Assembly: GCA_037178625.1 (NCBI GenBank) | Contig: CM074129.1 | Span: 682,001-746,000 of the forward strand | Reading direction: 5' to 3' | DNA: 64,000 nt | Source of the DNA: Skeletonema tropicum | Taxonomy: Eukaryota; Bacillariophyta; Thalassiosirophyceae; Thalassiosirales; Thalassiosiraceae | Part shown: positions 1-64,000 of the stretch, one piece after another | How positions within the stretch are numbered: position 1 is the stretch's first letter | Layout: each line of letters opens with the position of its first letter | The notes under the pieces: model-generated | What the model saw: only the letters and a program-made list of their open reading frames with translations | Told to the model about the DNA's origin: nothing | Database searches by the model: none | Translations under genes and position numbers: made by a program

Positions 1-454
1 TTCTTGAGTACTGTTGCAGACTCACGAGATTAGGACGATCGATAGTTAGATTGCTCCCTATAGAACATTCTTTTGCTATGAAGAGTTGTCATAAATATAT
101 TGTATGAGCTGCCGTGTGTTAGCGGGCATAGCAACAGTTGATCTCGTCTTCTCTTGAAAGGTGAACCCAGAGGATTCAAAGAAGCAAGGATAGCTTACTC
201 AGTGATTGGTAAGTTCGTCGATGATGTATCAATGAGTCGATATGAATTAGCAAGCACTGTTTTGAGAGAGCGAATGAAGCAAATGATTCGTGAAGACACA
301 AGATGATATCTCTGCCTATCTGAATCGGACATCTCAACTTCGAAATGTTTTCTATCTTCTATCTAAACATACTTATTACCTACTACTTCTACCTACCAAG
401 GGTAAATAAATACCTATTATACATCATTTTAATTCCTCAAGGAAGCCCCAGCGG
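1..454. other. No gene recognised at the left edge
   Basis: No coding pattern, RNA gene or repeat boundary could be supported here. The segment lies downstream of the bestrophin-like gene, which reads away to the left, so part of it may be that gene's 3' UTR. Confidence 0.4.
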
Positions 455-1700
455 TTACACAGAGACACCCTTGGCAGGTTGCTTGGCCCCCATAATCGTA
501 GCACTAATCTCTAATGTTGCTTCCACGTAGTTGATCACACTCAAGTCTTCCAAGTCATCACCGTAGGGGTCAATCATCTTTATTCCAAGTGACCTAAGAC
601 CTCCAACGAAAATGCATTGCAAGAATACTATGATGCCCTGCAAGATATCCAATCCGATCGCCTTCTCGGCTCCCCATGAGCCCGCGTAGGCAGTATCAAT
701 GGCAAAGAGAGGCAAATACAAAGCCGAAAGCAACACCAAAAAGTGAATGTAAAAGAAGTGTGGTGGCTGATCAGTGTAATCGTACATTCCATCCATGGCT
801 GCACGGAAATCAACAATCTTGCTATGCATGAACGTCTCTTGATAGCTGTCAATATGTCCATCTTTTCTAGCTTGAGCCACGTCCATTTGACACCAAGTCA
901 CAAGCTCTTTCATGCATAAACCACTATTATCCATATCATGATGGCTTAATACCTTCAATTCCTCTGGAGTCAACAGTGGAGTCGCCAACTTGTTATCCGC
1001 GTTGTAATGATCAAAGAAAAATGTTTTGCTGTAAGGACTTCCCATCCCGATAGCATTCAATCCAACATATCCAGCAACATGCGCGGCGTTGAAGTGACGA
1101 ACCAATTTTTGTCCAACCTCAGGGGGGAGCTGTGTCCTAGCCACACCAGCAACGTCCTGGATCCTACCAGCGCATGCTTTACAGAATGAGTACATCTGGA
1201 GGAAGCGTCCATTGGTTTGGTTCACAAAGAGAACTAGAAAGAACGACAAGAAACCTCCGAGGATGCCAATGTTAGTTTTCGCAAGCATGTCTACCGATTC
1301 AGGAACGTAATCTATTTGGTTTGCCACAATTCGGATGCCGACATAGATTGACATGCTGAACCACGAGAGGGAGTCTGATGCAATCTCTTTCAAGCAAGTA
1401 CCGCTCCAGAACATAATGATCCTCCAAAATGGGAGTTCCGCCTGTTGAAAGATATATGTATATATACATGAGTTATGAATGAAATGAAGGTGGCGTATGA
1501 TGCAGTGAAGTAGTAATTACGATGCAACCAACTCACCCGAAGAAGAATTTCACGGCGCTTCCTCTCGATCTCTTTCAACTCCTTGAAGTTGGGACGAGTC
1601 TCGGCCTCACTCCGACAAGAATGGGCGTGGGAGACCCGGGCAAGGCATAGGCGCCGCCATCTCCTCCGCTAGGAACATCGCTATTCGTGGTGGTGGTCAT
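455..1700 (-). CDS. Bestrophin-family anion channel, two exons, unclear start
   Basis: The main exon (455-1441) encodes a hydrophobic protein. It has bestrophin (UPF0187) hallmarks: an early membrane segment followed by FVNQTNGRF, where the family has an Asn-rich turn, further C-terminal membrane helices, and the acidic signature DPYGDDLEDL, equivalent to the calcium-clasp NPFGxDxxD region. Bestrophins form pentameric chloride/bicarbonate channels; in diatoms some act at the thylakoid near the pyrenoid. A 95-nt GT-AG intron (1442-1536, donor GTGAGT, acceptor CAACAG) joins in phase 0 to an upstream exon ending in a basic stretch (KEIERKRREILLR). That exon frame stays open to about 1670 but has no ATG. 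An ATG at 1698-1700 opens a plausible Ser/Gly/Pro-rich N-terminus in a different frame, which suggests a one-base lesion or sequence error near 1610-1640. The family call is firm, but the N-terminus is unresolved. Confidence 0.72.
1442..1536 (-). other. Intron of the bestrophin-like gene
   Basis: On the minus strand the segment begins GTGAGT and ends CAACAG. Removing it joins the open frame ending ...ILLR to AELPFWRII in phase 0. It contains in-frame stops if read through, which supports splicing. Confidence 0.7.
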
Positions 1701-1945
1701 GGGGGAGAAGGAGGCAAATGAAACGGCAGGCTACCAACATTGTGTACATCTCTTACGTGCTGCTGGCGTTCATCATTTACATTTTACACACGTGTCATTT
1801 ACATTTTACATTTTACCACCACCTACCCGCCCATTCGTGAGTGATACTTCCTTATGTACATACACGTCACGTAAACCGGCAATACCTTCACCAACTATCA
1901 TAGAAGATGTTTAGTGAAAGTATAATATAATCTATCTATCTACTC

Positions 1946-2109
1946 TGCAACCATTGTTGCAAAATCTACAGAGGAATTCGTAGGAAGAAAATACCATATC
2001 AACATACCACCAAAAATCCTGTGATATGTTGCTCAATCTGGTGCTCACTTTGCAACTTCAAGTTAAAAATCGCTGCAAAAATCGCTTGCTTTTTGCAACT
2101 TTTGCAACA
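1946..2109. repeat. TTGCAAC-type short element, copy 1
   Basis: About 165 bp bounded by imperfect inverted TTGCAAC/GTTGCAA motifs. The left end reads GCAACCATTGTTGCAAAA and the right end reads TTTTTGCAACTTTTGCAAC. It shares the internal string CTACAGAGGAATTCGTAG and the right end with a second copy at 4128-4298 in the same orientation. The pair brackets the sulfotransferase gene. It resembles a MITE; no clean target duplication was identified. Confidence 0.55.
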
Positions 2110-2204
2110 GGAGTGTAACAGGCGGAACTCACAAAATAAGTTAAATTAATCAAATACAACACATACACACTATGCACTCCGTCAGAACTTCCAGTCTATC
2201 AGTT

Positions 2205-3668
2205 TCAGTGGAAGGCCTTTGCTTTTACAGCCTCATATTGCTTCTCATGCATAACTATTGCAAAATCGAAAATTTTCTGCTCATACTTGACAAACTCTCG
2301 AAAGATACCCATGAACTCATTGTCTTTACTCAATTCTGTCAACACAGAACCAGTCGAGATACTCTTCCTCTTTGATTTATTTATTGACACCTCCTCACCA
2401 ATGTACCTCGAAAACATTTCTTTTGCTTCTTCTTCTTTTCTCGCACTGGTTGAAGTATATCCCATTGCATGTTCAAACAGCTGCATAGATTGAGAGAATG
2501 TCTCAGTCATCCCTACTATCGCATTGTATCTCAGCAAGTTATCAATAGCAAGTTGGGCTTTGTGTGCCACCACTTCTTGTCGGGTTTGTTCCTGATCATA
2601 TTTCATCGCTCGTTGCTTTGGGGTGAGCAAATATTTGTAAATTGAGCTCACATACTCACCTTTTTCCCTAGAGCGACGGACTCTCTTTTTGATATCTTCC
2701 GCAGTGTCTTCGACTGTGTCTCTCTTGTTTTTGTTCCTTTGTTTTTGTTGATAGAGAATGTGACTGACAAATCTTGCCATTGGTTGGCGTAGGAAGACCA
2801 TATGTCTTACTTGAGCTGCATCATTACCATTTGTAGTAGCAGCCGCGTTTGAAAAGATATCATCCGCCATTCCAAAGCTTAAATGGCCACCCAAGATGTC
2901 ATAATGATCACGTAGGATTGCACTGCTGACACCTTTGTGGCTTTTTGGAGCATTGACTTTGGCTTCAATTTGACACTGCTTCACACTTAATCCTCGACAC
3001 GCGAACACTAACGCAAGTGACTTGTTGCAAACGGAGGCATATTCTCGGAAGAAGTCACGTACCGTCGATCCAGCAGTCTTGTAGACATGAACAAAAGCGA
3101 AGAAAGGTCGTTGGTTTGTGATGGGGTCGAGAGCTGTTTGTGCTTGTCTGTCTTTCTCGCCACAAGTCCATACGGTGGGTTCCACAGCCCTGGCAGCCAG
3201 CTCTGCAGTGTATTGTGAAAGTGGAGATTGCACTTCTGATTGCACTTCTTCTAAATCTACGATTTCTGTATCATGAAGCTTCTCTTCGTATGCTGCTGCT
3301 GCTGCCGCCGTGATAGCTTTCCGAGATCCAACTGTCTTGATAGCTTCAGCTTCCGTCAGATGCGTTTGCATGATGGATCCGTCACTCTGCGAATGGTAGC
3401 TTAGGTTTAAATGTGACTCTTGAACCAATGGAAATATCACCAGCATCAGCACCGCTGCGATCATTAATATGGATTTACATGAAGCAGCTTGAGAGTAGAA
3501 GATGTTGTGGAAAAGAGACTTCGACTTCGACTTTTTATGCTCATGCTCGTGTCTGGTTATTGCTGCGCTATCATCTGCACATGTGTAAACGGGTGGCAAA
3601 GACGATTTATGTCCTCTACCTCTCCGCCGAGCTGAGATCGATTCAAAGAGTACCATGATTACTTCCAT
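2205..3668 (-). CDS. Membrane-anchored Golgi-type sulfotransferase
   Basis: A 487-aa protein with type II membrane topology: a basic cytosolic head, one hydrophobic anchor at residues 66-83 (SILMIAAVLMLVIFPLV), an Ala-rich stem, then a lumenal catalytic domain. The PAPS 5'-phosphosulfate loop is visible at residues 190-207 (FAFVHVYKTAGSTVRDFF; the family pattern is FVHVPKTGGTS). The 3'-phosphate site is at about 292-303 (FLRQPMARFVSH). This layout fits the Sulfotransfer_2/heparan- or carbohydrate-sulfotransferase superfamily, which moves sulfate from PAPS to glycans in the Golgi. In an alga the likely acceptors are cell-surface or mucilage polysaccharides; that is inference. The usual Pro of the P-loop is Tyr here. 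The start at 3668 gives MEVIM; the next Met is four residues later. There are no introns. Confidence 0.8.
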   Translation of the reverse strand: MEVIMVLFESISARRRGRGHKSSLPPVYTCADDSAAITRHEHEHKKSKSKSLFHNIFYSQAASCKSILMIAAVLMLVIFPLVQESHLNLSYHSQSDGSIMQTHLTEAEAIKTVGSRKAITAAAAAAYEEKLHDTEIVDLEEVQSEVQSPLSQYTAELAARAVEPTVWTCGEKDRQAQTALDPITNQRPFFAFVHVYKTAGSTVRDFFREYASVCNKSLALVFACRGLSVKQCQIEAKVNAPKSHKGVSSAILRDHYDILGGHLSFGMADDIFSNAAATTNGNDAAQVRHMVFLRQPMARFVSHILYQQKQRNKNKRDTVEDTAEDIKKRVRRSREKGEYVSSIYKYLLTPKQRAMKYDQEQTRQEVVAHKAQLAIDNLLRYNAIVGMTETFSQSMQLFEHAMGYTSTSARKEEEAKEMFSRYIGEEVSINKSKRKSISTGSVLTELSKDNEFMGIFREFVKYEQKIFDFAIVMHEKQYEAVKAKAFH

Positions 3669-4127
3669 TATTATGAGCTACCATAAGTAAGTAGCAGTTT
3701 AGTTGTACCACCAACGACAACCGAATACAATACTTCGACGCTTGAGCAGAAGAGTTGAGAAGTGAGCGAGATGGTGGAAAAAACGGCTATATTCTTTCTT
3801 CAAAAGAGAGAGAAAGGTATTGTGTACAATACATACCAGAGAGTTAGAGATAGCCATCTCAAAAACTCCGCCAAGTCTGAAAATGACAAAAACACTTGCT
3901 TTTTGCTTTGCTATGAGGCGGGGACAATTTAATCTTTGAGTTACTCCTATATAGGAGTACTATTAATACCCCCCCCCCTCTAGACACCGGTTTCAGGGCT
4001 AGTGGTTCAGTGGTTCCCCTGAGTGGATTTTTACCCCCGCCGTGAGGACCACTAACAAACCTCCAACTGGATGGCATGTAGGGAGCACACAACACCAACA
4101 CAATGGTACAATGGTATTAACCCGGAT

Positions 4128-4298
4128 TTGCAACCCAAGTAGCAAAAGCTACAGAGGAATTCGTAGCGTGATTATACAATAAAAATATATCACGGTCAGG
4201 AGCGTGGTATGTCGGTCTTAAGGTATTTTATGGTCATTTTGCAACCGAAGTTGCAAAAATCGTTGCAAAAAAGCATGCTTTTTGCAACTTTTGCAACC
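4128..4298. repeat. TTGCAAC-type short element, copy 2
   Basis: This is a second copy of the repeat at 1946-2109, in the same orientation. It keeps CTACAGAGGAATTCGTAG near the left end and GCTTTTTGCAACTTTTGCAAC at the right end, with a different middle. It lies inside the 3916-6820 element. A shorter relic (GTTGCAAAAATAGTTGCAAA) sits at 5329-5348. Confidence 0.55.
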
Positions 4299-5453
4299 CA
4301 AAGTAAACGCAGTGTGACAGTGCAGAGCGGTCATTGGTCACACTTCTTTTCCATCGCTCCGGCGCCTATCACCGTCACCATACATACCCAGCTAGATCAA
4401 CACACTATCATCTACGACCCTGCGATAGCAGAATACATTGTATGACGATCCCACAAGGCAGCTGAATCGAATGGTATGACTGATGTCGAACGTTATCGAT
4501 CATCTAGTAGAGAGACGTATCGTCCATACCATACATCAGCGGCTGACATATATTGTGTATGTGTGCCGACACAAATATCACGTTTGGTGTAATAAAAAAC
4601 GAGTAATAGTGTATAGAGGATTATGTACGGGGTACAATGATGGCGCACTCACTACTTACATGGGTATAGCGTACTGATTGATGAGTCAGTTGGCAGCAGA
4701 AGATGAAAATTGACTTGAAAAGCTAATTCAACACACATAATGCACACATGTTCATGGCATTGGGTAATAGGATATATTAGATCTTCCCGAGACACTGCAA
4801 ATAACATAACATTAAATAGCAACTAATTATTGAAGGAAAGTGTGTACGACTTATCATTGAAAAGCATTTTGCCATATGATAGGATGTCAGGGATAAGCGC
4901 AACACACATCACCCTCTTAGACGACAACATTGACCACCACTCGTCTGACCACACTCAGAGATAGCAACGATAATATTTCAAACAACATCTCACGTCCATG
5001 CTGTTGTCCTAGATGTGATCTTCCCTCCGGTTTGGATTGATTTGCTGTGAGAAACTTACATGCTGCAAGCACACGCGTGCCTCTTTTTCAATGATGCTCT
5101 CAGTGATTGCATAACACTAATGACAACGATCGACGGCTCTGACGGAAGCTCACAATATGCAATACCATTTCATGGCCAATGGCGATGGCTGAACGACGAA
5201 CCAAGGGCAAAAGAAGCGGATGTCATGGTAGGCATGTCTTGTGTCTTCGTCTTCGTCATAGAGAAAAATCACATCTTGCAAATATTTTCATGTGTGACTA
5301 CTATGTGACCATGTATGTGATTACACGGTTGCAAAAATAGTTGCAAATACTCCGAGTACAAGCGTAGTACTACCCTCTAACAACACTATTAGTTGAGTTA
5401 TTTTTTACATCGCTTGGTTCTAAACTCATCGGCTGCCGCCCCCCAGCATCGCC

Positions 5454-6673
5454 ATGGTGCTCATTGATGTGCATTTCTATAGGAGCACGAAAACAGTTAA
5501 TGCAATGATCCGCACGAAGGTGCGGGCAAATGATGACCATTCGGATCTTCTGCTGACTGTTGTGAAGAAGGGTGTCAAAAAGAAGCTCTTCAGGTTAAGG
5601 TGTTGCAGTCAAAATTGAAAGCTGCTGAAGAGATTGCGTCTCGCAACCTTCAAGAGGAATGGGCGAAGTCAATTGCAGCTCCTCTTGGGGACATTCGAAA
5701 GCGGTTTGCTACTTTGAACACAGGTCGTCGACCCGTTGTAGTCAGGGATCGTGTTCCACGTCAAGATGTTGAAGCCCTCTATGACGAGCTCAAACAGATT
5801 GATTCGCATTACACTAGCAGTTGTACGAATAAGGAACATCTTGAGAAAGTACCATTGCTGACAGAATTCTTGGCGAAGCATGCCATAATCACTCCATACA
5901 GCTTCGACTTGATCAAATAATGTTCCGACGAATCTTGCTGCAGTGAATTGAAGACTCCTCCACAATTCCGTAATGTTGCCCTACAGAGACAGCCAACACC
6001 AATCATAAATCCCAGACGGACGGAGCATTTTTATTCTCGCGATGAAGCCATTACTATGTTCGCAGGCAATGAGGATGCTCTCACAGATTTTTCTGATCTA
6101 CCTTCTTACAAGAGTAAAGGAGCAGAGACAAAAGCACAACGTGATAGAGCTGTCGCCAAAGAGCTCAAGCTTAAAAGTTGGGACCCGAAGAAATTAAGAA
6201 GTTTTATTGTCTGCTACTTTTGTGGAAAGCGTCGCTGCATTTATTCCCCTTCGGAAGCGGATTTTGCTAGAGGAAGCGCAGCTCTTAAGGCAAAGCTTGA
6301 GTCTTTGTCTGATAGGTATTCGTGTGGTGATTTGATATTTGGCGATGAAGATGATATGAGTAAGATTATTGTTCAGAAGTTGAACTTGACCTGCGAGTCT
6401 CAAATTGAACCAAGCTACTACAAAAATGATGGCCGCACATTGAAACTGAAACCTATTTGTGTTCATTGCGGAGAGTCAGAGTCGGGAGCTGCTGGAAGTT
6501 TTCTTCTGGGGCAAGAGCAATTGAGACAACGCAATTTGACGGGTGGTTACAAATGCTCACCCATTTGTATCATGTGCCTTCAGAGTGGCAAGAAGGTTGT
6601 CAAGGGGAAGGCGAAAGATAATTTAGAAGCACGAGCGGAGCAGGCACGTGCAAATGCAACGAGTAACAACTAA
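5454..6673 (+). pseudogene. Cysteine-rich element-borne protein, frameshift and nonsense
   Basis: The reading frame starts at an ATG in good context (GCCATGG, 5454). It runs through a basic Lys-rich stretch and then shifts frame near 5597. The next frame (5600-5917) is followed by an in-frame TAA at 5918-5920. The same frame then continues without a break to 6673, starting with a Cys-rich patch (CSDESCC). The distal part holds candidate zinc-binding pairs: CYFCGKRRC, CVHCGE and CSPICIMC. Together about 405 codons would be present in an intact ancestor. No catalytic transposase motif was recognised. Its position between inverted ends suggests an element-encoded protein, now disabled in this copy unless the lesions are sequence errors. 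Function is unknown. Confidence 0.5.
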
Positions 6674-6988
6674 GATCATACACAACCATGCCCACTACGA
6701 CCTACTCTACTACAGCCTCTACACCGGGGGTAAAAATTACGGGGGTAGAAAAGTTGACCCCCCCCCTCACCCCAGCAAGCTGCGCTTAATAGTAACTTGA
6801 AGATTAAATTGTCCCCGCCTGATACTTAGCCCAGATTTAGGGGACAACATGGGCAGTTTTCTGGGCGTTTTTACAAATAGGGGGACAAACTGGCCTTTTT
6901 TCTCAAAATAAATGTGTTTTAGTTTGGATGATCACGCGCAATTTGTTAGGCTCGCGTTTCTATGCCAGCGCAGTTTTGGTTTTGAGTT

Positions 6989-7310
6989 CAAGGGAATAAC
7001 TATGGGGGTCAAACGTGCTTGATTTACGCGGGGCGCGCCAGAATGACATTCGAGAAATTTTTTGACGCTTCAAAAAGGGGTCAAATCGTCACGCTAACTA
7101 ACACCATGTTAATTAACCTTTCGACATGACACTACAATTCGATCGACCTCTTCCAATGAAACAATCCAATGGCAGAACCTTGCTCTACACTCGTAGCCCC
7201 ACCACTCTAGCCCTTATTTGGCCGTCATAGCTGCTATATTCGCCGAGAACGAGGCCCTCGAAAATTACCAATTGTGGCCGACGCCGAAATCCACCACTTT
7301 TAAACATGTC
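6989..7310 (+). repeat. Left terminal inverted repeat of the P-like element
   Basis: The arm matches the reverse complement of 11487-11796 almost throughout, with visible differences at the 7026-7040 indel and at 7104. It ends at the start codon of the transposase and must contain that gene's promoter and 5' UTR. Confidence 0.85.
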
Positions 7311-10300
7311 CGCCGGAGACGAACTGGCAAAGGACTTGTCGCTCAAACAACTCCAAGGAATTCTGGCAGGGAATACTGATCGGTTCGAGAGCCTCAATTG
7401 GGTAGGGGTTGAAGAGAATATCCTCGTCAAACTCTTTCCTTATGACAAAAAATATGGTAAACTCCATCCACCTATAACTTACTTGACGTCTGCCGAGCGA
7501 GTGCGAGAATGGAGAAAGATAGGCAAGGGTGATCAGCAATACAAAATTGATCAGGCCGAGGAGCAGCAAAGGAAGGAGACGAAAAGGACCTCAAGAAGAC
7601 GTCGTGCTAGTGGTCGAGCTAGTGTGGAAGAGGAGCACAGCGATGATGTTCCTGCAAAGGACGGCAGTCAACAGCAGTATGCATCGCCGCCGAATAAAGT
7701 TAGTACAGCCAAAAAGAGGAGAGTGGATAGGGAAGAGGGCGGGGGAGGGGATGACAATGAAGTAGATCGGCTTGTCCCGGGGGGAGAAGGCGTTTCCTCA
7801 CCACCGCTTTTTCATCGACCAACTGATCCGCTGGAGGTAGAACACGAGGAGACGATAACGTATCAACCAGTTGACTCCACCAAATGTCGGGGAATTTCAA
7901 CGTTCACCATAGATGGAACCAACATTAAAGACAAGGATAAAGTGAATGATGGATTCAATCACTTGGTGGGGAATGTCTTTCGCTACAAGGCTAGCTACTT
8001 ATCAAACAATCGGTGTGTATGGCCCTATGGGCGTGATGTTGCAGGCTTTATCGTAAATCACAACGCCAAGAAGAATGATGAAGATGACGCCGAAGATGAA
8101 CCCCCGTTTACATGGAAGTGCATCGAAGTCGATGACGATCCAAACATTGTTACGTATGCGTTCAGTCATAGGGATTGTTCGGGTGCAAAACTTGAAGGCA
8201 AACAGCTGTGTGGGGCATGTTTCCGAAAGCAATATAAACTTTACGAACTGTGCAAAAAAGAAGTAACCCAGCGTGAACAGTCAAAGAAGGATCCGATTCA
8301 ACACGGCCCGCACGGCCTGTTGTACTACAAGAGCCCATCCATTATTTTCCCACATCTCGGGGCAATGTCAAAACAGATTAAAGTACTTCGTACAACCGTC
8401 TGGAAGAAGGAAGATGTCATCAAAGCATTGTCGAAGAGAAGTGTTGAAATTTCGAATGTGGATGCTGGCTACCTGTTTGAGAAGAAAAAACTGAAGAAGG
8501 CATATAAAAAGATGAAAAAAAAGCTTCAGGTAGGCCAACAGGAAGTTTTTGATGTTCTCTTTCAGGAGTGTATAACGGTAAGCAGAAAAGTTGAAGAGCA
8601 GGTGAACGCAAAGGGTCATTTATACTCTCCATTGTTGATACGGTTCGCGATCATGCTACGGAGCAGTGTGTCTCAATCGAAATACGATCTCTTTCGCCGA
8701 GTTTTTGGCCTTCCCACGAATGCTACACTTTGTGAGTATCGCTCAGCAGACACAACAACTGAAGATGGACTCATGCATGAAACTTGCAGGCAGCAATCTA
8801 TTGCGATGCATGATTTGAAGGTTCCAAGGGGGGATTTTCGATGGCATCTGGCTCTATCGTTTGATTCTCATACGGTAAAGGAAATGCTTGGTAAGTTCTG
8901 TGACAATGATATGTCTGGAAAGATTTTTTTATCAAAGCTCACACATTTAGTTGATTGTCAGTCTTCTGTCACCACACAAAACGAATTGTAGGTTATGCTA
9001 ATGATGCCTTTGAGAAAGATGTCATCTTAGAAGAATTTAAACGTATGACTGAAGAGGAGATGGCGGCAGATGAGGCGGGAGAGGGGGCAAGAAACGAGTC
9101 CATGGAAACGAACACTGAAGATGCTGAGGAGGCTGACGAGGATGGTGAAGAAGTGGTGGCCAAGGTCGCGAAGAAGAAAAAGAAGGAGGAGAAGAAGGGA
9201 CTTGCTCTTGGGAAGCATTACTATGCTTTTGTGGTGCAGAGCGTAACTAGCTCAGGTACTCCTGTTCGCTTCATTGCGGCGAGGTACTGTGTTGCCAATA
9301 TGTCGCATTGCTGGCTCCGGTTGAAGCTCGAGTATATTGAGGGTGCCCTTGCCTTTTATGGTTTCATTGCTTGTGCTGAGAGTTTTGATGGTGCATCAGA
9401 GAATAGGTCGTATATATGCAATCGTATCACCATGACCTTCCGAGATTTATGCAAAGAGCTATTACAGAAGAATCCGCTAGATGCAGAACTTGAGGAACAT
9501 TGGGATGATTTGCAAAGAAAGGCCAGAATTGCCATGGGGGAGGAGGAGGAACAGCAGCAGCAGCAGCAGCAGCATGAGGAGGAAGATAGCGGTGACAGAG
9601 ATGAAGATGTGGACATGGAGTTGAATACGGAGGAAATGGAGTTGGAGCACCGAAAGTACGCTGAAGAAGACTTACCTTGGGATATGGGAGTGGCCTTTGA
9701 ACATCCAACTGTTGACGGAGTGATTATTGTTGCCGCCGCTGACATGGGTCACACCTTGAAAAAGAAAAGGAATGCCATGAAACATAGTGGAAATGATGAC
9801 AAAAAACGTGACCTTCATTTGAACGGACTTCCAATCAATCTACGGATGGCGTACGAGGTTTGGCAAAAGACTCCGGATGGTGATCCTTCCAATCCTGACC
9901 TGCAGCAATATCGAAATCTCTCAAAAAGTGTATTTGTTCCGACATCCAAGTCCGCCATGAGAACTAGTGATGCAGCTAGAGCTCAGGGGAACACAATGAA
10001 GTCGATGTTACAAGATTATGGGCACACGAGACCTGACAGAGCAGGCCCTCGTACCTACGACTCATATATACAACATTGCGAGATGACTGATCATTGGGTG
10101 AACGTTATGAATGCTACTCTCTCCAAAGGCTGTGAATTAATTTCGTCGACAACGCATCGTCATATCTACGATCTATGTGACTACGTCAAATACCTCAAGA
10201 ATTGGAAGGATAGCGTGTCTGATCCTAATCTCTTCTTTCCATTTTCAACATACCAGGATGCCTGTTGGACTTCATTTGGGCCGGTGGTGCTCGCTCTACA

Positions 10301-10604
10301 TTATTTACCGAAGCATCCAGGGCACACAATAAACCAAATGCACCTTGGGTCAGATCCGTGCGAAACGACTTTCAATTTGAGTCGAAATGCAAATCCAAAT
10401 GCATCTAAGAAAGATACAGACCACATCATGGCTGGTCTACATGGTGGTATCATATCAAATTTGGCTGCTAGTAGAAACGGCAATGTAGGACAGAAGACAA
10501 CATATTTTAGCAATGAACTGGATGTTGGAAAGATCAAACGGGAAAGTAAAAGCAAAAGGCGGAAAAGTAAAAGCAAAAGCCGGAAAAGCAAAAGGCGGAA
10601 ATGA
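7306..10604 (+). CDS. P-element/THAP9-type transposase, two exons
   Basis: Exon 1 (7306-8890) and exon 2 (8962-10604) join across a 71-nt intron in phase 1 to give about 1,075 aa. The unspliced frame stops at 8991. Splicing restores the typical P-family first-Asp block: SFDSHTVKEML runs into CHHTKRIVGYAND, matching the family pattern of Asp, then a Tyr/Phe-x-x-x-T-x-x-x-V-G-[FY] block. Further family marks are FAIMLRSSVSQSKYDLFRR...LP (447-470), SFDGASENRSY with a second candidate Asp near 671, ADMGHTLKKKRNAM near 787-800 (the family D-x-x-H-x-x-K-x-x-RN block), and a late TTFNLSRNANPN segment. No THAP zinc finger is obvious. Instead there is a basic patch (93-100) and CSGAKLEGKQLCGACFRK (291-308). 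Acidic inserts and a Gln run interrupt the catalytic part. The C-terminus is a Lys/Arg/Ser tail, likely nuclear localisation. It presumably cuts and pastes DNA at the 6989/11796 ends. Confidence 0.8.
8891..8961 (+). other. Intron in the P-like transposase
   Basis: It has donor GGTAAGTTC and acceptor GATTGTCAG, and is 71 nt long. Removal fuses codon 529 from one base of exon 1 and two of exon 2, and restores a conserved block around the first catalytic Asp. Retention ends the protein at residue 561. Confidence 0.78.
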
Positions 10605-10641
10605 TTTGGTACTAATTCATATAATTTTATTCTTATTCATT

Positions 10642-11490
10642 CTATTCCTCCTCGCCGTATGATGATTCGTACACTTCCTTTTCAAATGTATCTATAGCCG
10701 CCACAACATCAGACTCCATTTCATCTGCATTCTCAGACTCCAATTCATTGGACTGGTCTTTGTCCTTCTCCGTCTGCCGGTCTGCAACACGTCGTGTTGG
10801 TGCACCGGCTGCTGTTGCTTCTTCCTTCGAACAAGACTGTAGTTTTATTAGCACACCTAGAGAATGTCTCAGGGTATCGCTTGTCCTCTTATCCTCCATC
10901 TTCTGCTTCGCCGCTTCTAGCATAGCGCCGACGATGTAATATATTGTCTCTGCATGAATATCATTAAGCGGCTCCCATGCCGTCGCCAGAATTGCATCAA
11001 TTTTTTTTGATAAATCGTCTATGGCCTTATTGGCACTGCGTTCAAGTTCCTCAATGAATAAACATGCGAACGTGAAAACAGCGCTCCTCCACTCGGTTAA
11101 ATGATGCTCGCTCTTTCTAGCAAACTCAGGAGTATTATTTCTAGATATGGCCTTCTTCAATTCGGTGCATTTGTTCACATGGCCAGCTGCATTACGGGTT
11201 GCGCTTGTTTTGTTCTTCCCCTTGTGCTCTACAATGGATTCTAGCACTTTCGTATGGAAATCATCCCAATTGACATGTCTCACGTCAAGAGCTGTATCAA
11301 TCTGCTCTGCATTAAGCAAACAACAATCATTCTCGGCAAAACTTCGCATACTCACGAAGGTTGGATGCCCCCTAATTTTCTCTCGAATGTCCGATGCAGT
11401 CGCTGCTCGGTCGAAGAGATCCATAGAGTAGACGTCGATGGGGTCAAATTCATCATCCGAATCATTATCTGTATCAGAAGACTCCGACAT
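10642..11490 (-). CDS. Accessory protein of the P-like element, unknown function
   Basis: A 282-aa, Glu/Asp-rich protein with acidic ends (MSESSDTDNDSDDEFD and ...SSYGEEE) and a helical Ala/Leu/Lys middle (roughly 140-215) that may form a coiled coil. It has no recognised domain. It is transcribed toward the transposase gene, and the two stop codons are 37 nt apart. Its ATG is at the inner edge of the right inverted arm, the mirror of the transposase start, so the two genes should have near-identical promoters. By position it is probably a co-expressed partner (DNA-binding, regulatory or nuclear-targeting), but that is inference. Confidence 0.65.
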   Translation of the reverse strand: MSESSDTDNDSDDEFDPIDVYSMDLFDRAATASDIREKIRGHPTFVSMRSFAENDCCLLNAEQIDTALDVRHVNWDDFHTKVLESIVEHKGKNKTSATRNAAGHVNKCTELKKAISRNNTPEFARKSEHHLTEWRSAVFTFACLFIEELERSANKAIDDLSKKIDAILATAWEPLNDIHAETIYYIVGAMLEAAKQKMEDKRTSDTLRHSLGVLIKLQSCSKEEATAAGAPTRRVADRQTEKDKDQSNELESENADEMESDVVAAIDTFEKEVYESSYGEEE

Positions 11491-11796
11491 GTTTAAAAGT
11501 GGTGGATTTCGGCGTCGGCCACAATTGGTAATTTTCGAGGGCCTCGTTCTCGGCGAATATAGCAGCTATGACGGCCAAATAAGGGCTAGAGTGGTGGGGC
11601 TACGAGTGTAGAGCAAGGTTCTGCCATTGGATTGTTTCATTGGAAGAGGTCGATCGAATTGTAGTGTCATGTCGAAAGGTTAATTAACACGGTGTTAGTT
11701 AGCGTGACGATTTGACCCCTTTTTGAAGCGTCAAAAAATTTCTCGAATGTCATTCTGGCGGGAACGGCACGTTTGACCCCCATAGTTATTCCCTTG
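11487..11796 (-). repeat. Right terminal inverted repeat of the P-like element
   Basis: Reverse complement of the left arm, ending in CCCTTG at 11796. It carries the leader of the convergent 282-aa gene. Confidence 0.85.
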
Positions 11797-11813
11797 GTTC
11801 AACTTTGTCCCCT

Positions 11814-12384
11814 GCTACCGCGCAAAAAAATTGCTCCCTGCAAAAAATTGTTCCAGCGCGCTCTCACGCACAAAAGTAGCTTACAACCATGTCAGCACAC
11901 CCCCTCCACCATGGCCAATAATACACATTCGACAAAAAAGGCGATTGGGAATGCCAAACTAAACACTATCCGAATATAATTATTCCTTGGATGACCCATC
12001 TATATCTAGTCCTCATTGAGTTATCTTCAATTGTTCCTGGGTGATTTTCAACATTTTTACTAGTTAAAATCACTAGGTAAAATCGCCTAAACAACCCATC
12101 TGACCCATGCTAATTAACCACTTCAGGACGAATACAGCAGTTACAATGTTGACCAGTGGCTCTATCGACAGCCAATAATGTGTGCTATCACATAACACCT
12201 GGTTATTCTAGTGCACAAGTATACCAAGAAACTTACCAGGCTACGGAGTGGATATGTCGACATGGTTACTAGGAATTTTGTACGAGTTCGAGTTGAACTC
12301 GTGACTAAAGTGCTTGCTAATCACTTTTTTTACTAGCGAACTCGGGACCTAAATGCTCCTGGAGCAATTTTTTTGCGCGGTAGC
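11814..12384. mobile_element. 571-bp non-coding element (MITE-like)
   Basis: A perfect 24-bp inverted repeat (GCTACCGCGCAAAAAAATTG at the left, its complement ending at 12384) bounds a non-coding interior. The right half carries an internal palindrome around GAGTTCGAGTTGAACTC. It lies 17 bp beyond the P-like element. No matching flanks were found to define a target duplication. Confidence 0.6.
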
Positions 12385-12679
12385 CTGATTTTCTACGCAC
12401 TCGTGTACGAGTTCCAAACGTAACGTGCATGCTAAATGCCAAAACACCTCCCCTTCTTCATCCTTCCTCTCCCCCGCCGCAGCGCCGCAGCAGAACAAAA
12501 AACAGTGAGAGAATAAGTAGACCAAGCCGTCAGCCGCCGCATTAGAAATTACACTCCCGCCCAGCCATCATGCCTACTACTGCTAGTAAAAGGGGGGCGC
12601 CACACATTGTGCAACAGGGTGCATTGTGGCACCACCTATTTCCTCAATTTGTCTTCGTGCTAGTTGGACTTCGCCCGGC

Positions 12680-14008
12680 ATGTTGAACCGCTACATCAAG
12701 ATTGCCGATGCTGGTGATGAACACGTTGGAAAGGTGGTTTGTGGTAGGGATAGACTGGGTGTTGGTTTTGCGGAGTCACAGCCATACTTCGATTTCAGTG
12801 ACTTTGACGGAGCAGAATATGCCGCCCGGCATGCTGCTGTAAATGCTTGGATTAAGGCTCGTATGCCCGTGGAGGCACGCTCAAATGAGGCTGTATTTTT
12901 ACTGTTTAAGGCATGCATTGCATCGCTTGTGTATCACAAGAAGAAGGGGAACCTTGACTCAATGCATTCAAATTGTCCACTGCGCACAAGCATTTTCTGG
13001 ATCGAGGATGTTCCATTCGCTGATTGTGTGACAACAAAGTATCCTTGGAACAAGACAGATGACACGCCAGAGCTTACTGGTATACCTCCAGATGTTGCTT
13101 TGTTGGTAAAGGTGCAGAGCTTGAAGGAAGAGCTAGCCAAGATGAAAGAGGATCTCAAGGAATCATTCAAAGACATCTTAGTAAATCAGCTAGATTCAAG
13201 AAATGTTGGAGGAACAAACTTTACGCAATCAACCATCATCATGGAGAAGCTGGATGCGCTACTAGAGAAAGCTGGAAACATTTATGAGCGCCCCAGTGGT
13301 AGGACCCGCCGTCCCTTCGACGACGACGACGAGGAAGAAGACAATGATGTTGATGATTTAGTGGTAGAATACGACATTGCAGCAGAGGAACCTACGTTGG
13401 ATGGTGTGGATAAGGCTGCGGTCACCCCGTTGGTCAAAGAGGCGCTTGCAAAGAAGCGAAGAGAGGAGATGCTTCAGCAGCGGAAGTGGTCGATGGGGGT
13501 GAGTTCTGAAGGCATTTTGACTCCTCTTCCTCCAGATTTTACTTTTCCCCAGATGAACATGAACGGATTGATCACCAAGTGGTTTCTTGGGGATAAAAAG
13601 AACAACATACCACCGTATCGACTCCTCCACGCTAACAATAATTTCATCGAACACGTTAAAAATGGAAAGAGGGACATCTCGAAGATGGGTAAAGTAATGG
13701 AGAAGGTAAAGCACTTTGGAATGACAGTGGATGCTTGGCCGTCGGATGGTAAGTGGGATGGTAGCAAGGTGGCGACGCTGTACTCGAAAGTTTGGCCTCT
13801 TTTAGATCCGTACCTCGTAACGCAAGGGAAGCACGGAGCAAAGAGCGCGGCAAAAAGTCGTAGGGAGCAGAACAGTTGGAGAACATGCTACAACAAAATG
13901 GTGGATAGATGATTGTTGAAGGGTGGCAAGAAGCGTAAGGCGAAAAAGACAAACAATGCACCGGTAGAACCCCAACAGAAGAAGAGGAAGCAAGAATATT
14001 TAGTTTAA
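12680..14008 (+). CDS. Unknown protein with GCR1_C-like tail and in-frame TGA
   Basis: The frame is open upstream of 12680, but the first ATG in frame is at 12680 (MLNRYIKIADAGDEHVGKVV). About 410 codons reach a TGA at 13910-13912. The same frame then continues for 31 codons with a Lys/Arg-rich, NLS-like tail (KKRKAKK, KKRKQ) to TAA at 14006. The middle has an acidic run (FDDDDEEEDNDVDD) and a Lys/Glu coiled-coil-like stretch. The region around 290-400 (ILTPLPPDFTFPQM, WFLGDKKNNIPPYRLL, then a Trp-containing helical segment) resembles the GCR1_C DNA-binding domain that often ends Crypton recombinases and related algal proteins. This is recalled similarity, not a search. The TGA may be a recent nonsense mutation, a read-through stop or an error. 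Confidence 0.5.
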
Positions 14009-14078
14009 TATAATATATGTGAATTTGTTCGTTCCGTTTGATATAATATTGATCGATATTGACTTTCATTCCAATCTT

Positions 14079-14190
14079 TTCCTGCATTATGCGTGTGGGT
14101 ATTTCAGTAGGGTTATTGGTGGGAGCCCTTTTCCTGCATTATGTTGTGTGGGTTTTTCAGTAGGGTTCGTGGTGGGTTGGGCTCCCTCCT
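14079..14190. repeat. Two-unit tandem duplication
   Basis: The string TTTTCCTGCATTATG...GTGTGGGT-TTTTCAGTAGGGTT occurs twice in succession with about 60 bp spacing and small differences. It sits just downstream of the preceding gene; no function is assigned. Confidence 0.5.
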
Positions 14191-14378
14191 GGTTTTGTCT
14201 CCCCTTTTTGAAGATGTCTGTACTTCACCCGTCAAGGTCCCTTTTGTCCCCTTATTCTCATGAAACAATACTTATTTGCTACAATAAACATGTAGGAGTA
14301 GGTAATATTACATAACAGGCAGAAACCTTGACTTTGGTATTGAATGGTGATAGTTACAGTTACTTTTTATCCATTCAT

Positions 14379-16375
14379 TCACGGGAACCAGAACCATTCA
14401 TTCAAATCTAAGTGGGTGCAATTGGAAGCACAGAATGGACCTTTATCCAATTGATGTGGTGTGCGTTGATATTTGCAGCCTGAATCGCGAAAGATATCAA
14501 TTGCTTTTTTTGGTGAGAGCCAATCTGGATCATAGATGCTGTAAGGGAAGTTGTCCCTCCATGCGCATAAATTCTGGTTGAATGATGATGCTCCATAGAA
14601 CATCCTACTCATATCAGTCACTGAGACCGTGTCCCAAGATGAGATGTCGCCATTAAAGGATGATGCTCCATAGAACATGCCCGTCATAGTTGTTACAGCT
14701 GATGTATTCCAAGACGAGATGTCGCCATTAAAGGATGATGCTTCGTAGAACATGCCACTCATGTCGGAAACTGCAGCCGTATTAAAAGATGAGATGTCGC
14801 CATTGAAGGATGAAGCTGACCAGAACACGCCATTCATATTAGTCACTGCAGATGTGTTCCAAGATGAGACATCGCCATTAAAGGATGAAGCTTCGTAGAA
14901 AATGATCCTCATATCAGTCACCGCAGCCGTGTTCCATGATGAGATGTCGCCATTAAAGGATGAAGCTCCATAGAACATGCTTTCCATATCTTTCACTGCA
15001 GTCGTATTCCAAGATGAGATGTCGCCATTAAAGGATGATGCTCCATAGAACATGGAATACATAGAAGTCACTGCAGCCGTGTTCCAAGATGAGATATCGC
15101 CATTAAAGGATGAAGCTTCGTAGAACACCAACCTTATATCAGTCACTGCAGATGTGTTCCATGATGAGATGTCGCCATTGAAGGATGATGCTCCGTAGAA
15201 CATGGAATTCATAGCAGTCACTGCAGATGTATTCCAAGACGAGATGTCGCCATTAAAGGATGATGCTTCGCGGAACATGCGCCACATATCAGTCACCGCA
15301 GCCGTATTCCAAGACGAGATGTCGTTGTTGAAGGATGATGCTCCATAGAACATGGAATTCATATCAGTCACCGCAGCCGTGTTCCAAGACGAGATGTCGC
15401 CATTAAAGGATGAAGCTCCTGAGAACATTCCATTCATACCAGTCACTGCAGCCGTGTTCCAACGAGACAAATCCCTATTGAATGATGAAGCTCTATGGAA
15501 CATGTAACTCATATCAGTCACTGCAGATGTATTCCAAGATGAGATGTCGCCATTAAAGGATGATGCTTCAGAGAACATGGAATGCATAGAAGTCACTGCA
15601 GCCGTGTTCCAAGACGATATGTCGCCGTTATAGGATGATGCTCCATCAAACATCGACTCCATAGTAGTCACTGTTGAAGTGTCCCACTTCGACAAACCTT
15701 CTTGGTTGAATGACGAAGCTCCATAGAACATGTAACTCATATCAGTCACTGCAGCCGTATTCCAAGACGAGATGTCGCCATCAAATGCTGTTGATCCATT
15801 AAACATGCCGCCCATTTGTGACACTGATGTAGTATTCCATCTCGACAAATCCTGGTTGAATGATGAAGCTCCCGAGAACATTCCACTCATGTCGGTAACT
15901 TGACTGACATTCCACCCAGATATATCTTCGTCAAAGGCGCGTAGACCCTCAAGTAAGCTTGCCATATTAGTTACGTTTACAACACACCATGATCCAACGG
16001 GCCATCCATACTTGACAACAATACTAGCAGGGCAAAAGTCTTGCCCTTTATTATCACTACACCCAGCTCGGACATACTGCTCAATGGCAAACTTGAGTAT
16101 ATCACGATCAGTGAAGCATGTAGGAGTAATTGTTACCACGTCAAATTCATCGCTCTCTAAAAGTGTTCCAAGACAAACAGCCACCACTATAATCAAAACA
16201 ATATAAGCACCAAGAATACTCTGATTCGCCTCCGTTTCCACCACCACGGAAGTTCATTGTCACTATCGCCATCATTCTGGTGCACTTCTGCCATTGCGAC
16301 AGTAGCGCTGCTGCCCTCTGCCATTTTTTCTGTTGTTCGTATTGTTTTTGATATTGTTGTTTGTGATACTTCCAT
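14379..16375 (-). CDS. DUF285/BspA-like repeat membrane protein, frameshift near N-terminus
   Basis: The main frame (14379 to about 16247) holds one hydrophobic segment (YIVLIIVVAVCLGTLL), a Cys-containing stretch, then 18 tandem 25-residue repeats of the form DISSWNTAAVTDMxxMFYGA followed by SSFNG. This is the DUF285 (Mycoplasma lipoprotein/BspA) repeat, expanded in diatoms and thought to form extracellular binding solenoids. The C-terminus is short and Cys-rich. The main frame has no upstream ATG. An ATG at 16373-16375 opens another frame (MEVSQTTISKTIRTTEK...ELPWWWKRRRIRV) that overlaps it at 16193-16247 and gives the cytosolic basic head expected before the membrane span. A one-base frameshift in the overlap best explains this. 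The repeats are nearly identical at the DNA level, so unequal crossover is likely. Confidence 0.72.
14590..15940 (-). repeat. 18 tandem 75-nt coding repeats
   Basis: Each unit encodes 25 residues of the DUF285 solenoid. Units keep phase without indels except for one extra codon in unit 3. Units 5-17 are the most homogeneous. Confidence 0.8.
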
Positions 16376-16427
16376 ACTTACTTTATGCGGCAAGAATGAT
16401 TGAAAGCTCCATTCTGCATGCAGGCTA

Positions 16428-16924
16428 CTGGCGGGAAAAAATTTTCACTGGAAAAAATTGTCACCGTCACTGAAACTCCGCACAAAACACAAAAAACACG
16501 AGTTCTACACCCTTACATGGAGGTTCTGTGCCTCCATGTCGACCCCAAACACCAATAGTCGACCATAATACGATAGTACAGACTATTAGCTTTCGATAGA
16601 ACCACTGGTCAACGTTATATGCAGTATACTCGCATAGCAGCAGCAGTACAGGCATGCAGATCTGCCGTAGGCATGCGTCATTCTAGCTCGAAATAGCAGT
16701 TATTGGTCCCAAATTCGTCGGTAGGTGCTCTACCTCGATGAATTATAGTCTCTTCTACATCAGATAATGTAGATATACTGTTTGGGATGCTATTTTTAGA
16801 CTGCTCTATGTATTTTCGTCGAGTAGCATTGCCATATTTAGACTATCACAATTTTGTTAGTGTTTTGTGCGTGAAATTTGTGAGCTGTCACCGTGGTGAC
16901 GGTGACAGTTTCTTCCCGCCAGTA
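16428..16924. mobile_element. 497-bp MITE with 8-bp target duplication
   Basis: The ends are inverted (left CTGGCGGGAA; right TTCCCGCCAG then TA), with subterminal CTGTCACCGTCAC/GTGACGGTGACAG boxes on both sides. The 8-bp sequence GCAGGCTA flanks both edges (16420-16427 and 16925-16932). An 8-bp duplication fits hAT or P-type mobilisation. The interior is non-coding. Confidence 0.72.
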
Positions 16925-16949
16925 GCAGGCTAAGTACCATAGCTCTCTC

Positions 16950-17600
16950 TCTATATAGCTAATGAATGCAGTTTTTGTGTGCGATGCAGTTTTGCATGCA
17001 GTGTGCGTGCAGTGAGGATTGAGGTTGAAACGGGACAGGAAATGTCCTTCTTTCTTAGTTGGTTAGCCCTCACTTGATATATGATCATCTTGATCTTGAC
17101 AAGTACATAAGTACTTGCCAGTACAGGGCGAATAAGTAACGTTGTCAATAGGGCACGTTTGTGGTGGAGCATTGCAGGACGATCAGGAGCATCCTTCCTA
17201 CGGATCAAAGTGCAACCCAAAAGGGTAAGATTTCAGTGAGGAGGAAAGAGTCGTTTGAGAGAGACGGGGATAAAGTATGATACGGACCACGGACAGCTCA
17301 TAGAGCCAATTGCTTATCTGCGCTGCAACTTTCACTTCATAAGAAAATGACGCCATACTCTGGGTGCGTGATATGTTTACACTCGTGATGAAACAGATAA
17401 TAATAATATGTTACATTTTTAACACTTGAAATTTACTTCACATACATAGACACCTTCTTGCCCTTGCATAACCCTGGAGCTAAAGACTTCTAACATATAA
17501 TAAGTGTCCTCTTTTGGACTGGGCTCGTAAATGAGAATTGAACTCGATAATGACAAGTCTCCTCTTGCTCTTACTACCATAGTAGCTAGCTAGCTAGTTG
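16950..17600. repeat. Repeated locus flank, copy 1
   Basis: This stretch is shared, in reverse orientation, with about 40590-41110: the TGCCAGTACAGGGCGAAT core, the AAGTGCAACCCAAAAGGGTA core, and the ATGTTACATTTTT/AAATTTACTTCACA part. The first core recurs at 19391-19585. It marks a dispersed or segmentally duplicated locus. Confidence 0.6.
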
Positions 17601-18412
17601 TGCGGAAGCTTACTTTCTCTCCTCAAATTGAAGTTCTCGAGATGCCCTCTTCCTTCTCCAGAATCATGCTGCTGAAGAGGAACAAATCCATTGATAGTTT
17701 GACGTGGATCCATTGTTTCTGGATCTCGATCAACGTGATGATAAGTAGTAGTGCCTTTACGACGCCTCATTTTCAAGCGAATCAGAGGTACAGGAGCAGG
17801 AGGCATCACCGTTTCGAAGTTTCTGGCGAATGACCTGGAATTGAGTGAAAGCAAGGGAGCGTCAATATTTGCTGTACTAATACTAATAAGATGAGAGTGA
17901 GAGTGTCGAAGAGATTCGGATTCGGGTGGAGATCGCCATAGTATTGGCATAGATAAACCTGCAGATCGAGGCTCGTTGGTGATAATAGCTAAGTCATAGC
18001 TTCCTTTCTGGGGTCGCTTCGGAGTTGTTATAATCTTTTCGCTCTGTACATCTTCGGGCGGAGGTGATGGATAGCGTGGAGGTCGATTGCTGTTCTTTTG
18101 AGAAACTAGTGGTGTCTTCTCATTGTCAGGTACTCTCGCGTGGGCGTGGGCACCCATTGCCATTACATCCACATATTTCTTGGTCAGATTAACATCATTC
18201 GTCACGGCATCAACGGCACGTGGTGAGCGAAGATGCAAGAAGTTAGTGATGCGGATGCAGCTACCGCATATGCATACATCTTCATTTGGAACTGTCGCTG
18301 TCGACTCTGACTCTGAATAATATGAAGACGATGCATCACTTGAACTTGACTTCAGTGCCGGAGAATCGTTCGTTGAAGAGCGAAGAGGCGGATGTTGTTC
18401 TGTCATAATCAT
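17594..18412 (-). CDS. Ser/Pro-rich hypothetical protein, family member 1
   Basis: A 272-aa protein with no recognised domain. It has an N-terminal Ser-rich region, a short Cys motif (VCICGSCIRITNFLHLRSPR) that could hold a metal or form disulfides, a conserved core (YVDVMAMGAHAHARVPDNEK), a Pro-rich linker, and a basic tail (LIRLKMRRRKG, then FVPLQQHDSGEG). Two further copies lie at 33115-33912 (-) and 37410-38054 (+, interrupted). All three sit next to the same flanking repeat, so the gene moves with a duplicated segment. The start could be 18412 or the Met two codons later. Conservation of the frame across copies suggests past selection or recent duplication. Confidence 0.55.
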   Translation of the reverse strand: MIMTEQHPPLRSSTNDSPALKSSSSDASSSYYSESESTATVPNEDVCICGSCIRITNFLHLRSPRAVDAVTNDVNLTKKYVDVMAMGAHAHARVPDNEKTPLVSQKNSNRPPRYPSPPPEDVQSEKIITTPKRPQKGSYDLAIITNEPRSAGLSMPILWRSPPESESLRHSHSHLISISTANIDAPLLSLNSRSFARNFETVMPPAPVPLIRLKMRRRKGTTTYHHVDRDPETMDPRQTINGFVPLQQHDSGEGRGHLENFNLRRESKLPHN

Positions 18413-18715
18413 TCCTATTTATTCAATTAGTTGTTATTATTTGCAGTAGCAGTACTCAGCGCCTCTCTCTAGAGCAATCCATCGTCAGTACAGGAAGGAA
18501 TAACGCGAGGTACCTAATGACTGTTGGTTCGCAAAGTATATGTACATAAAAGTCATGAAGTACCTGACGGTTACTTCGCATTTCTGGTACTTTGTCGTTT
18601 GATCTTGCTTGAAGTTCGGAACATCGTGTCAGCTTTGCCAAAGTCTTCTGAATAAGTAAATCTTGAGCGGTTGAGATTGTGTTGATACTACTTCGCGTTT
18701 CTGGCACTCTGTCGT

Positions 18716-19087
18716 TTGATAGCACAACGAAGCATTTCTTCAATCTCGTCCGATCGAATCAATCAATATCTCCTCAATGTCCGGAGTGGAAGTTGCCTTT
18801 TCCAGCAGGAGGGATCACGAGAGAGGACTCCAGCTATACAGCAATGGATCAGGTCAGTCATCCGACGACTGGAATACTTCAAAGCTGAACACAAAGTAGA
18901 AGTAGTATTGAAGGAGGCCATCACACTACTTGAACTTGCTCTGTGGAAGGCCAAGATTGACGATGAGAGTGAGAAAGAATCTGTAGAAGGGACGAAAGCA
19001 AATCGGTGTACCACACATGAGCAAAGGCAATGCACATACATAACAGGAAATTGTACGTCAGAGGGATTGCCTTTCACCATAGGTTGA
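18716..19087 (+). pseudogene. Fragment of an LRR_5 protein (C-terminal part)
   Basis: The translation from DRINQYLLNVRSGSCLFQQE through QQWIRSVIRRLEY and LLELALWKAKID matches the C-terminal region of the full LRR protein at 41533-42513. The leucine-rich repeats and the start are missing, and the tail diverges after KESVEGTKA. It is best read as a truncated copy left by the duplication that also placed the Ser/Pro-rich family gene beside it. Confidence 0.7.
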
Positions 19088-19228
19088 TTGAGCGAAGCAC
19101 AAGTCTGACAACATTATTTTGAAGCGTATGTAAAGTCTGACTTGTATGTCTTCTCGATCAGATCTTCTGGAGCGGATACTAGCTGACTATAACATGATGC
19201 ACGCACGCTATCATTGCCATTGCCGCTC

Positions 19229-19312
19229 CACCCCATGGGAGCGAGAGGTACAACAATGTTCGTACAGGTCCACCCCATGGGAGCGAGAGGTACAACAATG
19301 TTCGTACAGGAG
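19229..19312. repeat. 42-bp tandem duplication and following G14 run
   Basis: Two adjacent units run from CCACCCCATGGGAGCGAGAG to GTTCGTACAGG. They are followed at 19330-19343 by an uninterrupted run of 14 G, a place where indels or assembly errors are likely. A single related unit lies at about 41210-41245 in reverse. Confidence 0.6.
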
Positions 19313-19838
19313 CATGGCTGAGAGAAGATGGGGGGGGGGGGGGAATTGCGAGCGCAGCAAGCAAAATCTATCAAAGCGAGCATTGCTGGTCAGAGCTCTT
19401 GCCAGTACAGGGCGAATAAGTAACGTTGTCAATAGGGTACATTTGTGTTGGGGCGCAGGACGATTAGGAGCATCCTTCCTACGGATCAAAGTGCAACCCA
19501 AAAGGGTACGATTCCAGTGTGAATGAAAGAGTCGTTCGACAGAGACAGAGATGGAGTATACAACACGGACTACGGACAGCTCATGCTCATGCATCATTGG
19601 ATAGAATCTTGGTTACTTCGTCATCCAGACTATTGATCGTTGTATGTTGCTTCTGGAAAGTCGCCGTTTTTGTCTTGTGAGAACTCCTCACGGCCTTTTC
19701 CTCCAATGGGCCCATCTCTCTCAACACCTTTGGTTTTTCCTCAAGAGCCTTGCCATTGCCATTTTTCTAACCTTCCTTCGTACCATTGTGATCATTCTCT
19801 CCTAGCATCACAAAATGATCTCCCATGACACCTAGAAA

Positions 19839-20035
19839 TCACATAAGCCAATGAAGTATCTCTGGCTCATCCGCCTTCAACTTCTCTATAGTATCTTTCA
19901 GATGTGTCAGCATGCTCTCCAATGCTGCCATGTACCTAGGATCAATGCATCCTTTTGACAGCGTTGGATGCTGGGAAAGAGAGGTAAGAAATGTAGGAGA
20001 TGCCCATTTGGACTGATCAGATTGGAGATGAGACG
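19839..20035 (-). pseudogene. Orphan C-terminal exon-like fragment
   Basis: The translation SPTFLTSLSQHPTLSKG through DPRYMAALESM and TIEKLKADEPEILHWLM has the look of an STI1/DP-type helical domain (NP-L repeats with a Met-rich helix). No upstream exon with matching content is visible. The start of the same block recurs at about 22975 in the second duplicated segment, where it decays after a few codons. This is probably a gene fragment carried by the duplication. Confidence 0.35.
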
Positions 20036-20240
20036 ATAAATAAAAAAATAAATACAAAGTTAATCAGATTAACGATGGAGCATCTTGGACCTCGGGTAGA
20101 TAAAGAGGGCTAGCACTGGGAGTAGACGAGACTGGGAGTAGACGAGCTTTCTGTGTTGGATGACGGCATACAGTCGTCTTGCGACAAGCAATTTGGAGAC
20201 ATAGTGCTACCTTTGGGATTCAATTCCGAAATGAGATTGT

Positions 20241-20720
20241 TCAGCTGCTGCTGCTGCTGCTGCTATGATGTGGAGAGTTAGAGAAAGAATCGTATCGTGT
20301 ATTCTCATCAATGCGACCAAACAACATGCTTCTCACCTTTTGAATTGCAACGCTACGTTTCTCCGAACGGTCTTTTTTGGCATTATTCTTCTGAAGGAAA
20401 CCCTTCTTCATGCCAAACGTGGCATTTCCCCCTCTCTTTTGCTCTTCATTTCTTTGTTCTTCTTTCAGGCTCTTTTGCACGGACGCTGCAGTTGCCATCA
20501 TTTGCTCTGCAAGAGATGGGGCTGTCGTATCATGCGACTTCGTAGATGAGATTTCTTCGAGCTGTTTTCTCCGCAGCAGAAGTGCGTCATTTTTCTTAGG
20601 TTCGGACGAGGACGAGGACGAGGATGGATCTTCCAGCAGCAAACTCTTCAGCCGAGCAATCAAGTCGGAATTCTGCCGTGACGCTCTCGGCTTGGTCAAT
20701 GGAGAAATCCTGCCATCCAA
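20241..20720 (-). CDS. Ser/Lys-rich hypothetical protein (gene A, copy 1)
   Basis: About 159 codons rich in Ser and Lys, ending in a poly-Ser run encoded by a CTG/CAG microsatellite. A conserved core reads TFGMKKGFLQKN, then VAIQKVRSMLFG. No domain was recognised. The frame begins at a TTG codon at 20720; the first in-frame ATG lies in the QMMATAASVQKS segment. An upstream reading frame from 20895 (MSNYGDRRSKIDC...) with a GTAAGT at about 20826 may be a 5' exon, but its phase does not join the simple GGCAG acceptor, so the gene model is incomplete. The intact copy here contrasts with the nonsense copy at 23195-23670. Confidence 0.45.
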   Translation of the reverse strand: MDGRISPLTKPRASRQNSDLIARLKSLLLEDPSSSSSSSEPKKNDALLLRRKQLEEISSTKSHDTTAPSLAEQMMATAASVQKSLKEEQRNEEQKRGGNATFGMKKGFLQKNNAKKDRSEKRSVAIQKVRSMLFGRIDENTRYDSFSNSPHHSSSSSSS

Positions 20721-21223
20721 TCACGCAATGAGAGGTGAGGTGCCAGATAGATTTTGAAATTGGAGGCGAGAGGGTATCGTATCGTACACATGTAGAACGA
20801 CGAACCGCACGAGACGAACTCGACTTACCCTTGCCCGCACGACAAAAAACGAAAGAGCAGTCAATCTTGGATCTCCTGTCTCCATAATTGGACACATTTG
20901 TGTGTCATTACATGTGTCATGGCCGAGTGTTGCAACTTGCAACCTAGAGGAGTTTAATAGGCCATCTCGTGTATGTAGGCCTGAGCCAAAAGCCTCTTTG
21001 GGACAATTCATCATTTACAAGCTCTCACTCTAGAGATAGACTCCATAATTACTTCAAGTTGGAACAAAAACAAACTGAGCTCCCTCGATACTTAGTACTT
21101 CGATCGGAGCATAAAATTGTTCTTCGTCGATCAATCATAACATTCCATCCGCCCAAGCCAAACAAGCTACAGTACTTGTCAACTTACTTCTTGAAGTCAC
21201 ACAACTACATCCTCCTCTCGACA

Positions 21224-21625
21224 ATGTTCACCGCCAGATCAACCAAGATGACTCCTTCTTCAACTTCAAGCTCCGAACCAGTGCACACAACTACTGCACC
21301 CTGCCACCAGGAGCCGATAGAAATCGATATCGATACCCTGAGTGCAGAAGACCTGCAATCACTGAAACAAGACGACCCGTTCCTCTACTATTCTATCCCC
21401 TTTGTCCGGAGGGCAGAGTTCAGTCTTGAGGAGCCCGATATGTCTCATTCCAGTTTCAAAGGATCTACTACCGTCAAGCGACGAACAAGAGTGTCATATG
21501 AGTGTCATACGGATCTCCTAATGGATGATCTCTTGGAAGATTTTGAAGACGAGGAATGTAATGAATCAGCTTTGGAGCAGATTGATGTTCACTTCTCCGA
21601 GTTGCTTGATCTGTATGCTAGATAG
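21224..21625 (+). CDS. Small acidic diatom-type protein (gene B, copy 1)
   Basis: 133 aa from the first ATG with good context. It has a Thr/Ser-rich head, a core with DDPFLYYSIPFVRRAEFSLE, then KRRTRVSYECHTDLLMDDL, then an acidic helix (LEDFEDEECNESALEQI). Similar small proteins with RxSFExHPDLLxxD motifs are common in diatoms and unassigned. It is one of three copies; the others are at 22236-22637 (-) and 24175-24576 (+). This copy differs by IPFVRR and by QIDVHFSELL near the end. Confidence 0.6.
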   Translation: MFTARSTKMTPSSTSSSEPVHTTTAPCHQEPIEIDIDTLSAEDLQSLKQDDPFLYYSIPFVRRAEFSLEEPDMSHSSFKGSTTVKRRTRVSYECHTDLLMDDLLEDFEDEECNESALEQIDVHFSELLDLYAR

Positions 21626-21639
21626 AAGTAGCAATAACG

Positions 21640-22235
21640 ATAAGACACGAAATGAAAATGTCACCATGATGTAATGATAGAAGAGAGTAGAACGATAACA
21701 GAACTTTCTGTAACAGTACTTTAAATTCAAATCGTACTCAGATCATCGTCAATATTAAGTAGTATGCAGCAATCAATATCTCTAGAGAGCCAATTTCAGT
21801 AATCTTGCCTTCAATTCCACTAGCTCTCTCTGTGAGAAGTCTGAGCCAAGTTTGACTCAATTGATGCATTTTTACTTCTACATTTTGACCGGTTAGAGCG
21901 TGGTTGCACGATTTACAGCCGGAGTTGATTGTACTTGACGAACGCGATGATAACTACTTCATTACCTACATTACTTGGTTGGTTCATAGGCTCATTTTGT
22001 CGAGGGCTTTGTGCTCCATTTTAATGAAGGAAAGCGACGGATCTGAGCTAGTCAACGGAGCCAGGTTTCCGTCATAAATATTCTTGCAGTTCAGCTGACT
22101 ATTTTTCGTCACATTTTAGGTTAGCTATTAGGTATTGATGCTGATTCATCACTGTTCTAGTTCTACTCTCTTCTATCATTATACATCATGGTAGGAGTAA
22201 CATTTTCATTTCGTGTCTTATCGTTATTGCTACTT
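21640..22235. other. Spacer between inverted gene B copies
   Basis: The outer parts (to about 21720 and from about 22130) are arms of an inverted duplication that continues through gene B on both sides. The central ~400 bp holds no supported gene. Confidence 0.5.
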
Positions 22236-22637
22236 CTATCTAGCATAAAGATCAAGCAACTGGCAGAAGTCAAGATCAATCTGCTCCAAAGCTGATTCAT
22301 TACATTCCTCATCTTCAAAATCTTCCAAGAGATCATCCATCAGGAGATCCGTATGACACTCATATGACACTCTTGTTCGTCGCTTGACGGTAGTAGATCC
22401 TTTGAAACTGGAATGAGACATATCGGGCTCCTCAAGACTGAACTCTGCCCTCCGGACAACGGGGATAGAATAGTAGAGGAACGGGTCGTCTTGTTTCAGT
22501 GATTGCAGGTCTTCTGTAGTCAGGGTATCGATATCGATTTCTATCGGCTCCTGGTGGCAGGGTGCAGTAGTTGTGTGCACTGGTTCGGAGCTTGAAGTTG
22601 AAGAAGGAGTCATCTTGGTTGATCTGGCGGTGAACAT
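22236..22637 (-). CDS. Small acidic protein (gene B, inverted copy)
   Basis: 133 aa, the same organisation as copies 1 and 3, with TLTTEDLQ and QIDLDFCQLL as private changes. Arms of about 550 bp around it pair with 21180-21720, so copies 1 and 2 form a head-to-head palindrome with a ~400-bp loop. The open frame in all three copies suggests recent duplication or constraint. Confidence 0.6.
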   Translation of the reverse strand: MFTARSTKMTPSSTSSSEPVHTTTAPCHQEPIEIDIDTLTTEDLQSLKQDDPFLYYSIPVVRRAEFSLEEPDMSHSSFKGSTTVKRRTRVSYECHTDLLMDDLLEDFEDEECNESALEQIDLDFCQLLDLYAR

Positions 22638-23194
22638 TGTCGAGAGGAGGATGTAGTTGTGTGACTTCAAGAAGCAAGTTGACAAGTAGTGTAGCTTGTT
22701 GCGTTTGTTATTTTATGAACGTCTTATGTTGTGGAAGAAAAATGCAGCGCGTTCATTCTGGCCTGGTTCTGTTCCCAATCCACTTCGTGCTGAATGATGT
22801 GCCCTGAGCGAGAGCTGGTAAATCATCATAGAAGCAGGAGAGGCTTGACCTGAGAGTTAGTAAGATAATGAGGCCAAATAATGAACTGAATGACCGGTAC
22901 CCAAGCATCTTGTGGGTCATTGCATAAGTATCCTGCCACATTTGACAGCGTTGGATGCTGGAAAGAGAGGTAAGAAATGTAGGAGATGCCCATTTGGACT
23001 TTGGACTGATCAGATTGGAGATGAGACGATAGATCATCTTGGACCTCGGGTAGATAAAGAGGGCTAGCACTGGGAGTAGACGAGACTGGGAGTAGACGAG
23101 CTTTCTGTGTTGGATGACGGCATACAGTCGTCTTGCGACAAGCAGTTTGGAGACATAGAGCTACCTTTGGGATTCAATTCCAAATTGAGATTGT

Positions 23195-23670
23195 TCAGCT
23201 GCTGCTGCTGCTGCTGCTATGTGGAGAGTTAGAGAAAGAATCGTATCGTATATTCTCATCAATGTGACCAAACAACATGCTTCTCACCTTTTGAATTGCA
23301 ACGCTACGTTTATCCGAACGGTCTTTTTTGGCATTATTCTTCTGAAGGAAACCCTTCTTCATGCCAAACGTGGCATTTCCCCCTCTCTTTTGCTCTTCAT
23401 TTCTTTGTTCTTCTTTCAGGCTCTTTTGCACGGACGCTGCAGTTGCGATCATTTGATCTGCAAGAGATGGGGCTGTCGTATCATGCGACTTCGTAGATGA
23501 GATTTCTTCGAGCTGTTATATCCGCAGCAGAAGTGCGTCATTTTTCTTAGGTTCGGACGAGGACGAGGACGAGGATGGATCTTCCAGCAGCAAACTCTTC
23601 AGCCGAGCAATCAAGTCGGAATTCTGCCGTGACGCTCTCGGCTTGGTCAATGGAGAAATCCTGCCATCCA
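23195..23670 (-). pseudogene. Gene A, copy 2, with nonsense codon
   Basis: Near-identical to 20241-20720, but the Arg-Lys-Gln-Leu segment of copy 1 reads Ile-stop-Gln-Leu here because of a TAA at 23516-23518 (minus strand). Downstream codons remain open and only lightly changed (DKRS for EKRS, GHIDEN for GRIDEN). Either a shorter protein starts at the internal Met or this copy is dead. Confidence 0.6.
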
Positions 23671-24174
23671 ATCACGCAATGAGAGGTGAGGTGCCAGATA
23701 GATTTTGAAATTGGAGGCGAGAGGGTATCGTATCGTACACATGTAGAACGACGAACCGCACGAGACGAACTCGACTTACCCTTGCCCGCACGACAAAAAA
23801 CGAAAGAGCAGTCAATCTTGGATCTCCTGTCTCCATAATTGGACACATTTGTGTGTCATTACATGTGTCATGGCCGAGTGTTGCAACTTGCAACCTCTAG
23901 AGGAGTATCTTAATAGGCCATCTCGTGTATGTAGGCCTGAGCCAAAGCCTCTTTGGGACAATTCATCATTTACAAGCTCTCACTCTAGAGATAGACTCCA
24001 TAATTACTTCAAGTTGGAACAAAAACAAACTGAGCTCCCTCGATAGATAGTACTTCGGAGCATAAAATTGTTCTTCGTCGATCAATCATAACATTCCATC
24101 CGCCCAAGCCAAACAAGCTACAGTACTTGTCAACTTACTTCTTGAAGTCACACAACTACATCCTCCTCTCGACA

Positions 24175-24576
24175 ATGTTCACCGCCAGATCAACCAAGAT
24201 GACTCCTTCTTCAACTTCAAGCTCCGAACCAGTGCACACAACTACTGCACCCTGCCACCAGGAGCCGATAGAAATCGATATCGATACCCTGAGTGCAGAA
24301 GACCTGCAATCACTGAAACAAGACGACCCGTTCCTCTACTATTCTATCCCCGTTGTCCGGAGGGCAGAGTTCAGTCTTGAGGAGCCCGATATGTCTCATT
24401 CCAGTTTCAAAGGATCTACTACCGTCAAGCGACGAACAAGAGTGTCATATGAGTGTCATACGGATCTCCTGATGGATGATCTCTTGGAAGATTTTGAAGA
24501 CGAGGAATGTAATGAATCAGCTTTGGAGCAGATTGATCTTCACTTCTCCCAGTTGCTTGATCTGTATGCTAGATAG
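24175..24576 (+). CDS. Small acidic protein (gene B, copy 3)
   Basis: 133 aa, identical in plan to copy 1 with IPVVRR and QIDLHFSQLL. It is located at the end of duplication unit A2. See 21224-21625 for motifs; function is unknown. Confidence 0.6.
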   Translation: MFTARSTKMTPSSTSSSEPVHTTTAPCHQEPIEIDIDTLSAEDLQSLKQDDPFLYYSIPVVRRAEFSLEEPDMSHSSFKGSTTVKRRTRVSYECHTDLLMDDLLEDFEDEECNESALEQIDLHFSQLLDLYAR

Positions 24577-24655
24577 AAGTAGCAATAACGATAAGACACG
24601 AAATGAAAATGTTGCCAAGTTCATCATTTGATATAGAATACTATCACAACATCAC

Positions 24656-25278
24656 ATGAACTTTTGTTTTTCATCCCTTTTCCTAGCCACCATGGCCATT
24701 GCTGCTGCGGCTTCCACCAAATCTTCCAAGGCGTACCCCACCTTCGGCGTTGACCCATGTCCAAAGGCTGGTAAATCCTTCTCTGTCAGCGTGGGATCGG
24801 ACGTCGTTGCCAAGTCTTCGAAGACTCCTCAGTCTTCCTTCTTCCTCGACCCACTCTTCCAAGACGGCCAATGATTCCAAGATGGACAAATCATCTGCCA
24901 AGGCGGCGAAGTGCATCGATCAATCTGTGCCCATGTTTGTGAACACGACCGACACGACTGGCAACTCTTCGCTCAGCGCAAGCTTGAGCATTGAGGGTAA
25001 TACGGCCAAGTCGAAGGCAGCCAAATGTCAACTCATGAGCATGAGTGTCTCGAGTCTCGATGAGCATTGAGACAGCCATGTCAATTTATTACCCGACGTA
25101 TGTTCCGACTGATGAGCCAACGCACGCTCGGACGCCAATTCCGACGCATGCTTCTTTAACTCGCCGTCCCACTCAAATGATGGTGTGTCAATCTGGGGAG
25201 ATTTTTTCAATCCCCTTGGACGTGACTGTTTCTGGTGCGATGATCCAAACGTCGAACTCGGATGTAATCTCTCCGTGA
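24656..25278 (+). pseudogene. Lys/Ser-rich secreted (silaffin/cell-wall-like) protein, frameshifted
   Basis: The start is a convincing signal peptide (MNFCFSSLFLATMAIAAAA). A Lys/Ser region follows (STKSSKAYPTFG, KAGKSFSVS, VAKSSKTPQSS) in one frame to a TGA at 24872-24874. The composition continues in another frame from about 24845 (SSTHSSKTANDSKMDKSSAK, AAKC) to 25070. A third frame then shows YYPTYVPTDEPTHARTP. SSK-rich segments followed by PTY-PTDEPT repeats are typical of diatom silica-associated or cell-surface proteins. Two frameshifts (about 24845-24870 and 25040-25075) would unify the three parts. It is probably a dead copy; identification as silaffin-like is by composition only. Confidence 0.45.
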
Positions 25279-25279
25279 T

Positions 25280-25907
25280 TCCAGCTCGGACGTCAACTTG
25301 ACTAATAGCGAAGGCAATACCCCATGGGATGAATGCTGCTTTTGCCGCGGAGGAACGATGGTTCCTGAGGATAACACCGTGCGTACCTCGAAGTTGTCGA
25401 TGAATCAAATGATGTCGTTCAGCAAATGGAAATGGGAGCTATCTCTTCAGTGGAGCACATGGGGATACCAACAGCATCGTCTGTATCTCTGCATCTGCAC
25501 GTGACTTTGTCGATCCTCTTGGGTGTGACTGCTCCTTTTACGTCCCTGATAACATTGAGCAAGGATGCCACTCTCTTCTTGGCAATGAGTTCTCTTGAAT
25601 AACGAGGAGGGACATACTCCCTGGTCGAGTGCTGCTTCTATGGTGGCGGAACGTTTGGATATGAGGCGTCTTCTTAGAGATGAATGATTTTGTGTGTTTT
25701 TAAATGCATCTCCACTGCATTGTTAGGATGGATACGTATTGAATGGGAGAAAGCTCGGTGAAAGATTTTCATTCCTTTTCTTTGCTAGCCTGTACCGTAG
25801 CTCTTGCAGTCCCGTCGAATCGTCATGTTGCTTTTATCCATCGTGCGCGGCGACGAGGTCTCGAGGGGTCCAGAACCCCAAGGATAAAAATTTAAAAGAC
25901 TGATCTT
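25280..25907. other. No gene recognised
   Basis: Short open stretches only. Some CTTGG-GTGACTG...CC phrases recur (25218, 25518), which hints at further decay of the preceding repetitive gene, but no boundary can be defined. Confidence 0.3.
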
Positions 25908-25915
25908 CTAAGTAA

Positions 25916-26012
25916 GACAGGCGCAAATAAAATGAGCTAGGGTAATTTAAAAATATCTAGCGCCAAGCCTGCAGAACAAAATTTACCCTAGCACATTTTG
26001 TTTGCGCCGGTC
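25916..26012. mobile_element. 97-bp foldback element
   Basis: The two halves are inverted copies (left GACAGGCGCAAATAAAATGA...TAGGGTAA; right complement ending GCGCCGGTC). Eight-base flanks CTAAGTAA (25908-25915) and TTAAGTAA (26013-26020) match at 7 of 8 bases, consistent with an 8-bp target duplication. Confidence 0.6.
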
Positions 26013-26303
26013 TTAAGTAATAACTATAAAAGACAATTGTTATCCGCCCACACCGTTTGGTCTCCCACACCGTTTCAAAAGGAGCTACTACTGGATCCCT
26101 TCGCGTGTAGTATTCTGAGATCAGAAAGAGATAGCTTGGAATTCTGAATTCTCATCCCCATAGATCCCCATCCCCCCGCACCGTTTGGTCTCCCACACCG
26201 TTTCAAAAGGAGCTACTACTGGATCGCTTCGCGTGTAGTATTCTGAGATCAGAAAGAGATAGCTTGGAATTCTCATCCCCATAGATCCCCATCCCCCCGC
26301 ACC

Positions 26304-26437
26304 GGGCGATCTGTAGTGTTACCCTATCCAATAAATCACCAATTGTTAGTTCTCTTCTGCCATGGGGGTAACCTACCCTGTAAAGGTGCTTAAAATGCTG
26401 CTCTCGGTGAGCTGAGTTTGAATCCGTGGTGTACCAA
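26304..26437 (+). repeat. tRNA-like/SINE-like sequence, forward copy
   Basis: It begins GGGCGATCTGTAGTGTTA and ends with a B-box-like GAGTTTGAATCC followed by GTGTACCA. The acceptor and T stems do not pair well, so it is not a working tRNA. It looks like a decayed tRNA-derived repeat. Confidence 0.35.
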
Positions 26438-26576
26438 AATTTTTATAATTTTTTTTGTTAGGCCCACTTCTAGCTTGACTTTAGGGTTATCCCCAAAAAG
26501 GGTCCCCTCGTCCAGTTTCCTTGGGTCTTTGGCTCCTTATCACACATTCTTTCACCATGATTCCAAAACTACCTCT

Positions 26577-26696
26577 GGTACAGAGCGGATTTGAACTCAG
26601 CTCACCGAGAGGATTTCAGAACTGTGCTCACTTTTATCAGAGCACCAATATTCGAAGAGAACTAACCTGCTGGATAGGCTAACACTACAGATCGCC
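26577..26696 (-). repeat. tRNA-like/SINE-like sequence, reverse copy
   Basis: Reverse complement of the same family: GGCGATCTGTAGTGTTAGCC at one end, then CTCGGTGAGCTGAGTTCAAA and TCCG...TGTACCA. It faces the forward copy across about 140 bp. Confidence 0.35.
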
Positions 26697-27361
26697 ACCG
26701 TTTGGTCTCCCACACCGTTTCAAAAGGAGCTACTACTGGATCGCTTCGCGTGTAGTATTCTGAGATCAGAAAGACGTAGCTTGGAATTCTCATCCCCATA
26801 GATCCCCATCCCTGTGTGGAAAATGATTATGTCAAGGGGAATTCTCAATTCTCATCAATAAGCGGACCGTTGACACCATGCCTGCAATAGTGAAAATCTG
26901 AAAGGGATAAAACCATTTCCTTTGAGATTTTTTGCCCTTCAGATTTGCATTCGCTACGTTTTAGCAAGCAAGTTAGAGTCGCTTCGTACGAGTCCATGGT
27001 CTCATTCCAAAAAGTAAGCAAGGTAAGGCCAACATGAATCAAAACTAAAAGGAATAAAACCATACCCTTTCAGATTCATGACGCTTCAGGTTTGCATTCG
27101 CTTCCAATTGGAGCTTCGTTCTCATCAGACCCATTCCGGAGGGGCTAGCGGACCAGCAACCCGAGCTGGTCCGGTCTAGTAATTTCTAAAAGAGCCATAA
27201 AGAGCCAAATTGAAATTGTCTCACTTGAGAGAGTATGCTTCTCAATTATCAGAAAGTTTTTCTCATTTGACGGAAAGTCGATATGGTAGTCCCGTTAGTG
27301 TTCACTAGTGACTGAAAAAGTTGCAAAAAAGAAAGGGTGAAAACTGAAAACGGACTTTCAC

Positions 27362-27575
27362 TAGGCGTATCGGGATAGTGGGCGCGTGGGCTTGCCCACA
27401 AGAGGGACTTATTTGACAGGAGGCTTGACGGGAGATTTTGGTTGATTTTGAGTCGATATTCGGGGATTTTGCCCGCATTTTAGCTCATTTTCACCTGATT
27501 TTCTGCAGATGTGGGCCCCACGTGGGCATCGCCCACAAGAGGGTATGAAAAGCGCCCACTATCCCGATACGCCTA
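27362..27575. mobile_element. 214-bp MITE with perfect 8-bp target duplication
   Basis: Perfect 24-bp terminal inverted repeats begin TAGGCGTATCGGGATAGTGG. The 8-bp sequence ACTTTCAC flanks both sides (27354-27361, 27576-27583). A CCCACAAGAGGG box occurs near both ends. It is non-coding and points to a hAT- or P-type transposase elsewhere in the genome. Confidence 0.85.
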
Positions 27576-27845
27576 ACTTTCACCTGTCTTCCCACGGCTT
27601 CTAAGCCTCCCGGTCTAAGTTCAAAAGTAGGAGTATCAACGTAGGAATAGTACATAACGTGTGATATGATTATCGCTATGACATTTGTTAACCCTTGCAG
27701 CCCAAAACAGGCAAAAATCAATATATTTTCTTGACGGGCTAACTATCGCCAAACACTTTTTCATCTCCACTCAACATCACCAAGAAGAGGAGCACCGGCA
27801 CCATGGTGTGTTTGCGTCCTATGGTGATATAATGTCCCATCTTGA

Positions 27846-27920
27846 TATACTGGTGAACTTTTTTGGCAATGAACTCTACACCCATATTGTAGTTCATTAT
27901 TAAAAAAGTTCACCAGTATA
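27846..27920. repeat. 75-nt near-perfect hairpin
   Basis: TATACTGGTGAACTTTTTT is mirrored by its complement at 27902-27920, with an inner stem (AATGAACTCTACA against TTGTAGTTCATT) and a tiny loop. It could be a foldback element or encode a small hairpin RNA. It lies in AT-rich gene-poor DNA. Confidence 0.6.
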
Positions 27921-28069
27921 CAATAACGTCGAATTAATTTTCGTCGACATATTTTATCGCTAGAAATTAAACCTCGACGACACAGTCTGCCGCTGCCGTA
28001 TATATCCAAAAGAGAGGCAGTAGGGTGTGCCATCAATCCGCCCTGCCCCTTCCAATCGACAACCAAACA

Positions 28070-29880
28070 TATCTTATTCGTAGGTTATGCTTATCGCCAC
28101 AGTAATCACCGTAATCACCAAGAATATAAGTGATCTAGCCACACCATCATCAACAGCCACCTGTCGCCTTGTCGCGACCAACACTGCCACCAAAGGATGC
28201 ATCATAGAAGGAACGAAGCCCCAAAACTTATGCCCCAGTCATAATATGATGTAGAGCGATGATTGGGGGGCATAAACCTGATAAAAAGAGTCTTGTTAAT
28301 TCCTTGAAGCGACGAGTCAATAATTACAAAAAACTCGTCTCAAATGGGCACAATATCCACCATCAATTGTTGTATACAGCCACCAATAATGTCCAAAACA
28401 CATCCAAAACAGAACTAACACATCATTGCGGTAATAATATACATTGTTATTGTTTGGAGTAGTGTTTTCAATCGGATAATATTAAATATTATTTGGTACA
28501 ATAAATTACAAAATGTAAGCCTCTACACCATGATAAATAATATGACATCCACCACCTATTTTGCGGCTGCTGAAGCGTGTATACCCCCCAGACATCCTCT
28601 GTTATGTTGAGAGTTGAAGATTTGTGTTTGCATTGTTGTTATGGACTGTTTATATGGTTGATTGTTGCATATTAATTATGTGAAACATCACATGTCCGAT
28701 CACATGTGCTCCTAGGTAATAATCAATAGAGGGAGCACTCTCATACGTGGGGCACGACCACGGAAGTCAATATTATATTGCAGATGAGATATGTAAAGTA
28801 GGGGACCTTTTAGTGCAGCGTATCATTGCCAAAAGGATCATACCACAGGTGGACGAAAATGACCAATTATTATATCGTTGATGGCGACTCGAATATCTCA
28901 ACGACGGCATCTACCTCGACAAAAATACGCCTCCATAATATACCCAATAGTAATTGGGAGCGATATAGGTGCATATATTGGTTATATTTGAAGCGTGTGC
29001 ATGGTTGTGGTCGTCGGTAGGAGCGGCAGCTTCATGGTTGATGTCAAAAAGTGCAGCATTAGGCTAGCATTAGGTGGGACTTATAGGTAGTATGTACGTT
29101 CTACGATGATTTGAATTCCTACGTAGGCCTTAGAACCCGTGTTCCAGCAAAAGATATATGCTGGGCGCCGCTCTTAACTTGAACTTCAAGAAGGCAGCGT
29201 CGTCGCTGTTGTCGCGGAGCAGAAACGAGATTAAACCCCCCGTCCCCCCCTCCGTATTGACTGTGGGGCAATTGTGGGTGACTGATTTCCTGGATCTCCC
29301 GGTGACGGTGACCTCAATAAAGTGAAGGCCATAACCTGTTAGTATCCCAAATCTCCATGATGCAATACAGAGATGAAGGATGAAGGATAGGAAATAGAAA
29401 TAGGAAATAGTGAGCTACTATGGAGTTATGGTGCACTACATACGTGTACTGGTATGGGTAACCTAACAAAACGAGGTCACGAGGCAGGGTCAGGGTCCAG
29501 GGGTGCAACTTGACTTTTTGAGCTTGCGATGCCCAAAGAGGACTGGGGCTCACGCCTCGCGACCTCTTCGGGCGTCGGTCCTTGGAAAGGTCTGAGAGGG
29601 ATCGAAGAGGGGTCAATCGAGGTCACGAGGTTCTTGATAGGAGGAAAAATCCTCCAAGGTGGGGTCGAAAAATTGTTTTATGACCCCCCCTCCCATTCAA
29701 TGTCTGATTCCCACCCTACATAGAATCTTCAGACACGTATCTGAGTCACTTGGAGGACTCAGCGCGTGATCAGCTCTTGCAAACATATTCAGAGTCCCTC
29801 TGAAGAGGACTCCCATTTATGACAGAAGACCCTATGGTGCCTGATTCCATTCTCTTCTTCTTTCTCTACTGACACTGGTG
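28070..29880. other. Gene-poor stretch
   Basis: AT-rich in its first half. Only short ORFs with no coding character are present. No RNA gene or clear repeat boundary was seen. C- and G-runs near 29240-29260 and 29685 are the only striking compositional features. Confidence 0.4.
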
Positions 29881-29881
29881 T

Positions 29882-31425
29882 CTCTCTAGCCGTCGTTCAG
29901 TTTTTGTCCCCTTCAGGGGACAAAAACCATTTTGATCCCCACTCGCGATGGCCCTCAAATATTTTTGTCCCCCGAAGGGGACAAAAAATCACTCGATAGT
30001 GATAGCCATTACTACACCAATATTACGCCGATCCTCCCGGTTCAAAGACCAATAATATTTCATTTAGTTAGTTTAGAGTGTATCTGCAACTTGGGTTGAT
30101 CAGATTCCATCCACACGCCGAGATGTTGGGGGTGTCAAATTAGATGCATCGGCGTTGATCGGCGTCGCGAGGCGATTTTGAATCAAAAATCACACATCTC
30201 ACAAAAAGCATCCCCACCATGATGCATCACATGGCATTATTGGCCATGTAATAAACAATAACAACAACTACAACACTCTATCCACACCAAAATTTTGTGC
30301 TGATTCCATTTTTCAGGTCGGTGGGGCCTGAATCTCAACGGCTAAGGCTGTATAACGACGTGAACATAATACATGCAAAATTGGCACAGTCGACATGAGA
30401 AGAACTGACCTCATATATTTACACCGACGCAGATACGATGCCACCGAGCAATAATAACTGATACTATATACCTATGACGAAGTAATGGTGACTTGGTAGC
30501 CGATGTATTGCCCATAAAGTCGAGATCATCACGCATTCACGCAAGAGCATGCCGATCACCCACTTGGCCGCTGTGTGTGGGGCAGTAATCAATGCATTGA
30601 AGTCAAAAAACATCAACCCTCGTCCCAACCACATAATAAGTGGCAAATGGTGTGATATTCCCGGTAGATAATGACATATACCTCCCCCAAACACTATGTC
30701 AGAGAAGTAAGTTCATAACAATCACCAGAGGGCACATAATCAATAAAACAGAGAGCAATTAATCATTTCAAGGAGCCAAAGATGCCCCAAAACCGTTACG
30801 TATGTGTATTGAGTGAACTGGAAGCGTATTATGAAGTGTATCGCTCCTGACATGGCCAAAGTAGAGTAGAATTAAGTGTAATATGATGATTTTATGCACC
30901 TAATGGTGAGTATTATTTCTCTTTATAGACAACGATTCATAGCAAGCCCTACCGGAATTAAACAGCCAATGATATTAGCTTTGGGACAATAATCGCATCA
31001 TAGGTGTATTCGTTTCGTGTGTGGCGTTAGGGGTGTAGGAGCAGAGGTCATCATGGAGAGCATCCTGTTGAGCTCAGAATTGGAGGCGAGGAGGAAAAAG
31101 AGGCCAGAGTGAAGGGGCTTCTGTAGAATATCAACGTAGGAATTCAGTAAATATTTTTTGTCCCCTTCGGGGGACAAAAAATTGAGGCTTTTTTGATGAG
31201 TATCACAACACATCAATCATGACCATACGACGCACTAATGGAGGCGATTAAACACTGGTAGCGACCAAATACCGACCCAAACATTTGAGGCGATGGTATT
31301 AGCTAAGTTTTGATGTCCCGGCACTAGCTGTAAGTCCACTGGAACCCTCCATACTAACGTGCTCAAAAGTGGTGTTTTTGTCCCCATTTTTGTCCCCATT
31401 TTACCCTGAACGACGGCTAGAGAGA
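29882..31425. mobile_element. Palindrome-ended non-coding element, copy 1
   Basis: The outer ends are inverted (CTCTCTAGCCGTCGTTCAG at 29882; its complement CTGAACGACGGCTAGAGAG at 31407-31425). Just inside the left end are two palindromes of the form TTTTTGTCCCC-n-GGGGACAAAAA (29901-29926, 29961-29989), and near the right end is another (31154-31181) plus TTTTTGTCCCC half-sites (31374-31400). The 1.2-kb interior matches 50330-51365 of a second element. No supported coding region was found. The superfamily is unknown. Confidence 0.6.
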
Positions 31426-31651
31426 GAGTAGTGATTACTTGCCAGAACAGGCCGAATTCGTTTAGTTGAGCGATTCAACCGGAATACTTACTTGCCAGTG
31501 TTTCTCATACTTACCTCTGTCGCCCTGCTGTGAGCGAGCGTTGAAGAGTGTTCGCTCGCTTCGCTTTGCTCGAACTTTATTGTGATTGTCCGACCTCACC
31601 ACTACACACTTTACTACTTCATAAATTATAAATTGCCATTGAAGAGATAGG

Positions 31652-32900
31652 ATGGTAATCAGCACTACTATGCTACCAGCTGGGGGAATACAGACTCCTT
31701 CGGGAAGACGCGCAACTGTGATTAGATCCTCCGTGCTCAAAGAACCAGACGCTGAAAATATGGAACCACCAGAACAAAAGAAAAAGCGCCAGTTCGACTA
31801 CATGACGTCGGACGTACTGTGAGTGTCTATATGATGGGCATTATTGTCGTATTATGTGATACTTACAGACCTACAAAACATACACAGATGCTTTATTATT
31901 GCTCTCTAACACTTCTCTCTCTTTTGCTTAATGGCACAGAAAGGCAAGACAGAGGCATTTGCTGGCTGGCCAATACTACTCTTTTCGAGGAAATATTGTG
32001 TTTGTCGCTTCTGCTCTTATTACACTAATTCAAGCTGCTTTGGCGACTTTGGCCCAAGCAAAGAATGCCTCGGAGATATTCCAGTCTAATTGCAATATCA
32101 CGATTGCGTTGTTATCTGCCTTCTCCGTTTTCTGGCAGTCTTTTGCAAAGCACTGGGACTTTAGTGGTCAGGCGGGGCTTCATGTATCTGCATCCAAGGC
32201 GCTGGGAAAGATTTACAACATGGCCAATTTGAGGGCCAGAGAACAGCAAGCGGTGTGTAAAAGAGCTGATGAAGGTGCTGGTGACAAACCACCAGCGAAG
32301 CCACAGCCATTGCTGCCGACAATTGGTGAAGCGGATTCTGCCCCAGTTGATCAGGGCAGTGGCAGTGGCAGTGGTACCGACGTAGTTGTAATTGATGAAG
32401 AAGGCGAAGATGATGTTCTAGAAGACCCCCTTAATCTCAGCAGTAAAGGGTCCAATGCATTTCACATGTTGACCCAACAGTATGAACAAGCTACTGAAAG
32501 CTGTACTTCACAGGTTCCAGTGAGAATCTCTGCTGCATTCAATCTTTTGGACGCAAGAATTGGGGCGTGCAAAAAGGAACTCGTCAAGAATGGGGATAAA
32601 ACCACCCACAAGGTTAAATGGGAAAAAGTTTGCCCGACGTTGTACACGATGCTAGCGGCAACCATGATTAGCTCATTCGGCTGGCCTTTTTTCGTACCGG
32701 ATCCAGAGAAAATTGTCAATAAAACCATGGAAAAGTATCAGTCGATGAATACAAATCTGCTTGAATCCTTGATCAAAAGAAGAAATGACATTGACAAACT
32801 TTGGGAAAGAGATTTTGCAAGCGAATCTACTTCTCTCATTGAGACACCATTTGAGAGGCACAATGTGTCCCATGCGGAGGCTTCATCTTCATCTGATTGA
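31652..32900 (+). CDS. Two-pass membrane protein resembling SLATT/DUF4231, two exons
   Basis: Exon 1 (31652-31818) and exon 2 (31940-32900) join in phase 2 over a 121-nt intron (donor GTGAGT, acceptor GGCACAG) to give about 375 aa. The N-terminus is basic and disordered. After the junction a KARQRHLLAGQYYSFRGN helix leads into two close hydrophobic segments (IVFVASALITLIQAALATL; ITIALLSAFSVFWQSFAKHW) and an amphipathic helix (ASKALGKIYNMANLRAREQQ). This layout resembles the SLATT (two-transmembrane) family, known in bacteria as predicted effector proteins and widespread in algae and their viruses with unknown role. A Gly/Ser/Asp-rich linker and a helical C-terminal domain (about 205-375) follow. 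The cellular role is not known. Confidence 0.6.
31819..31939 (+). other. Intron of the SLATT-like gene
   Basis: It runs from GTGAGTGTC to AATGGCACAG, with a pyrimidine-rich CTAACACTTCTCTCTCTTTTGC tract split across 31909-31927. Splicing joins ...TSDVL to KARQRH in frame. Confidence 0.65.
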
Positions 32901-33114
32901 TATGACATGTGGTTTGATTTTGATGGTGTCAATTATTATGAAGTAGGCCCACCAGTCTAGAGGTACTTTAAATTTTCTGTCACATTATTATCGTATTAGG
33001 TGATATGAAACAGTATAGGTGATACCCGTTTCGTATATATTTTATGGACCGGGTTCTCAAATGAGAATTGAACTCAATAATGACAAGTCTCCTCTTGCAC
33101 TTGCTAGTAGCTAG

Positions 33115-33912
33115 CTAGTTGTGCGGAGGCTTACTTTCTCTCCTCAAATTTAAGTTCTCGAGCTGCCCTCTTCCTTCTCCAGAATCATGCTGCTGAAGAG
33201 GAACAAATCCATTGATAGTTTGACGTGGATCCATTGTTTCTGGATCTTGATCAACGTGATGATCGGTAGTAGTGCCTTTACGACGCCTCATTTTCAAGCG
33301 AATCAGAGGTACAGGAGCAGGAGGCATCACCGTTTCGAAGTTTCTGGCGAATGACCTGGAATTGAGTGAAAGCAAGGGAGCCTCGATGTTTGCTGTACTA
33401 ATAAGATGAGAGTGAGAGTGTCGAAGAGATACGGATTCGGGTGGAGGTCGCCATAGTATTGGCATAGATAAACCTGCAGATCGAGGCTGACTGGTGATAA
33501 TAGCGAAGTCAGCGCTTGCTTTCTGGGGTTGCGTCGGAGTTCTGGCTAACTTTTCGCTCTGGACATCTTCGGGCGGTGATGGATAGCGTGGAGGTCGACT
33601 GCTGTTCTTTTGAGAAATAGCTAGTGGTGTCTTCTCATTGTCAGGTACTCTCGCGTGGGCGTGGGCACCCATTGCCATTACATCCACATATTCCTTGGTC
33701 AGATTAAGATCTTCCGTCACGGCATCAACGGCACGTGGGGAGCGAAGATGCAAGAAGTTAGTGATGCGGATGCAGCTACCGCATATGCATACATCTTCAT
33801 TTGGAACTGTCGCTGTCGACTCTGAAGATGAAGACGATGTATCGCTTGAATTTGACTTCATTGCCGGAGAATCGTTCATTAAAGAGGGAAGACGTGGTTG
33901 TTCTTCTGCCAT
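33115..33912 (-). CDS. Ser/Pro-rich hypothetical protein, family member 2
   Basis: A 265-aa paralogue of 17594-18412. It keeps the VCICGSCIRITNFLHLRSPR Cys motif, the MAMGAHAHARVPDNEK core and the basic tail. It differs by a shorter Ser run and loss of one Pro. Its 3' flank (AATGAGAATTGAACTC...ATGACAAGTCTCCTCTTGC) is shared with the other copies, but the wider repeat seen beside copies 1 and 3 is not all present. Function is unknown. Confidence 0.55.
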   Translation of the reverse strand: MAEEQPRLPSLMNDSPAMKSNSSDTSSSSSESTATVPNEDVCICGSCIRITNFLHLRSPRAVDAVTEDLNLTKEYVDVMAMGAHAHARVPDNEKTPLAISQKNSSRPPRYPSPPEDVQSEKLARTPTQPQKASADFAIITSQPRSAGLSMPILWRPPPESVSLRHSHSHLISTANIEAPLLSLNSRSFARNFETVMPPAPVPLIRLKMRRRKGTTTDHHVDQDPETMDPRQTINGFVPLQQHDSGEGRGQLENLNLRRESKPPHN

Positions 33913-33919
33913 ACTTAAT

Positions 33920-34770
33920 CATTCCTATTTACTCCTATGCAATTATTTATTATGTATTTGCAGTAGCAGTACTCAGCCTCTATCAATCCATCGACATTGC
34001 TCTAGATAATTGTAGATAATTTCGCCCCTGGAGGGCCAACCATGACGTACTTTAAGATTTCCGTTAATTTCAATCCATCGCCAGTACGGGGAAGGACTGT
34101 TCGCAATCAAAATGAGAAGTGTGTCGTGCATCTTTCTTTGATTTCCTTCTGGAAATAATTCTTCAAGCTTTGCAAAGTAAACGGGGGATGGAGTACGCTT
34201 GGATAATGTTCAGTGATTACCGCTTCAACATTAGCTATTTATTTGACAGAATCCAGGCAGACGCATGGGCAATGCGTTTGCTGCATCCAAATCTTCTGGA
34301 GCGTATGATATCAGATGACCAACATGCTGCATAGATGATACTTACATGGCTGTCATTGCCGCGCTCCACCCCGCCCATCGAGCGAGCGAGAGGCACTGCA
34401 TGCAATGTTGCCTGTATGTACCTGGCTACGCTACATCAAGAATCAGGGACCCTTCGCCCCCCGCGAACTCCAGACCCCGGGGGAAATTTTGGCTAGTCTG
34501 ATCTAGAGAGGGGGGTCCAACTTTCGGAATAATCACATACTAATTCCCTCTAATTAAAAGGGGGGGTCTAAATATTTGGCGGCTGTGATTGCCAGAGGGG
34601 GGATCTTTAGAGCTATCATGCTAGCCCCTCAGGAAAACTTTCACTTACGAATTGTAACAGTAAACTGTGTGCTACTTTCAGCCATTCATGTCAACCATGT
34701 TGCAAGCTTTTTCGCTATCATCTCTACTCTCATCTATCATGCATAACATCGTTGTAGCATTGAAATAGCA
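33920..34770. other. No gene recognised
   Basis: Contains G-rich runs (34490-34600) and the promoter side of two divergent genes. Nothing coding or repetitive could be bounded. Confidence 0.35.
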
Positions 34771-34773
34771 ATA

Positions 34774-35991
34774 ATGAACGGCAATAACAGTGAGAAGGAA
34801 AAGGATTCGTCGCCCCAGCTGGCGGGATTTGCACCTGCATCTCGAGGAAGAACGATGAAATCATCATCTGTCAGCGGAGGTGGTGCTCAATCATCATCAT
34901 CATCTACAGCAGCAGCGGCAGCGGCTCTTCCTTCAGCAGCGTCAGCATCATCCGACGGCAATACTAATACTATCAATATCGACACTGCCAATCGCATCAC
35001 CAAAACGAAGACAGCGGCGTCAACCAACAAACAGCCAGCAGCGTCTACCAAAAAGCGATCCAAATCTTCGTCATCCAGCAAAGTCATCGCTGCAGCCGGT
35101 GGGTCTGGCGGAATAGACAGCAGCAACACTAACAACAATGAAACCGAAGCCACGACCATCCAACCAATCGATCCCTCAACAATGAACTCGACATCATTCC
35201 AACCCATGTCACTCTCACAGATTCAGCTACGTATTAAATCACTGCTCGATACACTTCCCTCCGTCTTGCCAGAAGTTCCTCCCGACTACATTAATCCTGA
35301 CGACCACCACAACTCATCATCATCATTATCATCGCCCAACAATCCAAACAACTCACACCTCTATTATCCACCCATCCAATCCTTCGCCTCAACCCTCCAA
35401 ACAACAATCGAACAACTCAACCTCCTCCTCTCCCTCGTCTCCTCCGCCACCTACCAATGGGGGGTTGATCGGTCCGGCGCCTCACAACAAAATTTATCCG
35501 TTATGAATTCGGAATTACAACAGTGTCAAGAGGTCATATCGAGTGTGGTAAGTGGTCGATTGAGTAATGTGTTGTGTCCTGCGGTGGATGTTTTGGTTGG
35601 ACGGGTGGAGATTGTGAGAGGTTATTGTGAAGGAGTGGAAGAGAATAATAATATTGGTGGTGGTGGTTCCAAGAACAAGAAGCGCAAGTTGTTGGATGGA
35701 ACAACTGATGTATCAACAGCTGCAGAAGCTGATTCCAATACTGAACGACTACTAGACACCAAAACAGCAACAACATCAACAACAAACGAACAACGCATCA
35801 ACCACTACACAAGACCACTAGTCGACCCATCCTACGTCCACCTATGTCATCAAATAGTGGCACGCAATGGTGAATTGTTGAGGTATACGCTTGCCACGTG
35901 TATTCATACGGCGCAGCGTGTGATTGGGGATTATTTGAAGGCGATGAAGAAGGATGTGGGGCATGAGGTTGGTAAGGGTGGTTATTATTAG
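34774..35991 (+). CDS. Low-complexity hypothetical protein, probably nuclear
   Basis: A 405-aa single-exon protein. Residues 1-140 are Ser/Ala/Thr/Asn-rich and disordered, with a basic patch (TKKRSKSSSSSKV). A conserved-looking helical part follows (SLSQIQLRIKSLLDTLPSVL, PEVPPDYI), then a central Leu-rich helix (FASTLQTTIEQLNLLLSLVS), a second basic NLS-like patch (KNKKRKLLDG) and a C-terminal helical block (HLCHQIVARNGELLRYTLAT). Codon use and length favour a real gene. No family is recognised. Short Ser, Ala and Asn runs come from CAT/CAG/AAC microsatellites. Confidence 0.55.
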   Translation: MNGNNSEKEKDSSPQLAGFAPASRGRTMKSSSVSGGGAQSSSSSTAAAAAALPSAASASSDGNTNTINIDTANRITKTKTAASTNKQPAASTKKRSKSSSSSKVIAAAGGSGGIDSSNTNNNETEATTIQPIDPSTMNSTSFQPMSLSQIQLRIKSLLDTLPSVLPEVPPDYINPDDHHNSSSSLSSPNNPNNSHLYYPPIQSFASTLQTTIEQLNLLLSLVSSATYQWGVDRSGASQQNLSVMNSELQQCQEVISSVVSGRLSNVLCPAVDVLVGRVEIVRGYCEGVEENNNIGGGGSKNKKRKLLDGTTDVSTAAEADSNTERLLDTKTATTSTTNEQRINHYTRPLVDPSYVHLCHQIVARNGELLRYTLATCIHTAQRVIGDYLKAMKKDVGHEVGKGGYY

Positions 35992-35999
35992 ATATGCTA

Positions 36000-37400
36000 T
36001 GATGTGGATGGATGATGCTGTGTAGATATGATGTGGATTGATAAGTAGTGTTGGTGGATGTGGATAGTGTTTGATGATTGAATGGGTTGAGAGGAGGGGA
36101 ACATAGACATGGAGAGATACATACATGATTGTTGAAGGGATAATATATCAGAAATTTTTAAAGTACGTCTGATTGTTGGAGGGATAGAGAGATGGGTTTG
36201 TGTGTCTCATAGACATAAAAGGAAGTGAAGGAGACAAAGCCCAATAATAGATAATAGATACATAGATATTTTGTTGGAACAAGAACAAGCAATAAGTGAT
36301 GAGAGAAACTCATGTCAGAAGAACACTCAAGTAGTAGGTCGTGTATGATTTTCGCGCTGAGGTCGAATGATAGAATAATAAAGTTGTGAGTTGCGACCAT
36401 CTCTCTTCTCTCTCTAGAGCATTGCATACCACCAATTCTATTGTAGTCTGTTCGAAGAAACCGTGATACTTATTCAGAAGTTTCGAACTTGAAGCAAGAT
36501 CAGACTACAGAGTGCCAGAAACGCGAAGTAATCATTGATTTATGCAAAAGACCCTGGGGCAAAGCTGCCCTGGGCAAAGCTGACAGAATGTTCCGAACTT
36601 TCCACTTCTCATCTTTTCTCGCTCGAATGAGAATGAGGTAGTTATGTATTCTACATCCTCTTGTGATTATGCTTTTGGAGATATGGCCGTCTTAATGGTT
36701 GGCGTAGGCTACTATTGGCCACGCGATAGAAGTATTTTCTCTCGATTTAAAAATCGAATCGAACGAGGCCAAGAGAGAGTCGTTCGAGGCCTTGCGTTAA
36801 AAAATGATGAATTCCCAGTAAGTGTAAAGTGTAAACAAGAACTTCAAGCAAGATCAAACGACAAAGTACCAGAAAAAATGATTTATAGATAAGACACACT
36901 CAGGAGATTATTTTGCGAACCAATAAGTAAGTAGTTGCGAACAGGCCTTCCTATCCCTGCACTGTCGATAGATTTAAGTGTACTGCTATCCAAGCTTCTT
37001 CAGAAGGCTAGAGTTACACCCGTCCTCGGAGCGGCTCTAGTCCCGTATATTCGTGACTCACAGCGTTAGGAGTAAGAAGCTTGTTCCCGCCGGCCGCCGC
37101 ACGCACAATTTATGTACATATGTATACATAACGTACAGCAAATATCTAATAATTGAAGCGGTAGTCAACTGAACGAGCGCTAATTGATTTCAACAAAGAT
37201 GCACATAACCTATACAGAAGCCCCACACACACGATCGAACCTTCTTGTGTATGTTATGTATATCTCTTCTTCATTAAAATTGCGAAGATTGATAGATACT
37301 CCTCTAGAGAGAGAGAGAGAGAGATCTTCCAATTTGCTAGAGAGGCTGAGTACTGCTACTGCAAATACATAATAAATAATTGCATAGGAGTAAATAGGAA
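36000..37400. other. Intergenic, with repeat pieces and a GA microsatellite
   Basis: Holds fragments related to 18580-18730 in reverse (GAACTTGAAGCAAGATCAGA and GAGTGCCAGAAACGCGAAGT at 36487-36530; again at 36840-36870), and a (GA)n run at 37308-37323. No supported gene was found. Confidence 0.4.
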
Positions 37401-37409
37401 TGATTAAGT

Positions 37410-38040
37410 ATGGCAGAAGAACAACCACGTCTTCCCTCTTTAATGAACGATTCTCCGGCAATGAAGTCAAATTCAAGCGATACATCGTCTTCATCTTCAG
37501 AGTCGACAGTGACAGTTCCAAATGAAGATGTATGCTGCATCCGCATCACTAACTTCTTGCATCTTCGCTCACCACGTGCCGTTGATGCCGTGACGAATGA
37601 TATTAATCTGACCAAGGAATATGTGGATGTAATGGCAATGGGTGCCCACGCCCACGCGAGAGTACCTGACAATGAGAAGACACCACTAGCTATTTCTCAA
37701 AAGAACAGCAGTCGACCTCCACGCTATCCATCACCGCCCGAAGATGTCCAGAGCGAAAAGTTTGTCACAACTCCGAAGCGACCCCAGAAAGCAAGCGATG
37801 ACTTAGCTAAAATCACCAACGAGCCTCGATCTGCAGGTTTATCTATGCCTATACTATGTCAATCTCCACCCGAATCCGAATCTCTTCGACACTCTCACTC
37901 TCATCTGATTAGTACAGCAAATATCAACGCTCCCTTGCTTTCACTCAATTCCAGGTCATTCGCCAAAAACTTCGAAACGGTGATGCCTCCTGCTCCTGTA
38001 CCTCTGATTCGCTTGAAAATGAGGCGTCTTAACCAGAAGA
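37410..38040 (+). pseudogene. Ser/Pro-rich family member 3, interrupted by piggyBac
   Basis: The first ~205 codons match copies 1 and 2, apart from a 12-nt loss that removes ICGS from the Cys motif. The match stops after LIRLKMRR at 38026. A TTAA at 38029-38032 marks the start of foreign DNA. The host gene resumes only at about 40537 with its last codons (ENFNLRRESKLPHN frame), so roughly 130 bp of host sequence (the KGTTTYHHVDRDPETMDPR part) is gone. This is a dead copy. Confidence 0.75.
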
Positions 38041-40540
38041 TGCCCAGGGGATAATGAAAAAAATCTCACAAAAATGGCGAAGATGACGACGGCGCACTCC
38101 GACACCCCACCCTTCCCTTTCCCGTTCTCGTGCCAATGCCAATAAATAAGACTGTAACTACTCGGAAACGATCATCAATAGACTACCTTTCGAGGGCGTA
38201 TACTATCTTTTTCACCATGGCTTCCTCTGCTGCTAACGACGATGCTGAAGTCACTGATGCCGAAAATGGCGCGTCATCCGATGAAGATGACACCCCAGAA
38301 GCAGATGCTGTATTATCTATTGGAGGAGATGATATATCCATGCAAAGTGTTGCCGACGACGATATCCCTGATATATACAACAATACCAACGCCTCTAGAG
38401 ATCAAGAGAGCGATGATGAAGTCTCTGTTCAAGGGGCTGAAGATGAGGGTGAAAATGAGCCCGATGGCCGCAACATCGACACCAGCTCACCAGATGACGA
38501 AGAGGAGGATGACGATGACGTATACTGGAAACAACCCCGTCCAAAGAACACCTCATTCATACATTTCATTCTATTGAGAAACAAGCTAGTTTTTATTAGT
38601 TTTGACATTGAAACGGGAGGAGAGCACTGTGGTATTATCCAATTTTCGGCACAAATCATGAGGATGACATGCAAAAACGCAGATGGTAGTGATGGTGATT
38701 GGTTGTACAAACAATCCAAGAAGAAGAAATGGGATACGACAAGAGGACCAACATTCGACATGTTTGTATATCCTGGGGACAAAGCTGTTTGGAACGACAG
38801 CTTAATGGACGTGCACGGACTACATGCCGAACACGAAGAGATCAAACGTGCCAAGGAAAATGGACAGGACATCAGAATGGTGTGGGGCGAGTTCTGCAAA
38901 TGGGTTGAAGATAACACGCAACGTGACGAGATAGCAACTCTTGTGGCCTACAATGGACAAACCTGCGATCTAAAATGGATATGGCGTCATACTCAAGCCC
39001 CTCATTCGCCGGGCCGATTCCCGTCAAAGATTAAGTTCTTCATGGACCCACTGAGTGTAATAAATAATTATGCTACTTGCGAGCTCAACAAGAAGAAGTC
39101 AAACCTGGACAGTTTAGAACTCGGATACGTTTGGCAATATCTCAATCCACAGACTCCGTTTCCAGGCGAGTTGCACAACTCTCTGACAGATGTGAAGCTC
39201 CAGTGTGATATCATTTCACATGGAGTCTTTGCTCCTCACATCAACCGGTCGAGCTCGGTGAAACAAATCAGTGATATTTTCTCTGCGGCAGATAGGAAGG
39301 ATATGGAGAAGGATCTAGAGCCAACCCGGTTTGTTCATCATCCATGGCAAGAAATTACTCCTAACAATGATTTTCAATGGCAACCAAATCAGCAGGATTC
39401 TTATGAAGGCCATAACGGTGGTCCAAAGGCGGGTCCATCAAACGATGCTGTCAATGCAGCAAGAGCAATTAAAGTTAATGGTGGTGATCTTTCTGACTTA
39501 TACTTGTTAGTGTTAGGCTATGATGAATTCTTCGTCGACCTTGTCGCTAAACAAACTGCGTCATACGCTGAAGAGTGGGTGGTAGAGAAGCAGGTGAAGG
39601 ATAGAGATGGTAAACCAAAGAACAAGCCGATGCTGCAGTTGTGCAAAGAAGGAACACCCCGTCCAACAAACGCTCGCCGCCGCAATGCAAATGAAAAGAA
39701 AAAGTACAAAATCACTGGTGGCTATGTCCTTGCTTGGCATGCTATTACTATCATACTTGGTGGTCATCTTGGTGCGGACAAGGGCAACATACGAAGAGCT
39801 TGGACAAAACCACCTCATGGTATTTCAATGCCGTATATCAAGAATGCTATGAGCCGAAACGCATTTGAGTATTTGAAACGATACTTGCACTTTGCAGACA
39901 ACAAACTTCGTAAGAATAAAGATGAGGAGGGGTACGATCCATTATTCAAAGTTACATCTGCTCTGGAACTTATGATAAAGGGTTTACGAAAAATTTGGAC
40001 ACCGGGCCAGCGAATCACTATTGATGAATCGATGGTGAAGTACTGCGGAAGAGCAATTACATTTGTACAGTACATGCCTGCAAAACCCATCAAACATGGT
40101 ATCAAGATCTTTTGTGTTTGTTGCGCTGAATCAGGAATATTGCTCGGGTTCGAAGTGTATTGTGGAAAGGAGAATGTCGGACGTGATAACACTGCACTTG
40201 CTGTGGTGGAAAGGCTCATCAAAGATGCTAATTTGACTCGGCAGCGAGGACGTATCCTCTTCACCGACAATTGGTATACATCTGTCAAACTTGCGAAGCA
40301 CCTGTTTGAGAAGCATAGGTGGACGTTTTGTGGCACCATCGTCCCTACTTCAAAGAAGACTCGAACTGATTATGACATCCCATTCCTCAAGTTATCTAAT
40401 AGTGCGAGGCGGAGGCTGTTCAGGGGATGGAGCCGCGAAGCAGTACTAAAGCTGAAACATCAACGCACCAACTATGCCATACAGTGCTCAACATGGAAAG
40501 ATAAGAAGCAAGTTGTATTTCTTCACAGTGGCTCTGAGAA
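38029..40540 (+). mobile_element. piggyBac-type element, 3' end deleted
   Basis: It begins at a TTAA, the target used by piggyBac, followed by CCAGAAGATGCCCAGG. It encodes one long fused transposase. The right part ends inside the transposase frame at about 40535, with no TTAA and no right inverted repeat; host sequence follows directly. The junction shares GAGAAG/GAGGG with the host, suggesting a microhomology-mediated deletion that removed the element's 3' end and ~130 bp of the host gene. Confidence 0.72.
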
Positions 40541-40580
40541 GAGGGCATCTCGAGAACTTCAATTTGAGGAGAGAAAGTAA
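38217..40580 (+). CDS. DEDDh exonuclease fused to piggyBac transposase, C-terminally truncated
   Basis: From the ATG in CACCATGG context (38217), 787 aa. Residues 1-108 are very acidic. Residues 124-340 carry a DEDDh 3'-5' exonuclease fold: FDIETGG (D130, E132; Exo I), VAYNGQTCDLKW (D251; Exo II) and HNSLTDVK (H320, D325; Exo III). Residues about 430-780 are a DDE_Tnp_1_7 (piggyBac) domain with ITIDESMVKYCGR (first Asp, D603), ILFTDNWYTSVKLAKHL (second Asp, D684) and the STWKDKKQVVFLHS strand. The third catalytic Asp and the Cys-rich C-terminal domain are absent: the frame runs into leftover host DNA, giving the final RASRELQFEERK from the wrong host frame. The exonuclease active site is complete, the transposase site is not. 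No introns or stops separate the domains, so the fusion is genuine in this copy. An upstream Met (38130) would add 29 residues. Confidence 0.82.
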   Translation: MASSAANDDAEVTDAENGASSDEDDTPEADAVLSIGGDDISMQSVADDDIPDIYNNTNASRDQESDDEVSVQGAEDEGENEPDGRNIDTSSPDDEEEDDDDVYWKQPRPKNTSFIHFILLRNKLVFISFDIETGGEHCGIIQFSAQIMRMTCKNADGSDGDWLYKQSKKKKWDTTRGPTFDMFVYPGDKAVWNDSLMDVHGLHAEHEEIKRAKENGQDIRMVWGEFCKWVEDNTQRDEIATLVAYNGQTCDLKWIWRHTQAPHSPGRFPSKIKFFMDPLSVINNYATCELNKKKSNLDSLELGYVWQYLNPQTPFPGELHNSLTDVKLQCDIISHGVFAPHINRSSSVKQISDIFSAADRKDMEKDLEPTRFVHHPWQEITPNNDFQWQPNQQDSYEGHNGGPKAGPSNDAVNAARAIKVNGGDLSDLYLLVLGYDEFFVDLVAKQTASYAEEWVVEKQVKDRDGKPKNKPMLQLCKEGTPRPTNARRRNANEKKKYKITGGYVLAWHAITIILGGHLGADKGNIRRAWTKPPHGISMPYIKNAMSRNAFEYLKRYLHFADNKLRKNKDEEGYDPLFKVTSALELMIKGLRKIWTPGQRITIDESMVKYCGRAITFVQYMPAKPIKHGIKIFCVCCAESGILLGFEVYCGKENVGRDNTALAVVERLIKDANLTRQRGRILFTDNWYTSVKLAKHLFEKHRWTFCGTIVPTSKKTRTDYDIPFLKLSNSARRRLFRGWSREAVLKLKHQRTNYAIQCSTWKDKKQVVFLHSGSEKRASRELQFEERK

Positions 40581-40589
40581 GCTTCCGCA

Positions 40590-41290
40590 CAACTAGCTAG
40601 CTAGCTACTATGGTAGTAAGAGCAAGAGGAGACTTGTCATTATTGAGTTCAATTCTCGTTTGAGAGCCCACTCCATAAAACAGACACTCAAGAAGTTGTC
40701 TCTCTAAAGTCGTGCAAGAAGATGTCAATGTATGAGAATGTGTGAAGTAAATTTCAAGTGTTGAAAATGTAACATATTATTATCTGTTTCACATCACACG
40801 AGTAAACATTTCACGCACCCAGATTGGCGTCATTTTCTTATCATCTCATCATAAGTAGAAGTTGCAGCGAATTTCCTCGTGCTCTACTTCGCAATTGTCT
40901 CTATATGAGCTGTCCGTGTCGTTGTTGTATTCCACATCTCTGTCGAACGACTCTTTCTTTTTCACTGAAATCGTACACTTTCGGGTTGCACTTAGATCCG
41001 TAGGAAGGATGCTCCTTTGATCCTCGATGCTCTACCACAAATGTGCCCTAGCTAAGTAGCCTATTGACATCGTTATCTACGAATTCGCCCTGTACTGGCA
41101 AGTACTTCCTTATCAAGATCAAGATGATCAACCCTTCCACCCGAAAGGAAATCTCTCTTCCCCCCCTTGATAGCCATCGAATCTTCTCTCAGCCAGGCTG
41201 CCTGTACGAACATTGTTGTGCCTCTCGCTCCCATAGGGTGGATCGGCAATGACAGCATGTATGCATTATCATCATGTTAGTCAGCTAGTG
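40590..41290. repeat. Repeated locus flank, copy 3 (reverse of 16950-17600)
   Basis: Matches 17270-17600 and 16950-17230 in reverse order and orientation, including TTGCACTTAGATCCGTAGGA and CGCCCTGTACTGGCAAGTAC. It supports an inverted segmental duplication of the locus holding the Ser/Pro-rich gene. Confidence 0.6.
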
Positions 41291-41532
41291 AGGTATACGC
41301 TCCAGAAGATTATATGCGATAACTGTCTAATGTTATCTGATCAAGAAGACATACAATCAGACTTTACATACGCTTCAAATTATAATGTTGTCAGACTTGT
41401 ACTTGGCTCAATCAAATTATTAGTGTTGGTGAAAGGCAATCCTTCTGCCGTACAATTTTCTGTTAGCTGCATTGCCTGTGCTCATGTGTGGTACATCGAT
41501 TTATGCAATACTTCAGCCTTCACATCTTCATC

Positions 41533-42513
41533 TCAGTTCAACTCCAGAAAGGGGAGAACATTCTTGATAATGATGCCCGCACTAGATGTGATACGAAGGT
41601 TATTCCTCTCATATTTAGCATCGACCTTTATTTTCATTGCTTTCGTCCCTTCGACAGATTCTTTCTCGTCAATCTTGGCCTTCCACAGAGCAAGTTCAAG
41701 TAGTGTGGTGGCCTCCTTCAATAGTACTTTGTGTACAGCTTTGTAGTATTCCAATCGTCGGATGACTGACCTGATCCATTGCTGTATAGCTGGAGTCTTG
41801 TCTCCTGATCCCTCCTGCTGGAAAATGCAACTTCCACCCCGGACATTGAGGAGATATTGATTGATTCGATCGATTCCTCTCTTCATTTCATTTCTCCAGC
41901 TCTCCATATGCAAAGATTCAACAGTATTATGGATCCCCCCAACTAGATCCACTGTTGACAAATTCGGACAGTTATTGAATGCACCATCTTCGATCATATC
42001 ATCTTTCAATGGCAAGGCGATTCGTTCGAATTTACGGCAGGTTTGGAATGCGTCTTCCTTTATTGTGTCAAGATCTTCACCGCATTCCACATCAGATAAG
42101 TCAGCGCACCAGCGGAATACCATCTTTCCAATGGTCTTCACAGAAGGCATTCGGACATTTTTCAACTTGGTGCAAAAGAAGGCATTGTCCCCAATTCTTT
42201 CCAGCCTGTCACCAAATTCTACATCTGTTAAAGCGGTACCATGGAATGCTGAGTCTTTGATGATCTTGACGCCCAGCAATTTAATGCATCCCCTCAACGA
42301 GAGGCATCCGCAGAACACTTCCTCCTCAATAATTTCGATCTCATCGTGAAACTCCACATAAATGAGATCATAACGTTGTTTGAATGCTCGTGCAGGAATA
42401 ATTTTGACGGATCTATGGATTCTGGCACGTCTGACACGATCGGGCACAACTTGATTGGCGCCCATGTAGACAAAAATCTCATCATCATCATCATCTCGCT
42501 GTGCCTCCGCCAT
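41533..42513 (-). CDS. LRR_5 (BspA-type) leucine-rich repeat protein
   Basis: A 326-aa protein. After an acidic start (MAEAQRDDDDDEIFVYMGAN) comes a cap with VPDRVRRARIHRSVKIIPARA, then about six BspA-type LRRs of the form I-x-x-x-A-F-x-x-C-x-x-L-x-x-V-x-L, ending near NCPNLSTVDLVGG. A C-terminal helical region follows (INQYLLNVRGG, QQWIRSVIRRLEYY, LLELALWKAKID). This architecture is greatly expanded in centric and raphid diatoms; the repeats are presumed to bind proteins, but the role is unknown. A truncated relative lies at 18716-19087. The start is the first Met; there are no introns. Confidence 0.72.
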   Translation of the reverse strand: MAEAQRDDDDDEIFVYMGANQVVPDRVRRARIHRSVKIIPARAFKQRYDLIYVEFHDEIEIIEEEVFCGCLSLRGCIKLLGVKIIKDSAFHGTALTDVEFGDRLERIGDNAFFCTKLKNVRMPSVKTIGKMVFRWCADLSDVECGEDLDTIKEDAFQTCRKFERIALPLKDDMIEDGAFNNCPNLSTVDLVGGIHNTVESLHMESWRNEMKRGIDRINQYLLNVRGGSCIFQQEGSGDKTPAIQQWIRSVIRRLEYYKAVHKVLLKEATTLLELALWKAKIDEKESVEGTKAMKIKVDAKYERNNLRITSSAGIIIKNVLPFLELN

Positions 42514-42519
42514 GGTGTT

Positions 42520-43170
42520 ATTATTTCACTTCCTTCCTTCTTGATAGAGCTGTAGTACGCGGCGGTACGAGATGGCCTCCTCTCTGCTTAGGTACTCATA
42601 GTTGCATGCCGTGCTACTGCTATTTAGCCGAAGACTTCATGGTTCATGGTGCGTGGAAGGTGGTGGCGGGCGGGCGGCGGGCGGGCGGAGTTAGTTGGGC
42701 AACTCTATCTGCTGCTGCCAAAGAAAGCTAGTGAGACAGTACAGTAAATGCGAAATATTTGTCATTTTGAATTTTGAATGCTTTCATTTCTCATTTTGAA
42801 TCTACCAGTTCGCATATTCATGAAACAATAAGCTTACCAGCTACCAGCTCTCTCTATCTCTAGAGAGAGTAGAGTGACGCTTCCGCGAGAGGACACGGCC
42901 TTCACCATGAACATGAAGTCTCACAGCAGTAAGTCGACTATTGAATCAGCGATTCATGTTGTTTGTTCTACTTCTACTAATGTCTATAAGTAGTATCATC
43001 TTTGCTCTTGGTCTTGGTCTTGGCCGTCTCATTATTTTCTGCACAACATCGTTTTTATCATCATCATTTGCTCATCATTTCTTTTATGCCGTCATATGAC
43101 AAGCAGATACTAAATAATCAGGTTCAATCGTTATCGTATCACGTGCACACTTACACTTACACTTCCATCA
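42520..43170. other. Intergenic, no gene recognised
   Basis: Contains GGCGGGCGG runs (42660-42690) and a CTCTAGAGAGAG palindrome near 42845-42865 that recurs beside other loci in the window (37303, 47955). Nothing else was seen. Confidence 0.35.
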
Positions 43171-43176
43171 CCATTC

Positions 43177-43581
43177 ATGCCGAACAAACTCATCCGCATC
43201 AGCACAATGGGCATCGAAGATGTACGAACCACCGCCGCCGAAACAAACTTACAACATCAAGACTACGATGGGTGCAGTCTCAGCAAGGCAGGGACCGACA
43301 CCACACTACTAATTGATAACACAACCTCTGCTAGAGGACCTACTACCAAAAAATGTCCAAGTCCAAGTATGACTCACATTCTGCAAGTAGAATTGTCCAA
43401 TGTGGCCAATGTCCTCCCACTCCCACTCCCATTCCCACTCCCACCTCCGGATAATAATGATACTTCATTCGAGGTGGACGGTTGTGGTCATCTCTCATGA
43501 TATAGCTTGGATGTTGTAGAGTCGAATGTGGATGAATCTTCTGAGAAAGATGAATCGGCTGTTGAAGTGACATGTATCTAA
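43177..43581 (+). CDS. Short hypothetical protein with in-frame TGA
   Basis: An ORF of about 107 codons from an ATG at or near 43177/43207 with a Pro/Leu repeat (LPLPLPFPLPPP) and a TGA at 43498-43500. The same frame continues open for 26 codons to TAA with a Glu/Ser/Val composition (VVESNVDESSEKDESAVEV). Coding potential is modest. It may be a decayed or false gene. Confidence 0.25.
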
Positions 43582-43599
43582 TTATTATTATGAATCATT

Positions 43600-45210
43600 T
43601 TGGAAAAAAGAGAGGGTGAGTGAGAGGACAATAATCTGTATCTCTCGACTGCTCCATTTTAGTGGAAGGATGGTATATACAACTTGGACATCATTCCTCC
43701 TCCGGTATAATTGGATTGTAACAATAAAAGTGGTTGATAAGGAGGGACACGACTTAACGGCAATTTATGGTGATTTGCGCAAAAGACAAAGTTTAATGTC
43801 TGCATGAAAACGACTCAGGGCATCATAACAGTGAATAGGAGATAAGAAGATTGACGACATGCTTGGAAGAGATCTTTTGTAGTACTGGGTAAATCGAGAC
43901 ATATCATTATAATCTTGTAAATACAATGTGCTCTCCTTAGGATCAGCGTGCATCCATCTACATGTGGCTTCAGATAATGCGCCCCCCCCATCAGATCAGC
44001 TATCACATCAGTAAGTTTCTTCTCCGACATCAGGACTTTCACACACGGAAAGCTCACGCTCATTCTCACGCTCCATGGCGGCTCAATACGAGTCGCAGAG
44101 AGGATGTTCTTGTTCTTGTTCAGAGTGCGGCTAGTAATACCCTTTGTAGACTAGACTATATCGATGCTGCAAAATTGGAGTAAAAGCTTCTTGGACAATG
44201 CTTTCTTCACTGGTTGGTTCCTGATCCAACCAACAGTTGATCTCACTCTTCAACTATAGAGCCCTACCCAAGGCGAGGGATCCCACTTGAATCAGTACCA
44301 GAAGTCAAACGGGACGTTTAGACTATCGTACCAATTAGCTGAATCTCTCGAGAGCGACCAACCGGCATGTACACCGAGGAAATCATGGTACGGCTCCAAG
44401 AGCTTTGGCTTGCGTTGCTAGAAGGCGATGGGTTGAGTGCATATGAAACTAGGCACCTCGACAATGCTCTGAGATTTGCAACTCAAGCCTTACAGACGGT
44501 CGGGTGCATCATTCCAGATCAAATTCTGAAGAATTTCGGCGAGGCTCTAGGAATGCCAGAACACAAGTATCAGATCCCACTTCAGATTGAGATTTCCCAT
44601 GACAAGTAAGTTTCACAAGGAGTGGAAACTCAAAGAGGGCAGGATATCAATGGAGCGCTTGAAACTTCCAAGGTACTCAACTTGCTAAAGTTGGATATGT
44701 GTTGACATCGAGGGTGGGTAACTTACTTAGCATAGTTGGAACGGGAAGCAAGGCTACAACTCTAAAGTTCTGGAATGATGAAGTCCAAAACTCTCCAAGC
44801 CATCGGTGACGTCGTCAAGGCTGCTATTACTGATGGAGACGATGTCATAGGAGCTTTCGGCTATGGTTGTTGTACTTAAGTTGTTGTCCATTGTCAATGA
44901 CATTCCTTTGAATGTGGTCTCATCACCTTGGAGCGATCTCACGCACGATCAGCTGTAGCAGTCGATGGGTACCCTGGATAGGAGTACCGTACCTGTGAAT
45001 AGGGTTCCAGGTTCCACGTGTCCAGGTGCAAGAAGGCTCGTGTAGATTCAGAATGAAAGGGAAGTCTGAAGTCTGCGAGTGTAGTGCCGAAGGGTGCTTA
45101 GGGCCGCGAGACAAATATAGAGAATGAGCCTTAACCGGTGACAACTTTATATACCTAGCCTTGTTGATAGATCTCCCATCAAATATTCAATGAGAACGGA
45201 TAAGAGAGGT
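43600..45210. other. Gene-poor stretch
   Basis: One ORF at 44367-44609 (80 aa: MYTEEIMVRLQELWLALLEG, then ETRHLDNALRFATQALQ) has a helical, plausibly coding look and could be a small gene or an exon. Everything else is short and unsupported. No RNA gene was seen. Confidence 0.3.
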
Positions 45211-45214
45211 TCCA

Positions 45215-46610
45215 CTGGTACAAAATTCACGTAGAAACTGCTCACCGTAGGAATTCAACCAAATTTGTAGGAATTCAAAACCTTGACGAAACGTGACGCG
45301 CCCTCTTCCCGCCAATTTTTTTATTAGTAAAATGCTCTAGCTTTGGGTCCGAGCGGCCAAAATTAGCGTAATGGAATTTCAAAAGGGTGAAATTTCACTA
45401 CTGCAACTTTCGTGAAATTTACAGGGTGAAAGTTGCACCAATTTTGGCCAACAATGAAATTTCACAAAAATTCTGGCGCGAACGGATGGTACTGAACCAA
45501 CACGTAGCACAAAAATAACCTAAGACCCTTCATTCCACCAACCACCAAACCCCAAAGAACACCACGCACCATGATGAGATGCGGAGGAGAGTTAAAAAGG
45601 ATTTTGAGGACTTTGATACTCAAAACAATGACTGGTTTCATTCTTTTGACGTTCCACTTCCATCGCTTCCATCTTTGGAACAGCTGCAACAGAACAACAA
45701 GTCTTTTAGTATCAAAAATGTGGTACAGTATGTGGAATCAACTGGTGCTATTTCTGGTCGCATCACGTGGTTTGAATGTTATGCAGGATCATCTGACTTC
45801 TATCGATTGGTTGCTAAGCCTCTAATGTCTATGGGAACTGTCGGATCGATGGATTGTGAGCGTAGGGCCAAACCTCTGAAGAACAGCATTCTTGTGAAGG
45901 ATAGGAATAGGATGAAGGATCCAACTGGTGTTGCACTTCTTCGAGGGAAGGAAAACCTCCGTCATATCATGGATGCGAAGAAGATGCTTGGAAAGAAGCT
46001 TGCTGACAGTCTCTCTTAGAGTGATGTGTTGACTGCAGAGTGCAAAGTATTACGACTATCTCAGGATAAGCTAGAGTGAAATTTAATCCCTTGAAATTTC
46101 TGAAATTTCTGAAATTTCAACCTGCAATTTTCAACCCCCTCCAAAAATGGTGAAATTCCATTACGCTAGCCAAAATTAAGTTTCAGGGAAGTGGTTTACA
46201 TGCTATTCCCGAGATACTATCCTTTAGGTGACTATTATGTGAGTGTATACTGCGCTGGGTAGGTGATGAAAGCGTATATTTTCGTCGAGCTATGCATTTG
46301 AAGGTACCCTCTAGCTTCATGCTAGTCATGATGGCTGATGGCCGGCCAAATTTGTCTAGCAAAAAGCTAGTGTACTCTCACATGCATTTCTCAGCAGAGA
46401 GTTGGAATTATCGGCCAACCAACATATGTACAGAACCCCCATTACGGTCGACAAAAGGATGGTAGTACCTTTAAAGCCGGTACATCAACTCTGTCAATCT
46501 CGATTTTGGCCGCTCGGACCCAAAGCTAGAGCATTTCACTAATAAAAAAATTGGCGGGAAGGGGGCGCGTCACGTTTCGTCGATTTTTTTTTACGTGGAT
46601 TTTGTACCAG
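45215..46610 (+). mobile_element. 1.4-kb hAT-like element, internally deleted
   Basis: Inverted ends start CTGGTACAAAATTCACGTA (left) and its near-complement at 46592-46610. After a gap they resume as a strong ~78-bp arm (GACGAAACGTGACGCGCC ... GGGTCCGAGCGGCCAAAAT). Subterminal GGTGAAATTTCAC-type boxes occur inside both arms (45388-45480, 46080-46165). The only ORF encodes a transposase C-terminus, so the body was probably deleted. Flanks do not give a clear 8-bp duplication. Confidence 0.6.
45579..46019 (+). pseudogene. hAT-type transposase C-terminal fragment
   Basis: 146 codons. The distal half (VGSMDCERRAKPLKNSILVK, then DRNRMKDPTGVALLRGKENL) fits the hAT C-terminal dimerisation region: the E-R-x-F/x-K-x-x-K-x-x-x-R-N-R-M pattern. 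The BED finger and DDE/RNase H core are missing. The frame is open and preceded by an ATG, so a small protein could be made, perhaps able to dimerise with full-length enzymes. Confidence 0.5.
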
Positions 46611-46763
46611 AGTTCTACGTACGGGGTGGGTGAGCGTCTGGAACCCCGCTTATGCATTACATATATACTTATTTGAACGAGGGGCCAAAATGCTCAAACA
46701 TTCAGTGTACATCTCATTTGTTTAGATTTTCACATATAAATTGACTCTAGTTCGCTAGTCTAA

Positions 46764-47897
46764 TTACATTGAATGTTGCTTGCCTAGTGTAAATCTGCGC
46801 CTCCTTTGAATGAGAGACGAATTTATTCCGAAAGCCCATGAGTTTCCAATACCGCTGAAGAGATTGATGTCATTGCAATCCTGCTCTTCGGTAGTACTAA
46901 TACTTCTATCGTTGCTATAATGGCTCTCATTCTCATCATCGGTATGCGTTCCACGTGCAGGCCACATTACATCATCATCATATATGCTGTTCTGTCCCTC
47001 ATCATCATGCCCTCCTACCCCTGCTCCCGTTGTAGCATGTGAGGACATCTCATCACTTCCTACACCATCTAGATAAGGATCATTCAAAGCAGGCCAATGC
47101 TCTGGCATCAGAGAAGATGCCGATAACGTTTCATCGGCTGTCATGTTGGTGCCGATTGAGGCCTTGCGACCACTCTGGGGCTGCTGCACATCATGGGACA
47201 TGGTATCTCGATCTTCTCGTCGTGTTTGCCTGTTCCCCAAAATATTCGCCTGTAGTGATTTACGGAGGGCATTGTTTTCTATCTGAAGTTGTAAGTTGTG
47301 CAGGAGAAGATGCGAGTTGGAGTCGAGGAGCATTTTAATCGACCCATTTTTTCGTTCGCCCTTTCTCCGCCCCATTGAGAGGATGCTGCTGCGGAGAGAA
47401 GTTGCAGAGCAGCTGGAGCCGTCGAGGCCGGGCCTAGCCGATTCGTCTAGACCAGGCTGCCTATAATGAGCAATCTCGTCGACTAATGTACTTTTCTCTG
47501 CTAAAAGTGCCTCCTTATCCAACATGCATCTATTCAAACTCGCTTTGAGCTCGTCAATCTCTGCCCGATGGTTCGCCAATTGGAGCTTCAACTCGACGAT
47601 CTCATTGATGTATTCTGCTGTGACATCTTGGCCATCATTTTCTGTCTTGGTCTTTTCAAGAAGTTGTGTGCATGAAACCGCACTCGGGATAGGCGAGTGC
47701 TCCGTCTCCGGCTCCATGTTCAGCTTGTAATCATAATAGCCTGGGTCATGAATTTGAGCGAGGTCTCCTAAATGGCCATCAATCTCCGGCCAATTGACAT
47801 CTGAAGTACTTATAGTTGAGTCATCTTCATGTCCGCGGTTGTCGCTGAGAACAAAAGGAGGAGAGTTGGCTTCATCGGTTCCATTTACGGCTGCCAT
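46764..47897 (-). CDS. Coiled-coil hypothetical protein
   Basis: A 377-aa single-exon protein. The acidic, disordered N-terminal third is followed by a clear coiled coil at about residues 94-150 (INEIVELKLQLANHRAEIDE, LKASLNRCMLDKEALLAEKS) and a second short helix near 194-216 (HLLLHNLQLQIENNALRKSL). Low-complexity acidic sequence then runs to a basic end (IQRRRRFTLGKQ). No named domain. The ATG at 47895-47897 is the first in frame. The length, smooth frame and absence of nearby inverted ends favour a resident gene. Confidence 0.55.
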   Translation of the reverse strand: MAAVNGTDEANSPPFVLSDNRGHEDDSTISTSDVNWPEIDGHLGDLAQIHDPGYYDYKLNMEPETEHSPIPSAVSCTQLLEKTKTENDGQDVTAEYINEIVELKLQLANHRAEIDELKASLNRCMLDKEALLAEKSTLVDEIAHYRQPGLDESARPGLDGSSCSATSLRSSILSMGRRKGERKNGSIKMLLDSNSHLLLHNLQLQIENNALRKSLQANILGNRQTRREDRDTMSHDVQQPQSGRKASIGTNMTADETLSASSLMPEHWPALNDPYLDGVGSDEMSSHATTGAGVGGHDDEGQNSIYDDDVMWPARGTHTDDENESHYSNDRSISTTEEQDCNDINLFSGIGNSWAFGINSSLIQRRRRFTLGKQHSM

Positions 47898-47899
47898 TT

Positions 47900-48480
47900 T
47901 TATCTCGAATGCGAATGCAACACTTACAACAATTGTGAGATGTGATAAGTTCTCTCTCTCTAGAGAGATGGAAAGGAGTATGATTTGCTAATGCTTAATG
48001 CTTATGTCTGAAATTCTTATGTACTGGCGACTGGCGACTGCATGTCAAATTTATAAGATTCGGTACCCAGCAGTCCCGAGACAGTTTGCATCATCATTTT
48101 AGCATTTTCTGCATCTATGTATCTGTTGCGGTTTTGAAGGGTACATAAGGCACACGGTGGATTCGAGACTATTCGAGACCGCGGCAGACGACATTTGTGT
48201 GACTCCGACTTTGAACTAATTCCTACGTAGAGGGTAGTTAGTGAGTTCGACCAATAAAACACCCCTGAGACGGCAACACCCAACATATTCGTGTTCCCCA
48301 GACTCTTGCGAGTTAGAATATGCTGGGTGTTGCCGTCTCACTAGTTGGTTGTCAAAAGCATTCACCCCTAAAATATCTAGTGTATACAAACGGTATTAAC
48401 GTTTTTGTGCGTGAGATCATTATGAGAACTCCTGCTTTTAGATTTTGAAATCTAGTTTGTTTTGGCGCCAAGCATCATTT
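47900..48480. other. Intergenic region with a foldback element
   Basis: Contains a CTCTCTCTAGAGAGA palindrome at about 47953-47968 and the hairpin listed at 48266-48340. No gene was recognised. Confidence 0.4.
48266..48340. repeat. 75-nt foldback element
   Basis: TGAGACGGCAACACCCAACA...TTC (48266-48290) is mirrored at 48316-48340 with about 23 of 25 positions paired. The short loop contains GTGTTCCCCAGACTCTTGCG. Probably a minimal foldback repeat. Confidence 0.65.
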
Positions 48481-48487
48481 CTACATT

Positions 48488-50036
48488 TTGTGCACACATT
48501 TACTAGCAAAACCATGGCGACTTCCGCCCTCCAATTCTAGCCGCAATAGAGGAAGTGGGAGCCACCGAAATGCGCCGAATGTGGTGTCTGTCTACATACT
48601 CCAGTGTCAGGTGCCTCCGGGCAATTTGTTACTCCATCATCTTCGAAAACATCAAAACGTGGCAGAGATCATCTGCAGCAATGGTGGCTCCCCAGCGTCG
48701 TTCAACGAGAGGTCACGATCACTCAGCCCCAATGAAGCTAACCGGTCCTTCTCAATTATTCCGTTGTCGCGAAGCAGCAGTGACATGGTTCATCTTCCCT
48801 CTTGATGCGAGTATTTTGATCACTTGAAAGTGATGTGTTCTAGTTGCAGGCGTGTGTTAGATGAAGCGAAAGACGGAATCCTCAACTACGCCCTACGCAG
48901 CAGCAACTCGAGGATGAGTTAAAGCGTCTTAAGCAGCAATTGGAGACTGAATTTGCGGAACTGGTCAACAGCACGAAAGAAAATTCCAACCTTGCTGATT
49001 ACACTGTCATGCTCATGGAGCAGCTCAGCATTACCAACAATACAATTTTGTCATGGTGGTCATTCGAAAAGAAAGTTTGAGGAAGTGTGTTGAAGAAGAA
49101 TGGTTGTGACAGGCAAACTTACTTTGAAGCACAAATGGTCGGTAACCATTACATAAATTATGCGGATCATAGTGAAGTCATATACAGTGACATGTTCGAG
49201 AGTTTGATCCAATCATCGTACAATAAGATCTGAAGGAAGAGTTGAATAATTTCACATTGCGAATGAAGGAAGTTGTGTCTCCATGGTTCAAAATCCAACG
49301 AGTAATCAAATCCATCAATAAGCAGTCCGGCAAGACAATTAGTGACTTTGAAGCGAACATTAAGAAGCTCAACGATCTCATTGTCAAGCTATTAGTCACA
49401 GACGTACCGATTGCCGAGTGGAAGTCAAAACTTCCTGCATTCCCCAAAAGTCATCTCCTCTTCATAGGCCATCTTCTTGACCAGCTGACTATGTGGGGAA
49501 CTCTTGGCGGTTTTGACGAGCAAAACATCTAAAGCGCCCATGCAATCTGGAACCAATGGATGTGTCAGATGGGCGCTACTCGCGGGAAGGAACTCAAGAA
49601 GAAGGTCTTAATTCAGTATTACTTGAAGAATGCCGAATTCATACAATCTAATGTTTTGCATTTGGAAGAGGAGTCAAAGCGTCCTAATATATATGCTTAC
49701 CGGCATCCCAGAGCAGAAGATGTCAAAATAGATAATAGCACTGTTGCCGAGAGACAAATTGGTACTGTCGAGGTCGACGAAAGATCTTCAGTCACAGACA
49801 TCAATGGGGAGGTTGCTCTCCATCAACCTCTGATGGTAGTCGATCCATCTACAGCTGCAGATGATAATGGCGATGGCGCAGTCGGAAATGATGCCAAGGA
49901 AACGGCGCAGGTGAACGTATCGTATCCTGTCAGCACTTGTTCTCATTGCAGGAAGCGCTTACTTAATGTGGCTCTCCGTGTTCACATGTTTGAGGCACAT
50001 GGTGTTACTCTTTGTGCTGAAGCCGAACCTTGGTAA
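48488..50036 (+). pseudogene. Decayed element-encoded protein with C2H2-like finger
   Basis: Pieces in the plus strand are interrupted by stops. A coiled-coil part (48900-49075, LEDELKRLKQQLETEFAELV) ends at TGA 49078. The same frame goes on (GSVLKKNGCDRQTYFEAQMV, GNHY) to TGA 49231. After a frame change, 49242-50036 reads through with one TAA at 49530-49532: FPKSHLLFIGHLLDQLTMWG...FDEQNI-stop-SAHAIWNQW, ending in CSHCRKRLLNVALRVHMFEA, H. The PK-x-H-L-L...H-x-x-D...WG-x-x-G-x-F-E-Q...ESxHA pattern recalls uncharacterised transposon-borne proteins in algae and invertebrates; this is recalled, not searched. It is clearly non-functional here. Confidence 0.5.
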
Positions 50037-51371
50037 TCGATAATTAGTACCAAATCATATGAGGCGAAGAATGATGCAGCCACTTATGTCTTCATTTTTG
50101 CGTTGGAACGGCATAATGGCATAGATTGTAGTACATAGTAACAAGTTGACGGAAGCTACGATCGACATGGTGCTTCTCATCAGATTTTTGGATTTCAGGG
50201 TTAGCGATAGTTAGCGATCACAAATGCTAAGGCGATCCACCGTGGGCAGTCTCTTGTTCTGAGTTCGGCCTTTGAATCGATTTTGCTTCCATCGCGCGAT
50301 GGGTCTCAAAATTTTTAGCCCCACATGGGGCTAAAAATGTGCTTGACGTTGTTAGCCATTACTACACCAATACTACGTCGATCCTGCCGGTTCAAAGACC
50401 AATATTATTCCATTCAGTTAGTTTGGAGTGCATACGCAACTTGGCTTGATGAGGTTCCATCCACACGCCGAGATGTTGGGGGGGTCAAATCAGATGCATC
50501 GGCGTCGTCGAGCGGCTAATGTGTGATTTAGATTCAAAAATCACACACCTCACAAAAAGCATCCACACCATGGTGCAACACATGGCATTATCGACCATGA
50601 AATAAAGAATAGCAACAACTCCAACGCACTCTCTACCCCAAAATTTTGTGCTGAATCCATTTTTGAGGTCGGTGGGGCCTGAATCTCAACGGATACGGCT
50701 GTATAATGATGTGAACATAATACATGTAAATTCAACACATTCGACATCACCAGAACCGGCCTCGTATATTCGCACCGACGCAAATACGATGCCACACGCA
50801 ATAATTCCTGATAATATATACCCATGCCGAAGTAATGGTGAGTTGGTGGCCGCTGCATTGCACAGAGAATTGAGAACATCACGTATTCGCTGCGCAGCGA
50901 CATGTGTATGGAGAGCATGCCGATCACCAACTTGGCCGCTGTGTGTGGGGCAGCAATCGATGCAATGGAGTCACCAAACGTCACCCCTCGTCTCTACCAT
51001 ATAGTAAGTGGCAAATGGTGTGTTATTCCTGGTTTATAATGCGATAGACCTTCCCCAAACACTATGTTAAGGAATTGAGTTCATAACAATCAAAAATAGG
51101 GCACATCAAAATAAAATAGAGTGGAATTAATCATTTTAAGTAGCTCAAGATGACCCAAAACCGTCATGTGTATGTATTGAGTGAAATGTATGGGTATTAT
51201 TCAGTGTATCATTCCTGACATGGCCAAAGTAGAGGTGAATTGATTGTAATACGATGATTTTATGCACTTAATGGTGCGTATTATTTCTCTTCACAGATGA
51301 TGATATCAAGCAATCCCCGTTAGGAACAACTAACTAGCCGATGGTAATAACTTCGGGATATTTATCACAGC

Positions 51372-53839
51372 TATGGGTGGTGACGCTAGTAGCGCGCCTA
51401 AGTACTTGTATTTTCGATCGAAAATTTATAAGTTGGATAGTGTAGTCGAATATTGACTCTATAACAAAAGTAAGACTACCATTAGAAAGCTCTACTCCTC
51501 TACTATTCGAATGATGTGTTGCTTTTGTTATTTGGTCGACTATGAGTCGAGTTACATTCGTCCAAAATCGAGCGTGTTCTTGACTTTAGTGTGTGCTCCC
51601 TTGTACGGCACACCTTCCCAGCTTACGCAATTACCACTGCGAGATAGAGCAGTGAATGTAGATATCGATGGAATACAATGCGTAAGCTGGGAAGGCACGA
51701 GCGACCTAGAACCATCCATTGCGCTCGATGGTATGATTCGTGCGATTTGAATTTTTTTGGTCATTTTTAACTAGCGTTCTCCTAGCAAATCACACAATTC
51801 GGCCTCCAACATGCCGATGACATTCAGAATAGTCGTTCTCGGCAACCAATCGGTCAAATCACTCCGTTCAACTTGCTATACCCTTCACAACAACCCAATA
51901 GACAGATATTGTAAGGTGGCGACGTCAGAGCATTCGTAGTCTCGCTCGTAATAACGGTCAAACTCACCCCATCGTTTCATCGCAATCTTCAATCGCGCCT
52001 CGGCTTCATATTTCCTCCATCGACGTCGCTGTAACGCTATTCCATGATAAAATCTACACTGCACGCCTCCTCTGATCCATAATTGTCATCGATTGACATC
52101 GGCAGGGCATCCATCTGTTCAGCTTTAATGAAACACTGCGCGCGATTGCACAGATCAACTCGCAAGTGGAAGGGAATAATTCTTCTCATGTTCGAAATGG
52201 CGTATCCACCAGGAGAGAGTGTAAACACTGCTCAACATTACCGAGACAGATGATACTTCTGAGGCGGCAATGGTGGGTGAGTCTGGTTATTGTCTCAAGA
52301 ATGGTGGAAGTGGGTCGTGGAAAGCCAATGCATTCGTACCAAATCCCTCACCCTACGACAAGACGAAGATTGCCATCCTCGACTCATCTCCAAACGCACT
52401 AAACTTCCATGCCACAAAATATGGGGGTATCGACCTTCTCCTTGCATGGGTGGCACTCCTCGTCAGATGCTGCTCTTCAAGATGCCGTGTACTATTGCTT
52501 CAGGGAGAGGCAGACAAAGATCAATCTCAAAAAACAACTAGAGCTGATAAGATATGTCACTGAATCTGATGGACATCTGCATCGACACTTCGGTAAAATC
52601 GCCGCCGAACGACAGAAGCTACGGCTTTTATGAGCAACTTATGACCAATCAGGATATGTATTCCACAATGTAGAGCACCATTTGCTAGTGATTTACGCTA
52701 TGCCTTCGTCACCCATGTGATATCAAAATTGACGGCGTTGTAGAAGCGAAAGACACAACTCAAACCCAACTCAATTTAGTGAAAAGAGAGAGAGATCATA
52801 TACTCGTCGTATCATCTGTATTGGATCCATCTCCTTGAGTATCTGTCTTGTACATTCAAGACAATGTCATACATACTACGAGGAAGACTTCATGACTGTA
52901 GTGACGACGAAGAGGATGATGACTAGAGTCCTCACGCAGTGTAGATATTGTAGATATTTGTAGATATAATGCAAGCATCGATGCCTGGAGCTGTTGTAGT
53001 ATTTTCTCCTCGTCTACTACCAATCAAGCCTGTATTGTTCTATCAAGAAATGCATGATATCATTGCCAAATCAATAATTTCATGTCCAAAAAGCTACGAC
53101 AATCCGAGACTATGACAGTCGATAACGGCCCAAATATGGCAGTGATCCTCGATTCTAGTCTTTGAGCTATCCAATGAGCCATCACTCGGTCTATGAGACC
53201 CTTAGGAACATGATACGCTGCTCTATCAAAGATCGGTGATTTTTACGAAATACGCACGAGTCCGTACTTGGAGCGGCATTACGACCAAGACGACTGATAT
53301 CGAGTGAACTAACGTCGGTACCCGTCGAATGAAGAGATCATGGGCTGTCCATAGAGCCATCACACGTGTTGTGAGGAAATGTGGAACGTGGTGAAACTAC
53401 ACACCGAACATGGTGGATTTGATGATGTATTTTTTCTTTGTGATGGAGGGTGAAAGAGCCGGCGCGCCAAATCACTTCACCGATTTTTGGCCCCTTGGAG
53501 GAGCCGACCATTTTGCCCCTACGACCATCAACATCGGTGACGATGATGAAACCAACGATACGAATGGCACGACATGACCCCAATAGACCAATGACTGCGA
53601 GTTGGGGCAGTGATTTGACGATTTGATCACTACAGAGACCATTTTAGGCATAAATGGCTCATTTAACTAGGGGTTTGTTAGTGAAGTGAATATCTTGATT
53701 ACTACGTAAGGAGAGGTGCTAGAATTGCTCCCTTTGCGGTTCATTGGTCCCAGGGGTATGCTGAAGCCGTCTGAGAATTATCAAGGGGATTTTCCAAAAT
53801 TAGTTTTGTTAGTAGATTTAACTAGCGTCACCACCCATA
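51372..53839. mobile_element. 2.47-kb nested element with 19-bp inverted ends
   Basis: The ends are TATGGGTGGTGACGCTAGT and its exact complement (53821-53839). ACAGC flanks both sides (51367-51371, 53840-53844), a 5-bp target duplication. The uninterrupted copy 1 (about 30985-31005) shows the corresponding empty site. The interior carries broken coding traces at 52270-52633 (FVPNPSPYDKTKIAILDSSP, then FRERQTKINLKKQLELIRYV in another frame) and a strong hairpin at 51611-51697. Superfamily is unknown. Confidence 0.75.
51611..51697. repeat. Stem-loop inside the nested element
   Basis: CCTTCCCAGCTTACGCAAT (51611 onward) pairs with ATGCGTAAGCTGGGAAGG (51679-51697) across a ~48-nt loop. Confidence 0.6.
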
Positions 53840-54044
53840 ACAGCATAGGTGTATTCGTTTCGTGTGTGGCGTTAGGGGTGTAAGAGCAGAGGTCGTCATG
53901 GAGAGCATCCTGTGAGCTCAGAATTGGAGGTGAGGAGGGAAAAAGAGAAAGAGTCAAGCATCTCCTGTAGAAAGTCCACATAGGAATCAGTTCAAGATTT
54001 TTAGCCCCAATTGGGGCTAAAAAAAAGAGCCATTTTGACGACCG

Positions 54045-57000
54045 TTTACTAGATAGCATTTTTTATTGTGAAACTTTTTTATTCTCAGCACTTTTTATAG
54101 CGCTGCAGCATCTTTTATTCCTCATTCCGCATCTTTTATAAATTTAGGGATAACTTTAATTTAGTCAATTATTACACTAGTTATTAAGTTTTTTGAGCAC
54201 CTTTTATTCCAACAATTTATATTATTGGCAATTGGCAACTTATTCTTCCACTTGTTAGGTGGCCATCGCTGTCATGCTTGGAAAGCCCCTCAAGCGCCGC
54301 GCGTGGAGGAGAAGGAGGCTCCGCGCGCTTGGAAAAAACGAATCCATCTATCACTCGAGCCGGAGGTAACTTTTACGCAACCTTAAAATCAGATACCACT
54401 AGGGTTATTTGCCAATGTATGGATTCCGACGTTGAATAAAGAGAAAGGGTCAGCTGTGTGTAAGAAGAATCGCCTAACCTTAATGAAAAACGTTACCGTT
54501 TTAAGGCTATTTGCGTCTAATGTAGCTTACACATGAAGATGGTTAGAAGAAGATTATGTGTTTTGAGAAAGCACAAGCAAGATCGACTGAGGCTGTCCCC
54601 GCATGCCGTCCTACCTCCACAAAGTTTGGATCTTCATCACGAGGAGACATGCCCTTCAATTTCTCCCATTCGGAAACACACTTTGACAACGCCTCGCTCA
54701 TGATTGCGGAAGGCTCAAATGCACGGAGTCATCCCATTGCTTCCAGTAGATCTGCCTGCTCCACAATGTGCAACGTGCCAAAGCAAAGCCGAAGTCCGAA
54801 GTCATCAAAGACCAAAGAATGTTATGCCAGCAATTTCAAACCAACGAAGTAGTGTCCGATGCTAATCAGTTAATGATGAGTTTGGATAGGTTTGTGTCAA
54901 GTTGAGGTCCTCAAAAATGCATCCAAGACTGATATAAGAGACAGAGAAGCACAAAATTACAACGAGAACAAGAAGAGCAGAGAGAACAACAAACTCAACA
55001 AGTCAAACTCCAAGGCTCTTAAGGATGCATTCACCTCTGCCGGCTGCCGGACTATGCAGTTAGCAGTAAAGGATCAGTAGTACCTGTTGGCAATGATCAA
55101 GAGGACGTCTTGGCAGACAAAATCCCTGTAACAAAATGCTGCGATGTACGATGTAGAGATGAGCTTGAATTATCAAGGTCGGCGAGTAACTCGAACAGTA
55201 TCAATGGAAAAGCAAGAAAACAAGCGCAAGGCCACTTTTCTTCTCGAATTATCATAAACTGTCTCTGATAGCTCTACAACTATCTATAGTAATGCATGGA
55301 CTTCTTCTTCTACTGTGACCTGTCGGATCACATGCGCTTGATCTTGATGAGTGTAAAACGACTGAACTGCTTGCGCAAAGAATGGCGCGAATGGAGGAAC
55401 GTTTGGGGCATCTTCTTCAGTGCATACCAGTGTCAGTTTGCAAGCTTACGCGTCCTTGCCTCAGAGACTGGAGGCACGCCTCTATCCTTCTTCCACGTAT
55501 CTGGATCCTGATGCATCGTAGCAGAAGAAACACGGATGCCTTCAACAAATTCTGGGTGGAGAAGATGGCTGCAGGGGTTTCCTTCATATGCAATTCTGAT
55601 GGCAGTGGCAAGCAGATTGATGCAACAGTCAGGCATTTCCGCCTCTTGAAGAATGGCAACTTGCCACGCAGCTTAAGGAGATTTAAGGATATCTTACACT
55701 TTGTATCACTTCTTTTATTCTCTACCGTGTCTGTAACACATGCACGCCCGCAGTGCCAAAATAGAGATCTCTAATCCGCTATTTACGATGTCGTCAAGAA
55801 ATCGCATTTCCTCAACCAAAAAGACAAACATCTTGGACGGAGGAGCAGGGTGTCCTCCGGATGCAGCAATTGCAGATTCACAATGCATAATTGATTCTTC
55901 TACGCACAACAACTTCAACCTACCAAAATTACTACTATCACACCAGCTCCAAACCCAAGCAGGCATCTCTTCGTGTTGCCTCTTGTAACCTTCCCAGCAT
56001 CTTTTATTGACTCGCCGAAACACTTAATCACAGCCAATGAGTATAAGATATAGTATAAGATCTTCACAACAACAAAGCAAAAGATATTTCTATCAAGGGA
56101 CACCCAAAGAAAGATGATGATTCGGACGACATGGTATGGAAGGGTGCGCCTCGCTCAGTCAAAGGTATGCTTGATCAGTGGAATGACATGATGCACCGAG
56201 CTCTCAGGATTGCCCGAGATAATGGAGAAGTTGAATACAAAGACAATGTGAGAATATCCAAGTATAGAGTGATGAGGAAATTTGCAGATGAAACTGATAG
56301 CTCCTTTATGAGTGAGACAACTTTCAAGAACTGGCTTGCAGGCGAGCGGAAAGCTCCACTGGACAATGACTGGACGAGAGTCATTAAGAAATTTTCTGAC
56401 AAGCATAAGACAAAGTAAGACTCTTTGATGACCGCTTCATTCTCTGGCTCAATGCCCTCTCTTGCCACACTAGCGGCTTTTCATCTTCTCTCTCTCTCAT
56501 CTCCGTTGCTAAACTAACAGATCTAGGGTGTATCATACCTGCAGGCTTTTCTACTCTCTTTCTCTTAATATCATACTCTATTACTTACTAGAAGCTCCAT
56601 TGTCGTGCATGTCAGAATTGTCGTACACTTGTCATTATAAACTTAATTGTCATGGTCATGGACTTACTTGTCATGGACTTGTTGGTGGTGCAGTGTATTT
56701 AGTAGAGGATTGGGTTCGATCTGGTATACGACAATGACGGAAAAGTTGCATGAACTGATTGGGATAAAGACCAAAGAAGTTGTAGCAATCATGTCGGCTG
56801 ATTTCATCAATTCTGCGGTTTCGTTCGGATTGGAACCGATGTCTTCGACGAACAAAGATAGATAGCATATGGACGCTACCTAGCTACTTTGGCTGGATCC
56901 TCCCGATGGAAAAGATATGCCTTGTACGCTGGCCCACGCCCACGAAACGCCAACAAAAATAAAAAGTGCTGGTAAGAGCGGGTAATAAAAGTTGTCCGGG

Positions 57001-57241
57001 TACATAAATTACCAGCTTTTGGAAATAATAGCTACTGCAGCACATGTTCGTTATCACTTAGCGTAGATAATGTCGCCTCTTGACTCTTGAGGGCCCACCA
57101 GACGTACTTTAAAATTTCTGTTATATATAGTGTCTCCAAAAGCTGTCAGAAAGAGATGATTCTTTAAATATATTACTTGCTGGGATAGTAATAAAAGTTG
57201 CCGGAATAAAAAATTCTAGATTAAAAAGTGCTAACTAGTAA
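54045..57241. mobile_element. 3.2-kb element with CTTTTTATT-rich inverted ends
   Basis: The left end (TTTACTAGATAGCATTTTTTATT) and the reverse of the right end (GTTACTAGTTAGCACTTTTT) are imperfect inverted repeats. Each is followed inward by several (A/C)(A/C)CTTTTATT-type boxes (54060-54220; 56955-57225). Repeated subterminal boxes are typical of cut-and-paste elements with array-binding transposases. The interior has decayed ORFs (54556-56418). It lies hard against both the 50.3-54.0 kb element and the copia LTR, so nested or adjacent insertion is likely. Exact edges and target duplication are unresolved. Confidence 0.5.
54556..56418 (+). pseudogene. Decayed coding region inside the 3.2-kb element
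   Basis: Consecutive short open pieces on the plus strand, in changing frames, share a Lys/Asn/Ser/Arg-rich, helical character: 54556-54852, 54892-55080, 55382-55774, and 56131-56418. The last contains MLDQWNDMMHRALRIARDNG and SETTFKNWLAGERKAPLDND, reminiscent of a helix-turn-helix. No intact domain remains. It is probably the remnant of the element's own protein. Confidence 0.35.
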
Positions 57242-57253
57242 CACCCCCATTTT

Positions 57254-57534
57254 GGCCTGGCCTAGGGATATATTATAGGTACAATAAGTAGACGAGAGAA
57301 AGGATTCTCCTCCTTCACTGTGTCGCCAGATATTCTCAATATGAACCTTCTCTCAGTAAAATGATAATTCTTCTTTTGGTAAAATAATTGATGAACCAGC
57401 ACAGCATCAATGTTGGTAAAATCGAATTATAAGAGGTTTTAACTACGTTGAACAATGCTGGAAAGTGCCGATTATCTTCCAACTTCAATGGAAGGATCGG
57501 TCTGGCAGTCGAGTCGAGTCGAGTCACATCATCA
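57254..57534 (-). repeat. Probable 3' LTR of the copia element
   Basis: On the minus strand a purine tract (GACAGGGGGG, 57535-57544) directly precedes TGATGATGTGACTCGACTCG, the usual polypurine tract then TG start of an LTR. A TG...CA unit of about 280 bp would end at 57254 (CCAGGCCA on the minus strand). The other LTR lies outside the window, so the length is provisional. A (CGAGT)3 microsatellite sits at the LTR start. Confidence 0.5.
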
Positions 57535-57603
57535 CCCCCCTGTCGATGAGACAACAGGAGGAGAGTCGGAGACTCTCAGAAAGCTGGGAAAAAAAAACAT
57601 GAT

Positions 57604-60600
57604 CTATCCCGATCGAGCCGAGGCTGGTTCCGACGCCGAGAGGGAATAATACGGTAAGAAAGATTTAGACGAGAGGTGAGCAGGCACCGTGTGTCCAAAT
57701 TGAAGAAAATTTGATCTGGAGACCATCTGACAGTCCCGCAAACGACGGAAATGAGCATCATCTTTGATTTCTTTCGTGTAAATATCACTAGGATTAATGA
57801 CTCCCGGGATATGCAGAACGTTGACTTCATTGAAGGAGTGGGCTTCACGAACACTATTTTCCCGGAGATTAAGATGCTTTGTGCCCTTATTAGTGACAGA
57901 GTGTGACCATGCTACGCAGGCCTCGTTATCATTGTAGACTGGCGTACATGCTTCAGCTTCGGGAATGTGCAGGTCTTTTGCGAGAAGTTTGATGGCTTGA
58001 GTTTCTTTCACACACTCGTCGGTAGCCAGAATTTCGGCCTCACAAGAACTTCGAGCGGTGCGCTCTTGTCTGATAGAGCGCCAAGCAACTGGCCCCCCTG
58101 TCCTGCAGACGACATATCCAGAGAGTGATCGAAACTTGAACAATTCGATGGGAGCGCCATCGGGAAGGGCATTACCAATTTGCCCTCCCCAACATGCATC
58201 AGCGAAAGAAGTCAGTTGCATGACTTCTGAGGTAGATGGTGGAGTAGCGTCCGTATAAGCTTCTTTATCATGGTGATGAGGGAAGTGATTAAATGCTTGA
58301 AGTGTGTTGCACGCATCGGAATGGAAGGAGATACCGTATTCACTTGTACTATACAGGTACTTGAGGACATGAAGTGCCGCTTGGTAGTGCTGGGCACTCG
58401 GTGCGTGACTATATGAAGCTAGGAACGTGAGTGACGGAGCCACGTCTGGACGGGTACATTGAGCAAGCCAATTAATAGACCCAACAATGCCTTGAAAAAC
58501 CTTGGTGCGTCGTTTTAAGTCCGGATCATTAGCAGCTGGTGGTGGAAGCGAATCAATAGGAAGCCCGGACCTATATGGAGTCATGTTAGGGACTCGTTTG
58601 AATTTGCTCAGGCCAAAACGATGGGCTGTATGGACGGTGAACGCGGATTGAGACATGTGCACTGAGACGTGGCCATTATCGTGACGTTTCCAAAGAAATG
58701 ATGAGCCAAGAAAGTAATCAACATCTCCCATGAAGTCAACAGTTACCTTGGACTTGAGAGCTTGACGGAATAGTTCCTCCTCTTCATCACTAGTCGAGTA
58801 GAACACAAAATCATCAACATACACCCCGATATGAATCATTTTCCTTGTAGCAGGCAGTGTAATCGTGGTAGTAGGTGCCTCGGGAGTAGAGGGAATAGTG
58901 ACAGTCACCATGCCATCGTCGTTTGTAGTGCTCTCAAAGTTGGAGGCGGTCGGATCAACTATACCCGAGAAGATGCAAGGATCATGTGGTGATTGCACTA
59001 AACCCATGTCTCGAAGAATACTAGCGAAGCGATTGAACCAATGACGTGGGCTACGACGAAGGCCATATAGAGTTTTCTTCAGTTTCCAGTACACACCTTT
59101 ATCATAGTCGGGATCGCCCAAAGGAGGACGAACGACCGTGGCTTCATCGTCTGGAAGCACCGCTTGGCAGAAAGCGTTCTTACAGTCGCCTTGTTGAAGA
59201 ACACGCTTTTCACCCACGGCTTTAGAAGTGAGAAGGCGAAGAGACGAGTATTTGAGGACCGGTGCATAGCGGTCGGACTTGCTATAGTATCGATCTTCAT
59301 GATTACCGAGCACAACAATTCTTGATTTGGCACGATGAGGTTTGCCGTCTTTATCTGGCTTAACAACAAGTACACACATAGACGGGATGGCTTTAGGAAT
59401 GGCTCCTGTACGACGAAGGGCCAAATAATCTTTCTTTGAGATACGCTCATAGACGTTGTGATCCATCAAGCCTTGGGCTTCTTCTTGATACGATGCCAAC
59501 CAAACGTGACGATCTGGGTTTGTTGGATGAAGAGCCTGTTGAAGTGATGGTGGGCACGGCGATAGCAGGTTTTTAGCCGAGACGAAGTTTGCTGAAGGGG
59601 CATTGTTAGACGAATTGGGACGGAGAAAAGAGCTAATCGCACCATGACCGGCAATTAGAGTATCATCTCCCACTAGAGTAGTCCAGTTCTGACGAAGGTC
59701 AGGAAGGGGAACGGACCAGTCAATTTGTTTTGAACGAGGATGTTTACGATGAACGAAGGCAAACCCCCCTTGAGGCGAGTAATGAAGATAGCCGCGTTGG
59801 AAAGCGCCATTGTGATCTAGAGTGATTTTGGAATCTTGTCGTAGAAAATGAGGAAGGCCATCAAAGACGTCCGCGACAGCGGAAGCTGCGGCGTCTGGAG
59901 GAGATTCATACGAGACTAAGTCTTCGTAGCTTAATTCAGTAGTACTGCCATTATCCAGATGAATGACATATAGTGACTCAGCTTCAGGAGTGTCTGCTGA
60001 TGAAGAGACGAAAGGAGTGTTGACCATGGGAATGTTCTGAACCGTACCTTTAATAGAAGCGCCGTCTTTCTCAATAGTAACGCGAGTGCCAGGAGGATAT
60101 GGCTCTGGAACCGGGTCAGTATTGTAACGAAGAAGTCCACACGTGAGACCTCCATCATATCGAATGTTCTTGGGGTACATTGTGCCTGGATGGGCACTCT
60201 CATCAAGTTTGAAAGCAGGAGGACGGTAATATTTGCGTGTGACAGGATTGTAGAAAGTGATGGTATTAGTTGCTGGATCCCGACCGACCGCAATACCATC
60301 CAATGTTTGAGCCTGCGATTTAGTACGTGAGTCTGTAGATGTCACGTCCTTATCGTGGGAGAAGAATCCCACCGAGAATAGTTCGAACCATGTACGTGAA
60401 TCCGGTTTCACCCCATGAACTAATTCAAATGGAGATGTAAGTTTATTGTTAAGTCGACCAGGGACTTGATTGAGCATATTGACAGCGTGGTTCAAGGCAA
60501 AGAACCAATAGTCTCTAGGCATTTGTTTCTCCGTCAAGTAGGCTCTCGCCATTTCGATGATAGTACGTCCAAGTGCGTTCCACAAGGCCATTAGCAGATT

Positions 60601-60807
60601 GATAGCCGGCAGGAGCCGCGATGACCCGACTCCTATGTTTGAGAATAAAGCGAAGAGCTTTGCCACCGATGAGTTTCTTGTCAAAATCCGTATGAAAACG
60701 TCGAGGAAGACGACCCGCGTCGGCACGAAAAGATTCGAGAGCATTGACAATCTCTCTGCCCGTGACCGATGTGAGACCATAGATCCATGAATATCTTGTG
60801 GCAACAT
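57604..60807 (-). CDS. pol: Copia pol, distal part: integrase C-terminus, RT, RNase H
   Basis: The integrase-like part starts near 60570 (TIIEMARAYLTEKQMPRDYW, then the SPFELVHGVKPD block); codons above that are the antisense-frame tail of the overlap. RT begins around YERISKKDY and shows SRIVVLGNHEDR, QGDCKNAFCQAVL (first catalytic Asp), LYGLRRSPRHWF and YVDDFVFY (catalytic pair). RNase H follows with FADACWGG, SSCEAEI and VYNDNEACVAW carrying the acidic residues. The domain copies RNA to cDNA and removes template RNA in cytosolic particles. This frame is offset from the upstream integrase frame, so no full Pol can be made without a frame change near 60566-60571. The listed Met start (a TTG) is not biologically meaningful. 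Confidence 0.85.
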   Translation of the reverse strand: MLPQDIHGSMVSHRSRAERLSMLSNLFVPTRVVFLDVFIRILTRNSSVAKLFALFSNIGVGSSRLLPAINLLMALWNALGRTIIEMARAYLTEKQMPRDYWFFALNHAVNMLNQVPGRLNNKLTSPFELVHGVKPDSRTWFELFSVGFFSHDKDVTSTDSRTKSQAQTLDGIAVGRDPATNTITFYNPVTRKYYRPPAFKLDESAHPGTMYPKNIRYDGGLTCGLLRYNTDPVPEPYPPGTRVTIEKDGASIKGTVQNIPMVNTPFVSSSADTPEAESLYVIHLDNGSTTELSYEDLVSYESPPDAAASAVADVFDGLPHFLRQDSKITLDHNGAFQRGYLHYSPQGGFAFVHRKHPRSKQIDWSVPLPDLRQNWTTLVGDDTLIAGHGAISSFLRPNSSNNAPSANFVSAKNLLSPCPPSLQQALHPTNPDRHVWLASYQEEAQGLMDHNVYERISKKDYLALRRTGAIPKAIPSMCVLVVKPDKDGKPHRAKSRIVVLGNHEDRYYSKSDRYAPVLKYSSLRLLTSKAVGEKRVLQQGDCKNAFCQAVLPDDEATVVRPPLGDPDYDKGVYWKLKKTLYGLRRSPRHWFNRFASILRDMGLVQSPHDPCIFSGIVDPTASNFESTTNDDGMVTVTIPSTPEAPTTTITLPATRKMIHIGVYVDDFVFYSTSDEEEELFRQALKSKVTVDFMGDVDYFLGSSFLWKRHDNGHVSVHMSQSAFTVHTAHRFGLSKFKRVPNMTPYRSGLPIDSLPPPAANDPDLKRRTKVFQGIVGSINWLAQCTRPDVAPSLTFLASYSHAPSAQHYQAALHVLKYLYSTSEYGISFHSDACNTLQAFNHFPHHHDKEAYTDATPPSTSEVMQLTSFADACWGGQIGNALPDGAPIELFKFRSLSGYVVCRTGGPVAWRSIRQERTARSSCEAEILATDECVKETQAIKLLAKDLHIPEAEACTPVYNDNEACVAWSHSVTNKGTKHLNLRENSVREAHSFNEVNVLHIPGVINPSDIYTKEIKDDAHFRRLRDCQMVSRSNFLQFGHTVPAHLSSKSFLPYYSLSASEPASARSG

Positions 60808-62449
60808 CCACTAGAAGTAAGGCATAGCGAAAGCCATGAAGACCGACGCTATCACCGAATACAATATCCATGTGACACTTATCTAAGAATTTTCGACGTT
60901 TCTTATTTGGCTTGCCTCGTGGTGGATTTGGAATAGTTGTAAAATCTCCAAGGGTTGGTGGACGTTCCCCTGTAGATATCAGTTTGGCATTGGCAGATGC
61001 CTCAGTGATGAAGTTTTGGTTGCGAAATTTGCGACACGCGAAGATACGATGAAGCTGGAGTGTATCAAACGTGGTACGATGCTCACATGGAGCAGGTACA
61101 TTGCTTGGACGGACTGGTGGCAGTTGAGTAGGATCGTCATGGAGTTGACGAAGAGTGGATAACGAGATAGGTGGCGGAGGTTCCACATCGGCTTGCGGTG
61201 CCGGACTTACGGACGAGTCATCGGGCACCGGAGATTCTGAGATAGACTGTGAATCTGCGTCCGCTGAGTTAGAATCAGTGGCTTCAGTAGACACAGTTGT
61301 ATCATCCCCAGCCTGATCAAAGGACATATTGACAGCATCGCTCGGGACTGAGACTCTGGTACTATCTTCAACTTCCGGAGGGATGACATGCGGCGAGTCA
61401 GACACGTTGAGTACCGGTGTCTGAGCCGGGCGAGCAGATGTTGTTGGATAAACGCGAGGTTCAGCATAATCATGCTTGCCCACAAATGATCGGCCGAGCG
61501 GTTCGTAACTAATGAGATTGTCCGCGGAATCATCAACTTCCAAGATGAAATTAGGAAAGATAAGGTAAGACCCCTCATCGTGCCAAGAAAAGACCCCACA
61601 TCCAGGCATCTTTCTGTGTTTACGCAGTGAGTACAAAGGACTCCTGAGGGCCGGAACGTGAAGAACATTACGGAGTAGCACAACTTTGCCATTGAGACGA
61701 ACTACCGCGGTTCCTTCTCCTTGAATAGGTACAGATGTCGCATCGCCAAGATCACAGACTCGTCCAGGCGGACACTTTCGGTACGAGAGAAAGGCTTGGT
61801 GATCGGGTACCATAGTATGAGTTGCGCCGCTATCAGCACAAGCCCGATCTGCTGCAGTATCAACAAGTTGCAGCTTGTCTGGGTTGTGATGAAGAAAGGT
61901 TTGAAACGCCGATGTGACTGTAGAGGAAAAATCAGACGCAGTGGTTGCAGTTGCGGACCGAGCAGAGCAGCGTTGAACACGAACGTAACCAGAAGTGGAA
62001 CTTTTAGCTTTAGAGCTATTTTTAGCAACAACCTCTGTCCATAGGCCGACTTCCTCAGATTGGAATTCAGCATCATCATCATCATCGGAACTCAATTCCG
62101 TATCAACTTCACGGCCCGCTCGGAGGGCTGCATAAGGATTGACATCCGACTCTCGAGGAAGAGGAGCCGGTGCCGGGGCAGTGGAATGGCGCTCAGAAGA
62201 CGTGGCACGTTTGCCAGAGACGTGCGCATCAGGAGTGGCATCAGACGACTTCTTCTTCTTGTTATCCATATAAACCTTGAACTTTTGGAGAACTTCATCG
62301 GCCGCCGCCTTATCTTTTATGATCACATAGCCAGAACGAGCTGCGGCTGGACAGCCATCACATAACTTATGAAAGTTGTCGAGAGGCTGGTAACAGACTG
62401 GGCATTTGACTCCCTCTTTGAAGAGCTCATCTAGCTTGACCCACTTCAT
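60515..62449 (-). CDS. pol: Copia pol, proximal part: zinc domain, protease, integrase core
   Basis: It starts at an ATG that overlaps the gag stop (ATGA). Early residues hold CPVCYQPLDNFHKLCDGCP, a C2-C2 zinc-binding variant in place of the usual CCHC knuckle. The aspartic protease has ACADSGATHTMVPD (D-S-G-A). A Ser/Asp/Pro-rich spacer of about 150 residues leads to the integrase: a pre-integrase region, then CHMDIVFGDS (first Asp), FHTDFDKKLIGG (second Asp) and SANGLVERTW (Glu) of the DDE triad. Just after ERTW the frame runs to a stop at 60515, whereas the expected continuation lies in the other frame; one extra base in the TTGGACG stretch (60566-60571) would explain it. Confidence 0.85.
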   Translation of the reverse strand: MKWVKLDELFKEGVKCPVCYQPLDNFHKLCDGCPAAARSGYVIIKDKAAADEVLQKFKVYMDNKKKKSSDATPDAHVSGKRATSSERHSTAPAPAPLPRESDVNPYAALRAGREVDTELSSDDDDDAEFQSEEVGLWTEVVAKNSSKAKSSTSGYVRVQRCSARSATATTASDFSSTVTSAFQTFLHHNPDKLQLVDTAADRACADSGATHTMVPDHQAFLSYRKCPPGRVCDLGDATSVPIQGEGTAVVRLNGKVVLLRNVLHVPALRSPLYSLRKHRKMPGCGVFSWHDEGSYLIFPNFILEVDDSADNLISYEPLGRSFVGKHDYAEPRVYPTTSARPAQTPVLNVSDSPHVIPPEVEDSTRVSVPSDAVNMSFDQAGDDTTVSTEATDSNSADADSQSISESPVPDDSSVSPAPQADVEPPPPISLSTLRQLHDDPTQLPPVRPSNVPAPCEHRTTFDTLQLHRIFACRKFRNQNFITEASANAKLISTGERPPTLGDFTTIPNPPRGKPNKKRRKFLDKCHMDIVFGDSVGLHGFRYALLLVDVATRYSWIYGLTSVTGREIVNALESFRADAGRLPRRFHTDFDKKLIGGKALRFILKHRSRVIAAPAGYQSANGLVERTWTYYHRNGESLLDGETNA

Positions 62450-63996
62450 GGGTTTGTACGGATAGCTGTTTTGACGTTCCGGAGGAGTTGACGTTCCGGA
62501 GGAGGTTGACGAGGCGGAGGTTGCTGTGAAGGATTGGCTGAACTGGCACGATTAGCAGACGGAAGGCCTCGGTCCTGTCCATAAGGATCAGAAATCTTGG
62601 CAAGGATATCTTCTTGCTTGACAGCCTCAGTGAGTGTTTCCACAGTACCTGATGTCAATGTTGGATCACCCTGCTGATATTTGGCACGAATCCCCGGGTA
62701 ACGCTCAGCACAGAGTTTCGCAAGAGCCAGAAGATAGACGAATTGAGGGAGAGAGCAATCCTTAAGCCGAATGGAAAGGTCACGCACTCGTTTCATGAAT
62801 TGTGAGCCAGTTTCCTGAGGTCCCATTTCCAAAGACGCCCAATCGATAGCAGTCTTGAGCAAGTTCTGAGGCGACGTAGGATTGATCTCTTCTAAATAAT
62901 CCCTCAATACCGCAATTCCATCATTTTTATATTTGGAATTGGAGAGATAGGGATGAATGAGTTCATTCGGCACCGTGTCGAGTAGCTGACTCATGATATA
63001 ACGACTGTACTCTTCTTCCCCACTCTGAGTTTGCGTCCAATCAGTTACTCCGTCAAAGTATTTGTCGCTCTTGAAAAGGTCAATTGCCTGAAGAAACTTG
63101 GCGGCATTCTCCTCGGTACCATCCCATGATGGCATCGTGGGTTTGGTAGGAGGAGGTTTCTTTTCGGCGACCATGTGTTGCACCAATTGGAGCAATAACG
63201 CGTTTGTTACATCCTGGGACGTGGGAGCAGGAGGAATCGAGGCAGCAACTGATGGAGGATTCGGAGCAGCAGTCGGAACATGAGCTGGTGGAGGAATGGG
63301 GGCAGCAGCAGCCGGAACATGAGCTGGTGGAGGAATTGGAGCAGCAGCTGGGACGGGGGCTGGTGCCGGAGTTGGAGCAGGTGCCGGACGAGCAACCGCG
63401 GCCACAAGTTGTTGAAGGAGTAGGACAGTAGGATCCAAGGCTGGGGCATGAGGAGGTGCCGGCGCCGTAGTTTGGGGAGGAAGGGCAGCTGTAGACGCAG
63501 CAGCCGTAGAAGCGGCAGTCGCCGCCGAAGGAGCGATAGTACTTGGTGCAACAGACACACCTGGTGAAGGTGCGGCCGCTGATGATGCAGCTGGAGGGGC
63601 TGACGTGGTGGCCTGTTGAGGGCGGATTGGAGTTAATGGAATGACGGCCTGTTGCTGCGGAGGAGCTTCGGGCGTGAAAGGAGGGATGGGTGATTGCTCC
63701 TGACCAATGCCTGGAAGGGTAGTAGCAAGGATGAATGTTGGATATGTTGCCTTCCAAGCCGCAACGGAGGAAAATGGTGTGATGGCATAAAATTTGTATC
63801 CATGAGAGGCGGTCCAAGCCGCGTAGGTTTCAACTTTAGATTTTGAGACATCGTCGATCCATAGATGTTGTTGCGGATGGGTGGCTAATTCTTCGCCATT
63901 GACATGAAGCACTCCGCCTCCAGAGTGAGTGGTTCGGTCGACATCAGGCGTAGCATGAGGCCAAGTCATTGGCACGGCTGGATCGGAGGAAGTCAT
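62446..63996 (-). CDS. gag: Copia gag
   Basis: A 516-aa structural protein from ATG at 63996. An N-terminal ordered part (HLWIDDVSKSKVETYAAWTA, SHGYKFYAITPF) is followed by a long Pro/Ala/Thr-rich linker (about 115-280, with APAPTPAPAPVPAAAPIPPP-type repeats). The conserved capsid part begins near MPSWDGTEENAAKFLQAIDL and includes YIMSQLLDTVPNELIHPYL and GSQFMKRVRDLSIRLKD, as in UBN2/RVT-gag domains of copia elements. The tail is Gln/Pro/Arg-rich. There is no zinc knuckle in gag itself. The stop TGA overlaps the next ATG by 4 nt, so pol is probably made by re-initiation or a -1 shift. Confidence 0.85.
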   Translation of the reverse strand: MTSSDPAVPMTWPHATPDVDRTTHSGGGVLHVNGEELATHPQQHLWIDDVSKSKVETYAAWTASHGYKFYAITPFSSVAAWKATYPTFILATTLPGIGQEQSPIPPFTPEAPPQQQAVIPLTPIRPQQATTSAPPAASSAAAPSPGVSVAPSTIAPSAATAASTAAASTAALPPQTTAPAPPHAPALDPTVLLLQQLVAAVARPAPAPTPAPAPVPAAAPIPPPAHVPAAAAPIPPPAHVPTAAPNPPSVAASIPPAPTSQDVTNALLLQLVQHMVAEKKPPPTKPTMPSWDGTEENAAKFLQAIDLFKSDKYFDGVTDWTQTQSGEEEYSRYIMSQLLDTVPNELIHPYLSNSKYKNDGIAVLRDYLEEINPTSPQNLLKTAIDWASLEMGPQETGSQFMKRVRDLSIRLKDCSLPQFVYLLALAKLCAERYPGIRAKYQQGDPTLTSGTVETLTEAVKQEDILAKISDPYGQDRGLPSANRASSANPSQQPPPRQPPPERQLLRNVKTAIRTNP

Positions 63997-64000
63997 TGTA

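Follow-up and report, generated by a model that had tools for sequence, protein, structure and literature searches.

The window, a stretch of 64,000 nucleotides (C3:682001-746000, in a genome of 78.4 Mb and 125 contigs), contains what is probably a right-end-deleted transposon of the piggyBac superfamily, with a putative DEDDh-type 3'-5' exonuclease that is fused to the N-terminus of its transposase and may serve to trim 3' DNA ends. Judged from its sequence, the fusion is real and conserved in a family. Because it cuts TTAA sites and reseals them with no DNA synthesis, piggyBac is in wide use for gene transfer, and a natural family that joins this transposase to a 3' exonuclease raises the question of what the nuclease adds. 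To test that contribution, the family offers full-length proteins, a target site, an inverted repeat and a left end.

The fusion lies in a single frame with the following parts.
38217..40580, + strand: exonuclease-piggyBac fusion ORF, 787 aa plus stop
38532..39329, + strand: DEDDh exonuclease domain, residues 106-371 (D130, E132, D251, H320, D325), from alignment, profile and predicted fold
39663..40529, + strand: piggyBac transposase part, residues 483-771, with D603 and D684, from Pfam and homology
40530..40580, + strand: host-derived final codons of the ORF, ending ...RASRELQFEERK stop, in the same frame as in the paralogous segment L034 and with a nearly identical peptide (RASRELKFEERK)

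Read from stop to stop, the frame is open from 38058 to 40577 (840 codons); the first ATG is at 38217, where it aligns with the first Met of the database proteins P0002 and P0003, and the stop codon is at 40578-40580. The initial annotation had given one uninterrupted ORF from 38217 to 40540. The frame is indeed uninterrupted, and that end falls 40 nt before the stop. The two domains do share one 787-codon frame, as had been claimed.

The five DEDDh landmarks noted earlier are all in the window ORF, and the residue set (Asp-x-Glu, Asp, His-x4-Asp) is complete (5/5), with codons starting at 38604 (D130), 38610 (E132), 38967 (D251), 39174 (H320) and 39189 (D325). Among the 20 rows of the family alignment A2, the first Asp is kept in 19, the window copy included (P0019 has His), and the Glu, second Asp, His and third Asp are each kept in 20. 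The window protein by itself matched no Pfam exonuclease family at E <= 1. RNase_T was matched at E <= 0.1 by 8 of the 20 A2 members, and the strongest of these matches (6e-4) stayed under the curated cut-off; P0024 matched both RNase_T and DDE_Tnp_1_7 above the curated Pfam cut-offs, and P0024 and P0042 matched the Rv2179c-like 3'-5' exoribonuclease, P0042 above its cut-off. Against the PDB, the family profile matched CRN-4 (4.2e-5) and ERI1 exoribonuclease 2 (0.005), though the match to ERI1 itself (0.48) was not significant. An RNase H-like exonuclease fold had been expected in the N-terminal part, and the structure model of the window domain (pLDDT 87) agrees, predicting a DnaQ-like fold of the DEDDh type. 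Its top three Foldseek matches were 3'hExo/ERI1 (E 3.4e-7 to 4.9e-7), with modest TM-scores by query length of 0.43 to 0.49 in the first ten rows. VIA-align gave 17.0 for 3'hExo and 16.5 for ERI3, no more than about one unit from TREX, and the best exonuclease matches of the full P0003 model were TREX1 and TREX1-like enzymes. The DEDDh assignment thus rests on the family evidence together with the predicted fold of the window's own domain.

Residues 524-713 of the window protein match DDE_Tnp_1_7 (PF13843) at E 3.8e-32, and the modelled transposase matches the piggyBac fold. The same Pfam family is matched by 17 of the 20 A2 rows at E <= 0.1. Among rows with a letter at the position, the first catalytic Asp is kept in 16/16, the second in 13/14 and the third in 11/11, the window copy being counted for the first two only. 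The element family thus has both the DDE_Tnp_1_7 domain and the three catalytic Asp of the piggyBac superfamily. In the window copy the first two are present, as had been reported (D603, codon start 40023, and D684, 40266). The third, and the C-terminal cysteine-rich domain, are absent: homology to the full-length relatives stops at 40529, so the view that this transposase is truncated was right. A hidden extra exon carrying the missing C-terminus within the window was rejected, because tblastn matches were weak and scattered (E 0.43 or worse) and because the 3' flank is host sequence common to paralogues.

The fusion recurs among relatives. A first protein search returned six, and two of these, P0002 (1023 aa) and P0003 (1021 aa), align with 98% of the query, are 72-73% identical to it and are full-length homologues with both domains. 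With P0003 as query there were 18 matches (P0003 included), a profile search gave 40, and pooling produced 43 database proteins (P0002-P0044), one of which, P0015, is from Thalassiosira profunda. Profiles derived from A2 place both parts in 21 of the 43 (E <= 1e-3), the exonuclease only in 19 and the piggyBac part only in three (P0006, P0007 and P0023). The 19 are probably fragments, since all are 293-443 aa long. Because 20 and 13 sequences of the family itself went into these two profiles, a match is built in for many members; the Pfam matches of the A2 rows and of P0024 are support independent of these profiles. The relative P0030 (467 aa) passes directly from the exonuclease to the piggyBac cysteine-rich tail and lacks the transposase core.

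The window copy interrupts a host gene, and its surroundings are laid out as follows.
37410..38032, + strand: 5' part of the interrupted host gene; the stretch around it shares 95.6% identity with L034
38029..38032, + strand: TTAA target site at the left junction, where L034 homology stops and homology to element copies begins
38033..38056, + strand: left tip of the element, with the terminal inverted repeat as its first 15 nt (CCAGAAGATGCCCAG); this 24-nt tip has 73 exact copies in the genome
38033..38185, + strand: shared left end, 100% identical with two places (one duplicated segment) and, to 38180, 95% with a third
40529..40530, + strand: element/host junction; element homology stops at 40529 and the L034 host alignment begins at 40529

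The flanks of the element match L034, a paralogous inverted segment at C3:173-178 kb, at 94-96%. There the host frame continues beyond the 5' part to RASRELKFEERK (...RLKMRRLN-GSTFHHIDQDPETMDSRQTISGFVPLLYDSGRK-RASRELKFEERK stop) uninterrupted, with TTAA at the point where the window is broken. Four further paralogous stretches have GTAA at that site and no insertion. In the window, the gene is broken at the TTAA (38029-38032) and the element begins CCAGAAGATGCCCAGGGG. On the right side, the host gene is picked up again at 40529-40530, in frame with the fusion, whose last codons are therefore the host's. This point is about 84 bp farther into the gene, so that these 84 bp or so are missing along with the element's right end. 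We infer that insertion came first and was followed by a deletion across the right junction. L034 could be the pre-insertion site, or precise excision could have restored it. The window copy looks like a dead, defective remnant with its right end deleted, and would be unable to move by itself. The inverted repeat I3 (36771/40943) was considered as the element's ends and rejected, both of its arms being within stretches common to the uninterrupted L034. The 5' part of the host gene matched no Pfam family at E <= 1.

The host gene sits in a large inverted duplication on C3 (17.1-19.6, 33.0-34.0 and 36.0-42.6 kb of the window versus C3:173-207 kb), which holds several copies of the interrupted gene in pieces 70-96% alike. 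Just 5' of the gene, positions 36987-37117 belong to a repeat some 120 bp long that is dispersed over many contigs, with at least 30 copies at 85-97% among the 40 of 151 candidates that were scored. Beside the element, the minus strand at 41533-42513 encodes a leucine-rich repeat protein of the BspA type (LRR_5, E 7.8e-29).

The left end of the element is widespread in this genome. The 20-nt end TTAACCAGAAGATGCCCAGG occurs, with up to three mismatches, at 183 places (94 forward, 89 reverse), and the reversed pattern at 0. Of the exact 24-nt tips, counted without the TTAA, 65 of 73 directly follow TTAA, seven follow a near-TTAA (one or two changes) and one, C20:527485, follows neither. The tips are not all independent insertions, since some lie within duplicated segments (a pair on C16 and an array of four on C8). 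In the latter, C8:286686-299670, four left ends, each on the minus strand, recur at a spacing of about 4.32 kb and seem to form a tandem array that includes an element end. Among the 100 ends listed out of 183 there are 14 facing pairs within 8 kb, against 0.24 expected from random placing on one line, and each pair spans 1375-1408 bp. Three of these elements of about 1.4 kb were read: they are 88.5-91.2% alike, all three have TTAA on both sides and perfect 15-bp inverted repeats, and their longest stop-to-stop frame is at most 139 codons. Together with the tips and the empty site in L034, they point to TTAA as the target. The first 33 bp after their TTAA are identical to those of the window element, whose left 157 bp are in turn identical to two places that form one duplicated segment (a third place matches over 152 bp at 95%). 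At the level of sequence, then, the 15-bp left tip of the window element is the inverted repeat of the non-autonomous elements. The link between the fusion and these elements rests on the 33 shared bp after the left TTAA and on the 15-bp repeat that they have in common. A repeat at each end is seen on the non-coding 1.4-kb elements only; no full-length fusion copy was found in this genome among the best five candidates of the protein search, so a coding copy with its right end was not seen.

We infer that the fusion transposase moved the 1.4-kb elements. Other piggyBac genes were considered as their source. PF13843 occurs at 12 further places, within 11 fetched stretches of 8 kb, in which no frame of at least 50 aa matched the exonuclease profile at E <= 1; none of these genes has an exonuclease frame, and the youngest family has other ends by eye, so we rejected them. 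In L015 the tip lies next to the piggyBac gene, but it belongs to a separate 1.4-kb element. Of the transposase genes found in this genome, the fusion alone thus bears the tip at its own end.

Intact piggyBac nicks DNA at TTAA, forms hairpins, excises and re-inserts at another TTAA. The products of this chemistry are hairpins and TTAA overhangs, and no synthesis is called for; it can therefore proceed without an exonuclease, as the textbook form does. An intact fusion enzyme would pass through the same steps (nicking at TTAA, hairpins, excision and re-insertion at another TTAA) with the exonuclease held at the transposition complex, where it could trim or remove the 3' DNA ends that excision and integration lay bare. 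We regard this as the most likely role of the exonuclease and give it a roughly even chance. The exonuclease catalytic set is kept among relatives 34-46% identical to P0003 (P0001 and P0002 left out), which argues that the exonuclease does something for the element. The modelled fold speaks against DNA trimming in one respect, in that Foldseek ranks an RNA enzyme, 3'hExo, first (E 3.4e-7). A bolder version, which we put forward tentatively, is that this diatom piggyBac lineage needs its built-in exonuclease for a step at transposon or donor ends which the synthesis-free textbook reaction lacks, and spread the hundred or so non-autonomous elements here.

The exonuclease might instead act on RNA in the manner of ERI1, degrading small RNAs or transcript ends and so shielding the element from host silencing. 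The three leading Foldseek matches, the VIA-align scores of 3'hExo and ERI3, the profile match to ERI1 exoribonuclease 2 (if not to ERI1 itself) and the exoribonuclease matches of P0024 and P0042 are all in line with such a role. However, fusion to a transposase would place the enzyme at transposon ends and not at small RNAs, and the full P0003 model best matches TREX1 and its like. We consider an RNA role unlikely. More doubtful still is a copy-number or quality control, distinct from the steps of transposition, in which the exonuclease would destroy the ends of rivals or transposon DNA that is excised or abortive. The TREX-like fold would suit this, as would a tip common to many non-autonomous ends, but 183 end places do not suggest strong exclusion.

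The initial annotation left room for later domestication, which the analysis did not support. A host gene that kept the exonuclease and lost transposase cutting would explain an intact 787-codon frame with intact exonuclease residues, a truncated transposase and last codons taken from the host gene in the same frame. However, the copy is a TTAA insertion that has lost its right end; a paralogous segment 94-96% alike does not have the insertion, and the left 157 bp of the copy recur unchanged at two other places. In an unrooted three-way count, the unique changes in the exonuclease were 16 of 266 columns for the window copy, 19 for P0002 and 31 for P0003, and in the transposase part 15 of 289, 26 and 37. 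At columns where at least 85% of the other rows agree, departures numbered 5 of 56, 7 and 4 in the exonuclease, and 8 of 91, 10 and 12 in the transposase. The window copy has no excess of changes over these two relatives, and there is no sign that one domain was kept and the other released; the pattern is consistent with a recent copy of a working element. We regard domestication as very improbable. A chance join of two unrelated genes, or an assembly artefact, is refuted by the relatives: a second copy had been named as the test, and although the protein search of this genome (best five candidates scored) found the window copy as the sole coding fusion, the same fusion occurs in other sources, in P0002 and P0003 over nearly the whole query and in about half of all relatives.

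The fusion family resembles known piggyBac elements (piggyBac, PDB 6x67; piggyBat, 9c0f) in its DDE_Tnp_1_7 core, its TTAA target, the DDD residues and cysteine-rich tail of its full-length members, and short inverted repeats starting 5'-CC, as read on the 1.4-kb elements. It differs in the extra N-terminal DEDDh exonuclease, and its full-length members are about 1000 aa long versus chains of 594 (6x67) and 578 aa (9c0f). The accessible text of PMC3627910 cites Kapitonov et al. for a DEDDh nuclease in a piggyBac element, a feature shared with the fusion; taxon, layout and sequence are not given in that text, and the element may or may not be the present lineage. The main text of PMC3520738, the meeting report cited there, contains no piggyBac, DEDDh or exonuclease. 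An exonuclease-piggyBac fusion goes unmentioned in the accessible portions of PMC6431247, PMC2628886 and PMC3985635, and PMC8086355 has none of five words sought. The open-licence library searched yielded no account of this fusion from a diatom; Repbase, outside that scope, may hold one.

Another lineage of TTAA-specific DNA transposons also encodes a DEDDh exonuclease. According to the accessible text of PMC9587614, which leaves unsaid whether the nuclease is part of the same chain, KolobokD encodes one like Exuperantia, TREX and ERI1, which is proposed to degrade DNA intermediates from the 3' end. However, Kolobok ends are 5'-RR...YY-3' in that text and those read here on the 1.4-kb elements 5'-CC...GG-3', and in place of a Kolobok transposase the fusion family has one in PF13843 with the piggyBac fold. 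Similarly, the Dada transposons of Laccaria bicolor and Ectocarpus siliculosus carry an exonuclease for which the available part of PMC3706591 suggests processing of cleaved 3' ends, the same role as proposed here. In contrast to the N-terminal nuclease of the fusion, with its His-x4-Asp, the Dada enzyme is of the DEDDy type and lies inside the transposase core, and Dada belongs to another superfamily with other targets (small RNA genes). Taken together, the fusion, KolobokD and Dada suggest that DDE-type transposons took up DnaQ-like nucleases more than once.

Several further observations were made. The TTAA count in L001 alone, an uninformative one, was below the shuffled mean, and 91 pattern-matching stretches of viral contigs included 0 relatives. 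The silicon transporter family matched nine genome places (best E 2.7e-245), three of which are adjoining pieces on C18; these matches identify the genome as that of a diatom. Another piggyBac-type family (L013, L014, L015 and L017, at C2:3.36 Mb, C3:4.30 Mb, C14:2.32 Mb and C7:1.05 Mb) has copies 99.8-99.96% identical over 2.2-2.6 kb and was probably active recently; by eye its ends are GGGTTCCCTCCTGG...CCAGGAGGGAACCC, each in two of the three copies printed.
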